45,290 nucleotides of DNA from a virus. The stretch is taken from positions 1-45,290 of the IMG/VR virus record IMGVR_UViG_3300045107_000867; one strand, 5' to 3'. Shown here piece by piece: positions 1 to 45,290 of the stretch (position 1 is the stretch's first letter; each line of letters starts with the position of its first letter). The position numbers and the translations under genes were made by a program. The notes beneath the pieces were generated by a model, which was given only the letters and a program-made list of their open reading frames with translations, did not search any database and was not told the origin of the DNA.

Positions 1-1077
1 TCAGTCGTTGACCGCTTTTCCCCGTCTATTCCCCACGGCCGGCAGGCTGTCGACGCGGTCCCATTCGTCGCGCGGGACGACGTGCGCGTAGCGCATCGCG
101 CTGCGCGGGTCGCGCCAGTTCTGCGTCGCGACGAGACCCTGGACATCGGCGCCGCCATACATCCGCATCCAGGTCGCCCAGGTGTGGCGGAAGGTGTGGA
201 AGGTGACGAAAGCGTATTTGAACGCCGGTTTCTTCCAGCCCGTCGGCCTGCGCTTCGGGCAAGGCAAGCCTGCCGCGGCCATCGTGGCGCGCAGCAGCAG
301 ATGCTTGAAGTGGCCGCCCTCCCGGAACTTGAACAGCCGCTCGCGGCCCTCGATCGTCGCCAGATGGGCCTGCAGCCGCGTTGCGACGTCCGCCCGTAGC
401 TTCAGCATGCGCGGGTCGCCGTTCTTGCTGGTCGGCAGCCACAGCGCCAGATCCTCCGGCCTGGTGTTGGCGGCCAGCGCATTGAGCCCCTCGCTCTTGC
501 GGATGCCGTTGTAGAGCAGCACCAGCAGATAGAGCTCGAATTCGGGATCGATCTCGCGCGCCTTGTCGATGACGAGGAAGGCATCCTCCGGCCACATGAA
601 ATCCTTGCGCTGACGGCCCTTGGAGCCCTTCGGCCGCTTGAACGTCGGGGCCTTGTCGCCAAGGCAGTGCCGGATGATCGCGATGGTCGGGACGTAGACG
701 GCGCGGTTGCGATAGTCGGGCGCGCCGTGCGGCAGCAGGGCGCTGGCGGCGGCGTCGATCGCGGCCTGGTCGATCTCCTCGATCGGCGTTTCCCGGAAAT
801 GCTTCAGCAGCCGCGGCACGTGGCGGCGCTCGCCGCCGGCCTGCATGTACGCGTTGGCGGCGCTCAGGAAGGTTGGCCGCCCGGGATCAGCCTGAGCTTG
901 CGGGGCGGGGTATTGCCCGTGCTCCTCGATGCATCGCTCGATGGCCTTGAGCCGCTCAGCAGCGACGGATCGTTTGTGAGTGCCGCTGCTAACCTCCACC
1001 CGGACTCCGAGGTAGGTTCCACGGATTTCGTAATTGGGCGTCTTGCCCTTGCGCGGCGGCCTGAGCTTGAGCGGCAC
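1..1077 (-). CDS. int: phage tyrosine recombinase (integrase)
   Basis: Site-specific recombinase that would integrate and excise the prophage. The C-terminal catalytic domain is clear: first Arg in GIRKSEG (R193 in the 358-aa form), Lys in SKNG (K218), the HxxR box HTFRHT (H294, R297) and the nucleophile in MRYAHV (Y330). The second conserved His of the family is replaced by Asn in TQNW. The N-terminal part, residues 1-170, holds an arm-type/SAM-like core-binding region. The frame stays open to a GTG at 1101, but I chose the GTG at 1077 because GGGAG lies 8 nt upstream and the resulting VPLKLRPPRKG start resembles the usual start of rhizobial relatives. The 5' end overlaps the upstream HTH gene in another frame. 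It is the last gene of a leftward operon. The stop is the first codon of the window, so attL is not visible. Confidence 0.93.
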   Translation of the reverse strand: MPLKLRPPRKGKTPNYEIRGTYLGVRVEVSSGTHKRSVAAERLKAIERCIEEHGQYPAPQAQADPGRPTFLSAANAYMQAGGERRHVPRLLKHFRETPIEEIDQAAIDAAASALLPHGAPDYRNRAVYVPTIAIIRHCLGDKAPTFKRPKGSKGRQRKDFMWPEDAFLVIDKAREIDPEFELYLLVLLYNGIRKSEGLNALAANTRPEDLALWLPTSKNGDPRMLKLRADVATRLQAHLATIEGRERLFKFREGGHFKHLLLRATMAAAGLPCPKRRPTGWKKPAFKYAFVTFHTFRHTWATWMRMYGGADVQGLVATQNWRDPRSAMRYAHVVPRDEWDRVDSLPAVGNRRGKAVND

Positions 1078-1271
1078 TTCAGGGTCTCCCGTAACGCACA
1101 CTCGATGCGGGCGATGTCGTCGGAACGGAACACCTTATCGCGGCCCACCGGCGTATAATAGGGCTCGCCCGCATGATCCCGGGGATGGGCCCTGAGCCAG
1201 TCGGCCAGCCAGCGCACGCTCGGCGCCCTCAATTCGGCCGCGGCCTCGGCCATGGTGAAGCGCTGGGTCAT
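864..1271 (-). CDS. excisionase-like HTH protein overlapping the integrase
   Basis: 135-residue protein. Residues 1-62 look like a small winged-helix/AlpA-excisionase type DNA-binding domain (TMAEAAAELR, WLADWLR, GRDKVFRSDDIARIECALRE). Residues 65-135 are a basic, Ser/Thr-rich tail. A role as recombination directionality factor is inferred from the fold and from its position just before the integrase. Its ATG overlaps the stop of the upstream gene (ATGA at 1268-1271), so translation is probably coupled. The last 210 or so bp lie inside the integrase reading frame. From memory, relatives in Rhizobiales carry similar Ser/Arg-rich tails, which suggests that both frames are used rather than that the tail is noise. 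The alternative is a shorter protein whose true end was lost. Confidence 0.7.
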   Translation of the reverse strand: MTQRFTMAEAAAELRAPSVRWLADWLRAHPRDHAGEPYYTPVGRDKVFRSDDIARIECALRETLKCRSSSGRRARARRPITKSVEPTSESGWRLAAALTNDPSLLSGSRPSSDASRSTGNTPPRKLRLIPGGQPS

Positions 1272-1609
1272 GCCTGCCGGCCGACCAGCGGCATTTCCAC
1301 CGCCTGGACGGCGATGCGGCGGGCCTGCTGCAGGGTCTGCCAGCTGCGGCGCAGCGGCGATCGCGGCCCGGGGATCACGAGATCGTCCACCTCCAGGGAC
1401 GGATGGGCGAACTTGTGCACCGACGTCTCGCCCTCGTGGCGCACCGACCAGATCAAACCCTCGCGCGACAGGCGGAACAGCTGGTCGCTGATGGTCGCCA
1501 GCGACCAGCGATCGTAAGCGCCGGCGATCTCGGCGGCGGTCCGGAAGCCCGACCAGGGCTGATCAAGCAGCGCGGCGCGGGGCGAGCGGGCTTTGCGGAC
1601 GCGCGTCAT
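1268..1609 (-). CDS. small winged-helix-like protein of the int operon
   Basis: 113 residues of unknown function. Residues 22-70 read as a winged-helix pattern: a TAAEIAGAYDRW helix pair, then TISDQLFRLSREGLI as a recognition helix with wing strands after it (IWSVRHEGE, VHKFAH). A DNA-binding or regulatory role is therefore likely but inferred. The start ATG at 1609 overlaps the stop of the upstream gene at 1606-1608, and its own stop overlaps the next start, so it sits in the middle of a translationally coupled chain. I do not recognise a named family. Confidence 0.7.
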   Translation of the reverse strand: MTRVRKARSPRAALLDQPWSGFRTAAEIAGAYDRWSLATISDQLFRLSREGLIWSVRHEGETSVHKFAHPSLEVDDLVIPGPRSPLRRSWQTLQQARRIAVQAVEMPLVGRQA

Positions 1610-1845
1610 GGCCGGTCCTCCGCGAATGCCTCGGTGACGGCCTGCTGGCGGGCTTCGACCAGCGCGTCGTCGATCAGCACGACGATCTCGCCATAGCGGA
1701 AGCCGGCGGCCGTCAGGATGCGGATCGCCTCGCGCTCGGTCTCGGGAATGCCGGCCGCACGCAGCTGCGCGGCCATGGCGACGACGATGTCCTTGCCGTT
1801 GGCAGGACCGCGCCCCGCGAAGCCTGAAGGGCGAAGCGGGGTCAT
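1606..1845 (-). CDS. small hypothetical protein of the int operon
   Basis: 79 residues with no recognised domain. The frame is open much further upstream, but only the ATG at 1843-1845 makes sense: it overlaps the stop of the preceding gene (1842-1844) as ATGA, and the sequence upstream in this frame is the shadow of that gene. The middle (AAQLRAAGIPETEREAIRIL) and the following GFRYGEIVVLIDDALVEARQQ predict two amphipathic helices around a short strand. The function is unknown. Position suggests a delayed-early accessory protein made together with the integrase. Confidence 0.6.
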   Translation of the reverse strand: MTPLRPSGFAGRGPANGKDIVVAMAAQLRAAGIPETEREAIRILTAAGFRYGEIVVLIDDALVEARQQAVTEAFAEDRP

Positions 1846-2360
1846 GCCGGCACCTGTTCGGTCTGCCGCTCCTGCCGGCGCTGCGCGACGATGCGGGCAG
1901 CCTCGGCGTGGCGCTTCAGCTGCGCTGCCTGCCACCCCATGCGGAGCAGGCCGGTGAATGCCGCGCCCTCGTTGCGGGTGGTCTCGACGATGAAGTCCTC
2001 GGCGAGCTGGGCGATCGCCGCTGGGCCGTCGAGATCGGCGCGGCAGGGGGGCAGGGCGCTGGGCGCCAGCGTCTCGGCCAAAGCCAGCTTGCGCTGCTCG
2101 GCGGCGTGCTGCTCGGCCAGCTCGGCCTCCCACGCGGCGCGGGCGGCGAGGCAGGACTGGATCGAGGCCTCGCGGAGCAGGCGGCCCTTGGCATCGCGCA
2201 GCGCCACGATGCGCCGGCCGGCGAGGGAGTGGCGCAGGTCGAGGAACCGGTCCTCGTCCGGCAGATAGGCGAAGCTGTGCAGGCGCTGCTGATGGGCGAA
2301 GTCGGTCTTGGAGATGTCGTCTTTGGAGGTGGGGGTGGTGGGGTCGGCACGTCGTGGCAT
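1842..2360 (-). CDS. first gene of the leftward early operon, unknown function
   Basis: 172 residues, highly charged and mostly helical. It has a long Ala/Glu/Lys stretch (residues 75-110) that may form a coiled coil and a C-terminal basic helix (LKRHAEAARIVAQRRQERQ). I recognise no domain. The ATG at 2358-2360 has a GGGAG Shine-Dalgarno 7 nt upstream. It is the first gene behind the leftward promoter and operators at 2389-2470, the position of N in lambda, although nothing in its sequence identifies it as an antiterminator. Its stop overlaps the next start. Confidence 0.72.
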   Translation of the reverse strand: MPRRADPTTPTSKDDISKTDFAHQQRLHSFAYLPDEDRFLDLRHSLAGRRIVALRDAKGRLLREASIQSCLAARAAWEAELAEQHAAEQRKLALAETLAPSALPPCRADLDGPAAIAQLAEDFIVETTRNEGAAFTGLLRMGWQAAQLKRHAEAARIVAQRRQERQTEQVPA

Positions 2361-2388
2361 GGGCTGTCTCCCGGTGATGCGGGAGGCA

Positions 2389-2470
2389 GGGTACTATTTG
2401 TACCCACTCGGTCAAGGACAAAATGTACCGTAAAGATGCGACGCCGCGTTTGCGGGTTCTAAATGTCCCG
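2389..2470. promoter_or_regulatory. left operator cluster, three 17-bp sites (OL-like)
   Basis: Three related sites with a 6-5-6 dyad. 2389-2405 is GGGTACTATTTGTACCC, a perfect inverted repeat. 2414-2430 is AAGGACAAAATGTACCG, degenerate in its left half. 2454-2470 is GGGTTCTAAATGTCCCG, degenerate in both halves. The same motif recurs three times at 3089-3163 on the other side of the repressor gene. Centres are 25 and 40 bp apart. These are the probable binding sites of the repressor and of the Cro-like protein. Confidence 0.8.
2393..2421 (-). promoter_or_regulatory. leftward early promoter (PL-like)
   Basis: On the minus strand TTGTCC (2421-2416) and AATAGT (2398-2393) are separated by 17 nt and face the gene starting at 2360. 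The -10 hexamer lies inside the operator at 2389-2405 and the -35 inside the operator at 2414-2430, as expected for a repressor-controlled promoter. The hexamers are only moderately close to consensus, so the assignment rests mainly on this overlap. Confidence 0.55.
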
Positions 2471-2480
2471 AATCGTTGAC

Positions 2481-3089
2481 CTAATGGCGATTGCGCTTGA
2501 CCCCCAGAAACAGCCCGGCGGAATGAATGACGACGTCCCGGATCGGCTCGGCGTTGTATGAAATGAGATCGTGGCGACCGCGCTTGGAGCCGTTCTCGAT
2601 GACCTTGAAGAACCGGCGGCCGTCCTCGAGCACGACGGCGCATTCCCGACCGATCAGCGCGGTGATGTCCTTCTGCTCAGGGCCGACAAAAATCAGGTCC
2701 AGATTGCGAGCCAGCGGCATCATGCTGTCGCCCTTGACCTGGAAGGCCACCGCGTCGGGATCGCCGATATCTGCGGCAACAGGCTCATAATCGTCGACGT
2801 CGGCAAAAGGGCGGATTTCCTGGCCGGCACCAATTTCGCCGATCAGCTTGACGCTGCTCAGGCCGGAGGGCTTGCCTTCACCGAACATCACCCATCCCGG
2901 CGAGACCTTGTGGAAGCGGGCGATGTTGAGGGCGTGCTCGCTGGTCAGGTTGCGCGCGTTCTCCCGGGTCTCGATCTTCTTGTAGACCTCGTAACCGATG
3001 CCATAGGCATCAGCAGCCGCGCGCTTCGACTTTTTCAGGTCTTCGCGGCGGCTCCGGAGCCAGACAAGGCGGTCGTAAACGTCCCTCAT
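2481..3089 (-). CDS. phage repressor, LexA/CI type with S24 peptidase domain
   Basis: 202-residue lysogeny repressor. The N-terminal region (residues 1-65) is a Cro/CI-like HTH (KRAAADAYGIGYEVYKKIETRE). The C-terminal S24 domain has the Ala-Gly self-cleavage site in GEIGAGQ (A88-G89), the catalytic Ser in VKGDSMMP (S122) and the catalytic Lys in RRFFKVI (K162). RecA-stimulated self-cleavage and SOS induction are therefore expected from family knowledge. The ATG at 3089 was chosen because the HTH begins there, although the frame stays open to 3299. No Shine-Dalgarno is visible and an operator (3089-3105) ends on the start codon, so the message may be leaderless or autoregulated. It is divergent from the Cro-like gene. 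Confidence 0.9.
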   Translation of the reverse strand: MRDVYDRLVWLRSRREDLKKSKRAAADAYGIGYEVYKKIETRENARNLTSEHALNIARFHKVSPGWVMFGEGKPSGLSSVKLIGEIGAGQEIRPFADVDDYEPVAADIGDPDAVAFQVKGDSMMPLARNLDLIFVGPEQKDITALIGRECAVVLEDGRRFFKVIENGSKRGRHDLISYNAEPIRDVVIHSAGLFLGVKRNRH

Positions 3090-3163
3090 GGTCCGTTTTG
3101 TACCGATTTGGCGGGTACAAGTTGGACCAATCGCTTGACGAATCACCGGTACAAAACGTACCG
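3089..3163. promoter_or_regulatory. right operator cluster, three 17-bp sites (OR-like)
   Basis: Three sites in the divergent intergenic region. 3089-3105 is TGGTCCGTTTTGTACCG and touches the repressor start codon. 3113-3129 is GGGTACAAGTTGGACCA. 3147-3163 is CGGTACAAAACGTACCG, a perfect 6-5-6 dyad. Centres are 24 and 34 bp apart, close to the spacing in the left cluster. Two half-sites from neighbouring operators also form a 7-bp inverted repeat (TTGTACC and GGTACAA, spacer 9). Confidence 0.82.
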
Positions 3164-3164
3164 A
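3135..3164 (+). promoter_or_regulatory. rightward early promoter (PR-like)
   Basis: TTGACG at 3135-3140 is a good -35. The -10 would fall at about 3158-3164 inside the operator at 3147-3163, but no hexamer there is close to TATAAT. A start point about 7 nt further would coincide with the ATG at 3171, which has no Shine-Dalgarno. This suggests a leaderless early transcript. Confidence 0.45.
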
Positions 3165-3170
3165 TTGCGC

Positions 3171-3413
3171 ATGAACGACGCTTTTGATTCGCACCGCTCC
3201 ATCATCGACGCCTGGCCGGACCTGTCCGCCTTCGCGGCCGACGCTGGCGTGAGCTACGGCGCGGCGAAGGCCATGCGGAGACGCAATCGCATTGTCCATG
3301 AGTATGTCAGCAACATCGTGAGAGGCGCGCAGGCGCGCGGCATTGCGGGCGTGACCGCAGATCGGATCGCGGAATTGGTGGCCAGGCCGGTCGAGGAGGG
3401 CGCTTCGTCATGA
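3171..3413 (+). CDS. Cro-like repressor
   Basis: 80-residue DNA-binding protein. An HTH spans about residues 17-45 (DLSAFAADAGVSYGAAKAMRRRNRI), followed by HEYVSNIVRGAQARG, a pattern shared with Cro-like proteins of Rhizobiales prophages. It is transcribed divergently from the S24 repressor, with three operators between them, so it probably competes for the same sites and commits the phage to lytic growth. The frame is open far upstream, but the ATG at 3171 is the only start compatible with the operator region. No ribosome binding site is seen, so the mRNA may be leaderless. Its stop overlaps the next start as ATGA. Confidence 0.82.
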   Translation: MNDAFDSHRSIIDAWPDLSAFAADAGVSYGAAKAMRRRNRIVHEYVSNIVRGAQARGIAGVTADRIAELVARPVEEGASS

Positions 3414-3832
3414 ACGCGACCTTGAATCGAAATGCTGTGCGGCGTCGATCGGGTGCGGCCGGTTCAATCGGCAATTTTGGGCCTGTGGATAACCGCGCTG
3501 CTGGATCATTTGCGACGACCTCGATGTCCTTCCCGATGACCGGCGCGGCTTCCCTTGATCCGAATTCGCCCCCTGTGGACGGCTGTGGAAACAGCGCGCC
3601 GGGCCTGCAAAACAAGGGGTTTACGAACTTCGAATGCCGTAGCGAAAGCAACCAGAGGCGAGGGCGCCAAAGCCGGCAGAATGTCCCGGCGGCGCATGGG
3701 GTTGCGAGTAGGCGAGCCGACGCGCATCGGCAGGCTGAGTTGGCCGGCTTTAGGGCGAACCTCAAACGTCAGCGAACTGGGCGTGACAGGGCGGAGAGAC
3801 GCTCAACCGATTTCAGCGAGGTGACGCGATGA
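3410..3832 (+). CDS. hypothetical protein of the early operon
   Basis: 140 residues, basic, Ser/Asn/Arg-rich and without a recognised domain. The coding call rests on position: the ATG overlaps the stop of the Cro-like gene by 4 bp and the TGA overlaps the ATG of the next gene by 4 bp, so the frame exactly bridges the two. Base composition is lower in GC than in the neighbouring genes. The DNA contains a DnaA-box match, so part of the interest of this stretch may lie in the DNA itself. Confidence 0.5.
   Translation: MNATLNRNAVRRRSGAAGSIGNFGPVDNRAAGSFATTSMSFPMTGAASLDPNSPPVDGCGNSAPGLQNKGFTNFECRSESNQRRGRQSRQNVPAAHGVASRRADAHRQAELAGFRANLKRQRTGRDRAERRSTDFSEVTR
3484..3492 (-). other. DnaA-box match in the early region
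   Basis: TGTGGATAA at 3484-3492 is an exact match to the DnaA box TTATCCACA on the minus strand. Two partial matches (TGTGGA followed by other bases) lie about 90-100 bp downstream in the same orientation. One exact 9-mer in 45 kb can occur by chance, so this is noted only because it lies in an early phage region. Confidence 0.3.
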
Positions 3833-4011
3833 CCGCCGAGATCATCGACCTCGCCGCGCGCCGCAACCAGCGCATCGTCCGCGTGGTGCGCCGGCCGCGC
3901 AGCGCTGATCCTTACGCCCTGGTGATCCCGGCCGCAGCGCTGGCCGGGTTCGTGCTGTGGACCGCGTTTCTGACCATCGCCTTCACGACCATCCGCGAGG
4001 GGCCCGGATAA
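3829..4011 (+). CDS. small single-span membrane protein
   Basis: 60 residues. The basic N-terminal half (ARRNQRIVRVVRRPR) is followed by one hydrophobic span at about residues 30-51 (LVIPAAALAGFVLWTAFLTIAF). The positive-inside rule predicts a cytoplasmic N-terminus. The start overlaps the preceding stop as ATGA. Function unknown. Small inner-membrane proteins at this position in early operons sometimes act in superinfection exclusion, but nothing in the sequence proves that here. Confidence 0.65.
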   Translation: MTAEIIDLAARRNQRIVRVVRRPRSADPYALVIPAAALAGFVLWTAFLTIAFTTIREGPG

Positions 4012-4095
4012 GGCCGCCCCGGAAGTAACCCACCCGCGTTTTCGATGCCCACCCGCCGCCGGAGCTTCTCCGGCGAATGAGGAGACGTGTCTGCC

Positions 4096-4494
4096 ATGAC
4101 CATCGCAAATCTCCTGACATCGCTCGCATCCGTGTTCATCGCGCTGGGTCTTGCGTGCGTGGTGTTGCGGGCTGTCCGGCGCCCGGCCGGACAGCCCTTC
4201 TTTCAGGAGGTCTCGCCCGGCTATTGCCGCGCCGACCTCGAGGCGCTGACCCGACGCGCCGAGGCGCGGGCGGGCGCGGATCCGCACGGCCTGCGGCGGC
4301 CGCTTTTTTTCCAATCCGTGCGGTCGCCCTCCGTGCGGTGTGAGGCGGACGGCGGCGACCAGGTCCACCCGGGGTCGTCCGCCGTCCGTTGCCGCGATTG
4401 CGACCTCTGCGCCGGTCCCTGCCTGCGCGACGAGATCCGCCGCGCCTTCGACAAGGCCTCCTGCGACGCCTGCCTGGAGATGGGCCATGGCTGA
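4096..4494 (+). CDS. membrane-anchored Cys-rich hypothetical protein
   Basis: 132 residues. Residues 1-25 form an N-terminal hydrophobic segment (LLTSLASVFIALGLACVVL). The C-terminal third has clustered cysteines (CRDCDLCAGPC, then CDAC), which suggests a small metal-binding knuckle. I know no family for it. The ATG at 4096 has AGGAG 11 nt upstream; a GTG at 4087 in the same frame is possible but too close to that site. A perfect 12-bp hairpin followed by a strong AGGAGGT lies within the gene at 4169-4210. It overlaps the next gene by 8 bp. Confidence 0.6.
   Translation: MTIANLLTSLASVFIALGLACVVLRAVRRPAGQPFFQEVSPGYCRADLEALTRRAEARAGADPHGLRRPLFFQSVRSPSVRCEADGGDQVHPGSSAVRCRDCDLCAGPCLRDEIRRAFDKASCDACLEMGHG
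4169..4197 (+). other. 12-bp perfect hairpin inside an early gene
   Basis: GGGCTGTCCGGC (4169-4180) and its exact complement GCCGGACAGCCC (4186-4197) enclose a 5-nt loop. TTCTTTC and then AGGAGGT (4205-4211) follow. The T-run is short, so this is at best a weak terminator; it could also pause polymerase or protect RNA ends. Confidence 0.55.
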
Positions 4495-4837
4495 GATTGA
4501 AGACGATCGCAATCATCCGCTGCTGTCGCGGGTGCTGGTGGAGCTGCTCGAGCTGGCCGGCCAGGTGCTGACGAGGCCGGCGCCGGTGCGCATGACCTCG
4601 CGATTGCCGGATGGTTTCGTTTACCTGGCGCAGCAGGTCGAGCGCGCCCATGCGCAGCCGACCGACACCATCCGTTGCACCAACGCGGCCAAGATGGTGA
4701 AGGATGCGATCCGCCATTTCCACGACGCCAGCACCGAGGACCGCGCTGCGCGCTGGCTGATGGTGATCGGCCAGCTGCTGCCGATGCTGCGCGACGACGC
4801 CGAACAGGCGCTGCGCAACGAGCGGGAGCACCGCTGA
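4487..4837 (+). CDS. hypothetical protein of the early operon
   Basis: 116 residues, mostly helical and acidic, with no recognised family. Visible blocks are an N-terminal amphipathic helix (PLLSRVLVELLELAGQVL) and a central region with conserved-looking polar residues (RCTNAAKMVKDAIRHFHD). The ATG at 4487 lies 8 bp inside the previous gene, and the TGA at 4835-4837 shares its A with the ATG of the ParB-like gene, so translation is coupled on both sides. It may be a helper of replication or DNA modification by context only. Confidence 0.65.
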   Translation: MAEIEDDRNHPLLSRVLVELLELAGQVLTRPAPVRMTSRLPDGFVYLAQQVERAHAQPTDTIRCTNAAKMVKDAIRHFHDASTEDRAARWLMVIGQLLPMLRDDAEQALRNEREHR

Positions 4838-6099
4838 TGGCCCTCCGCCGCATCGATCCCGCGCCCTTCCTGCCACGCATCCCGCGCGGACCGCGCACTG
4901 AAGCCGGCGAGCGGCCGGAGCTGCAATGGCTGAGGATCGACCGCCTGCGCGTCGATCCGCGCTACCAGCGCGAGATCGGCCGGCGCGGGGCGGACAACAT
5001 CGTTGCCATCGTGCCGCGCTTCAAATGGGCGAAGTTCACGCTCGTGGTGGTGGCGCCGATCGGCGAGGGGCTGTTCGCCATCATCGACGGCCAGCACCGC
5101 ACCACCGCGGCCGCCGCGCGCGGCTTCGAGTCCGTGCCGTGCGTCATCATCCAGGTCGGCGAGGCCGAGCAGGCCGACGCCTTCGTCGCCATCAACGCCA
5201 ACGTCACCGCGATGTCGCCGCTGCAGCTGCATGCCGCGCGCCTTGCCGCCGGCGACAAATCGGCCGACGCGCTGACGCAGGCCTGCGAGGCGGCGGGGGT
5301 CACCATCTGCCGCTATCCGGTGCCGGCCAGCAAGATGAAGCCGGGCGAGACGCTCGCGGTCGCCATGCTGCAGTCGGCGCTCGCCAAATACGGCCGCGAG
5401 GTGCTGGTCGCGGCGCTGTCCTGCATCACCAAGACGCGCAAGGGCAATCCCGGCATGATCCGCAAGGCGATCGTCCAGGCGCTGTGCAGCGTGCTGGAGG
5501 CCGATAAGGACTGGCTTTCGGATCTGCCGCGGCTGATCTTCGCCATGCAGACCTTCGACTTCGCCGCCGAGTTCACCGCGGCCGCGGCGCGCGCGATCGA
5601 ATCCGGCGACGGGGTGCCCAGCCTCCTGGTCGACCGGATCGCGACGCATCTTCAGATGCGCGAGCCGGCCGCGCCGACGGCCGCGCCTGCCAGGATCGTG
5701 GCCGTCACGCCCGCAACGCCGGCCGCTGCAAAGACCATTGCGCCGCCCGCCGCCGTGAAGCCCGCGCCCGTCAAGCCCGCGCCCGTTAAGCCGGACTTGG
5801 CCAGGCCCGCGGCGCAGCCGCCCCTGGGCGCGATCGCGATCGGCCGCGACGAGATCAGCCGCGGCGCGCGGCGCCTGCGCATCGCCCCGCGCGCGGCGCT
5901 GCTGCTGGCGGCCCTGCACAAGGCGATGCCGGACTGCGTCGGCGACGAGTTCCTCGTTGGCAAACTCTGGACCGCGCGGCCCGCCAATGCGAGCGACCTG
6001 ATCGACCAGATCATCCGCAACATGGACCTGTCCTCGCTCGGCCTCGCGGTGCGCAGCCACAAGGGCATTGGCCGGCAGCTGGTGGAGCTGCCGCGATGA
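4837..6099 (+). CDS. ParB/sulfiredoxin-fold protein of phage type
   Basis: 420 residues. Residues 25-115 hold a ParB/Srx-type core (LRIDRLRVDPRYQR, then IIDGQHRTTAAAARG with D84-GQHR-88, then VPCVIIQ). In the superfamily this Arg-containing motif binds nucleotides. Residues 120-290 are helical. Residues about 290-330 are a low-complexity Pro/Ala/Lys linker with two tandem copies of KPAPV. The C-terminal 80 residues (ISRGARRLRIAPRAALLLAAL, DLIDQIIRNMD) look like an HTH-type domain. No ParA gene is present, so plasmid-like partition is unlikely. Such proteins in phages are linked to replication or transcription control. The start overlaps the previous stop, and the end overlaps the methyltransferase start by 4 bp. 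Confidence 0.75.
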   Translation: MALRRIDPAPFLPRIPRGPRTEAGERPELQWLRIDRLRVDPRYQREIGRRGADNIVAIVPRFKWAKFTLVVVAPIGEGLFAIIDGQHRTTAAAARGFESVPCVIIQVGEAEQADAFVAINANVTAMSPLQLHAARLAAGDKSADALTQACEAAGVTICRYPVPASKMKPGETLAVAMLQSALAKYGREVLVAALSCITKTRKGNPGMIRKAIVQALCSVLEADKDWLSDLPRLIFAMQTFDFAAEFTAAAARAIESGDGVPSLLVDRIATHLQMREPAAPTAAPARIVAVTPATPAAAKTIAPPAAVKPAPVKPAPVKPDLARPAAQPPLGAIAIGRDEISRGARRLRIAPRAALLLAALHKAMPDCVGDEFLVGKLWTARPANASDLIDQIIRNMDLSSLGLAVRSHKGIGRQLVELPR

Positions 6100-7187
6100 A
6101 CACGGAGATCACACTTCTCGCCGCCTATGACCGCGCGCGGACCGCGCTGGCGGAGGCCAGCCTGGTTAGGGACGTGCTCGAGATCCGCCTGCAGCTCGAT
6201 CACGTCAAGCTGCATGCGAAATCCGTGCAGAACCGGGCGGTGCTGATCGAGGCCACGGTGCTGCAGCTGCGCGCCGAGCGGCGGCTGGGGCAGATGCTGC
6301 GTGCGCTGCAGGACGCAGGGCTGATCGCGGTCGGCCGGCCGCCGAAGGCGACCGCCGAGGAGACGCCGCGCGCGACGCTGGAGGACATCGGCCTCACCTA
6401 CAAACTGTCCTCGAAGGCGCAGAAATGCGCCGACCTTTCTGACGCCGAGTTCGAGGCGATCACGCAGGCCACGCGCGAGAAGCTGGCCTCCAGCCGCGCC
6501 ATCCTGGTCGACCCGATCGACAATTCCGGGGTGATCCATGGCGCGCGGTCGATCATGTCCGGCCGGGTCGAGCCCGACGACAGCCTCGACTATTTCCCGA
6601 CGCCGCCCTGCGCCACGCGGGCGCTGGTCGAGCTGGTGTTCGATCATTTGAAAGTGGACGTCCGCAGCGCCAAGGCGCGCGAGCCGGCCTGCGGGGAAGG
6701 GCACATCGCCGAGGTGCTGGCCGAGTATTTCGCCGAAGTCTCGGCCAGCGATATCTTCGACTATGGTTATGGCGAGGTCTCCGATTTCCTCGACGAGCAC
6801 ACGAGCGAGACCGCCGACTGGTTCATCACCAACCCACCGTTCGGCGACAAGGCGGAGGCGTTCTTCCAGCGCATGATGGAGCTGGCCCGCGTCGGCGTCG
6901 CGCTGTTCGTCCGCCTGCAATGGCTGGAAGGTGAGGGCCGCTATGAGCGGATCTTCGCTGGTAACCCGCCGACCTGCATCGCCTTCTTCGCCGAGCGCAT
7001 CGCGCTCCACAAGGGCCGCTGGGAGCCGCAGGGCGGCACCGCGACGGCCTATGTCTGGCTGGTCTGGATCAAGCACCGCGGGCCGCAGGCGCCGTTCTGG
7101 ATTCCTCCGATCGTCGTCGACGAGCTGACCGACGCGGAGGATGCGGCGCGGTTCACGACACACCCCGTCACGAGGAGGGCAGCATGA
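6096..7187 (+). CDS. phage adenine-type DNA methyltransferase
   Basis: 363 residues. The catalytic part has the SAM-binding motif EPACGEGH (196-203) and the target-base motif TNPPFGD (245-251), an [DNS]PP[YF] motif typical of N6-adenine methyltransferases. Residues 165-180 (YFPTPPCATRALVEL) form the motif X region. Residues 1-140 are helical and may recognise DNA or a partner. No restriction endonuclease lies nearby, so it is probably an orphan enzyme that shields phage DNA from host restriction or affects regulation. It is coupled to the genes on both sides by 4-bp overlaps. Confidence 0.85.
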   Translation: MNTEITLLAAYDRARTALAEASLVRDVLEIRLQLDHVKLHAKSVQNRAVLIEATVLQLRAERRLGQMLRALQDAGLIAVGRPPKATAEETPRATLEDIGLTYKLSSKAQKCADLSDAEFEAITQATREKLASSRAILVDPIDNSGVIHGARSIMSGRVEPDDSLDYFPTPPCATRALVELVFDHLKVDVRSAKAREPACGEGHIAEVLAEYFAEVSASDIFDYGYGEVSDFLDEHTSETADWFITNPPFGDKAEAFFQRMMELARVGVALFVRLQWLEGEGRYERIFAGNPPTCIAFFAERIALHKGRWEPQGGTATAYVWLVWIKHRGPQAPFWIPPIVVDELTDAEDAARFTTHPVTRRAA

Positions 7188-7714
7188 GGCACGCGGGCTG
7201 GATTCAAACCTACACCGGACGGCAATTCTGGCCGCTCGATCCAAGGCCTTGCGATGTCGCGATCGAGGACATCGCGCACGCTCTGGCGATGCAATGCCGG
7301 TTTGGCGGCCATTGCCTGCGCTTCTATTCGACCGCCGAGCATTCCGTCTATGTCTCGCATCACTGCGGCGACGATGCGCTGGCGGGCCTCCTGCACGATG
7401 GCAGCGAGGCCTACCTGCTCGACATGCTGGCGCCGATCAAGCAGTTCATGCCGGACTACAAGGCCGCAGAGAAGCGCTGCCAGGCGGCGGTGTACCAGGC
7501 CTTCGGCCTTCCCGAGATCACGCCGGCGAGCGTCAAACGCGCCGACATGCGGATGCTCAAGACCGAGCGGATGCAGATCATGGCGCAGACCGGCGACCCC
7601 TGGGTGATCGACAGCGAAACGCCGCTCGACGTGCGGATCGTTGGCTGGTCGCCCTCCGTCGCGGAGGTCGCGTTCATCGACCGCTTCCGCCAGCTGACAC
7701 AGGTGCGCGCATGA
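7184..7714 (+). CDS. HD-domain phosphohydrolase
   Basis: 176 residues with the metal ligands of the HD superfamily: H53 in STAEHSVY, H71-D72 in LLHDGSEAYLLD, and D121 in KRADMRML. This matches YfbR-like/phage HD hydrolases that dephosphorylate nucleotides. In phages such enzymes may adjust nucleotide pools during replication; the substrate here is not visible. The ATG at 7184 overlaps the methyltransferase stop. Confidence 0.8.
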   Translation: MRHAGWIQTYTGRQFWPLDPRPCDVAIEDIAHALAMQCRFGGHCLRFYSTAEHSVYVSHHCGDDALAGLLHDGSEAYLLDMLAPIKQFMPDYKAAEKRCQAAVYQAFGLPEITPASVKRADMRMLKTERMQIMAQTGDPWVIDSETPLDVRIVGWSPSVAEVAFIDRFRQLTQVRA

Positions 7715-8031
7715 TCGTTGTCCGGGTCGAACTTCACTCCGCGATCACCGGCAAGGTCACCGAGATTGCGCGCATGCGCATCCGAAACGCCGGCGGCACC
7801 AGGGAACTCGGAAGCTATTCGGTCGAGAGCCTGCGCGGCCGCTCGCGCGAACAGCTCAATCAGGGCGTCTGCCAGCGCTCCGGCACGGTCGTGAGCTACC
7901 CGCGCCTGCGCATTCACGTCTGGCACCTGGTCGCGCGTGCGCTGATGGCGATGGGATATGCCGGCGCGAACGAGAAGCCGCAGGAAGCCGACCTGTTCGA
8001 TGCCGAGGAGCAGGAGCCCGACCATGGCTGA
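7711..8031 (+). CDS. hypothetical protein in the early operon
   Basis: 106 residues. The N-terminal half reads as an alternating strand pattern (MIVVRVELHSAITGKVTEIARMRIRN, then the GTRELGSYSVES block), which recalls a small DNA-metabolism protein seen in Rhizobiales prophages; I cannot name it with certainty. Residues 60-82 are a helix (RLRIHVWHLVARALMAMGY) and the tail is acidic. The start overlaps the HD gene stop as ATGA, and the end overlaps the next start. Confidence 0.62.
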   Translation: MIVVRVELHSAITGKVTEIARMRIRNAGGTRELGSYSVESLRGRSREQLNQGVCQRSGTVVSYPRLRIHVWHLVARALMAMGYAGANEKPQEADLFDAEEQEPDHG

Positions 8032-8284
8032 CATCGACGAAGCGCAGGTAAGAGAGACATTCGAGCGCGTTAACGAGGTCCTGGCTGGCCGCGAGATGGG
8101 CGTCTGCGTCGCCGCGCTGCAGGACCTGCTCGCAGCCGTCATCTGCTGGTCGCATGGTGACAAGGCGAGCGCACTGAAGTTTGGCCGCGCCGTCGGCGTC
8201 GACATCAGGTGCACGATTCAGAAGAACTTCGATCACTACAACGATCCGGCCACTGCGATGCGCCGGAATCCCAACGCGCACTGA
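8024..8284 (+). CDS. small helical hypothetical protein
   Basis: 86 residues with two predicted helices (QVRETFERVNEVLAGREMG, VCVAALQDLLAAVICWS) and no known motif. The ATG at 8024 lies 8 bp inside the preceding gene. The following gene starts 10 bp after its stop. Probably part of the same polycistronic early message; function unknown. Confidence 0.6.
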   Translation: MADIDEAQVRETFERVNEVLAGREMGVCVAALQDLLAAVICWSHGDKASALKFGRAVGVDIRCTIQKNFDHYNDPATAMRRNPNAH

Positions 8285-8294
8285 GGGGCGGCCA

Positions 8295-8801
8295 ATGCTG
8301 ATCAGCTTCTCCGAACCCTCCATGCTGCCCTATATCCGCGCCGGCCTGCGGCAGCGGCGCGGCGAGGACGTCGGCGGGGTGCGCGTCAAGAGGCAGACCA
8401 TCCGCAAGCTCGGCGTGCGCGGCATGCGGCTGCTGCAGTATGACCCGATCGGCCACACCATCCCCTATGATTTGCAGCTCTGGTGGAAATCCCGCACGCC
8501 GCAGCGCGAGCTGATCGGCGAGGTGCGCGTCGACACAGGCATCTCTGTCCGCGTCTACGAGATCAACATCCTGCACAGCGAGATCGTTGAGCCCCGCGGC
8601 GCTCGCCGGCAGTGCATCCGGCTCAACGGGCCGCAGGGCTGGCGCAAGGGCGATGCAACGCTGTTCTGGTCGCCCGGAGACCCGCTCGGGTCGTTCTTCG
8701 GCGAGGCCTGGCTCGACGGTTTCGACAGCGTTGAGCACTTCCGCGACTACTTCGTTCCAAACTTCGGCGATCGCTTCGATGCGATCCTTTTCAAGTGGTG
8801 A
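8295..8801 (+). CDS. possible ASCH-domain protein
   Basis: 168 residues. The start MLISFSEPSMLPYIRAGLRQR, the internal TIRKLG followed by a LQLWWKSRTP segment, and the C-terminal FDSVEHFRDYFVPNFGDRFD resemble the order of elements in ASCH (PUA-like, RNA- or nucleic-acid-binding) proteins of phages. This is pattern resemblance only, since no catalytic signature is available to confirm it. It lies between the small early genes and the large ParB gene. Confidence 0.55.
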   Translation: MLISFSEPSMLPYIRAGLRQRRGEDVGGVRVKRQTIRKLGVRGMRLLQYDPIGHTIPYDLQLWWKSRTPQRELIGEVRVDTGISVRVYEINILHSEIVEPRGARRQCIRLNGPQGWRKGDATLFWSPGDPLGSFFGEAWLDGFDSVEHFRDYFVPNFGDRFDAILFKW

Positions 8802-8816
8802 CAGGAGAGCCCGACG

Positions 8817-10724
8817 ATGTCTGACCTGCAGATTCCGCTCAATCGCCTGAAGTTCGGTCACGAAGATGGCGCGGGCATCAATGCCCGCGTGGTCGGCCGT
8901 GACGAAGGGATTGCCGAACTCGCGGCCAACATTCACGCGCGCGGTCAGATCGAGAATCTCGTCGTCAAGGACATGGGCGACGGCTTCTATGCCGTGTCCA
9001 ACGGCAACCGGCGCCTGGCAGCCTTCCACATGATCTTCGGCGAACATGCCGATGAACCGATCAACTGCACGCTGCGAGCGGTCGACGAAGCCGGCGCCTT
9101 CGAGGATTCGCTGACCACGGCCGTCACGGCCAAGCAGCTGCACCCTGTCGACCAGTACGAGGCGTTCGCCAAGCTCGAGGAGCGCGGCAAGACCAATGAG
9201 GAGATCGCGCGCCAGTACGGCATGACCGAGAAGCAGGTTCGGCAGGCCCTCGCGCTTGGCCGGCTCAGTCCGAAGATCCGGCAGGCCTGGCGTGCCGGTG
9301 ATATCGCGGCGGAGACTGCACAGGCCTTCACGCTGGCGCTGGATCACAAGACTCAGGACAAGCTGCTCGACAAGCTGTCGAAGGGTGGTGGCCGTGTGCA
9401 GCATTGGGCCGTCAAGCGCGAGCTCGGCGCCGACGCGATCGATCGCGATGTCGCCCAACTGGTCGAATTTGTTGGTGCGGATTATTACCGCGCCGCCGGG
9501 GGCGCGATCACCGAGGACCTTTTCGGCAGCTCGCACATCGTTTCCGATCCGGCCTTGCTGAAGCAGATGGCACGGAGCCAGCTGGAGGCCAAGTGTGAAC
9601 AGCTGCGCGGTGACGGCTGGGCCTGGGCGGAGATCGAGGAGGATCTGCCGCAGGGTGCGCGCTGGTGGCCGCAATCCGACGTTCGCAAACTGCCCTATGA
9701 GGGCGACGAGCTGGACAGGCGGACCAGAGCCGCGGCCCGTGTCGAGGAGATCGACGAGGCCGACGAATGGAACGATTCCATGGAAGAGGAGGCGGATCGG
9801 CTGCGCGTCGAGATCGAGCTGATCGATGCGGCCGCGCGGATGCGCGCCTTTGACGCCAAGAAAAAGAAGAAGCTCGGCTGCATCGTCGACGTCGAGGAGG
9901 GCAAGCTGGTCGTGCTCTATGGCGTGAGCAAGCCCGACAACGCGAAACTGTCGCGGGGCGATGCCGAAGCGGCGAGGCGCGTCGAGGCCGCGCTGCCGCC
10001 GGCAAAGAGCAAGGACGCGGATGAGCCGGAAATCTCGAATGCCCTGCTGCATCGTCTGTCCATGCAGCTGACGAAGGCGGCAGCCACGGCGCTGATCCAG
10101 GACGAGCAACTGGCGCTGGCGGTGATGATCGCCGGCTTTGACAGCTATGACGATAGCGGCGTGAAAGTCCGCGCCAGCGGGCTTGCGCGGCGCGAGGTGG
10201 GCGAGCTGCTCGGCGCTGACAGCATGCAGAAATCCTTGCAGCTGGCGCTCGCCATGAAACCCGCCGAACGCATTTCGTTGCTGGTCCAGATTGCCGCCGA
10301 TGCGCTCGATTTTCAGCAGCGGGCGTTGGATCAGGAGGATCACGATGATGGCGCGATCGCGATCTGCAACGCGATCGATGCCAAGCTGTTCAATCCGGCC
10401 ATGCGCGGGGCTTTCGATGCCAAGGACTATTTTCAGGGTGTCAGCAAGGCGCTGTGCCTGAAGGCGATCGAGGAGGCGCTCGGCCCCGACCTGGCGCGCC
10501 AGCAGGGCAAGAACGCCAAGGCCGATATCGTCGCCTTCGCGATCGAGAACGTGACGCCGACGGGATGGTTGCCCACGCAGCTTCGCCACAACGGCTATGA
10601 TGGCCCGCCTGTCAAGGCGAAGGGAAAGGCGCCGCCGGCAGAGAAAGCGAAGCCGAAGGCGAAGAAGCCGGCCAAGGCCCCGGCAAAGAAGCCCGCCAAG
10701 GCCGCCGCGAAGAAGAAGCGGTAG
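8817..10724 (+). CDS. large ParB/RepB-like protein with histone H1-like tail
   Basis: 635 residues. The ParB N-terminal domain spans about residues 1-110 (PLNRLKFG; VVGRDEGIAELAANIHARGQ; VSNGNRRLAAF with N62-GNRR-66). A central HTH follows at about 120-150 (NEEIARQYGMTEKQVRQALALGRLS). Residues 150-600 are helical and charged. Residues 600-635 are a Lys/Ala/Pro tail with repeated AKKPAK units, as in histone H1 or bacterial H1-like proteins. Without a ParA partner it is more likely a phage DNA-binding factor than a true partition protein. ACAGGAG precedes the ATG at 8817. It is the second ParB-fold protein of this operon. Confidence 0.82.
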   Translation: MSDLQIPLNRLKFGHEDGAGINARVVGRDEGIAELAANIHARGQIENLVVKDMGDGFYAVSNGNRRLAAFHMIFGEHADEPINCTLRAVDEAGAFEDSLTTAVTAKQLHPVDQYEAFAKLEERGKTNEEIARQYGMTEKQVRQALALGRLSPKIRQAWRAGDIAAETAQAFTLALDHKTQDKLLDKLSKGGGRVQHWAVKRELGADAIDRDVAQLVEFVGADYYRAAGGAITEDLFGSSHIVSDPALLKQMARSQLEAKCEQLRGDGWAWAEIEEDLPQGARWWPQSDVRKLPYEGDELDRRTRAAARVEEIDEADEWNDSMEEEADRLRVEIELIDAAARMRAFDAKKKKKLGCIVDVEEGKLVVLYGVSKPDNAKLSRGDAEAARRVEAALPPAKSKDADEPEISNALLHRLSMQLTKAAATALIQDEQLALAVMIAGFDSYDDSGVKVRASGLARREVGELLGADSMQKSLQLALAMKPAERISLLVQIAADALDFQQRALDQEDHDDGAIAICNAIDAKLFNPAMRGAFDAKDYFQGVSKALCLKAIEEALGPDLARQQGKNAKADIVAFAIENVTPTGWLPTQLRHNGYDGPPVKAKGKAPPAEKAKPKAKKPAKAPAKKPAKAAAKKKR

Positions 10725-10728
10725 CTGC

Positions 10729-10989
10729 ATGGCCGGGGAGGCGCACGAGGGCGTTGTGGAGTTCCGGGCCGATACGGTCGGTCGCGAAGTGATCCTGCTC
10801 GGCCGTGTCCAGGTCGGCGAGATCATGCGCAATGAAAGCGCGCGGCACCAGGCCTGCTTTCGCCTGATGCTGCCGGAGGCCTCGGCCTCGACCACATGGC
10901 GCCCGGCGCGCGACGTCGACGACGCGCGGCGGCTGGCGCTGATCAAGATCAACGATTGGCTCAATGCAGCCGGGCTGGTGCCGGCATGA
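10729..10989 (+). CDS. small hypothetical protein
   Basis: 86 residues with no recognised family. A strand-rich first half (GVVEFRADTVGREVILLGRVQVGEIM) and the SAR-like central block (RHQACFRLMLPE) suggest a small alpha/beta protein. The C-terminal helix (DDARRLALIKINDWLNAAGL) is typical of small phage proteins upstream of a primase. The ATG at 10729 begins 4 bp after the ParB stop, and its end overlaps the next start by 4 bp. Confidence 0.62.
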   Translation: MAGEAHEGVVEFRADTVGREVILLGRVQVGEIMRNESARHQACFRLMLPEASASTTWRPARDVDDARRLALIKINDWLNAAGLVPA

Positions 10990-11294
10990 AACCGCCCGGC
11001 AAAGTATCGCTGGCCGATATGCAGCTGCAGGCGCAGCTCGAGGCCGAGCGGATCGAGATCGGCCAGGCCGCGCTGGTCGCGGCCGGGATGCTGGCCGAGC
11101 CAGATCCCGGCATGATCAGGCGCCGCGATGCCTTCGCCGGCATCGTGCGGCTGCTCGACATGATCCAGAGCGACCAAGAGATCCTGCAGCAGCTCGACTA
11201 TCGCAGGAAGTTCGCCGCGAAGTTCACGGCCGAGAAGGCGGCCGAGGCGATCGCCGCCGGCGCCGCTGCAGAGATCGAGGTCGAGCCGGATTGA
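10986..11294 (+). CDS. small helical hypothetical protein upstream of the primase
   Basis: 102 residues, nearly all helix, rich in Ala, Glu and Gln, and probably coiled-coil forming (LADMQLQAQLEAERIEIGQAA; AGIVRLLDMIQSDQEILQQL). No family recognised. Its ATG overlaps the previous stop, and the last base of its TGA is the first base of the primase ATG, so translation is coupled. A helper of the replication protein is plausible from position only. Confidence 0.62.
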   Translation: MKPPGKVSLADMQLQAQLEAERIEIGQAALVAAGMLAEPDPGMIRRRDAFAGIVRLLDMIQSDQEILQQLDYRRKFAAKFTAEKAAEAIAAGAAAEIEVEPD

Positions 11295-14134
11295 TGATGA
11301 GCATGCTCGACCACGCGCTTGCCCTGGCCGCCCGCGGCTGGCCCGTCTTCCCATGTCATCCCGCGACCAAGCAGCCGCTGGTGAAAAGCGACGTGCCGGG
11401 CGAGGGCGGGCTGAAGCTTGCGACCATTGACGAGGCGAAGATCCGCGCCTGGTGGCAGCGCTGGCCGCAGGCCATGATCGGCCTGCCGACCGGCGCGCCG
11501 ATCGGCGCCTTCGTGGTCGATATCGACGCCGGCGAGGACAAGGCGACGGGCGAGGTGTTCGAGGCGGCCGCGCTGCAGCTCAACCTCGAGCGCGCGATCG
11601 GCGGGCCGCTGCCGGCGACCAGGTACGCGCTCACGCCGCGCGGCGGGGTGCATCTGTACTTCCAGCTGCCCGACGATGGCGAGGTCGGCAACCGGGCAAA
11701 CCTGCTCGGCAAGGGCTCGCGGATCGATATCCGCGGCGATGGCGGCTATGTCATCGCGCCGCCCTCGGTGCGCAACGATGGCGTCGCCTATGCCTGGGGT
11801 GATGATGCGCCCGACATCGCGATCGCACCAATGGCGCTGGTCGACCTGGTGCTCCGGCGCGGCGCCTTCGAAGAGAAGCAGGCCGGCGGATCCGGGATCG
11901 GCGCGCGTGCGGCCGCCGGCGTGAAGCCGCCTGCCGGCAAAGGCGGCGACAGCGCGATCGCCGTCGGCGACGAGGCCGTCCGCAAGTACGGCCTGTCCGC
12001 GCTCGATGCCGAGCTGCAGACCGTGCGCCAGGCCGGCCCCGGAGGCCGCAACCAGGCGCTCAACATCGCCAGCCTGAAACTGGCCCAGCTGGTCGCCGCC
12101 GGCGCGCTCAACGAGGCCTTCGTCCGCGCCGCGCTCGAGAACGCGGCAGGCGATTGCGGACTGATCAAGGACGACGGCATCCGCTCGGTGCGCGCCACGA
12201 TCGAGAGCGGCTTCCGCAAGGGCCGGACGCAGCCGCGCGACGTCGAGGAGATCCGCCGGCAGGCACAATCCCGCGCCTCGCGCCCCCATGGTCAGCGCGG
12301 CGCCAGCGCCGCGAGCGACCGCGAGAGCCGGCCGCGCGGCCGCGACGACGGTGCAGATGGGACTCGAGATGATCGCAGCAGGGAGGATGCCGACGCGGCC
12401 GACCGCATGCCCTCTCGCCGCCCGCCCTCCGCCGCCGGCGAGGCGCAGCCGCCCGACGACTTCCATCCTCCCGCTTCGTCGCACGCCCCTGCACCCCCGC
12501 CGGAGACGAATGGCAAGCCAAGCTCCCAAACGGGAGCAGCGGATTTCGCATCTGCCGGAAGGGGTGCGGGGAGCAAGCCGCCGGCGGAGACGGACGAGGC
12601 GCGCAACATCCGCCTGGCGTTCTTCCCGCTCACCGATCTCGGCAATGCCGAGCGGTTCCGCGAACGCTACAAGGACCGGCTGCTGTGGTGCCCGGCGATC
12701 GGCTGGCTCTCCTGGGACGGCCGGCGCTGGAGCCGCGAGGGCGCGGAGGAGCTGGTCAAGATCGCTGAGCACGACACGGTGCGCTCGATCCAGGAGGAAG
12801 CCAAGGCGCTGCGCGAGACCGGCTGCAAGGACGACAAGGACGCGCCGTGGGGCGCGAAAGACTTCGTGTTCAAGACCGACCGCGACGGCAACCGGACGCT
12901 CTATTCCGACAAGGTGGCGGCGTGGGGCCGCAGCTCGGAGGCCGTCAACAAGCTCGGCGCGCTGTCCAAGCGCGGGGCGCCTTACTTCGCGGTGACGATC
13001 GACAGGCTCGACGCCGACAAGATGAAGATCAACGTCCGCAACGGCACGCTGGTGATCGCCAAGCGGGCCGATGCCGACTATGTCGAGTTCCGGCCGCATG
13101 ATCCGGCCGACATGATCACCAAGCTGGCGCCGGTCGATTTCGACCCGGCGGCGGAGCGGCCCGTCTTCGATGCGTTCCTTCTTCGCGTGCAGCCACAGGC
13201 GGAGATGCGGGCGTTCCTGCAGGCCTGGCTGGGCGTCTCGCTCACCGGCGTCATCGAGCAGCTGCTGGCCTTCCTCTACGGCAAGGGATCGAACGGCAAG
13301 TCCGTGCTGATGGACGCCGTGTCCTATGTCGCCGGCGACTATGGCGAGACCGTCCCGATCGAGACCTTCCTCGATCATGGCAAGGCGCGCGGCGCCGGCC
13401 AGGCGACGCCGGATCTCGCCATCCTGCCGGGCGTTCGCATGCTGCGAACCTCCGAGCCGGAGAAGGGGGCGAAGCTGGCGGAGGCGCTGGTCAAGCTCGT
13501 CACCGGCGGCGAGCCGATCCAGGCGCGGCACCTCAACCGCGACTTCTTCAAGTTCTATCCGCAGTTCAAGCTGACGATGTCCGGCAACTACCGGCCGACG
13601 ATCTCGGGCACCGACGAAGGCATCTGGCGGCGCGTGCGACTGGTGCCGTTCGGCGTCACGATTCCGAAGGAGGAGCGCGACATCCATCTCGGCGACAAGC
13701 TGCGCGCCGAGGCCTCGGGCATTCTCAACTGGCTGCTCGATGGCCTGCGCGTCTGGCTCGACAAGGGCCTGCAGGAGCCTGCCGACGTGCTCGAGGCGAC
13801 GGCCGAATATCGCTCGGCCTCCGATCCGCTCGGCCGCTTCCTGCAGGCCTGCGTCGCCGACAGCATCGGCGACCGCGTGCAGTCGAGCGTGCTGCATCAG
13901 GTCTATGAGGCCTGGTGCAAGGCCTCCGGCGAGAACGCCTGGAAGAACCGCGGCCTGTCGCTGGCGATGCAGGAGCGCGGCTACAAGAGCAAGCAGTCAA
14001 ACGTGATGTGGTTCCTCGACATCAAGCTCACCAAGAGCGTGATGGACTTCCTCGACGCCGACGGCAACCCGCGCCGCATGACCGATGACGGCACGACGAC
14101 GGAGGCGGCAGATGCCGGCGATCTGCAGATTTGA
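11294..14134 (+). CDS. bifunctional primase/polymerase with SF3 (D5/P4-type) helicase
   Basis: 946 residues; the replication initiator-helicase. The N-terminal prim-pol domain (about 1-200) carries the metal-binding acidic motif VVDIDAG (D76, D78) and a GGVHLYF strand with its His. Residues about 300-430 are a low-complexity Arg/Ser/Pro linker. The C-terminal D5_N and SF3 helicase region has Walker A YGKGSNGKS (662-670) and the downstream helicase blocks around LPGVRMLRTSEPEKG and LTMSGNYRPTISG. P4 alpha-type proteins of this build both prime and unwind from an iteron-containing origin, which fits the repeats just downstream. Two in-frame ATGs (11294, 11297) exist; I took the first, which overlaps the preceding stop. 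Confidence 0.88.
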   Translation: MMSMLDHALALAARGWPVFPCHPATKQPLVKSDVPGEGGLKLATIDEAKIRAWWQRWPQAMIGLPTGAPIGAFVVDIDAGEDKATGEVFEAAALQLNLERAIGGPLPATRYALTPRGGVHLYFQLPDDGEVGNRANLLGKGSRIDIRGDGGYVIAPPSVRNDGVAYAWGDDAPDIAIAPMALVDLVLRRGAFEEKQAGGSGIGARAAAGVKPPAGKGGDSAIAVGDEAVRKYGLSALDAELQTVRQAGPGGRNQALNIASLKLAQLVAAGALNEAFVRAALENAAGDCGLIKDDGIRSVRATIESGFRKGRTQPRDVEEIRRQAQSRASRPHGQRGASAASDRESRPRGRDDGADGTRDDRSREDADAADRMPSRRPPSAAGEAQPPDDFHPPASSHAPAPPPETNGKPSSQTGAADFASAGRGAGSKPPAETDEARNIRLAFFPLTDLGNAERFRERYKDRLLWCPAIGWLSWDGRRWSREGAEELVKIAEHDTVRSIQEEAKALRETGCKDDKDAPWGAKDFVFKTDRDGNRTLYSDKVAAWGRSSEAVNKLGALSKRGAPYFAVTIDRLDADKMKINVRNGTLVIAKRADADYVEFRPHDPADMITKLAPVDFDPAAERPVFDAFLLRVQPQAEMRAFLQAWLGVSLTGVIEQLLAFLYGKGSNGKSVLMDAVSYVAGDYGETVPIETFLDHGKARGAGQATPDLAILPGVRMLRTSEPEKGAKLAEALVKLVTGGEPIQARHLNRDFFKFYPQFKLTMSGNYRPTISGTDEGIWRRVRLVPFGVTIPKEERDIHLGDKLRAEASGILNWLLDGLRVWLDKGLQEPADVLEATAEYRSASDPLGRFLQACVADSIGDRVQSSVLHQVYEAWCKASGENAWKNRGLSLAMQERGYKSKQSNVMWFLDIKLTKSVMDFLDADGNPRRMTDDGTTTEAADAGDLQI
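12522..12537. repeat. inverted CTCCC/GGGAG repeat in the primase linker
   Basis: GCTCCC and GGGAGC form a perfect 6-bp dyad with spacer AAAC in the region coding for the low-complexity linker. The same AAGCTCCCA core recurs in the repeat cluster downstream of this gene, so it may be an outlying copy. Confidence 0.5.
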
Positions 14135-14140
14135 CACGGC

Positions 14141-14405
14141 ACATCCTCCCAACCTCCCAAAGTCGGGAGGATCGAGGTTCGGCTAACGCGTTGAGATTTC
14201 AGCGGATGGGAGGTTGAGGGAATTTCGGGAGCTTGTTTCATATGTCACATGCGCGTGCGCGCGCGGGCGCACATATGACAAACGGAAATAAGCTCCCAAT
14301 CCTCCCATCCTCCCAATGGATTTGAGAAAGCATTGTCCTGCAATGCTTTTTCGAGACGGGAGGTTTGATGCGGGGCCTTAGGCAAGCTCCCATCGATCCT
14401 CCCGA
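14141..14405. repeat. CTCCC/GGGAG repeat cluster, candidate replication origin
   Basis: This gene-free stretch of about 265 bp carries eleven copies of CTCCC: seven on the plus strand (near 14146, 14154, 14292, 14301, 14309, 14386, 14398) and four as GGGAG (near 14165, 14208, 14227, 14358). Many continue as CTCCCAA or AAGCTCCC. The centre is a large imperfect palindrome: GGGAGCTTG and TCATATGT on the left, ACATATGA and AAGCTCCC on the right, around an alternating GC-rich core (14251-14270). It lies directly downstream of the prim-pol/SF3 helicase, the place where iteron-type origins often occur. Origin function is inferred. Confidence 0.55.
14327..14351 (+). terminator. hairpin with T-run after the replication operon
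   Basis: AAAGCATTG (14327-14335) pairs perfectly with CAATGCTTT (14341-14349) around TCCTG, followed by two more T. The stem is only 9 bp with three G-C pairs, so termination would be weak to moderate. It lies within the candidate origin cluster. Confidence 0.5.
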
Positions 14406-14436
14406 GAAATCCTTCCCCGCCGGGAAGGGTTTCTCG
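14403..14436 (+). other. 15-bp hairpin in the leader of the NusG-like gene
   Basis: CGAGAAATCCTTCCC (14403-14417) pairs with GGGAAGGGTTTCTCG (14422-14436) with one wobble pair and a CGCC tetraloop. No T-run follows. It ends 54 bp before the start of the NusG-like gene, so it could be a transcript-borne control or loading element. Confidence 0.55.
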
Positions 14437-14490
14437 AACCGGCAAGCGAGCCGGCCCTGCCAGCAAACCGGGTGGAGAACGGGATGTTGG

Positions 14491-15048
14491 ATGACGACGA
14501 CGAAACTGCCGGCCGCGTTCTCGCCGGAGGTGATGGCCGAAATGCTGTCGGCCGATGCGCGTGCGGAGATGGCGCGGCCCTGGTCGCCGGTCGACCCGAA
14601 CGTGGCGGAGCTCGGCCCGCTTGCGCGCTGGTACGTGCTCGAGGTGAGGAACAGGGACGTCGAGGCGGACCTGATCAAGCGGCGCTTCGGCATCTACGTG
14701 CCGGAGTTCGAAGAGACGATCATCTCGCGCGGGCGCAAGGTCGAGCGACGCGGGCCATTGATCCCGGGCTATGTGTTCGTGTTCCTCTGGGATGTAGGCG
14801 TGCAGCACCCTCACGATGAGGCGGACGCGAATTGGATGCGTGCGGTCACCACACCCGGCGTCACGGCCATCCTCGGCTGGTTGCCCGATGAGGAAATCGA
14901 CAGGTTGAGGGCGATCGAGAACGGCGAACGTCTGGACTCCCGCGCGCGTGCTCGCTTGCAGGAACGCATCCTGCGCAAGGTGCGGCCATCGGTCCGCCGC
15001 AAGGGCCGTCGTCTGAAGCGCAGGGGGAAAGCTGCGGCGCTCGCTTGA
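14491..15048 (+). CDS. NusG/RfaH-like NGN-domain protein, likely late antiterminator
   Basis: 185 residues. Residues 46-130 match the NusG N-terminal domain: RWYVLEVRNRDVEADLIKRR, GIYVPEF, the basic loop ISRGRKVERR, PLIPGYVFVFL and TTPGVTAILGW. NGN domains bind the RNA polymerase clamp and suppress pausing. No C-terminal KOW domain is visible; instead there is a strongly basic tail (residues 160-182, Arg/Lys-rich) that could bind nucleic acid. The ATG at 14491 was chosen because the domain follows it; the frame opens at 14365 and no strong Shine-Dalgarno is seen. Two intrinsic terminators separate it from the packaging genes, the classical position for a Q-like regulator. Confidence 0.8.
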   Translation: MTTTKLPAAFSPEVMAEMLSADARAEMARPWSPVDPNVAELGPLARWYVLEVRNRDVEADLIKRRFGIYVPEFEETIISRGRKVERRGPLIPGYVFVFLWDVGVQHPHDEADANWMRAVTTPGVTAILGWLPDEEIDRLRAIENGERLDSRARARLQERILRKVRPSVRRKGRRLKRRGKAAALA

Positions 15049-15074
15049 CTCGATGCGATGGAATCAGTCAAGCG
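15042..15074 (+). other. inverted repeat across the stop codon of the NusG-like gene
   Basis: CGCTTGACT (15042-15050) and AGTCAAGCG (15066-15074) form a perfect 9-bp stem with a 15-nt loop. The left arm contains the TGA stop of the NusG-like gene. No T-run follows. It may act on RNA stability or mark a protein binding site. Confidence 0.5.
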
Positions 15075-15184
15075 GGAATGGAACGTAAAGCCCCCTCTGA
15101 TCGTATCTCCCGCAAGGTGTGTGATCTCAGAGCCCGGCGGACCGAAGCGGACCGCGCTTCTCAATCCCTCAATGTGCCCAAAGC

Positions 15185-15215
15185 AAGCCCGGCCCTGATC
15201 ATCAGGCCGGGCTTT
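15185..15215 (+). terminator. intrinsic terminator 1 before the late operon
   Basis: AAGCCCGGCC and GGCCGGGCTT form a GC-rich stem of 10 bp that can extend through CTGAT/ATCAG with one bulged C, followed by TTT. The reading frame around it has no sign of coding. It lies 137 bp after the NusG-like gene. Confidence 0.8.
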
Positions 15216-15281
15216 GCCGTGTGTAGGGTAGGCGTCGGGCTGTTCCCCAGTCCGGTGTCATCCTCCAGGGAACGAACCTTC

Positions 15282-15322
15282 AAGGGCTGCTCGTCCGGAC
15301 AAGCCGAGCAGCCCTTGCTTTT
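15282..15322 (+). terminator. intrinsic terminator 2, just before the HNH gene
   Basis: AAGGGCTGCTCG (15282-15293) and CGAGCAGCCCTT (15305-15316) form a perfect 12-bp stem with an 11-nt loop, followed by GCTTTT. It ends four bases before the ATG of the HNH gene, so transcription from upstream must pass it to express the late genes. Confidence 0.78.
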
Positions 15323-15326
15323 GTAG

Positions 15327-15605
15327 ATGGCAAAACTCCCGTGGAAAGCCTGGTACAACACGGCGCGCTGGCAACGGCTCAGGCTCGCGATCTTCCTGCG
15401 TGATCTCTACACCTGCCAATGCGGCTGCGGCCGCGTCGAGGCCGACACCTCGCAGCTGGTGTGTGACCACAAGAAACCCCATCGTGGTGACGTCCGCCTG
15501 TTCTGGGATGAGGACAACCTGCAGACCCTGCTGAAGTCCTGTCACGACAGCAGGAAGCAGAAGCAGGAACAGCAATCGCTCCACACCCGTGGCGTCTGGC
15601 ACTGA
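15327..15605 (+). CDS. HNH endonuclease of the packaging module
   Basis: 92 residues. The zinc-binding and catalytic elements are in order: YTCQCGCG (C30, C32/C34), the HNH core VCDHKKPHRGD (D47-H48), the central DEDNLQTL (N64) and SCHDSRK (C72-H73). In HK97-type phages a small HNH protein works with the terminase to cut at the cos site. Its place immediately before the small terminase fits that role. The start follows directly behind the second terminator and has no good Shine-Dalgarno. Confidence 0.88.
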   Translation: MAKLPWKAWYNTARWQRLRLAIFLRDLYTCQCGCGRVEADTSQLVCDHKKPHRGDVRLFWDEDNLQTLLKSCHDSRKQKQEQQSLHTRGVWH

Positions 15606-15684
15606 AGGGGTAGGGGGTGGGTAAATCCTCACAGCCTTTCGCTCCCCGGACCGGCCCCTCCCACATTCGCGGATTTTTTTTCTT

Positions 15685-16167
15685 ATGGGCGACGTTTTTG
15701 ACCTGTTCGGCAACCCGGTGCGGGCTGGCTTCGGCCAGCGCGGACGGCCGCCGTATGAGCCGAGCGAGGAGGATCGCAACAAGATCAAGCTGTTGCTGGC
15801 GCTCGGCAAGTCGATCTCGATCATGGCCAACGCGCTCGGCGTCTCGCCGGCGACGGTGAAGCGCTATTTTAGAGCCGAGCTGAAGAAGCGCGACGCGATG
15901 CGCGATCAGATGGAAGCGGCCTATGCGCTACAGCTCTGGCGCGGCGTCCAGGACGGCAACGCCGGCGCCATGCGGCTGTGGCTGGCCTATGTCGAGCGCA
16001 ACGACCGCATGGAAGCCGAGACCACGATGGCCGCGCAGCCCGCCGACAAGCCCGCGGCCGAGCGCATCGGCAAGAAGCTGATCGACGAGCAGCGCGCCCT
16101 CGACGCCGACGCGGACCTGATGTCGGAGCTGGAGCAGGAAGCGGCCGCACAGAATGCCGTCCACTGA
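15685..16167 (+). CDS. terS: terminase small subunit
   Basis: 160 residues. Residues 20-60 hold an HTH (RNKIKLLLALGKSISIMANALGVSPATVKRYF) that would recognise the packaging site. The remainder is helical (DQMEAAYALQLWRGVQDGNAGAMRLWLAYVERND) and probably makes the oligomerisation ring, and the acidic C-terminus would contact the large subunit. Upstream lie 79 bp with a run of eight T and no clear Shine-Dalgarno. A cos site would be expected between the HNH gene and this one, but I cannot identify it. It overlaps the large subunit gene by 14 bp. Confidence 0.85.
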   Translation: MGDVFDLFGNPVRAGFGQRGRPPYEPSEEDRNKIKLLLALGKSISIMANALGVSPATVKRYFRAELKKRDAMRDQMEAAYALQLWRGVQDGNAGAMRLWLAYVERNDRMEAETTMAAQPADKPAAERIGKKLIDEQRALDADADLMSELEQEAAAQNAVH

Positions 16168-17833
16168 TCTGCCGCGCTTCGCATGCCCGGACTGGTGGGA
16201 ACGCATCCAGTCCGGCCAGGTGCCGATGGCCGAGGTGCCGCTCAACGAAGCCAAGGCCGCGCGGGCGCTGGCGTTCTTCAACCGGCTGCGCCTGCCGGAC
16301 GTGCCGGGCAACCCGCCGATGGCGGAGGCCTGCGGCGACTGGTTCAAGGCGCTGCTGGTCGCGTTTCTGGCCAGCGAAGATCCGGCGACGAAGCGCCGGC
16401 TGGTCTGGGAACTGCTTTGCATGGTTCCCAAGAAGAATTCGAAGACGACGAACGTTGCCGCGCTCGGGCTTACCGCGCTGTTCATGGAGGAGGCGCCCAA
16501 CCAGCAGATGCTGCTCGTCGGGCCCAGCCAGAACATCTCCGAGCGCTGCTTCGACCAGGCGCAGGGCATGATCCGCCTGGACAAGCGGCTCGATGCGATC
16601 TTCAAGGTGCAGGATCACCTCAAGTGCATCACGCGCCGCAAGACCGGGACCAAGCTCGACGTCAAGACGTTCGACACCTCGATCGTCGTCGGCGAGATCC
16701 CGATCCTGACGATCATCGACGAGGTGCACGAGCTCGGCAAGAAGGCCAAGGCCGCGGCCGTGATGCAGCAGATCCGCGGCGGCGGCATCACGATGCGCGG
16801 CGGCCAGGTGCTGATGATCACGACGCAGTCGGACGAGCCGCCGGCCGGCATCTGGCGCACCGAGCTGAAGAAGGCCCGCGCCATCCGCGACGGCAAGGGC
16901 GGTCCGAATCCGATCCTGCTGCCGATCCTGTACGAGTATCCGCAGGAGCTGCAGCGCAACCAGGACTACTGGCGCAACGTCGACAATTGGGCGCCGCTGC
17001 TGCCGAACCTCGGCCGCTCGATCGACCCGCAGCGCCTGCTCGAGGACTACCAGAACAACGGCAAGGTCAACGAGGAGGCCGAGCGGATCTGGGCCAGCCA
17101 GCATCTCAACATCGAGATCGGCGTCGGCCTCGGCGCCGATGGCTGGCGTGGCGCTGACTTCTGGGAAGGCGCTGCCGACGCGACCCTGACGCTGGAGTCG
17201 CTGCTGGCGCGCAGCGACGCCGTCACGATGGGCGCCGACGGCGGCGGCCTCGACGATCTCATGGGGCTCGCCGTGATCGGCCGCGACAAGACCACGCGCG
17301 AATGGCTGTCCTGGTGCCATGCCTTCGCCGATCCGAAGGTGCTGGAGCGGCGCAAGGAGATCGCGCCGCAGCTGCGCGACTTCGAGGGGGAGGGCTCGCT
17401 GACGATTGCCGACGGTGCCACGCGCCATCGCCGGTTCGTCGAGCTGGTCGCGCAGGTGAGGGCGTCGGGATTGCTGCCGCCGAAGGATGCGGTCGGCGTC
17501 GATCCAAACAACGCCGCGGCCGTCTTCGAGGCTCTGGCGGAAGCGGGCATCGTGCCGGAGCAGATCCGCCGCCTGATGCAGGGCCCGGCCCTGGCGCCGG
17601 CGATGTACGGGCTGGAACTAAAGCTGGACGACGGCACCTTCTGGCACGCCGACCAGCTGCTGATGGCCTGGGTGATGGGCAATGCCAAGGTCGAACCGAA
17701 GGGCAACCACCTGATGATCACCAAGCAGGTCTCCGGCCGCGCCAAGATCGACCCGCTGATCGCGCTGTTCGAGGCTGCGATCCTCATGAGCTGGAATCCG
17801 GCGCCGCAGGGCGTCTCGTTCTGGCAATCCTGA
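16154..17833 (+). CDS. terL: terminase large subunit
   Basis: 559 residues, the DNA-packaging ATPase and nuclease. The ATPase half has a Walker A-type P-loop MVPKKNSKTTN (90-100; a deviant form common in this terminase group), Walker B LTIIDEVHEL with D189-E190, and a coupling motif near MITTQSDEP. The nuclease half has the acidic residue in MGADGGGLDD (D362) and further Asp/His residues near FWHADQLLMAWVMGN. Length and motifs match HK97-type TerL. The start overlaps the small subunit gene, and the portal gene follows 10 bp after the stop. Confidence 0.93.
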   Translation: MPSTDLPRFACPDWWERIQSGQVPMAEVPLNEAKAARALAFFNRLRLPDVPGNPPMAEACGDWFKALLVAFLASEDPATKRRLVWELLCMVPKKNSKTTNVAALGLTALFMEEAPNQQMLLVGPSQNISERCFDQAQGMIRLDKRLDAIFKVQDHLKCITRRKTGTKLDVKTFDTSIVVGEIPILTIIDEVHELGKKAKAAAVMQQIRGGGITMRGGQVLMITTQSDEPPAGIWRTELKKARAIRDGKGGPNPILLPILYEYPQELQRNQDYWRNVDNWAPLLPNLGRSIDPQRLLEDYQNNGKVNEEAERIWASQHLNIEIGVGLGADGWRGADFWEGAADATLTLESLLARSDAVTMGADGGGLDDLMGLAVIGRDKTTREWLSWCHAFADPKVLERRKEIAPQLRDFEGEGSLTIADGATRHRRFVELVAQVRASGLLPPKDAVGVDPNNAAAVFEALAEAGIVPEQIRRLMQGPALAPAMYGLELKLDDGTFWHADQLLMAWVMGNAKVEPKGNHLMITKQVSGRAKIDPLIALFEAAILMSWNPAPQGVSFWQS

Positions 17834-17843
17834 TCGGGGCACC

Positions 17844-19079
17844 ATGGGCCTTTTGCAGCGATTGGGCGCCGGCTGGCGCGGCTTCAAGGATGCCGGCGGC
17901 ACGGGCAACGCCCGGTACGACCAGCTTGCCGCCTTCGTCGAGGTCTATGGCGGCCGCGAGTCGAAGTCCGGACAGGTGGTCTCTGCCTCGACGGCATTGC
18001 AGGTCTCGACCGTCCTCGGCTGCGTCAAGGTCATCGCCGAAGGCATTGCGCAGCCGACCTTGAAACTCTACCGGGAGCGCGCCAAGGGCGGCGCGGATCC
18101 GGCGATCGACCATCCGCTGTACCGGGTGCTCTATCGCAGGCCGAACCCGTGGCAGACCTCGTTCGCGTTCCGCGAAACGATGCTTTACCGCCTGGCTCTG
18201 GAGGGCAATTTCTACGCCTTCAAGAACCGGGTTGGCCGGCAGGTCCGCGAGCTGCTGCCGATCCCCGGCCGCGTCCAGGTCAAGCAGAAGGCGGACATGA
18301 CGCTGGCGTATCGCGTCGAGATGCCGGACGGCACCTGGCGCGACATCGCCGCCGAGGACATCTGGCACGTGCGCGGCCCGTCCTGGAACTCCTGGCTGGG
18401 CCTCGAGGCGGTGCAGATCGCCCGCGACGTCATCGGGCTTGCGATGGCGATCGAGCAGGACCAGGCCAAGCTCTACAAGAACGGCCTGCGGCAGAGCGGC
18501 GTCTATTCGGTCGAGGGAACGCTCAACAAGGACCAGTACAAGGATCTCCGCGAGTTCATCGAGAAGCACCAGGCCAGCGAAGGCGGCCCGCTCATCCTCG
18601 ATCGCAGCGCCAAGTTCGCCAGCGAAGTCATGACCAGCGTCGACGCGCAGACGCTGGAATCGCGCCGGCTGCAGGTCGAGGAGATCTGCCGCATGTTCCG
18701 CGTGATGCCGATCATGATCGGGCACAGCGACAAGACCGCGACCTATGCCTCGGCCGAGCAGATGTTTCTCGCCCATGTCGTGCACACCCTGTCGCCCTGG
18801 TGCGAACGCATCGAGCAGTCGATCGACAATGATCTGCTCGGCGACCAAGACCTCGCCGCCGGCTATTACGCCAAGTTTAACCTCAACAGCCTGCAGCGCG
18901 GTGCCTTCGAGACGCGCATGAACGGCTACGCGAAGGCGCTCGGTGCCGGTGGCTCGCCCGCCTGGATGACGCCGAACGAGGTCCGGGCGCTCGAGGAAAT
19001 GAACCCGCTCTCCGGCGGCGACGAGCTGCCGAAGCCGACCAACGCCGCACCCGCACCATCTGGAGACGCCAAGCCATGA
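17844..19079 (+). CDS. HK97-family portal protein
   Basis: 411 residues. Portal features are present: the N-terminal STALQVSTVLGCVKVIAEGIAQ, LYRVLYRRPNPWQTSFAFRE, the central YRLALEGNFYAFKNR, and the C-terminal region RMFRVMPIMIGHSDKTATYASAEQMF followed by LSPWCERIEQSID. It forms the dodecameric gate at one capsid vertex to which TerL docks. It overlaps the protease gene by 4 bp (ATGA). Confidence 0.93.
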   Translation: MGLLQRLGAGWRGFKDAGGTGNARYDQLAAFVEVYGGRESKSGQVVSASTALQVSTVLGCVKVIAEGIAQPTLKLYRERAKGGADPAIDHPLYRVLYRRPNPWQTSFAFRETMLYRLALEGNFYAFKNRVGRQVRELLPIPGRVQVKQKADMTLAYRVEMPDGTWRDIAAEDIWHVRGPSWNSWLGLEAVQIARDVIGLAMAIEQDQAKLYKNGLRQSGVYSVEGTLNKDQYKDLREFIEKHQASEGGPLILDRSAKFASEVMTSVDAQTLESRRLQVEEICRMFRVMPIMIGHSDKTATYASAEQMFLAHVVHTLSPWCERIEQSIDNDLLGDQDLAAGYYAKFNLNSLQRGAFETRMNGYAKALGAGGSPAWMTPNEVRALEEMNPLSGGDELPKPTNAAPAPSGDAKP

Positions 19080-19792
19080 TCTGCCGCGAGCTGAAGTCGA
19101 CCGCCGCCGCGATCGAGCGGTTCGATGTCCGCGAGGTCAAGTTCTCGTCCGACAAGTCCGGGACGTTCTCCGGCTATGGCGCCATCTTCGGCAACGTCGA
19201 TTCCTACGGCGACGTGATCGAGAAGGGCGCTTTCAAGGACACGTTGCGGGCCTGGGAGGACAAGGGGAAATATCCGCCGATGCTGCTGCAGCATGGCGGC
19301 GGCATGTTCGGCGGCACGGCCGAGGATCTGCTGCCGATCGGCAAGTGGACGTCGATGGAGGAGAACTCCAGGGGGCTCAAGGTCGAGGGCGAGCTGTTTG
19401 CCCTTAGCACGGAGCGCGGCCAGTACATCTATGAGGGCCTCAAGGCCGGCGCGCTCGACGGCATGTCGATCGGCTACCGCACGGTGAAGTTCCGCAACGG
19501 CACCAAGCAGGGCGAGCCGCGGCGCTACCTTGAGCAGCTCGATCTCATGGAGCTGTCGATCGTCACCTTTCCGGCCAATGACAAGGCGCGCGTCGGCGCC
19601 GTCAAGGCCGCACCGAGTACCATCAGGGAATTCGAGGACTTCCTGCGGGACGCAGGCGGTTTCTCGGTCAGCCAGGCGAAGCGGATCGCCGCGTCTGGCT
19701 TCAAGGCTGTCGATGCCACGCGGGACGCTGGCGATAGCGAGCAAGTGGGCGCGTCCATCGACCGCCTGATCGCAACACTCACAGGGAAGTAA
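19076..19792 (+). CDS. HK97-family prohead protease
   Basis: 238 residues. The family pattern is visible: KSGTFSGYGAIFGNVDSYGDVIEKGAF near residues 28-53 (parts only quoted), the catalytic His in MLLQHGGG (H73) and the catalytic Ser in GALDGMSIGYR (S131), followed by LEQLDLMELSIVTFPAN. It would cleave the scaffold-like N-terminal part of the capsid protein during maturation. The start overlaps the portal stop, and the capsid gene starts 4 bp later. Confidence 0.9.
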   Translation: MICRELKSTAAAIERFDVREVKFSSDKSGTFSGYGAIFGNVDSYGDVIEKGAFKDTLRAWEDKGKYPPMLLQHGGGMFGGTAEDLLPIGKWTSMEENSRGLKVEGELFALSTERGQYIYEGLKAGALDGMSIGYRTVKFRNGTKQGEPRRYLEQLDLMELSIVTFPANDKARVGAVKAAPSTIREFEDFLRDAGGFSVSQAKRIAASGFKAVDATRDAGDSEQVGASIDRLIATLTGK

Positions 19793-19795
19793 CCC

Positions 19796-21313
19796 ATGAC
19801 CAAACTTTACCAGTCCCGTCTGGGCGCGCTCGGCGTCGCCCTGCTGGCCATGACGGCGATCGCTTTCGTCGCCGTGGTCGGCTTCGACATCCATCCGGCG
19901 GCCGCGGCGCTGGCCGATGCCGGGTCCTTCAAGCTCCATCTTCACACGGCCGAGTTCGGTGCGCTCGCCGGCGTCCCGACCGAGCTCAAGGACGTCTTCG
20001 ACCGCATCGGCAAGGCCTTTGCCGAGTTCAAGCAGCGGCACGAGGAGGAGATCAAGGGCGTCAAGAAGGGCTTCGACGACGTGGTGACCCGCGACGCGCT
20101 CGACAAGGTGCAGAAGTCGCTGGACGATGCCGTTGAGTTCAAGGCGAAGATCGAGGCTGCGATCGCGGCCGAGAAGAAGGAGCGCGAGGATCTCGAACTC
20201 AAGCTCGGTCGTCTCAACCTCTCCGGTCATTCGACCGAAAGCGCGATGCGCGTGCTCGAGCTGAAGACGTTCAACGACACGCTGGCCGCGGCCCACGCCG
20301 ATCGCAAGCAGCCCTTCACGGCGATCGACTATGCGGGCTATGACGCCTACAAGTCGGCGTTCAACGCGTTCCTGCGCAAGAACGAGCGCCTGCTGACGCC
20401 GGAGGAAGTCAAGACCCTCTCGGTCGGGTCCGATCCGGACGGCGGTTACTTCGTCACGCCGGATCTCGGCGGCCGCATCGTCAAGAAGGTCTACGAGACC
20501 TCGCCGGTCCGCCAGAACGCCTCGGTGCAGCCGATCTCGACCGATGCCCTGGAAGGCATCGAGGATACCGACGAGGCCGGGGCCGGCTATGCCGGCGAGC
20601 AGGCGCAGGGCTCCGACACCAAGACCCCGCAGGTCGGCAAGTGGCGCATTCCGGTCTACTGGATCGACACCGAGCCGAAGGCGACGCAGCAGCTGCTCGA
20701 CGATGCCTCGGTCGATATCGAAGCCTGGATGTCCGGCAAGGTCGGCGACAAGTTCGCGCGCTTCGAGAACAACGAGTTCGTCAACGGTGCCGCCAACAAG
20801 ATCCGGGGCTTCATGGCGGGCTATCCAACGGCGGCCGATTCCGGCGCCGGCGTCGCCTGGGGCTCGCTCGGCTACTTCAAGACCGGCGTCAATGGCGATT
20901 TCGCCGCGTCCAACCCGTCCGATCAGCTGTTCGACCTGGTCGCGCTGCTCAAGAACGCCTACCTGCAGAACGCGAAGTTCTTCACGCGGCGGTCGGTCAT
21001 CAACAAGATCCGCAAGTTCAAGGACAGCCAGGGCCGCTATCTCTGGGAGCCGAGCCTGCAGGCCGGCTTGCCGGAGACGCTGCTCGGTTATCCCGTGGTG
21101 CGCATGGAGGACATCCCGGCGCTCGCCAACGGATCGTACTCGCTGGCCTTCGGCGACCTGATGCAGGCCTATCAGATCGTCGACCGCATGGGCATCCGCG
21201 TGTTGCGCGATCCCTTCACCTCGAAGCCCTTCGTCAAGTTCTACACCACGAAGCGCACGGGCGGCGGCATCGTCAACTACGAGGCCATCAAGCTGATGTA
21301 CTTCTCGACCTGA
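19796..21313 (+). CDS. HK97-type major capsid protein with unusual hydrophobic N-terminus
   Basis: 505 residues. The HK97-fold domain is about residues 200-505 (TLSVGSDPDGGYFVTPDLGGRIV; the C-terminal part ends TKRTGGGIVNYEAIKLMYFST). Residues 61-155 (PTELKDVFDRIGKAFAEFKQ onward) are the charged coiled-coil delta/scaffold domain that is cut off by the protease. Before it is an extra segment: residues 10-29 are strongly hydrophobic (GALGVALLAMTAIAFVAVVG) and are followed by an AAAALA stretch, so it looks like a signal peptide. The ATG at 19796 has a good AGGGAAG site, and no in-frame start lies close to residue 60. Confidence 0.92.
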   Translation: MTKLYQSRLGALGVALLAMTAIAFVAVVGFDIHPAAAALADAGSFKLHLHTAEFGALAGVPTELKDVFDRIGKAFAEFKQRHEEEIKGVKKGFDDVVTRDALDKVQKSLDDAVEFKAKIEAAIAAEKKEREDLELKLGRLNLSGHSTESAMRVLELKTFNDTLAAAHADRKQPFTAIDYAGYDAYKSAFNAFLRKNERLLTPEEVKTLSVGSDPDGGYFVTPDLGGRIVKKVYETSPVRQNASVQPISTDALEGIEDTDEAGAGYAGEQAQGSDTKTPQVGKWRIPVYWIDTEPKATQQLLDDASVDIEAWMSGKVGDKFARFENNEFVNGAANKIRGFMAGYPTAADSGAGVAWGSLGYFKTGVNGDFAASNPSDQLFDLVALLKNAYLQNAKFFTRRSVINKIRKFKDSQGRYLWEPSLQAGLPETLLGYPVVRMEDIPALANGSYSLAFGDLMQAYQIVDRMGIRVLRDPFTSKPFVKFYTTKRTGGGIVNYEAIKLMYFST

Positions 21314-21330
21314 TCCGGTCGCAGCGATGA

Positions 21331-21353
21331 GGCCGCGCTGACGCAGCGCGGTC
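21331..21353 (+). other. stable hairpin behind the capsid gene
   Basis: GGCCGCGCTG (21331-21340) pairs with CAGCGCGGTC (21344-21353) with one G-U pair and a 3-nt loop. There is no proper T-run. It may protect the abundant capsid message or reduce read-through into the genes behind it. Confidence 0.55.
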
Positions 21354-21392
21354 TCCCGTCTTTCCATCCATCCTCAGAAAAGGGAGCGCGAG

Positions 21393-21812
21393 ATGCGCGA
21401 TATGATGAACCGGGTCAACCTGAAGCCGGCCTTCCTGCCGGCTGCGGCGGTGACCGACAACACCGTCCAGACCTCGCAGGTGGCCGACCTGCTCGGCTTC
21501 GACAGCTGCACGCTGGCGATCGTGACCGGCACGCTCTCCGACGCGGACGCGACCTTCGCGGTCACCGTCGAGGAGTCCGACGACAATTCCACCTATACCG
21601 CGGCCGCGGCGGCCGACCTGGTCGGGACCACCACGCTCGCCAGCTTCGATTTCTCGGCCGACAATGCCTGTCGCAAGATCGGCTATGTCGGGCGCAAGCG
21701 CTACGTCCGCGCCAAGATCACGCCGGCCAACAACACCGGCAACCTGTTCGCCGCGGGCGTCTGGATCCTCGGCCATCCCTCGCGTCAGCCGACCGCGAAC
21801 CCGCCGGCGTAA
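21393..21812 (+). CDS. probable head decoration or structural protein
   Basis: 139 residues. The sequence is beta-rich (TLAIVTGTLSDADATFAVTVE, TTTLASFDFSADNACRKIGYVG, RYVRAKITP, LFAAGVWILG) with no charged helices, as in small capsid-surface or accessory head proteins. A gene at this position is common directly after the HK97-type capsid in Rhizobiales prophages, but I cannot name a family. AAGGGAG lies before the ATG at 21393; two later in-frame ATGs exist. Confidence 0.65.
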   Translation: MRDMMNRVNLKPAFLPAAAVTDNTVQTSQVADLLGFDSCTLAIVTGTLSDADATFAVTVEESDDNSTYTAAAAADLVGTTTLASFDFSADNACRKIGYVGRKRYVRAKITPANNTGNLFAAGVWILGHPSRQPTANPPA

Positions 21813-21882
21813 ACCGGCCTTGCGGGGGCGGCCGTCTGCGCCGCTCCCGCCCTCGTTTGCACGCTCCGCCGAGGTCGCCGCC

Positions 21883-22536
21883 ATGGACGACGATTGTACG
21901 CTGGCCCTGATCACGCCGCCGAGCGTCGCGGTGATGACGCGCGCCGACGTCAAGACCATGCTGGGCATCTCCGGGACCGACCAGGATGGGCAGATCGATG
22001 CGGCGCTGCTCGCCGCCGTCGACATCCTCGATCCGGCGTCCGGCGGTTGGCTCGGCCGGGCGCTGCGCCCTCAGCAATGGGAATTGCGGTTGTCGGCGTT
22101 TCCGCGCTGTCCGATCGAGCTGCCCAACCCGCCTTTGATCCAGGTCGACAGCTTCGTCTACGACGACCAGGGCGGGACCACGCGAACCATGGTGGCGGGG
22201 ACCAATTATCGCATCCTCGGTGCAGGCAGCCTCGGCAAACAGTCGCTGGCGCCGCTCTATAACCAGCTCTGGCCGGTGGCCCGCAAGGATCGCGAGACGG
22301 TGCGGGTGCGCTACACCGCGGGCTATGCCGCGACGCCGAACGATCTGCTGCCGCCCAGGATCAAGACCGCGATCGCGCTGTCGATCCGGGGGCTGCTCTC
22401 GAACTCCGCCAATGCGTTCGTCATGGCCGACAAGGTCGACGGCATCGGCGAACAGCGCTTCGCGGTGACAGAGACCGCCGCTCGCACGCTCACCGACGCG
22501 ATCAGCAATCTGTTGTCGACCGCGCGCGCCTGGTGA
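21883..22536 (+). CDS. gp6-like head-tail connector protein
   Basis: 217 residues. The pattern fits HK97 gp6-like connectors: an N-terminal helix pair (TRADVKTMLGISGTDQDGQI, DAALLAAVDILD), a central strand region (QQWELRLSAFPRCPIELPNPPL, VDSFVYDD) and a C-terminal helical region (PPRIKTAIALSIRGLLSNSA). It would form the ring that joins the portal to the tail. The ATG at 21883 is the best start, since upstream codons in the same frame shadow the previous gene. Confidence 0.85.
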   Translation: MDDDCTLALITPPSVAVMTRADVKTMLGISGTDQDGQIDAALLAAVDILDPASGGWLGRALRPQQWELRLSAFPRCPIELPNPPLIQVDSFVYDDQGGTTRTMVAGTNYRILGAGSLGKQSLAPLYNQLWPVARKDRETVRVRYTAGYAATPNDLLPPRIKTAIALSIRGLLSNSANAFVMADKVDGIGEQRFAVTETAARTLTDAISNLLSTARAW

Positions 22537-22566
22537 ACGCGCGCTTCACCGTGAGGAGGACCATCA

Positions 22567-22821
22567 ATGGCCGCTGACCGCTTCGCTGGCAACAGCCCGG
22601 GGCTCGAATCCCCGGCGGGGAAAATCGCGCAGGTGTCGTCCGGCGTCGATTTCTCCGCCGGCGTCTGCCGGGGACTTCTGGTCGGTACCGCCGGCACGGC
22701 GACCGTCGTCGACGCCGAGGGCAACACGGCGACCAACCTTCCGCTGCAGCAGGGCTATAACCCGCTCCGCGTCAGCAAGGTGACGTTTGGAAGCGCCAGC
22801 GACGTGTGGGCGCTCTACTGA
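22567..22821 (+). CDS. small virion-associated protein of unknown function
   Basis: 84 residues. It is glycine- and alanine-rich with alternating strands (CRGLLVGTAGTATVVDAEGN, LPLQQGYNPLRVSKVTFGSA) and ends in VWALY. Small proteins ending this way often sit between connector and tail genes in alphaproteobacterial prophages and are thought to be structural; I do not know the role. GAGGAG precedes the ATG, and the stop overlaps the next start by one base. Confidence 0.65.
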   Translation: MAADRFAGNSPGLESPAGKIAQVSSGVDFSAGVCRGLLVGTAGTATVVDAEGNTATNLPLQQGYNPLRVSKVTFGSASDVWALY

Positions 22822-23270
22822 TGTCGCCTCCGATCGGCATCGGCCTTGGCCTGGCGCCCACTCTCCTTTGGGGAGTGAGCAGGGCGGCGCCAAGCGCGCC
22901 GGTGCTCAGTTTGAATTCGGCCGTGGCGGGCCTGCTGACGTTCCTGTGGGACATCGACGACACGGTCGCAGCCGGCGATACGCTGAATCGGCAGGTGGCG
23001 ACCGACAGCGGGTTCTCGACCATCATCGACACGACCTCGCGCACGATCTCGTCGGGCGACGATGCGGCCAACCAGATCACGGCCTCGCAGTACCAGGCGC
23101 CGGCCAACGGCACTTATTACGTGCGTGGCTCCGTGACTTCCGCGACGACCGGCAAAACGAGCGCCTGGTCGAACACAGTGACGGTCGTCGTCAGCGACAT
23201 CGTCTCCAACCGCATCATGTTGGACGTCGATCAGATTCTGTGGGGCTCTGATCGTATCTTGTGGAGCTAG
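22821..23270 (+). CDS. probable structural protein with fibronectin-like pattern
   Basis: 149 residues. Residues 25-125 show a strand pattern reminiscent of one fibronectin-III-like domain (LNSAVAGLLTFLWDIDDT, GTYYVRGSVTSATTGKTSAW, NTVTVVV). The short C-terminal tail ends DQILWGSDRILWS, where an I-L-W motif appears twice. It is likely a virion accessory or baseplate/fibre attachment protein by context with the two fibre-like genes that follow. The ATG overlaps the previous stop. Confidence 0.58.
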   Translation: MSPPIGIGLGLAPTLLWGVSRAAPSAPVLSLNSAVAGLLTFLWDIDDTVAAGDTLNRQVATDSGFSTIIDTTSRTISSGDDAANQITASQYQAPANGTYYVRGSVTSATTGKTSAWSNTVTVVVSDIVSNRIMLDVDQILWGSDRILWS

Positions 23271-23273
23271 ACT

Positions 23274-24092
23274 ATGGCCGACTGGAACGCAAAAACGGCA
23301 ACGCCCGACGGCACGATTCCGGATGACAATGCCGGGCTTATCGGTGCCGACAGCCAGTCCGCGACGACGCCGAGTTGGTATTCGTTCGGGACGATCAAGG
23401 CCTGGATCAAGAGCTGGATTGTCAAGGCCGACGTGGGCCTCGGCAACGTCAGCAACAACGCGCAATTCGCGATCGCGAACAATTTGTCCGAGGGAACGCC
23501 TGCCACGATGCGCGCGAACCTCGGCAACAACCAGCCCGTTCGCATGAACTACATCTCCGGAAATTGGTACTTGCCGGACGGACAATCGCCGAGCAGCGGC
23601 ATCAATTCGAACAACCTTATTCGGTTCGTGCCGTTCTTGCCGCGCAAGACGGTAACGGTCACCGATATCGGAGTTAGCATTTCGACCGCGAGCGCCGGCC
23701 AAAATCTTCAATTGGCCATCTACGCGGGCAATGCTGCGACCGGCAAGCCGACCGGCAACGCTTTGAGCAATACACCAGACATCTCCACTGCGTCGACCGG
23801 AAGGGTGTCGGGTACGTTGGGCGCTGCCGTGACGCTCACCGCAGGAAATCTGTATTTCGTCGCCATCAATATGTCGGACGCAACGGCGCAAGTTAACTCA
23901 CAGAGCTTGAGCATCCAGAATTACTATGCGACCGACATCGGCGACGCCTCGCTGTCCACGCTGTGGCCGGTTTCAACCTCGCCGCAGAGCGGGTTCTCTC
24001 TTTCGCGCACATATGCGAGCGGTTGGCTTGACGTCACGGCGTCCTCGTTCACGGTCGCCCAGGCTTTCGCCTATGCGTACAAGGTCTCCTGA
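23274..24092 (+). CDS. tail fibre-like protein
   Basis: 272 residues. Residues 40-85 (IKAWIKSWIVKADVGLGNVSNNAQ) carry the ADVGLGNVxN pattern frequent in phage tail fibres just before the C-terminal trimer-forming part. The rest is Ser/Thr/Asn-rich beta structure (TVTVTDIGVSISTASAGQNLQLAIYAG) and may be a receptor-binding or carbohydrate-binding domain. It stands unusually among head-joining genes, and its base composition is less GC-rich than the flanking genes. Its stop overlaps the start of the large fibre gene. Confidence 0.68.
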   Translation: MADWNAKTATPDGTIPDDNAGLIGADSQSATTPSWYSFGTIKAWIKSWIVKADVGLGNVSNNAQFAIANNLSEGTPATMRANLGNNQPVRMNYISGNWYLPDGQSPSSGINSNNLIRFVPFLPRKTVTVTDIGVSISTASAGQNLQLAIYAGNAATGKPTGNALSNTPDISTASTGRVSGTLGAAVTLTAGNLYFVAINMSDATAQVNSQSLSIQNYYATDIGDASLSTLWPVSTSPQSGFSLSRTYASGWLDVTASSFTVAQAFAYAYKVS

Positions 24093-26665
24093 TGCCTCAC
24101 AACGGCGGGCGCACGCAGGTCAACAGCAACGCTCTGGCTGATGGTCTCTGGTACTTTTGGAACCTGTTTAAGCAGGCTTCGTCGTGGTCATATCGGGCTA
24201 ACCCGACCGATACGAACGCGCCAAGGCGGCCGGTCATCGAACTCGACGCCGACGGCTATCCGACCTCGATTGTCGCCGGCACCACCGGCGTGGTGTCCAA
24301 TTTCTCGCTCTTTCCGGTCGCTTCCTATTCTGGAGTTTATGTCATCACATGGGACGGCGGAGGCACGCTCCTGGTCCCCGGCAACGGCAGCACGACCGGA
24401 TTTATTCCGAACACGGGCTACAGCTTTTCGAATCTCACTTCCGGAAACGGCGGTGGTCGCTTCGAATTCACGCTTCAAAACGATGGCGTCGGGCCGAGCA
24501 TCGCGATCACCGCCACGAGCGCATCGCCGAACCACATCCGGAACATCAAGCTATTCCGCAAGATCGACGAAGATTCCGGCCTGACGGCATCCAACAGCGT
24601 GTTGGGCGCCGACTTCAAGGCAGTCATGGCGTCTTGCGGCTTCGGTGTTTTTCGATCGCTCGGATGGGTTGGCAGCAGCAGCAACGGAACCAATGACTGC
24701 GACATGGCGGTCTGGTCCGATCGAACCCCGCGAACGCACTATAGCTATCGTGCGCAGCGGTTCGTTCCGTCCCGCTACGCGGGCCGGACAACCCGCAGCG
24801 GCAACGACTACACGGTCACGGGGACGGCCTCGATCAGCGACAAGCTGAAACAGCACCTTCTCATCGACAGTGCCGTTGTCAGCACGTGGTTCAATTCGTC
24901 GAACAACGTCACATGTTCGATCACGAACTCGTCCGTGACGGGAGTTCCGGCAGTCGGCACCCTAACAAATCACGGTGCCGCCAGCGGCAATTGCGTGGTC
25001 CTCCGCAATGCTCCCGCAGGTCTAACCGACGGCGCTCGCGTGTTTCTTTCGGTGATCGACGCCAACACCTTCAATTTTGCTGCTACGAGGGCGGCGGCGA
25101 TTGGCGGTGGCCCGTATATCAGCACGACGGCTGCGGCCGCATCGACCCAAACCGCCTTTCTGATGGGCCTCTCCATCGACGGGGGTTCCACCTTCAAGCC
25201 GATGAGCAACGGCTCATTCCCGACTAGCGCGGACGTCTCGATCGGCTTCAATTCGACCAAGCCGGCCGCCAACACGATGGTTACGGTCACCTACGACCAG
25301 GCTATCGACTATTGGCACATGTCGTTCTCGAACAATTCCGATTGCGGCATCCTGAGCGGCTGCCCGCCGGAGGTATTTATCGATGCCTGCGCGGAGTTGG
25401 GGGCGCACCCCTACATCATCGCTCCGTTCCAGTCGGTGGAGGTGGGGGCAAACGTTCATTCCGTGACGGACTTCATGCCGTCATGGGTGGCCTATATTCG
25501 GGACACCTATCCATGGATGAAACCCATTATTGAGCCTCCGAACGAGGTTTGGAACAAGGGAAGCAACGCTTTCCGTGCTTCGGTTTATGCCGAGGCAGTT
25601 TCTTGGGCGCGGTGGGGCATCACGGCCTCGGCGATACACGAGGCCTATGGAAAATGGACATCCACGCTGGGCCAAGCGGTGGCAGCGCTGTTCGGGAATG
25701 ATCGCAGCCGCTATTCCATGCTGTGCGCGGTTCAAACGGCGACCTTCGAGACGCCGACCAATTCTGTCGATGCACGGCTCAAATCGACGCAGTACGTCGC
25801 TTCGAACGGCGGAGATCCCGCGTACAAATGGGTCGATCGGGTCTGCGCCTCGACCTATTTCAATCCCGGTGAGCGCTTCACGACGCAAGAGCTGGTCGAC
25901 GCTTACGCCTACAGCGTGACCTATTCCGGCACCGCCGCGCAGCAGTCGGCCGTCGCCGAAGCGTATTGCGCCACATCGGGCATCGGGACATCGTTCAGCC
26001 GTGAGTACACCATCAATTGCATCGCGAACATCAAGGCTTGGGCGCAGGGGATGCCGGGCAGTTCGACGATCAAGGGCTACGTCGCTTATGAGGGCGGGTA
26101 CTCTCCCGACTACCTGAACGGCAACTGGTCGAGCACCGTCACGGCAGCGTCGAAGGCCAATCCCTGCGTTCTGACGATCGGCACGACTTCAAGCGGCGAG
26201 CGGTCTGGCATGAGCGGCAATCCCGCGGTCGTCGGGATGACGGTCACGCCTTCCAGTGTCGGCGGCATGACGCAGCTCAACGGTAACAGCTATACAGTCA
26301 CGAAGGTCGGCGTGGCTGACGGCCTCGCCGGCAACCAGATCGCAATCAACGTGGATTCGACGGGGTTCGGGACTTACACTTCAGGCGGGTCGGCCACCTA
26401 CGCGAACTCGCAAACCTACGTCAACAACCTCCGCAAGGCAGGCAAATCCACCTATAGTCTCGCCTCGGAATCCTACAAATTCGTTAGGGACTATTACGCT
26501 CTCGCCAGCGCAGGGTTCACCATGGAGTACTTCTCGTTCTTCGTGTTGGCCGGCACCAACAGCGTCTGGCCGATGCTTGATCCGAACTATGTGACGACGC
26601 CGCGCACGTATCTCACCGACGTCATCCGGCTTCACAACAATCGGAAGAGACGGATCGCGTGGTAG
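24092..26665 (+). CDS. large fibre/tailspike-like protein with clan GH-A-like glycosidase domain
   Basis: 857 residues. Residues 1-400 are Ser/Thr/Gly-rich beta structure. Residues about 400-700 resemble a TIM-barrel glycoside hydrolase of clan GH-A: CAELGAHPYIIAP as a barrel strand, IIEPPNEVWN with the Asn-Glu pair N484-E485 at the acid/base position, and GYVAYEGGYS with E667 at the place of the nucleophile. Residues 705-770 form an inserted beta domain (GMTVTPSSVGGMTQLNGNSY). It is probably a depolymerase that acts on host surface polysaccharide. Enzyme activity and substrate are inferred. Its TAG abuts the stop of the convergent FkbM gene with no gap. Confidence 0.75.
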   Translation: MPHNGGRTQVNSNALADGLWYFWNLFKQASSWSYRANPTDTNAPRRPVIELDADGYPTSIVAGTTGVVSNFSLFPVASYSGVYVITWDGGGTLLVPGNGSTTGFIPNTGYSFSNLTSGNGGGRFEFTLQNDGVGPSIAITATSASPNHIRNIKLFRKIDEDSGLTASNSVLGADFKAVMASCGFGVFRSLGWVGSSSNGTNDCDMAVWSDRTPRTHYSYRAQRFVPSRYAGRTTRSGNDYTVTGTASISDKLKQHLLIDSAVVSTWFNSSNNVTCSITNSSVTGVPAVGTLTNHGAASGNCVVLRNAPAGLTDGARVFLSVIDANTFNFAATRAAAIGGGPYISTTAAAASTQTAFLMGLSIDGGSTFKPMSNGSFPTSADVSIGFNSTKPAANTMVTVTYDQAIDYWHMSFSNNSDCGILSGCPPEVFIDACAELGAHPYIIAPFQSVEVGANVHSVTDFMPSWVAYIRDTYPWMKPIIEPPNEVWNKGSNAFRASVYAEAVSWARWGITASAIHEAYGKWTSTLGQAVAALFGNDRSRYSMLCAVQTATFETPTNSVDARLKSTQYVASNGGDPAYKWVDRVCASTYFNPGERFTTQELVDAYAYSVTYSGTAAQQSAVAEAYCATSGIGTSFSREYTINCIANIKAWAQGMPGSSTIKGYVAYEGGYSPDYLNGNWSSTVTAASKANPCVLTIGTTSSGERSGMSGNPAVVGMTVTPSSVGGMTQLNGNSYTVTKVGVADGLAGNQIAINVDSTGFGTYTSGGSATYANSQTYVNNLRKAGKSTYSLASESYKFVRDYYALASAGFTMEYFSFFVLAGTNSVWPMLDPNYVTTPRTYLTDVIRLHNNRKRRIAW

Positions 26666-27448
26666 TCAGTGCCTCACATAGGTGAGGACCTCGCCAGCGA
26701 TGAACAGTTCAAAATCGTATTTTGCCATGGCTTTCTGAAAGCTCAGGCTCGTACCTTTGCCCGGCATCATCCAGTCGTGGGGCTCGATGTGCACCACGAA
26801 GACGTCCGCCAGCCAATCGGTGTTTTTCGAGAAAAGCTCTTGCTCGAAACCCTCGATGTCCACCTTGGCCATAAAGGGCGCGCCATTGGGGATCGAGGAG
26901 AATGCTTGCTGCATCGTGATGATTGGGAAGCCGTCGTTCGAACGCTCGACCTGGGCCGCCCATCCCATCCCGCCATTCTTCACGGCAACGAAGCCTTCTT
27001 CTGAGCCGATCGCGGCGTTGTGAGGCACAATGCGGTCGTCCGCGCTGGCGTTCTTCATCAAGACGGAGAAGTTCCCGGGTTCCGGCTCAATGGCGACGAC
27101 TGACGATCGGGGATATTTTTGGCGAAACCAAAGAGCTGCTGCGCCGATATTGGCCCCTGCGTCGACAATCACGGGGACTTTCCCAGTTGCAACAATCTCG
27201 TCCTCTCGACGGGCGATGCGGCTTTCAAGGCCGGGGATCACCTGGGCAATGTTGTACTGCTGCGAGCCGAACACGCCGCGAACCGCAGCGGTGTCGGACT
27301 CTCCGGCTCGAAGATGAATGTTCTGCCCGCCGATCCGCACCAGAGCCGTTTCTGCGCCGGTGAATCTCGGAACGTGACGAAGCAGGAACTGAGGCCCATA
27401 TCGTCTGATATCGTCGAAGTTTGTCTTCAGCCGTTTTGTAACCGACAC
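26666..27448 (-). CDS. FkbM-family methyltransferase (moron)
   Basis: 260 residues. SAM-binding motif I VIVDAGANIG (93-102), the acidic end of the next strand VVAIEPEP (E121) and the family motif AKVDIEGFEQEL (194-205) are all present. FkbM enzymes O-methylate small molecules and sugars, so modification of a surface glycan is a reasonable guess. The start is GTG at 27448 with AGGAG 8 nt upstream. It is transcribed against the late operon, which together with a separate upstream gene suggests expression in the lysogen. It overlaps the PEP-CTERM-like gene by 22 bp and is convergent with the fibre gene. Confidence 0.88.
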   Translation of the reverse strand: MSVTKRLKTNFDDIRRYGPQFLLRHVPRFTGAETALVRIGGQNIHLRAGESDTAAVRGVFGSQQYNIAQVIPGLESRIARREDEIVATGKVPVIVDAGANIGAAALWFRQKYPRSSVVAIEPEPGNFSVLMKNASADDRIVPHNAAIGSEEGFVAVKNGGMGWAAQVERSNDGFPIITMQQAFSSIPNGAPFMAKVDIEGFEQELFSKNTDWLADVFVVHIEPHDWMMPGKGTSLSFQKAMAKYDFELFIAGEVLTYVRH

Positions 27449-28098
27449 CTCAGGATCTCCTGCTTATCGATCTGACCCACAACTAAAAGTGCTTCGAACA
27501 GGCGCTCACGGACTGGGATTATCCAAGTGCTGGCAAACCCTAGGAGCAGCATGATCCAGGTGGAAATTTCAGGGACTGGCGAAGCGATCATTTTCCAGGC
27601 TCCTCCACCAGCTCCCTCGTAATTGTAGTTGCTGAAGTAGGCGGACACGAAGGCGGTCTCGAACGTAGGCGTAGACGTGAAGCCGCTGCCAAAATGGCAG
27701 CCTGGTCCTCCCCCGCAGTTCTGGATGGATGCCTGTCCCGACATGTACCAGGAGACAATTTTTCCGTTCTCAAAAGTGAAGCTTCCAGAAAGGCTCGAGT
27801 AAAGACCGTAAGTCAGTCCCGGGTCCTGGACCGGGTAGAAAAAAGCAGCTGCTGGACCTTCCATGCTGCCAACGTCGCCGGGACTTAGCCCGAGAGTTCC
27901 GGTGAAGTGGTTCGTGTTGCCGGAAAACGAGATCTGACCGCCGATGAAGCTTGGAACAGCGCAAGGAACGAAGTCGCAGGACGCGTCCGTGCCGGAACTC
28001 GTCAGGAGGCCGGGACCGCCAGTATAGATGTAAGTGGTTGCTTGAGCTGATGAAACTAAACCGATGAATGACAACAAGAAAAACAGAACGCGGAACAT
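27427..28098 (-). CDS. PEP-CTERM-like secreted protein (moron), altered C-terminus
   Basis: 223 residues. The signal peptide (MFRVLFFLLSFIGLVSSAQA, residues 1-20) is followed by a Gly/Ser/Thr-rich domain with a few cysteines (CDFVPC, NCGGGPGC). Near the end is ASPVPEISTWIMLLLGFAS, which matches the VPEPxxW-hydrophobic part of a PEP-CTERM sorting signal. The usual short Arg-rich end is missing; instead about 30 further residues (TWIIPVRERLFEALLVVGQI) follow and run into the start region of the FkbM gene. The ATG at 28098 has GGAGG 5 nt upstream. The function is unknown, and a surface or exopolysaccharide link is suggested by PEP-CTERM biology. Base composition is lower in GC than in the phage genes. 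Confidence 0.7.
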   Translation of the reverse strand: MFRVLFFLLSFIGLVSSAQATTYIYTGGPGLLTSSGTDASCDFVPCAVPSFIGGQISFSGNTNHFTGTLGLSPGDVGSMEGPAAAFFYPVQDPGLTYGLYSSLSGSFTFENGKIVSWYMSGQASIQNCGGGPGCHFGSGFTSTPTFETAFVSAYFSNYNYEGAGGGAWKMIASPVPEISTWIMLLLGFASTWIIPVRERLFEALLVVGQIDKQEILRCRLQNG

Positions 28099-28244
28099 AC
28101 ACGCCTCCAAACTACCCACTCATTGAGCGTTCGCGCAACGGTTGAGTCAATCAATAAAATATCCAGCTTGACCGCCTCGCGGTTTGGTTTTCGACACTCC
28201 CTCAGGGGCAGCGCCCTGGCCCCAAACACTGACCTGAAAGCCCC

Positions 28245-28589
28245 ATGACCCCATCCCAGGCCCTCGACAGCCTGCGCCGGCAACTGGCGCAGCACGGTCG
28301 CGACGTCGTCATCCGGCGATGGTCGGGGCCGTCGGGCGCGCGCACGGCGACCGAGGTGACGACGCGGGCGCGGATCGTCGGCTATGCGCCGGAGAAGATC
28401 GTCGGCGCGATCCAGGTGGGCGACCGCAAGGCGATCGTCCAGGTCGACGCGCTGGCCGCGCTGCTGCCGCTGAAGGACACCGACAAGGTCGTCATCGACG
28501 GCCGCGAGTTCGCGATCCGCTATGTCGACGACCAGACAAGGCGCATCGGCAACACGCTGATCGCGCTCGAATTGCAGATCTCGGGGTAG
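28245..28589 (+). CDS. head-tail joining (head closure) protein
   Basis: 114 residues. Strand-rich protein with the typical order for head closure proteins: an N-terminal helix (SQALDSLRRQLAQHGRDVVIRR), RTATEVTTRARIVGYAP, VGDRKAIVQVDAL and DKVVIDGREFAIRYVD. It would form the ring that closes the head after packaging. The first rightward gene after the moron insert, preceded by about 145 bp of which the part next to the PEP-CTERM-like gene is AT-rich. Confidence 0.75.
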   Translation: MTPSQALDSLRRQLAQHGRDVVIRRWSGPSGARTATEVTTRARIVGYAPEKIVGAIQVGDRKAIVQVDALAALLPLKDTDKVVIDGREFAIRYVDDQTRRIGNTLIALELQISG

Positions 28590-28592
28590 GGC

Positions 28593-29225
28593 ATGCTGCT
28601 GGACGGCGCCATCGCACCGCTCGATCTCGACTTCCAGGTCCTGATCGCGGAGGAATTCTCGGCGGCGGCGCGCTCGGCGCGGCTGGCGGCGTTCGCGCGG
28701 GAGCAGCTCGGCGAGGCGAGGAAGGCCAACGAGGCCGCGCTCGGCTTCGTGCCGGCCCATACGACCGTCGTCGACGGGCAGGAGGGCGTTTCCGAGGACC
28801 AGGTGCGGCCCGACGGCGTCATCGTCTACAGCTTCGAGCTGCTCGGCGATCTCTTCGCCTGGATCCTCGAACAGCTCCGCGCGCATGCGCCGGTCCGCTC
28901 CGGCCGGTTCCGGGACTCGCTGCAGCTGTTCGCCGATGGCGCGCTGGTCGCGGATCCCGGCGAGGTGCCGCCGGCGCAGGAATACGTGTTCCTCTCGCCG
29001 TTGCCCTATGCGCGCAAGATCGAGGGAACGTCCGGACGGCCTCCGGAATCGCGCCAGGCGCCCGATGGCGTGTTCGAGGCGGTCGCCGCCCTGGCGGCGC
29101 AGCGCTTCGGCAACCAGGCGAAGATCCGCTTCACGTTCCGCGCGCCGCTCGGCGATGCGCTGGTCGAGGGCAAGCTCGGCAATCCGCTGCGGGTGCCGGC
29201 GATCGTGGTGACGTTGCGAGGCTGA
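28593..29225 (+). CDS. gp10-like tail completion protein
   Basis: 210 residues. The middle part reads ILEQLRAHAPVRSGRFRDSLQ, a signature of HK97 gp10-like/minor tail proteins; the C-terminal part (EYVFLSPLPYARKIE) also fits. N-terminal residues 1-60 are helical. It would help close the head-tail interface or act as a neck protein. The gene begins 3 bp after the previous stop and is followed after 2 bp by the next. Confidence 0.7.
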   Translation: MLLDGAIAPLDLDFQVLIAEEFSAAARSARLAAFAREQLGEARKANEAALGFVPAHTTVVDGQEGVSEDQVRPDGVIVYSFELLGDLFAWILEQLRAHAPVRSGRFRDSLQLFADGALVADPGEVPPAQEYVFLSPLPYARKIEGTSGRPPESRQAPDGVFEAVAALAAQRFGNQAKIRFTFRAPLGDALVEGKLGNPLRVPAIVVTLRG

Positions 29226-29227
29226 CG

Positions 29228-29644
29228 ATGGCGAGCAAGACGGTGGTCGATGCGGTCAAGGCGCGCCTGGCCGCCAACTGGAGCGCGGTCCCGCTGCTCG
29301 AGGACAATGTCGACACGGCAGGGCCCGACGACGGCGGGCCGTATCTCGAGCTGCAGTTTCCGGTCGCCAATGAGCGGCAGATCACGGTCGGCGCGCCCGG
29401 CCGCAACGTCTTCCGAGAGGAGGGCGCCTTCCGCCTGGTGCTGGCCATCCGCACCGGCGACCCGCTCGACCAGGCGCTGGCCTGGATCGAGCAGCTGCGG
29501 GCGCTGTTCCGCAGCAAGCAATTCGGCGGCGTCACGACCTGGGCGCCGTCGCCGGCGGTCACGGACGACCGCGCCTATGTCGCCGGCGGCACCCGCGTGC
29601 TGCTGTCGACCTCCGTCCCGTACTACGCGGATCTGTTCGCCTAA
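29228..29644 (+). CDS. tail terminator-like protein
   Basis: 138 residues. The layout matches tail terminator (gpU-like) proteins: an N-terminal helix (TVVDAVKARLAANW), the strand PYLELQFPVANERQI, a central FRLVLAIRTGDPLDQALAWIEQ and the end RAYVAGGTRVLLSTSVPYYAD. It lies between the gp10-like gene and the tail tube gene, the normal place for it. The family assignment rests on order and fold pattern, not on a strong motif. Confidence 0.68.
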   Translation: MASKTVVDAVKARLAANWSAVPLLEDNVDTAGPDDGGPYLELQFPVANERQITVGAPGRNVFREEGAFRLVLAIRTGDPLDQALAWIEQLRALFRSKQFGGVTTWAPSPAVTDDRAYVAGGTRVLLSTSVPYYADLFA

Positions 29645-29673
29645 CCCCTCACAACCCTCTTGGAGCTGTCACG

Positions 29674-31161
29674 ATGGCTGATCTTCAGTCGACGAACCGC
29701 GTTGCGCTGGCGAAAGTCCGCGAGTCCACCTTCGGCGTCATCCCCGCCAACCCCGCCTTCAAGGCGATCCGCCAGACGCAGTCCGGCCTCAACGCCAACC
29801 CGAAGACCGTCATCACCTCGGAGATCCGCGGCGACCGCCAGGTGACCGACCTCATCCTGGTCGGCCAGGAGGCGGGCGGCTCGGTCGGCGGCGAGCTGGC
29901 GTTCGCGGTCGCCGACGACGACCTCGAGGAGGCCCTGCAAGGCACCTGGGCGAACAATCCCTCGATCACGGTCGTTACTTCCGACACCGAGATCTCCGAC
30001 CTCACCACCACCACGGCGACCGTGGCGTCGGGCGGCGCGGCGTTCAAGACCGGCATGCTGACGCTGTCGCAGGGCTTCAACACGGCCGGCAACAACAAGC
30101 TGGCGCGCGTGGCGTCCTCGTCCGGCACGACCATCGTCTATCCGGCCGCGACCTGGACCGCGGAGTCGGTCATTCCGGTCGGCGCCTCGATCCGCCAGGT
30201 CGGTTTCCAGGGCGCCAGCGGCGACCTCGTCGCGGTGACGTCGGGCGGCAATGCGCTGACCTCGACGGCGCTCGACTTCACCACGCTCGGCATCGCGGTC
30301 GGCGAATGGGTCAAGGTCGGCGATGGCGACACCGCCAATTGCAGCTTCGCCGGTACCGCCGCCAACAACGGCTTCTGCCGCGTCTCGGCGATCGCCGCAA
30401 ACCGGCTGTCCTTCGACCGCGTGCCGTCCGGCTGGGCCGCCGATACCGGGACCGGCAAGACCATCAGCGTCTTCACCGGCGATTTCCTGGTCAACGGCTC
30501 GACCAAGCGCTCGGTCACGATCGAGCGGCAATATCTCGACCACTCGCCGGTCACCTATGAGTATCTGCGCGGAATGACGCTCAACACCCTGCAGGTCGAG
30601 GCAAAGGCCCAGGCGATCGCCACCTACACCAAGAGCTATCTCGGCCGCGATGCCTATCTGCCGTCGCCGATGGCGCGTGTCTCCGGCAGCTCCGACGTCG
30701 CGGCGCCGTCCTATGGCGTGCTCAACACCTCGAGCAATGTCGGGCGCATCGGTTTCGACGGCGCCACCATCACGGGCCCGAACTACGTGATGAGCGCGCA
30801 ATTCTCCATCAACAACAACATCCGCGCGCAGCAGGCGGTCGGTTCGATCGGCGCGGTCGGCACAGGCAACGGCGAGTTCACGGTGACCGGCCAGCTCGAA
30901 ACATACTTCGGCGACCCATCGATCTATCAGAAGATCGTCAACAACACGCTGACCTCGTTCGACCTGCGCGTCGGCCGCTCCGACGGCAACCGCGAGTCCC
31001 TCCTGATCGACTTCCCCTCGATCAAGATGTCGTCGGGCTCGCCGGCGGTCTCCGGCAAGAACCAGGACGTGATGATCCAGGCCGGCTTCCAGGCCATCAT
31101 GGACGCGACGAAGCTCTACACGATGAGCGTCGGAAGGTTCTGGTATCTACCGACGAGCTGA
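29674..31161 (+). CDS. major tail tube protein
   Basis: 495 residues. N-terminal blocks (NRVALAKVRESTFGVIPANP, FKAIRQTQSGLNANPKTVITSE, GSVGGELAFAVADDDLEEAL) match long tail tube proteins of siphoviruses of Rhizobiales and related phages. The middle has two Gly/Thr-rich beta regions, probably an additional Ig-like or tube-decorating domain, and the end reads IDFPSIKMSSGSPAVSGKNQDVMIQAGFQA. It polymerises around the tape measure. Its length is typical for the extended type of tube protein. Confidence 0.88.
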   Translation: MADLQSTNRVALAKVRESTFGVIPANPAFKAIRQTQSGLNANPKTVITSEIRGDRQVTDLILVGQEAGGSVGGELAFAVADDDLEEALQGTWANNPSITVVTSDTEISDLTTTTATVASGGAAFKTGMLTLSQGFNTAGNNKLARVASSSGTTIVYPAATWTAESVIPVGASIRQVGFQGASGDLVAVTSGGNALTSTALDFTTLGIAVGEWVKVGDGDTANCSFAGTAANNGFCRVSAIAANRLSFDRVPSGWAADTGTGKTISVFTGDFLVNGSTKRSVTIERQYLDHSPVTYEYLRGMTLNTLQVEAKAQAIATYTKSYLGRDAYLPSPMARVSGSSDVAAPSYGVLNTSSNVGRIGFDGATITGPNYVMSAQFSINNNIRAQQAVGSIGAVGTGNGEFTVTGQLETYFGDPSIYQKIVNNTLTSFDLRVGRSDGNRESLLIDFPSIKMSSGSPAVSGKNQDVMIQAGFQAIMDATKLYTMSVGRFWYLPTS

Positions 31162-31193
31162 CGCCAAGGCACGGCGTAAGGGAGACCAGAGCG

Positions 31194-31415
31194 ATGCCCG
31201 CCAAACTTACCGCAGCCGACCGCAAGGTATTGCGCCGAGCGATCGAGGAAGCTCGAAGCCGCTGGAAAGAGTCCGAGTGCAACCTCGGCGTCATGGCTCG
31301 TGCCAAGCCGGGTCTTTGGCCTGTTCCGCCAGACACGGCAAAGCGAAAGCAACGCGTCGTCGTCAATAGGATTGCAGCTCTCGACCTGGCATCCGGCAAA
31401 CTTCAACTCGACTGA
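31194..31415 (+). CDS. small basic hypothetical protein
   Basis: 73 residues, rich in Lys and Arg (TAADRKVLRRAIEEARSRWK; TAKRKQRVVVNRIAALDLASG). AGGGAGA stands about 9 nt before the ATG, which supports the start. No family is known to me. It lies between tube and tail chaperone genes, where small accessory genes are common. It could be a false gene, but codon positions look like those of the neighbours. Confidence 0.5.
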   Translation: MPAKLTAADRKVLRRAIEEARSRWKESECNLGVMARAKPGLWPVPPDTAKRKQRVVVNRIAALDLASGKLQLD

Positions 31416-31470
31416 AAACATGTTGCCGAGCCTCCCGATCAACCCCAACCAACCCCAAGGGTCACCCCGC

Positions 31471-31896
31471 ATGAAACTCTCCGCCATCCGCGTCGACTCC
31501 CGCCTCGCCGAGCAGGGCGACTGGGTCGACAACATCCCCGAACTCTCCGGCATCCGGCTCAAGGTGCGCGGCGCGCACAACACCGATTACCGCGTGCTCG
31601 AGGCCAAGCTGACCCGCGAGATCCCGCGCGAGGAGCGCATCCAGGGCATGTCGCCGGCGGCGCAGGACCGCATGATCGGCACGCTGCTGCTGGAGACGGT
31701 GCTGGTCGACATCGACGGCCTGACGGAAGAGGACGGGGTCACGCCGCTGCGCTACAGCCGCGAGCTCGGCGAGCGGCTGCTGCTCGATCCCGATTTCCGC
31801 AAGTTCCGCGACGGCGTCGCCTGGGCGGCGGAGAGTGTCGCCAACCGGCGCAAGGCGGACGAGGCGCTCGAGGTAAAAAACTCGCCGACGTCCTGA
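31471..31896 (+). CDS. tail assembly chaperone, short form (gpG-like)
   Basis: 141 residues in the zero frame. The N-terminal part reads LRVDSRLAEQGDWVDNIPELSG-like (the sequence begins MKLSAIRVDS), with GIRLKVRGAHNTDYRVLEAKL and RIQGMSPAAQDRMIGTLLLETVLVDI. This matches tail assembly chaperones of lambda-like siphoviruses. It would coat the tape measure during tail formation. At codon 135-137 it runs through A AAA AAC, and the zero frame ends 12 bp later. A larger -1 frameshift product is described separately. Confidence 0.82.
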   Translation: MKLSAIRVDSRLAEQGDWVDNIPELSGIRLKVRGAHNTDYRVLEAKLTREIPREERIQGMSPAAQDRMIGTLLLETVLVDIDGLTEEDGVTPLRYSRELGERLLLDPDFRKFRDGVAWAAESVANRRKADEALEVKNSPTS

Positions 31897-32237
31897 CCTG
31901 GCAGCTGGACTGGGGCGACAAGATCGACCGCATCGTCGCGGCCGCGACCGCGGCGGGCCATCCGCTGGATGAGCTGCCCTGCGTCGCATCCCGGGTCGAG
32001 CTTTATCCCCACCTGCTGTTCGAGGCTCACGCCTTCCGTGAGCTATCGACCGATCGCCCGGTCGGGTTCGATCGCGGCGCCATTCCCTGGCGCTCGATCG
32101 ACGCCTTCGCCGCGCGATACGGCCTCGTCGGTGACGATTTCGACCGCCTGGTCCGCATCATCCGCGCGATGGATGCGGCCTATCTCGACTGGCATCGCGC
32201 GCGCAGCGACGCCGAGCAAGGCAAGGGGACAAGCTGA
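31471..32237 (+). CDS. tail assembly chaperone, -1 frameshift fusion (gpGT-like)
   Basis: Joined product: codons 1-137 are read to 31881, then slippage by -1 at the heptamer 31875-31881 continues in a frame open from 31881 to TGA 32235-32237, giving about 118 more residues (255 in all). The extension reads LADVLTWQLDWGDKIDRI, VASRVELYPHLLFEAHAF, GFDRGAIPWRSIDAFAARYG and IRAMDAAYLDWHRARSDAE. The middle part resembles gpT-like/DUF1799 proteins. This frame has no start codon near its beginning. Its TGA overlaps the tape measure ATG. The arrangement is the classical gpG/gpGT one. Confidence 0.82.
31875..31881 (+). promoter_or_regulatory. slippery heptamer A AAA AAC for -1 frameshifting
   Basis: In the zero frame the codons are GTA AAA AAC, so the sequence fits X XXY YYZ, a strong -1 slip site. 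The zero frame ends at 31896. The -1 frame is open for 118 codons and codes for a recognisable chaperone part. I did not identify a definite stimulatory pseudoknot. Confidence 0.85.
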
Positions 32238-34750
32238 TGCCCTCCCTCGAGACCATCCGCACCGTCACCATCCGCGGCCAGGCCGACGGCGTCGACCAGA
32301 CGCGGGCGGCGCTCGACCGTCTGACGGCCTCGATCCAGGCCGCGAACGAGAACCTGTCGAAGACGAAGCAGGTCGCCAACGACAACGCCTCCGGCTTTGC
32401 CATCACGGGCGAGGGGGCGGCCTCGGCGGCGAACCATCTGCGGCAGGCCGCCGAGGCCGCCTATGCGTTCTCGCCGGCCTTCCGCGGCGTCGTCAACGAG
32501 ATGGCCGTCCCGGCGCTGAAGGGCGCCGGCATCGCGCTGGAGGGCGTTGCGACCGGCATCGTCACCGCGACCAATGTCGCCGGCACCGGCGTCATCCGGC
32601 TCGGCACGGCCGTCGAGACCGCGTTCCCGGCCTTTGCGCTGCTCGCCGGCAATCTCAAGAGCGCCGGCGCGGCGATGGAAGCCTTCAGCCCCACGCTGGC
32701 GAGCGCGGCGACGTCGATCCTGTCGCGGCTCCTGCCGGCACTCTCGCTGCTCGGCAAGGGGCTGCTGATCTATGACGCGATCAAGCTGGTCACCGAAGCC
32801 TGGCGCCTCGGCAATGAGCGGCTGGCGGAATATGTCGCGCTCGCCGAAAAGGCCTCGTCATCGGGCCTGTCGACGGATTTCTATCAGCGGATCACGAAGG
32901 CGGCCGAGGACGCCAAGGTGCCCGTCGAAGCGTTGACGGAGGCCTTCAAGCGACTGGGGCAGGCGGCTGGCCCGCAGCTCGGCGGCACCGCGGCCGAGAA
33001 GCGGCTGCGCGATCTCGCCGACGCCGGCAATTTCAAGGGCAATACCGGCGTCGGCGCCTTGCAGGGCGCCAATTCGAACGAGGAGCGTCTGCGCGCGCTG
33101 GCATCCCTGATCGACCAGGCGACGGCCAAGGGCGAGCGCCTGGCGGCCCTCGACATCGCCAAGGCCTTCGGTGGCGATCAGCTGGCGCAGTCGCTGGCCA
33201 AGGATGCCGGCTATCTCGACAAGCTGCTCGAATCTGCCGACGAGATGTCGCGCAAGGAGCTGATTTCCGCCGGTGACATTCAGCGCGCTGTCGAGTTGCA
33301 GAACCGGCTCGACGCCGCCGAGAAGATCCTCTCGCAGCGCTGGCATCCAATCCAGTCGCTGCTGGCGGATATCGGGGTGAAGATGAAGGAGACCTGGGTC
33401 TCGATCGTCGAGGCGATCGCCAAGGCTGTCGACGCCGTCTTCAGTCTCGGCCAGCGCATCGCGGAAGCGCTCTCGCCACTCACGGGGTTTCTGCAGAGCG
33501 CGGGCCAGTTGATCGGCAAGACCGCGCCGTATCTGTCGCTGATGCCGCCGGTGGCGGCAGGGGCGGCGACCATCGGAGCGCTGTCGACGCCAAACGATGT
33601 CGACCAGCAGGACGCCCAGCGCCAGGCGCTGCTGGCCGACGCGCGCAAGCGTCTCGCCGAGGCCATGAACCGCCGGTTCGACACCTCGACGCCGCCGCCG
33701 GACAAGGCTCTCGGCAATACGGCCAGCGCTTATGATCGCGCGACGGAATCGGTGCTGAAATACATCGAGGTCACCAACGCCGCCGCGGGGACCGTCGGCA
33801 AGTCCGTCGCCGAACAGGAAAAGGCGAAGGTCGTGGCGCAGCTGACCGCGGCTGCGATGAAGGATGGCACGCCGATCACGGCGAGCCTGCGCGCCGAGAT
33901 GGAGAAGCTGGGCGAGCGGGCCGCCACGGCCGCGCAGGCGCTGGAGAAGGCCAAGGTCGCCGCGGACATCAAGTTCAACCGCGACACGGCCCTGCTGTCG
34001 CAGGAGGACGTCCAGATCGCCAGTGCGCTGAAGGGGCTCTATCCCGACGTCGCGACCGCGCTCGGCAGCGTCGAGGCGGAGGCGATGCGCACCAACAATG
34101 CCTTCAGGTCGATGTCGAGCGCGCTCGAGGGCGAGCTCGTCAACGGCCTGACCGACATCGTCTCCGGCACCAAGTCCGCCAGCCAGGGTTTCCAGGACAT
34201 GGCGAACGCGATCGTGCGCGCGCTCGAGCAGATGGTGATCAAGATCATGATCGTCGAGCCGCTGATGCGCTCGCTGCAGCAGGCCGCCGGCGGCTTCAAC
34301 CTGTTCGGCGGCGGCTCCTCGGCGTCGGGATCGGGCCTCAGCCTGACCTCGACCGGCGGGCTCTATCACAGCGGCGGCATCGTCGGCAGCGAACCGACCG
34401 CGATGCGGACGGTGCATGCCGCCAATTTCAACGGCGCGCCGCGGTTTCATTCCGGCGGCATCGCCGGCGACGAGGTGCCGATCATCGCGAAGCGCGGCGA
34501 GGGGGTGTTCACGCCCGGGCAGATGGCGGCGCTCGGCAGCATGGGCGGCAAGACCGAGGTCAACGTGACGCTGATCCAGCGTTCCGATGCGGACGGCTCG
34601 GTCAAGCAGAAGATGAACGCCAATGGCGGCGTCGATATCGAGATCGCCGTAGCGCAGATCGCGGCCAGGAGCGCGGCAACGCCGGGGGCGGCGCTCAACC
34701 GCGTGCTGACCGACCAGCTCGGCGCCTCGCAGCGCCTCGCCAGCCGATAG
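32237..34750 (+). CDS. tail tape measure protein
   Basis: 837 residues, the ruler that sets tail length. Long Ala-rich helices with heptad patterns (TRAALDRLTASIQAANENLSK) and hydrophobic patches (VSLLGKGLLIYDAIKLV-like part at about 170-185; LMPPVAAGAATIGAL near 435) are typical. The C-terminal part has ITDIVSGTKSASQGFQDMANAIV-type spacing and the usual end domain with GGIAGDEVPIIAKRGEGVFTP. At 2.5 kb it would predict a tail of roughly 120 nm by the common 0.15 nm per residue rule. The start overlaps the frameshift product stop. Confidence 0.9.
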   Translation: MPSLETIRTVTIRGQADGVDQTRAALDRLTASIQAANENLSKTKQVANDNASGFAITGEGAASAANHLRQAAEAAYAFSPAFRGVVNEMAVPALKGAGIALEGVATGIVTATNVAGTGVIRLGTAVETAFPAFALLAGNLKSAGAAMEAFSPTLASAATSILSRLLPALSLLGKGLLIYDAIKLVTEAWRLGNERLAEYVALAEKASSSGLSTDFYQRITKAAEDAKVPVEALTEAFKRLGQAAGPQLGGTAAEKRLRDLADAGNFKGNTGVGALQGANSNEERLRALASLIDQATAKGERLAALDIAKAFGGDQLAQSLAKDAGYLDKLLESADEMSRKELISAGDIQRAVELQNRLDAAEKILSQRWHPIQSLLADIGVKMKETWVSIVEAIAKAVDAVFSLGQRIAEALSPLTGFLQSAGQLIGKTAPYLSLMPPVAAGAATIGALSTPNDVDQQDAQRQALLADARKRLAEAMNRRFDTSTPPPDKALGNTASAYDRATESVLKYIEVTNAAAGTVGKSVAEQEKAKVVAQLTAAAMKDGTPITASLRAEMEKLGERAATAAQALEKAKVAADIKFNRDTALLSQEDVQIASALKGLYPDVATALGSVEAEAMRTNNAFRSMSSALEGELVNGLTDIVSGTKSASQGFQDMANAIVRALEQMVIKIMIVEPLMRSLQQAAGGFNLFGGGSSASGSGLSLTSTGGLYHSGGIVGSEPTAMRTVHAANFNGAPRFHSGGIAGDEVPIIAKRGEGVFTPGQMAALGSMGGKTEVNVTLIQRSDADGSVKQKMNANGGVDIEIAVAQIAARSAATPGAALNRVLTDQLGASQRLASR

Positions 34751-34760
34751 GAGGCCTCCG

Positions 34761-35120
34761 ATGCCCGCGTCCTGGCCTGCAGGCCTGCCGCAGAAGCTGC
34801 TGGTCGACGGCTACAGCCAGGGCCTCGGTGCCGGCATTCTCGCCTATGCGCCGGAGACCGGTCCCGCCCTGACGCGCCGCCGGTTCTCGGCGACGGTGAA
34901 GCCGCTCGCCGGCGCGATGGAGATGACCAGCGCGCAGCTCGCCACGCTCAAGAGCTTCTTTCAAACCGACCTGATCGGCGGCTCGGCCGCCTTCACCTTT
35001 CCGGACCCGCTCGGCGGCTCCGCGCTCCTGGTGCGCTTCCAGGCCGACAGCCCGCCGAAATGGTCGGCGCTCGGCGGCGACCATTTCTCCGTCTCCCTGA
35101 TATTGGAGATTCTCCCGTGA
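34761..35120 (+). CDS. minor tail protein after the tape measure
   Basis: 119 residues. It resembles gpM-like/distal tail adaptors by position and pattern: RRRFSATVKPLAGAMEMTSA, LATLKSFFQTDLIGGSAAFT, FPDPLGGSALLVRF and the end DHFSVSLILEILP, a string that recurs in this family of small tail proteins. It would sit at the tail tip between tube and baseplate hub. Confidence 0.75.
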   Translation: MPASWPAGLPQKLLVDGYSQGLGAGILAYAPETGPALTRRRFSATVKPLAGAMEMTSAQLATLKSFFQTDLIGGSAAFTFPDPLGGSALLVRFQADSPPKWSALGGDHFSVSLILEILP

Positions 35121-35169
35121 GCGCGCGTGCCGCCTGCGGCATTCGCGCCGAACAAAAGGAGATGCGCTG

Positions 35170-35673
35170 ATGCGCGTGCTGTCCCTCAACTTCCGCAAGG
35201 CGCTGTTCGCGCAGGAGTCGTCGGAAGTCCCGATCTTCCTGCTGACCATCACGCATGACGATCTCGACGATCCCATCCTGCTGACGACGGATCCCACGAC
35301 GCGGATCACGACCGATCCGCTGGTCTACGGCACGGTGAGCCGCGGCCAGACGTTCCTTTATGCCGGTGTCGACGTGACCTTGCCCGACGAGCAGGACAGG
35401 GCGCCGCCGTCCTCCAAGCTGATCGTCTCCAACGTCACGCGCGAGCTGATCCCGCTGGCGCGCTCGATCTCCTCGCCGGCGGCGGTGATGATCGAGGCCG
35501 TGCTCGCCTCGGCGCCCGATACCGTCGAGATGACCTTCCCGGCGCTCGACATGACGAACCTCGTCTATGACGCGATGACGCTGACCTTCGACCTCACGAC
35601 CGACGCGCTCACCACCGAGCCGTTCCCGTCGGGGACGTTCTCGCCGGCCTGTTTCCCGGGCCTGTTCTACTAG
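35170..35673 (+). CDS. DUF1833-type minor tail protein
   Basis: 167 residues. The family pattern is clear: SLNFRKALFAQESSEVPIFL, LLTITHDDLDDPILLTTDPT, TLPDEQDRAPPSSKLIVSN and MTNLVYDAMTLTFDLT. Its role is in the tail tip complex, analogous to gpL of lambda by position. The gap of 49 bp before it holds AGGAGATG just ahead of the start codon. Confidence 0.82.
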   Translation: MRVLSLNFRKALFAQESSEVPIFLLTITHDDLDDPILLTTDPTTRITTDPLVYGTVSRGQTFLYAGVDVTLPDEQDRAPPSSKLIVSNVTRELIPLARSISSPAAVMIEAVLASAPDTVEMTFPALDMTNLVYDAMTLTFDLTTDALTTEPFPSGTFSPACFPGLFY

Positions 35674-35684
35674 CGCCGCCCACC

Positions 35685-36089
35685 ATGAGTCCCTTCGATG
35701 CCTATGTCGGCATTCCCTATGCCGACCGCGGCCGCACGCGCGCGGGCTGCGATTGCTACGGCCTGTTGCGCCTGGTGCTGGGCGAGCTCGGCCGGGTCGA
35801 TCTGCCGTCCTTTGCCGGCGACTACGTCACCTCGGCCGATCGTGTCGCGCTGGCGAGCCTGATCGCCGGCGAGATCGCGCCCTGGCAGCCGGTCGCGCTG
35901 GGGGAAGAACAGCCGTTCGACGGCGTGCTGCTGCGGGTCGGCCGCTCGCTCTCGCATATCGGCCTCGTCGTGACGCCAGGCCGCATGCTGCATGTCAGCG
36001 AAGGCGGGGCGAGCTGCATCGAGTCCTACCGCGCGCCGCCCTGGTCGCTGCGCCTCGCCGGCCTCTATCGTTACCGGAGTTCGCCTTGA
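35685..36089 (+). CDS. NlpC/P60-family tail tip peptidase
   Basis: 134 residues. Catalytic Cys in GCDCYGLLRL (C24), His in SLSHIGLVV (H91) and the third polar residue in MLHVSEGG (H103) match an NlpC/P60 endopeptidase, as in gpK of lambda. It would cut a peptidoglycan peptide during DNA injection. It starts 11 bp after the previous stop, and its TGA overlaps the TTG start of the next gene. Confidence 0.85.
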   Translation: MSPFDAYVGIPYADRGRTRAGCDCYGLLRLVLGELGRVDLPSFAGDYVTSADRVALASLIAGEIAPWQPVALGEEQPFDGVLLRVGRSLSHIGLVVTPGRMLHVSEGGASCIESYRAPPWSLRLAGLYRYRSSP

Positions 36090-39000
36090 ACCTCGTTCCG
36101 CGCACGATCGACGGCGAGATCCTGATGCCGGCGGCCACCGTCCGCGTGGTCGGCCGCGTGCATCCGCTCGCCGGCGAGCGGCGCGAGCAGCTGGTGCGGG
36201 CCGGGCTGTCGATCGCGGAGATCCTCGACCAGGTCGGCGCCGGCGCGTTCGCCGGCGGCTTCATCGTGCATCTGGACGGCCATCCGATCGCGCCGGAGCA
36301 CTTCCGCAAGGTGCGGGTCAAGGCGGGCGTCACTATGACGTTCCTGCCGCGGCTGCAGGGCGGCGGCGGCGCGATCTGGAAGACGGTGCTGACGGCCGTG
36401 GTGGCGGTGACCGCCCTGATCGCGGCGCCTTACCTGGCGCCAGGTCTGGTGACGGCCTTTGCGGCTGTCGGCGTCAGCGTGTCGGTCGCCACCGCGACCG
36501 CCGTGGCGGCCGCGGGCGTGATGCTGGCGGCGTCCCTGGCCCTCAATGCGCTGTTCCCGACCCGCTCGCCGCAGCTCAACTCCGACAGTGCGTCCTCGAC
36601 AGGGTTGAATTCGATCCAGGGGGCGCAGAACCAGGCCGACCCGTTCGGGCCCGTGCCGGTCGTGCTCGGCCGCCATCGCCAGTCGCCGCGGCTGGCCGCC
36701 AAGCAATACACCGAGATCGTCGGCGACGATCAATATCTGCGGGTGCTGTTCTGCCTCGGCTATGGGCCGCTGCTGATCGAGGACATGAAGATCGGCGAGA
36801 CCGCGCTGTCGACCTATGCCGACGTCGAGATCGAGACCCGGCAGGGCTTCGTTGGCGACGCCGCGATCACGCTCTATCCGGGCGAGGTCGACGAGGTGCC
36901 GCTGACCATCACCCTCGACAACACCACGACCTCCTGGGGCAACGCCGGCGGCCCGGGCGCCTGGTATGCGCAGACGACGGTCGTCGACACCGACGAGATC
37001 TCGCTCGACTTCACGGCGCCGCAGGGCATGTACCTCGCCAACAAGGAGACCGGCAATCTCGACAACACGACCGTGCTGGTCCAGATCCAGTATCGCAAGG
37101 TCGGCGACGTCTCGTTCACCTCGGGCGGCGACATCCTGTTCTCGCGCTCGACCAAGCCGGCGCGCAAGGGCTGGCGGCGGTCGGTCGCGCGCGGGCAGTA
37201 CGAGGTGCAGGCCCGCCGCGTCGGCGGCACCAATTCGACGCCCGACAACGTCGTCGACACCGTGCAATGGACCGCGCTGCGCTCGATCAAGCATGCCGCG
37301 CCGGTCAACTTCCCGAAGCCGCTGGCGCTGGTCGCGCTGCGCATCCGCGCCACGGACCAGCTCTCCGGCGCGCTCGCCAGCTTCAACTGCGTCACGACCT
37401 CGCTGGTCAACGCCTTCAACGGCACGAGCTGGGCGGCCGATACCGCTTCGCAATCGCCGGCCGATCTGTTCCGCCACGTGCTGCAGGGGCCGGCGAATGC
37501 CCGGCCGCGCTCGGATAGCCAGATCGACCTCGCGGGCCTGCAGGACTGGTGGACCTATTGCGCCGGCAAGGGCTTCAAATTCAACCAGGTGCTGACCTCG
37601 ACCGGCTCGGTCTATGACAAGCTGGCCGACATCGCCTCCGCCGGCCGCGCCACCGTGACCTTCGTCAACGGCAAGTGGGGCGTCGCCTGGGACCGCCCGG
37701 CCGATCCGATCGTGCAGCACTTCACGCCGCGCAATTCCTGGGGCTTCCAGGGGCAGCGTGCCTATGCCCAGGCGCCGCACGGCTTTCGCGTCACCTTCAT
37801 CAACGAGGCGAACGGCTTCACGCAGGACGAGCGCATCGTCTATGACGACGGCTATGATGCCGGCAACGCGACGCTGTTCGAGGGACTGGAATTCCCTGGC
37901 GTCACCGATCCCGACCTGATCTGGAAGCACGGCCGGTTTCACATCGCGCAGTCCCGGCTGCGGCCGGAGAAGCTGTCGCTCAACGTCGGCTGGGAGCACC
38001 TCGTCGCCACCCGCGGCGATCGCGTCCGCGTCACCCATGACGCGATGCTGATCGGCCTCGCCTCGGCGCGGGTCAAGGCGATCGCCGGCCAGGTGGTCAC
38101 GCTGGACGAGACCGTCACGATCGAGAGCGGCAAGACCTATGGCATCACCTTCCGCGTCGCCGATGCCGCGCGCTCGATCGAGCGGGCCGTCGATCCCTCG
38201 ACGATCGCCGGCGACTACAACCAGCTGACTTTGGTGGGCGATCTCTCGCTGGTCGCCGCCGGCGATCTCTGTGCCTTCGGCGAGACCGGGCAGGAGACCT
38301 CGGACTATCGCATCCAGGGCATCAGCCACCAGAAGAACCTGGTGGCGACCCTGACGCTGGTCGACGATGCGCCCGCGGTGTCGACGGCCGACAGCGGCGC
38401 CATCCCGGACTATGTGCCGAACGTCACCATTCCGGCCGATCCCTACACGCTGCCGCCGCGGGACCTGCGCTATGTCGAGGTGATCGACGGGCAGGGCGCG
38501 ACCGCCCGTGCCGTGGTGCGCCTGTCCTGGCAGGTGCCGCGGTTCGGCACCATCGCATCCTTCGAGGTGCAGCAGCGCGACGACAATTCGAACGGCGCCT
38601 TCGTGACCGTCGACAGCGTGGCGCCGCCGCACACGGAAACGCAGCTGCCGCTGCCGGCGGCCGGGGTGTGGTCCTACCGGGTGCGCTGCCTCTTTACGGG
38701 CGGCTCGGCCTCGAGCTGGACGCTGCTCGATCACCTTACGCTGGACGGCCTGTCGCGTGCGCCGGACCCGATCGCCAACCTCCGCCAGACCTTCATCAGC
38801 GGCCGCAGCTTCCTGTCCTGGGACAATCCGATCGACCCGCGCGTGATCCCGATCGAGATCCGCAAGGGCCAGAGCTTCGCCTCGGCGCAGATCGTGGAGG
38901 ATGCCGCGGTGTCGCCCTGGCAGACCGTCGGCGACGACACCTATTGGGTCTCGGCCTATGCGGTCTCGCCGTTCGGCACGCGCATCTATGCCGCGCCCGA

Positions 39001-39838
39001 CCAGTCGATCGCGATCACGGGCTCGGTCGCGATCGAGAACCTCGTCGTCAGCCATGACGAGCGCAGCGAGGGCTGGACCGGCACCTTCACGGGGGCGGTC
39101 GGCAAGGACCAGGACAACAATTTCCTGCGGACCGCCGGCGATGACGACTTCCTCGGCCGGACCGACTTCCTCGGCACCACCAATTTCATCGACGGCGATG
39201 GCGCGCTGCAGGCTGGCGGCATCTACTGGTCGCCGCACATCGTCGACACCGGCGGGCTCAATTATTGCCGGGTTTCGAACGACTGGACCGCGACCGGCGT
39301 GCCGGCCGACGACGACTTCCTCGGCAATCCGGACTTCCTCGGCAACCTTGATTTTCTCAAGGCCTCGCTCTCGCAATATGTGAGGGTGCGGCCGGTGATC
39401 CGCATCGCGCTCGCCGGCGGCGTGCCGAGCTGGGGCCCGACGCAGGTCTGGTCGCCGGACGTCTATTACGGCTGGCAGTTCCAGCTCGGCATCCAGTTCG
39501 AGATCCTCGACGCCACGCAGAATGCGATCGCCTATCTGCTGTCCTGGACCTGGTCGATCGACGTGCCCGATCGCTTCGACAGTTATATCGGCCTCACTGT
39601 GCCGGTCGGGGGCCTCGCCATCACCTTCCGGCCGCAGGGCGCGGCCACCGATATCGCCTTCCACGGCGGCCCCAATGACGAAGCGCTGCCGCATCTGACG
39701 CCCTCGATCCGCAATCCCAATGCAGGCGACCAGGTCGTCTGGGAAGGCCTGACGCTCGCGGGCGTCACCCTCAAGGTCAAGAACGCCGGCGTCGATGTCG
39801 GCGGCAATGACGTGAACCTGCTGGTTCGCGGGTACTGA
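36086..39838 (+). CDS. tail tip / host-specificity protein (J-like)
   Basis: 1250 residues. An N-terminal gpI-like part (residues 10-90; VRVVGRVHPLAGERREQLVRA, VKAGVTMTFLPRLQGG) is fused to a hydrophobic glycine/alanine-rich span (about 92-155), followed by the J-type body (GPVPVVLGRHRQSPRLAAK onward). Fibronectin-III-like regions lie at about 790-1000 (VRLSWQVPRFGTIASFEV; FLSWDNPIDPRVIPIEI). Acidic DDDFLG repeats occur near residues 1019 and 1075. I took the TTG at 36086, which overlaps the previous stop and has GGAG 6 nt upstream; ATG 36124 is the alternative. It determines receptor contact at the tail tip. Confidence 0.88.
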   Translation: MNLVPRTIDGEILMPAATVRVVGRVHPLAGERREQLVRAGLSIAEILDQVGAGAFAGGFIVHLDGHPIAPEHFRKVRVKAGVTMTFLPRLQGGGGAIWKTVLTAVVAVTALIAAPYLAPGLVTAFAAVGVSVSVATATAVAAAGVMLAASLALNALFPTRSPQLNSDSASSTGLNSIQGAQNQADPFGPVPVVLGRHRQSPRLAAKQYTEIVGDDQYLRVLFCLGYGPLLIEDMKIGETALSTYADVEIETRQGFVGDAAITLYPGEVDEVPLTITLDNTTTSWGNAGGPGAWYAQTTVVDTDEISLDFTAPQGMYLANKETGNLDNTTVLVQIQYRKVGDVSFTSGGDILFSRSTKPARKGWRRSVARGQYEVQARRVGGTNSTPDNVVDTVQWTALRSIKHAAPVNFPKPLALVALRIRATDQLSGALASFNCVTTSLVNAFNGTSWAADTASQSPADLFRHVLQGPANARPRSDSQIDLAGLQDWWTYCAGKGFKFNQVLTSTGSVYDKLADIASAGRATVTFVNGKWGVAWDRPADPIVQHFTPRNSWGFQGQRAYAQAPHGFRVTFINEANGFTQDERIVYDDGYDAGNATLFEGLEFPGVTDPDLIWKHGRFHIAQSRLRPEKLSLNVGWEHLVATRGDRVRVTHDAMLIGLASARVKAIAGQVVTLDETVTIESGKTYGITFRVADAARSIERAVDPSTIAGDYNQLTLVGDLSLVAAGDLCAFGETGQETSDYRIQGISHQKNLVATLTLVDDAPAVSTADSGAIPDYVPNVTIPADPYTLPPRDLRYVEVIDGQGATARAVVRLSWQVPRFGTIASFEVQQRDDNSNGAFVTVDSVAPPHTETQLPLPAAGVWSYRVRCLFTGGSASSWTLLDHLTLDGLSRAPDPIANLRQTFISGRSFLSWDNPIDPRVIPIEIRKGQSFASAQIVEDAAVSPWQTVGDDTYWVSAYAVSPFGTRIYAAPDQSIAITGSVAIENLVVSHDERSEGWTGTFTGAVGKDQDNNFLRTAGDDDFLGRTDFLGTTNFIDGDGALQAGGIYWSPHIVDTGGLNYCRVSNDWTATGVPADDDFLGNPDFLGNLDFLKASLSQYVRVRPVIRIALAGGVPSWGPTQVWSPDVYYGWQFQLGIQFEILDATQNAIAYLLSWTWSIDVPDRFDSYIGLTVPVGGLAITFRPQGAATDIAFHGGPNDEALPHLTPSIRNPNAGDQVVWEGLTLAGVTLKVKNAGVDVGGNDVNLLVRGY

Positions 39839-39882
39839 CGCGCCCCTTCAAGAACCCCTCAACCACCACAAGGACCACTGAG

Positions 39883-41247
39883 ATGAAGCACAGGACGCAA
39901 GCCTGGCTCGCGGCGATCGTCGCCGCGTGCTGTCTGGGCGCGACGATGGTCGGCGCCTCGCAGAGCCCCCAATACCTGCCCACGACGGGCGTGTTCAACG
40001 GCCTGACGGCGGCCAACACCATCAACAGCGCGTTCGACGCGCTCAACACCTGCAACTCCGGATCGGCCGCGCCGACCAACGCGCTCGGCGGCGCGCCGAA
40101 GGAAGGCCAGTGCTGGCTCGACACGACGTCGTCGACGCTGAAGGTGCTGAAGATCTACACGGGCTCGGCCTGGGTGGTGCGCGGCGTGCTCGACGTCACC
40201 AACGGGATCTGGGTGCCGCCGGTCGGCGGCGGCAGCAACAGCCTCGCCAGCGCCGCGACGACCGATCTCTGCTCGGTGCCGCAATCCTTCCTGACCATCA
40301 CGGGCAACACCAACATTTCGGCGTTCGGCACGAGCTGTGTCGTCGGCCAGCGCAAGAAACTCGTCTTCTCGCCGTCCGGGACCATCGTCCTGACCCACAA
40401 CGCGACCTCGCTCATCATCCCGGGTGCGCAGAGCATCACGGTCGCATCGGGCGACGTGGCGGAGGTCGTCTATCTCGGCAGCGGCAACTGGCGCGTGACG
40501 GGCTATGTGCTGGCCTCGCGGCCGGTCAAGGCGAGCCCGGTCGGCGCCGACTACGTGCTGATCCAGGACTCCGCGGCCTCCAACGCCGAGAAGAAGGCGA
40601 CGCTCTCCTCGCTGCGCGTCTCGGCGGCGCCGACGCGGCAGATCTTCACGTCGGGGTCCGGCACCTACACGACGCCGGCGAACGTCGTCTACCTCAAGGT
40701 GACGATGGTGGGTGGTGGCGGCGGGGGCGGCGGCTCCGGAACGTCGGGCGCCGGCACAGGCGGCACGGGCGGGTCGACGACCTTCTCGACGTTCACCGCG
40801 GCCGGCGGGACCGGCGGGACCGGCGGCAGCACCACGTCGAACTCCGGCGGCGCGGGTGGGGCGGCGACCGGTTGCGCGGTCGGCCTGACCGGCGTGACCG
40901 GCGGCGGCGCCTCTTCGTCCCCGAACTTTGGTCCGGGCAAGGGCGGCGACAGCGCATCGTTCGCCGGCGGCGGCCTGCCGATCGGCGCAACCGGCGCGGC
41001 GAGCGGAGCTGCGGGCATCACCAACACCGGCGGCGGCGGCAGCGGCGGCCAGCTCACGCCCGGCAGCGGCGCCAGCGCCTCGGGTGGCGGGGGCGGTGCC
41101 TCCTGCATCGGTTGGATCAATTCGCCGAGCGCAACCTACTCCTACGCGGTCGGCGCGGCAGGCACGGCGGGAGTTGCCGGCACCGGCGGATCCACCGGCG
41201 GTGCGGGCGGCAGCGGTCTCATCATTGTCGAGGAGTTCTATCAATGA
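39883..41247 (+). CDS. glycine-rich tail fibre / receptor-binding protein with signal-like N-terminus
   Basis: 454 residues. Residues 1-25 (MKHRTQAWLAAIVAACCLGA) look like a signal peptide. Residues 30-100 (TTGVFNGLTAANTINSAFDAL; EGQCWLDTTSSTLKVLKIYTG) are a fibre-type shaft domain known in many phage tail proteins. Residues about 268-450 are glycine-rich (GGGGGGGGSGTSGAGTGGTG) with short aromatic ends, as in T4 gp38-like or glycine-rich adhesins that contact the receptor. The end SGLIIVEEFYQ is frequent in this protein type. It follows the J-like gene. Its TGA overlaps the endolysin start. Confidence 0.8.
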   Translation: MKHRTQAWLAAIVAACCLGATMVGASQSPQYLPTTGVFNGLTAANTINSAFDALNTCNSGSAAPTNALGGAPKEGQCWLDTTSSTLKVLKIYTGSAWVVRGVLDVTNGIWVPPVGGGSNSLASAATTDLCSVPQSFLTITGNTNISAFGTSCVVGQRKKLVFSPSGTIVLTHNATSLIIPGAQSITVASGDVAEVVYLGSGNWRVTGYVLASRPVKASPVGADYVLIQDSAASNAEKKATLSSLRVSAAPTRQIFTSGSGTYTTPANVVYLKVTMVGGGGGGGGSGTSGAGTGGTGGSTTFSTFTAAGGTGGTGGSTTSNSGGAGGAATGCAVGLTGVTGGGASSSPNFGPGKGGDSASFAGGGLPIGATGAASGAAGITNTGGGGSGGQLTPGSGASASGGGGGASCIGWINSPSATYSYAVGAAGTAGVAGTGGSTGGAGGSGLIIVEEFYQ

Positions 41248-42110
41248 CGAAGGTCACGAACACCGCGATGATCGCGGCGAATGCCGAGCGCTGGGCGAAA
41301 GCTCACATCCACGCCAACTGGCAGCAGGCGATCGAGGACACCGCCGATCGCCTGATGATTCCGGTCAACCGCGCACGCTTCAAGGCGGTCGAGAAGGCCG
41401 AGGGCGTGCCCTGGCCGATCGTCGCGATCATCAAGGAGCGGGAGGCGGGCGCGGATCCCGCCTTCAAGCGGTCGATCGCGCAGGGCGATCCCTGGAATGC
41501 GCCGTCGCGCAACGTGCCGAAGGGCAGGGGGCCGTTCGCCAGCTGGGAGGCGGCCGCGCATGATGCGCTGGTCGACTGCCCGCCCTATGCCGCGCGCTGG
41601 CAGGACTGGTCGATCGGCGGCGCGCTGACGATCCTGGAGAAGTACAACGGCGTCGGTTATGCCGCGAAAGGCCTGCCGTCGCCCTATTTGTGGTCGGCGA
41701 CCGATCAGTACGTCAAGGGCAAGTATGTCCGCGACGGCGTGTTCGATCCGGACTTCGTCGATCGCCAGATCGGCTGCGCCGCGCTGCTGATCGCCATGGC
41801 GAAGCGCGATCCCTCGATCAGCTTTGCCGCGCCGGGAAAGCCTGCGCGCGCAACGCCGGCGCCGCCGCCGGCCGTGATCGCGGAAGCGACCAAGGGCGCG
41901 CGCAAGGTGCGCACCGGTGCCGCGACCGCGGGCGCCGCGGCCGGCGGGGCCGAGGCCAGCAAGACCACCACGACCACGCCTGCGAGCGCGCCGGCGCCGA
42001 TGGTCCCGTCTGTGGCGACCTGGTCGATCATCGGCGCCGCGGTCGCGGTCGCCGTCGTCGCCTCCGTGCTGATCGCCCGCAGGACGCGCGCGATCCACGC
42101 CATCTGGTGA
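41244..42110 (+). CDS. endolysin with C-terminal membrane anchor
   Basis: 288 residues. The lysozyme-like domain covers residues 20-200: VPWPIVAIIKEREAGADPAF with the probable catalytic Glu (E65 or E67), GPFASWEAAAHDALVDCPPY, GGALTILEKYNGVGYAAKGL and SPYLWSATDQYVKGKYV. A Pro/Ala/Thr linker (about 205-250) leads to a C-terminal hydrophobic span (SIIGAAVAVAVVASVLIARR, about 261-280). This differs from common soluble or N-terminal SAR endolysins. The ATG overlaps the previous stop. It is the first gene of the lysis cassette. Confidence 0.82.
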   Translation: MTKVTNTAMIAANAERWAKAHIHANWQQAIEDTADRLMIPVNRARFKAVEKAEGVPWPIVAIIKEREAGADPAFKRSIAQGDPWNAPSRNVPKGRGPFASWEAAAHDALVDCPPYAARWQDWSIGGALTILEKYNGVGYAAKGLPSPYLWSATDQYVKGKYVRDGVFDPDFVDRQIGCAALLIAMAKRDPSISFAAPGKPARATPAPPPAVIAEATKGARKVRTGAATAGAAAGGAEASKTTTTTPASAPAPMVPSVATWSIIGAAVAVAVVASVLIARRTRAIHAIW

Positions 42111-42152
42111 AGTCCCCTTCCATCCCTTGCAACCCCTGAAAGGTGCGCTGCC

Positions 42153-42635
42153 ATGACCGTGTTCTGGCTGATCCTTGCCGTGCTTGTCGTCTCCCTGCTC
42201 GCCTATGCGCTGTGGCTGCGTCCCTGGCTGAAGCGCCAGGCCTTCGCGGCCGGCTTCTTCGCATGGATCGAGCCGATCGAGATCCGGCTCTATCGCAAGT
42301 CCGAGACGGTGCTGGTCGGCCGGCTGCTCGAGCTCGGCGGCCTGTTCGTCACGGCCTATGATGCGGTCGCCGTGTTCGTCTCGAGTCTCGACCTCACGCC
42401 GATCACGACCCGCATCCTCGATACCTTCGCGGTGCCGCCCGACATGCGCGGGCTGGTCGTGACGGCGTTCCTGGCCGCGCTCGGCCGCGTCATCACCTGG
42501 CTGCGGGCGCAGACCACCAAGCCGCTCGAGCTGGTCGCCGCCCGCGAGGCCGATCTGAGCGTCGCGGCATCGGCCGCGATCGCGCAGGCCGATGCCGCCA
42601 AGGACCAGGCCGTCAGGCTGGTCACGGGGAGCTAG
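42153..42635 (+). CDS. holin-like membrane protein
   Basis: 160 residues. A strong N-terminal span (VFWLILAVLVVSLLAYALWL) is followed by a second weaker hydrophobic region (LGGLFVTAYDAVAVFVSSL) and a third (GLVVTAFLAALGRVITWLRA). The C-terminal part is Ala-rich helix. Number and order of spans fit a holin or antiholin by its place right after the endolysin. Function is inferred from topology and context. Confidence 0.65.
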   Translation: MTVFWLILAVLVVSLLAYALWLRPWLKRQAFAAGFFAWIEPIEIRLYRKSETVLVGRLLELGGLFVTAYDAVAVFVSSLDLTPITTRILDTFAVPPDMRGLVVTAFLAALGRVITWLRAQTTKPLELVAAREADLSVAASAAIAQADAAKDQAVRLVTGS

Positions 42636-42641
42636 GGCACC

Positions 42642-43127
42642 ATGTGGAGCTGGCTCGGAAGCGTCGCCCTCGGCGGCATGAATGCGCTGCTCGGCACGGC
42701 CGGCAAGGTCGTGACCGACATCCACGCCGACAACACCACGCGGCAGAAGAACCAGGCGGCCGCCGGCAACGAATTGGCCGGGACCGCCGTGCAGGGCGCG
42801 ACCAGCGCCGGCGCGCAGCGCGCGGACGTGCAGAAGAGTCAAGGCGCCTGGGGCCCGTTCGGCCTCGCCGGCTTCGTCATCGCGATGGCGCTGGCTTGGC
42901 ATGTTGTGATGCTGGTGCTCGACAGCTGCGGCTGGCATCTGGTCCCGACGTTGAAATGGTACGTGTTGCCGTGGCTGGAATGGCAGCCGCACGTCGTCGG
43001 CTCCTGGAAGATCGTCGCGTTGCCCGGGCGCTTCGAGGACACCGAGCACGAGATCCTGAAAGCGCTGTTCTATGTCGGCCCGCCCTCGGCCGGCCTCCTG
43101 GCACTCGCCAAGGCGTTCCAGCGATGA
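42642..43127 (+). CDS. second holin-like membrane protein
   Basis: 161 residues. Residues 1-65 are soluble and polar with an Ala/Gln-rich helix. Spans follow at about 73-92 (FGLAGFVIAMALAWHVVMLV) and near the end (HEILKALFYVGPPSAGLLAL). Tryptophan-rich loops (WHLVPTLKWYVLPWLEWQP) lie between. The type is known from alphaproteobacterial phages in which it is annotated as a holin-type protein. It overlaps the next gene by 4 bp. Confidence 0.62.
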   Translation: MWSWLGSVALGGMNALLGTAGKVVTDIHADNTTRQKNQAAAGNELAGTAVQGATSAGAQRADVQKSQGAWGPFGLAGFVIAMALAWHVVMLVLDSCGWHLVPTLKWYVLPWLEWQPHVVGSWKIVALPGRFEDTEHEILKALFYVGPPSAGLLALAKAFQR

Positions 43128-43405
43128 CGAAGCGGCGGCCGGCGCCCGTGATCGACGAGAGCGACAGCACCTGGCACATCGATCGGAAGATCCCGCTGTC
43201 GCTGATCCTGGCGATCTGTCTCCAGACCGTCGGCGCGATCTGGCTGGCGTCGAGCTTCAACGAGCGGCTCAACGTGATCGAGGCCAAGATGCTGGTGATG
43301 GCGCCGCAGGGCGATCGCCTGACGCGCGTCGAGGTCAACCTCGAGCAGATCAAGGACAGCCTCGGCGAGATCAAGGCCGTGCTGCGCAAGGGGCCGCCGA
43401 AGTGA
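43124..43405 (+). CDS. single-span coiled-coil protein, possible inner-membrane spanin or holin helper
   Basis: 93 residues. A cytoplasmic basic N-terminus is followed by one span at about 25-44 (IPLSLILAICLQTVGAIWLA) and a C-terminal coiled-coil (FNERLNVIEAKMLVM; RLTRVEVNLEQIKDSLGEIK). This topology is expected of an i-spanin or an XhlA-like protein. The overlap with the next gene (GTG within the stop region) recalls the tight packing of spanin pairs. Confidence 0.6.
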   Translation: MTKRRPAPVIDESDSTWHIDRKIPLSLILAICLQTVGAIWLASSFNERLNVIEAKMLVMAPQGDRLTRVEVNLEQIKDSLGEIKAVLRKGPPK

Positions 43406-43671
43406 CGGCCCTGCGCGCCGCGAGCCTCGTCGCCGCGGCCTTGCTCTCGATCGCGCCGGCGCGCGCGGAGGATCCTTACGCCTGTTTCGGCTGGGCGCGG
43501 TACGTCGCAATGGAGCAGGGGTTTGGTTGCGCCGACCTGCCGGCCTTCTGCGCCGGCGCGCGGGCGCTGCTCGCGGAGGCCGGCGGCAATGTCTCGGCCG
43601 CCGAGCAGCTCGCCCGCCGTCGCGGCCATGGCCGGCTGACGATCATGCTGGCGCGGCGGTTCTGCAGGTGA
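43402..43671 (+). CDS. small secreted Cys-containing protein in the lysis cassette
   Basis: 89 residues. The GTG at 43402 overlaps the previous stop (GTGA). The signal peptide (residues 1-22, ending in PARA followed by ED) shows no lipobox Cys. The mature part has four cysteines (YACFG, GFGCADLPAFC, RRFC), which suggests two disulfides in the periplasm. It may work with the coiled-coil membrane protein encoded upstream, but an outer-membrane lipoprotein spanin would need a lipobox, which is absent. Confidence 0.65.
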   Translation: MTALRAASLVAAALLSIAPARAEDPYACFGWARYVAMEQGFGCADLPAFCAGARALLAEAGGNVSAAEQLARRRGHGRLTIMLARRFCR

Positions 43672-43675
43672 TGCT

Positions 43676-43921
43676 ATGAGCAACTTACGCCGACGCGTGT
43701 TCGACTATCTCGACGCCGCGCGCGATCGCGCGGGCGCCTTTGGCGTGTCCGGCCTGTTCTTTGGTCTCGACGCCGAGGATATCGCCGACGAGATCGCGCG
43801 CGATTGGGATGCAGGCGATCGCGACGGCAAGATGCTGTGGACGCCGGGCCATAGCGAGCCGGAAGCCTCCGACATCACCCCGCACGTCGCTGCATGGCTG
43901 GCACGCGAGGCGGTGGAATAG
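43676..43921 (+). CDS. small acidic hypothetical protein
   Basis: 81 residues with pI clearly acidic (DAEDIADEIARDWDAGDRDG). No domain recognised. Its ATG lies 4 bp after the previous stop. It is in the part between the lysis genes and the prophage end, where lysogeny-related accessory genes are frequent; function unknown. Confidence 0.55.
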   Translation: MSNLRRRVFDYLDAARDRAGAFGVSGLFFGLDAEDIADEIARDWDAGDRDGKMLWTPGHSEPEASDITPHVAAWLAREAVE

Positions 43922-43973
43922 AGATCCGCGCCGGGCGGTTTCCCGGCATCACAGGCAGAGAAGGAAGAACGTC

Positions 43974-44249
43974 ATGTCAACGACGCGAACGAAATTCGTG
44001 TGCAACAGTGTCACCGAGAGCGTGGGGTCTGCCCAGAACCCGGAAACCAAACAGTGGGAGCCGGCGCTCCAGAAGACGATCAGCCTGTCGCCGGTCTACG
44101 GCAATGGCGATCCGAAGCACGAGAACTCGAAGTTCTGGGCGGCAACGCCGAGCGGTCGCCTCGAGCTGGGTGTGATCAATCTCGCAGCGGCGGCGATCTT
44201 CGTGCCGGGCAAGGAGTACTACGTCGACATCACGCCGTCGGAAAAGTAA
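43974..44249 (+). CDS. small hypothetical protein at the prophage right end
   Basis: 91 residues with a beta-rich look (TKFVCNSVTESVG; LELGVINLAAAAIFVPGKEYYVDITPSE). AAGGAAG lies 6 nt before the ATG. It resembles small conserved proteins found near prophage ends in Bradyrhizobium-type genomes; I do not know the role. A strong terminator follows 40 bp after the stop, and it is the last rightward phage gene. Confidence 0.65.
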   Translation: MSTTRTKFVCNSVTESVGSAQNPETKQWEPALQKTISLSPVYGNGDPKHENSKFWAATPSGRLELGVINLAAAAIFVPGKEYYVDITPSEK

Positions 44250-44288
44250 TTCGTCCTCTCGGACGGATACCGGGCGGGGGCCCCGGTT

Positions 44289-44323
44289 GCCCGGCGCGCG
44301 ATGACCCTGCGCGCCGGGCTTTT
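44289..44323 (+). terminator. strong intrinsic terminator at the right end of the prophage
   Basis: GCCCGGCGCGC (44289-44299) pairs perfectly with GCGCGCCGGGC (44309-44319) around a 9-nt loop, followed by TTTT (44320-44323). It would end the late transcript. Confidence 0.88.
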
Positions 44324-44459
44324 GCGTCACCGTCAGCGCACCCGCAGGACAAATAAGGGTGCCTAAAAATGCCACAACCCGTCATTGCAAACGCCTTCAG
44401 GTTGCGTCATGTTGTTTCGCGTATATGTATAGATATTGCGAGATTCCACCTTTACGGGC
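44324..44459. other. probable prophage-host junction (attR region)
   Basis: No gene is visible in these 136 bp. The region lies between the last phage terminator and a gene of cell-surface type, so the right attachment site is expected here or very near. Its partner attL lies beyond the left edge of the window, so the core cannot be determined. An AT-rich stretch (about 44412-44440, containing GTATATGTATAGATATT) may hold a promoter for the following gene. GCACCC and GGGTGC form a small dyad at 44337-44363. Confidence 0.45.
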
Positions 44460-45290
44460 ATGATTCTGGTGTTTTCAAAGGCATCACCGTTCCGTTCTGG
44501 CCTATTTGGGGTCACCGTCGCCGCGGGATCTATTGTCGTCCTGGCCCATGGGCTGCTCAATTTCGGGGCATCCTTCACCGCAATTCTTCTGGTTGTGCCG
44601 TTACTCGGATTGGCGGCATTGGCGCCGCGACACGATCTGCGCGTCAGTATCTGCGACGTCTGGTTCCTGATTCTCACCGTCGCGATCGGCGTGTCGGTCG
44701 CGTTGAACGGTTACAGCGATGGCAGGGAGGCCTGCCTGCTTCTGGTGGCCTTGGGGCACTACATCGCCGGCAGGGCAATTTCTCCCGCTGAGGCGCGCAG
44801 AGGCATCCTCATCGTCGGATGCGCAGTCCTCCTGATGGGATTGGGTGCGAACGCAGTCGCGCTGGTCGAGCAATGGTCCGAACGTCACGGCAAGCCGCTC
44901 GTGTTCGGCAAATACGATTCCGCACCGGCGCAATTCGCGATGCTGCTGGGCTTCGTCCTGGTCGCGGCACTTTCGACGCGAATGACGCGGGCGCAGCGGG
45001 GGTTGGTCATTGTCCTGGCCGCGGTTGCTTCGATCATCCTTGCTGCTTCGATGGTGAGATTCACCTTGCTGGCGATCGCGATGTCGCTGGCGCTTTCCCT
45101 GGCCCTCGACCCGGCCGTTTCGCGGCGAAAGATGTTTCTTGCGGTCGGCGCGTTGTGCGTCCTGGTGTGCGTCGGGTTGGCCGCGCGCTGGAGCACATCC
45201 TCCGTCTACGTGAACCATTTGCTGACAGCTGCTCACATCAAGCCGGTTGCGCCGGATGCGCGGCTGCAAGCGCCGGCCTTCCCGGGATGC
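44460..45290 (+). CDS. O-antigen ligase/polymerase-like membrane protein, incomplete at the window edge
   Basis: 277 codons from ATG 44460 to the end of the window with no stop. At least seven hydrophobic spans are visible (e.g. SGLFGVTVAAGSIVVLAHGL, AILLVVPLLGLAALAP, VWFLILTVAIGVSVAL, ILIVGCAVLLMGLGANAV, AMLLGFVLVAALS, GLVIVLAAVASIILAASMV, LLAIAMSLALSLAL, FLAVGALCVLVCVGLAAR). The order with a short loop carrying charged residues (VEQWSERHGKPLVFGKYDSAP) and the later MVRFTLLA recall Wzy/WaaL-like proteins. It is probably a host gene next to the insertion. The ATG has no good ribosome site, so an upstream start cannot be excluded. Confidence 0.65.
   Translation, partial: MILVFSKASPFRSGLFGVTVAAGSIVVLAHGLLNFGASFTAILLVVPLLGLAALAPRHDLRVSICDVWFLILTVAIGVSVALNGYSDGREACLLLVALGHYIAGRAISPAEARRGILIVGCAVLLMGLGANAVALVEQWSERHGKPLVFGKYDSAPAQFAMLLGFVLVAALSTRMTRAQRGLVIVLAAVASIILAASMVRFTLLAIAMSLALSLALDPAVSRRKMFLAVGALCVLVCVGLAARWSTSSVYVNHLLTAAHIKPVAPDARLQAPAFPGC

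Follow-up and report, generated by a model that had tools for sequence, protein, structure and literature searches.

In phage lambda, 6S RNA is placed between pR' and tR', and Q, which is positioned where early genes give way to late ones, has a promoter-proximal DNA site as its signal. LoaP, a NusG paralogue, instead contacts RNA: it binds a hairpin of the leader and helps polymerase to read through intrinsic terminators (PMC12691694); in the LoaP-dfn system of Bacillus velezensis, the RNA element, a single UNCG hairpin, lies between a promoter and an intrinsic terminator, and read-through leads into long polyketide operons. A transcribed phage element that allows escape from termination is also known, i.e., the put RNA of HK022 (PMC9378689), which works alone, without a phage protein. 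RfaH, finally, is loaded at ops, a DNA or pause site. The locus described here looks like a previously undescribed, RNA-guided late-gene switch in viruses of rhizobia and their relatives. In the open-access literature, we found no paper on the pairing of a phage NusG with an RNA element or on a phage-encoded NusG as a late regulator, and the paper on phi3LM21, one of the phages with the same gene order, does not mention antitermination.

The window, by which we mean the whole stretch of 45,290 nucleotides that was analysed, is IMG/VR virus record IMGVR_UViG_3300045107_000867 and stems from a phage with kinship to Bradyrhizobium and Tardiphaga prophages. Its terminase large subunit shares 71% identity with that of Mesorhizobium phage vB_MseS-P1, and the portal gene comes after the terminase genes. 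The features relevant here are the following:

10964-14134: primase gene, upstream of the NGN gene
14491-15048, + strand: NGN-domain gene, NusG paralogue of 185 aa with a basic tail and without KOW (PF02357, AF2 model, RfaH/NusG fold matches)
15126-15184, + strand: class C RNA element, candidate loading signal for the NGN protein (covariance model R2, covariation)
15144-15160, + strand: hairpin P2 within the class C element, GAAGCG-GACCG-CGCTTC (six pairs, alignment of 23 sequences)
15174-15184, + strand: conserved tail of the class C element, GTGCCCAAAGC (alignment A5; GYGC..AAGC tails are alike in classes A and B)
15185-15214, + strand: intrinsic terminator T1, 10-bp stem with a short U-tract (fold z-score, terminator scan)
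15231-15259, + strand: hairpin between T1 and T2, at the place taken by the MmgR/suhB-like small RNA in relatives (fold; no Rfam match in the window)
15281-15317, + strand: intrinsic terminator T2, 13-bp stem followed by CTTTTG (fold z-score, terminator scan)
15327-15605, + strand: HNH endonuclease, first late gene (PHROG 589, E = 4e-25)
15685-16167, + strand: probable terminase small subunit (phrog_12540, which has no stated function; position; annotated homologue in locus L003)
16154-17833, + strand: terminase large subunit (phrog_9, E = 2e-87)

The NGN gene, with its ATG at 14491 and its stop codon ending at 15048, was originally predicted to encode a 185-aa protein with a basic tail and no visible KOW domain, a description that our searches bear out. 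Sequence, Pfam, and structure all identify the protein as a NusG paralogue: PF02357 (NusG) scores 35.1 bits (cut-off, 22.2) over residues 46 to 139, and the AF2 model (pLDDT, 84) has RfaH and NusG as its best PDB matches, with E values down to 6e-7. The window protein has neither a KOW domain, for which Pfam gave no match, nor the helical-hairpin domain of RfaH; KOW is present in the homologues that accompany RNA element classes A and B (see below), e.g., in phi3LM21. Scores for the equivalogs of LoaP (NCBIfam NF033641, 12.8 bits; cut-off, 125), RfaH (TIGR01955, 20 bits; cut-off, 144.5), and NusG (15.5 bits, with equivalog cut-offs of 125 to 145) stayed far below threshold, and family searches of the window protein returned NusG families only, without a match to lambda Q. 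The basic C-terminal tail is common to the window protein and to those of loci L256, L260, L261, L230, and L059; since the first four of these loci carry the same kind of tail, an explanation of the missing KOW domain by frameshift or truncation was rejected. Other KOW-less NGN proteins (L227, L257, L263, L266, and L272 to L281) share a short conserved segment at the C-terminus, AFxDxxxxLDxExRNQTLRKALGL, which has been lost in the window's subclade, with the basic tail in its place.

Used as the sole query, the window NGN protein did not find its viral relatives; these were recovered by searches anchored on HNH and small-terminase genes, which yielded about 200 to 215 loci. NGN homologues were present at 81 of them, in every case upstream of HNH and on the same strand. 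The order NGN-terminator-HNH-terminase was found in dozens of phages and prophages of alphaproteobacteria, among them Mesorhizobium phage vB_MseS-P1 (NusG-HNH-TerS-TerL), Sinorhizobium phi3LM21, and Bradyrhizobium ppBeUSDA76-1 and ppBdUSDA122-1. The NGN genes of the two Bradyrhizobium elements are annotated 'ABC transporter' and 'hypothetical', and the names 'ABC transporter substrate-binding protein' and 'hypothetical protein' are those given to NGN proteins WAX24340.1 (phage OP596613.1) and WAX24288.1 (phage OP596612.1), respectively. Extra DNA lies between the NGN stop and HNH in L011, L012, L013, L016, L019, L026, L032, and L139; some of these insertions carry short genes with their own terminators, making this a slot for accessory ('moron') genes.

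The window had been thought to reproduce the logic of lambda Q and tR' with a NusG paralogue as the regulator. The core of this idea, a NusG paralogue as putative processive antiterminator for the late genes in the position of Q, is well supported by comparison, given the conserved gene order and the finding that, in enteric phage PPompW_EH2246, which has a related terminase, the slot of the NGN gene is filled by lambda Q. Moreover, both systems sit at the early/late border, with one or more terminators before the late genes, and, in many relatives of the window, the last terminator is also that of a small RNA. Parts of the proposed logic need revision, however: because neither a late promoter nor a promoter-proximal site is evident, the logic is nearer to that of LoaP-dfn than to that of Q, and the candidate signal is a transcribed element ahead of the terminators, in contrast to the DNA site of Q. 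The terminators are present, whereas a late promoter was not found, albeit by weak scans: 9 weak matches were listed in positions 14100 to 15700, compared to 12.6 expected, and a second scan of the window gave none. Such scans are low-powered in alphaproteobacteria and, hence, weak evidence; with this caveat, the original statement that no promoter is evident between the last terminator and the packaging genes agrees with a region in which nothing rises above background.

Both terminators were recovered where they had been predicted. An independent scan returned stems at 15185-15214 and 15281-15317 (fold z-scores of -3.5 and -3.6 for T1 and T2, respectively), and the T-run of T2 extends to 15322, with four bases left before the HNH start codon at 15327. 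The U-tract of T1 is TTT only, and a stricter consensus scan listed neither terminator, because the U-tracts of both are short. The combination of gene and terminator, a search for which in related prophages had been proposed as a check, does recur: a mean of 0.86 terminators falls within the first 300 nt past the NGN stop across 98 distinct loci, against 0.06 per 300 nt in dinucleotide shuffles as well as in the upstream control, a 14-fold enrichment. Just 4 nt part the U-tract of T2 from the HNH start codon, both in the window (15317-15327) and in several relatives, and a Shine-Dalgarno sequence for HNH is seen nowhere outside the terminator stem.

A reading of the intergenic gaps showed that conserved sequence sits between the NGN stop and T1. 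It is an RNA element that comes in at least three classes. That of the window, class C, is shared with the relatives of its KOW-less NGN protein, has the form GGYGGAYYGAAGCG-loop-CGCTTC-NN-CAATCCCTCAMTGTGYCCAAAGC, and occupies 15126-15184, directly 5' of T1. The window scores 56.8 bits (E = 3e-11) against covariance model R2, being itself part of the training set. In 765 kb, the class C model found 25 loci (the window and 24 others), all after NGN genes and including one match from outside the training set (L265); in 300 genomes, it gave two matches only, both adjoining NGN genes. Covariation amounts to 0.257, compared to 0.095 for the control. Hairpin P2 is paired in 99.3% of cells across 23 sequences, with three pairs changed on both sides, and the stem covaries, as in GAAGAGACC/GGTCTCTTC of L274 and GAATCGAG/CTCGGTTC of L283.

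Class A, from Rhizobiaceae phages, is a structured RNA of about 160 nt, the first base of which is the nucleotide after the NGN stop codon. It consists of a long-range helix, a hairpin (P1), a two-part hairpin (P2), and a tail, AGTGC[GNAA/TACN]GCTATG. In 20 sequences, 94.1% of cells are paired, double changes occur in 64 cells (22 in shuffles), and covariation is 0.459 versus 0.225 ± 0.017 (reached in 0 of 500 shuffles), dropping to at most 0.19 once the pairing partner is shifted by one base; in the long-range helix, each of the five pairs is altered on both sides. Within 1.7 Mb of loci, strong matches to the class A covariance model were found only directly after NGN genes, including four (L003, L066, L070, and L185) that had been left out of model building. 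The model alone gave 38 matches in 34 of 299 Rhizobiaceae genomes, and 30 of the 30 matches inspected begin where an NGN gene ends, a set that takes in L284 and L285, two genomes with loci in the training set. A second set of 19 new sequences, with an alignment fitted to the covariance model and hence biased towards structure, is 96.5% paired, with a covariation of 0.490 versus 0.184. Rfam 15 has no match for the element, making it a candidate new RNA family. The covariation of base pairs cannot by itself exclude a role as single-stranded DNA.

Class B, CCTGATTCCAGG-NNGACGCGCGAAGCG, seen by eye only, belongs to KOW-bearing Bradyrhizobium phages. All three classes end in GYGC..AAGC-like tails, which hints at, without proving, a common origin. 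When 124 NGN proteins are placed on a tree, a single branch suffices to set off each of the three classes, and element class changes just twice on that tree (shuffled mean, 34.3). Element class thus follows NGN clade, with gene and element linked one to one. Conservation and linkage of this kind would also be expected if the element were an autoregulatory or trans-acting 3'-UTR RNA, controlling NGN expression or RNA stability without a part in late read-through, and class A does start right at the NGN stop codon. Still, the element lies directly ahead of the terminators and the late genes, the insertion that parts it from the NGN gene in L265 leaves it on the terminator side, and the target of NusG paralogues is the elongating polymerase, so that we give this explanation only about one chance in ten's worth of credence.

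We therefore favor, at a probability of roughly 70%, a reading of these sequences in which a cognate RNA loads the NusG paralogue, which would take RNA polymerase past T1 and T2 into the late genes. The phage would encode the specialised paralogue as its last early gene, and the NGN transcript would run on into the element just beyond the stop codon (a hairpin and the tail GTGCCCAAAGC in the window; a bigger RNA with several helices in phages of Rhizobiaceae) before reaching the intrinsic terminator(s), where polymerase would initially halt. Once accumulated, the NGN protein would bind the nascent element, join the polymerase through it, and remain at the polymerase site that NusG and RfaH use; the modified polymerase would pass T1 and T2, and HNH, terminase, and morphogenesis genes would be expressed. 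We infer that timing would follow from accumulation of the protein and that a separate late promoter would be unnecessary. As in LoaP-dfn, an RNA element linked to a NusG paralogue lies upstream of a terminator, and read-through into a long operon is predicted. The element is analogous to the dfn hairpin rather than that hairpin itself: it follows the paralogue's own gene, class A is a multi-helix RNA, and the presumed targets are the late genes of a phage, not polyketide operons. The locus also differs from HK022 put in that RNA and NusG paralogue invariably go together. Counting against this explanation, strong terminators are missing from the first 300 nt after the stop at about one-third of the NGN loci, the element of L151 is followed by no visible terminator before HNH, the U-tract of T1 is short, and in sphingomonad and Rhodobacter NGN loci a recognisable element is missing, as are, mostly, the terminators. 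If true, it would account for late-gene activation in many alphaproteobacterial temperate phages that lack Q, extend RNA-guided NusG paralogues such as LoaP to phages and Pseudomonadota, and provide a natural collection of matched protein-RNA pairs for the study of target choice by NusG paralogues.

The stretch between T1 and T2 holds a further element in one branch of these phages. Rfam family RF00519 (suhB/MmgR, an alphaproteobacterial small RNA) scores above its gathering threshold there in 26 related loci (L005 and 25 further ones, two of which are one contig), and T2 is the small RNA's own terminator in these loci. The corresponding stretch of the window gave no match to RF00519 up to an E value of 10 but retains a hairpin, TCCTCC, and T2 at equivalent places. 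Host genomes have a separate chromosomal mmgR copy with the same body and with promoter-like sequence upstream, where the phage copies have T1. An MmgR-family small RNA ending at the last terminator would parallel lambda 6S RNA, the position of which it shares. It is tempting, if somewhat short of an even bet, to see a large family of coevolving pairs, each made up of a phage NusG paralogue and a structured RNA of its own, as an RNA-addressed late switch that replaces lambda Q across alphaproteobacterial temperate phages, and the default product of which, in Bradyrhizobium-type phages, would be a captured host MmgR-type RNA that might act on the host during lysogeny.

Just past T1, and past other terminators as well, a TAGGGT(G)TGCGGT motif occurs (L009, L017, L018, L059, and others) that might serve as a -10 box, be left over from a start region, or mark where the MmgR-like RNA begins; TAGGGT also resembles the ribosome-binding site and start codon of Rhizobiaceae loci. 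This motif is relevant to the possibility that T1 and T2 merely end early (and small RNA) transcription, with a late promoter or activator acting between T1 and HNH and the NGN protein acting elsewhere or aiding processivity. Tandem terminators are able to insulate, MmgR-like RNAs found elsewhere come with a promoter of their own, and the motif is kept past T1. As a -10 box, however, it is doubtful, being conserved without a -35-like sequence and present after other terminators, and, with window promoter scans not above background and the constant co-occurrence of NGN gene and RNA element left unexplained, we consider such insulation unlikely.

Some copies of the motif bear the ops-like sequence GCGGTAGCG, which agrees with the start of ops, GGCGGTAG (PMC5995543), and occurs no further than 400 nt from the NGN stop in 12 of 20 class B and 8 of 29 class C loci, against a background elsewhere of 0.002 to 0.011 per 400 nt. 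Given the NGN fold and RfaH as the best structural match, loading might be imagined to occur RfaH-style at this DNA or pause site rather than at the RNA element. This seems highly improbable: GCGGTAGCG is found in none of the 43 class A loci nor in the window, and was rejected as a general loading site for that reason; the ops-like core GCGGTAGC is likewise missing from the 400 nt past the NGN stop in the window and class A; and the position of GCGGTAGCG is past T1. Its presence may be mere inheritance, because the MmgR-like RNA begins with it and a chromosomal mmgR copy (L218) contains a closely similar form.

The most likely loading signal is thus the element at 15126-15184, between the NGN stop and T1, and neither of the hairpins initially proposed for that role, one in the leader and one over the stop codon. 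The former is real and strong (14227-14297; -41 kcal/mol; z-score, -6.5) and kept in close relatives L052, L053, and L059; the latter is not significant (z-score, -1.1) and was not found preserved as a hairpin in the relatives inspected. Since the leader hairpin belongs to the repeats beside the primase gene and is missing upstream of NGN in L144, a replication-related role is more likely. The repeat-rich gap of some 350 nt that separates the primase and NGN genes (14135-14490) combines this very strong hairpin with CTCCCA/TGGGAG motifs repeated in both orientations, conserved in the same three relatives, and is a candidate replication origin with iterons; the short motif by itself is not rare in the window. 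On the late side, the sequence separating HNH from the small terminase gene (15606-15684) is G-rich, then C-rich, with a T-tract at its end, similar to the situation in L003, and is a possible cos site.
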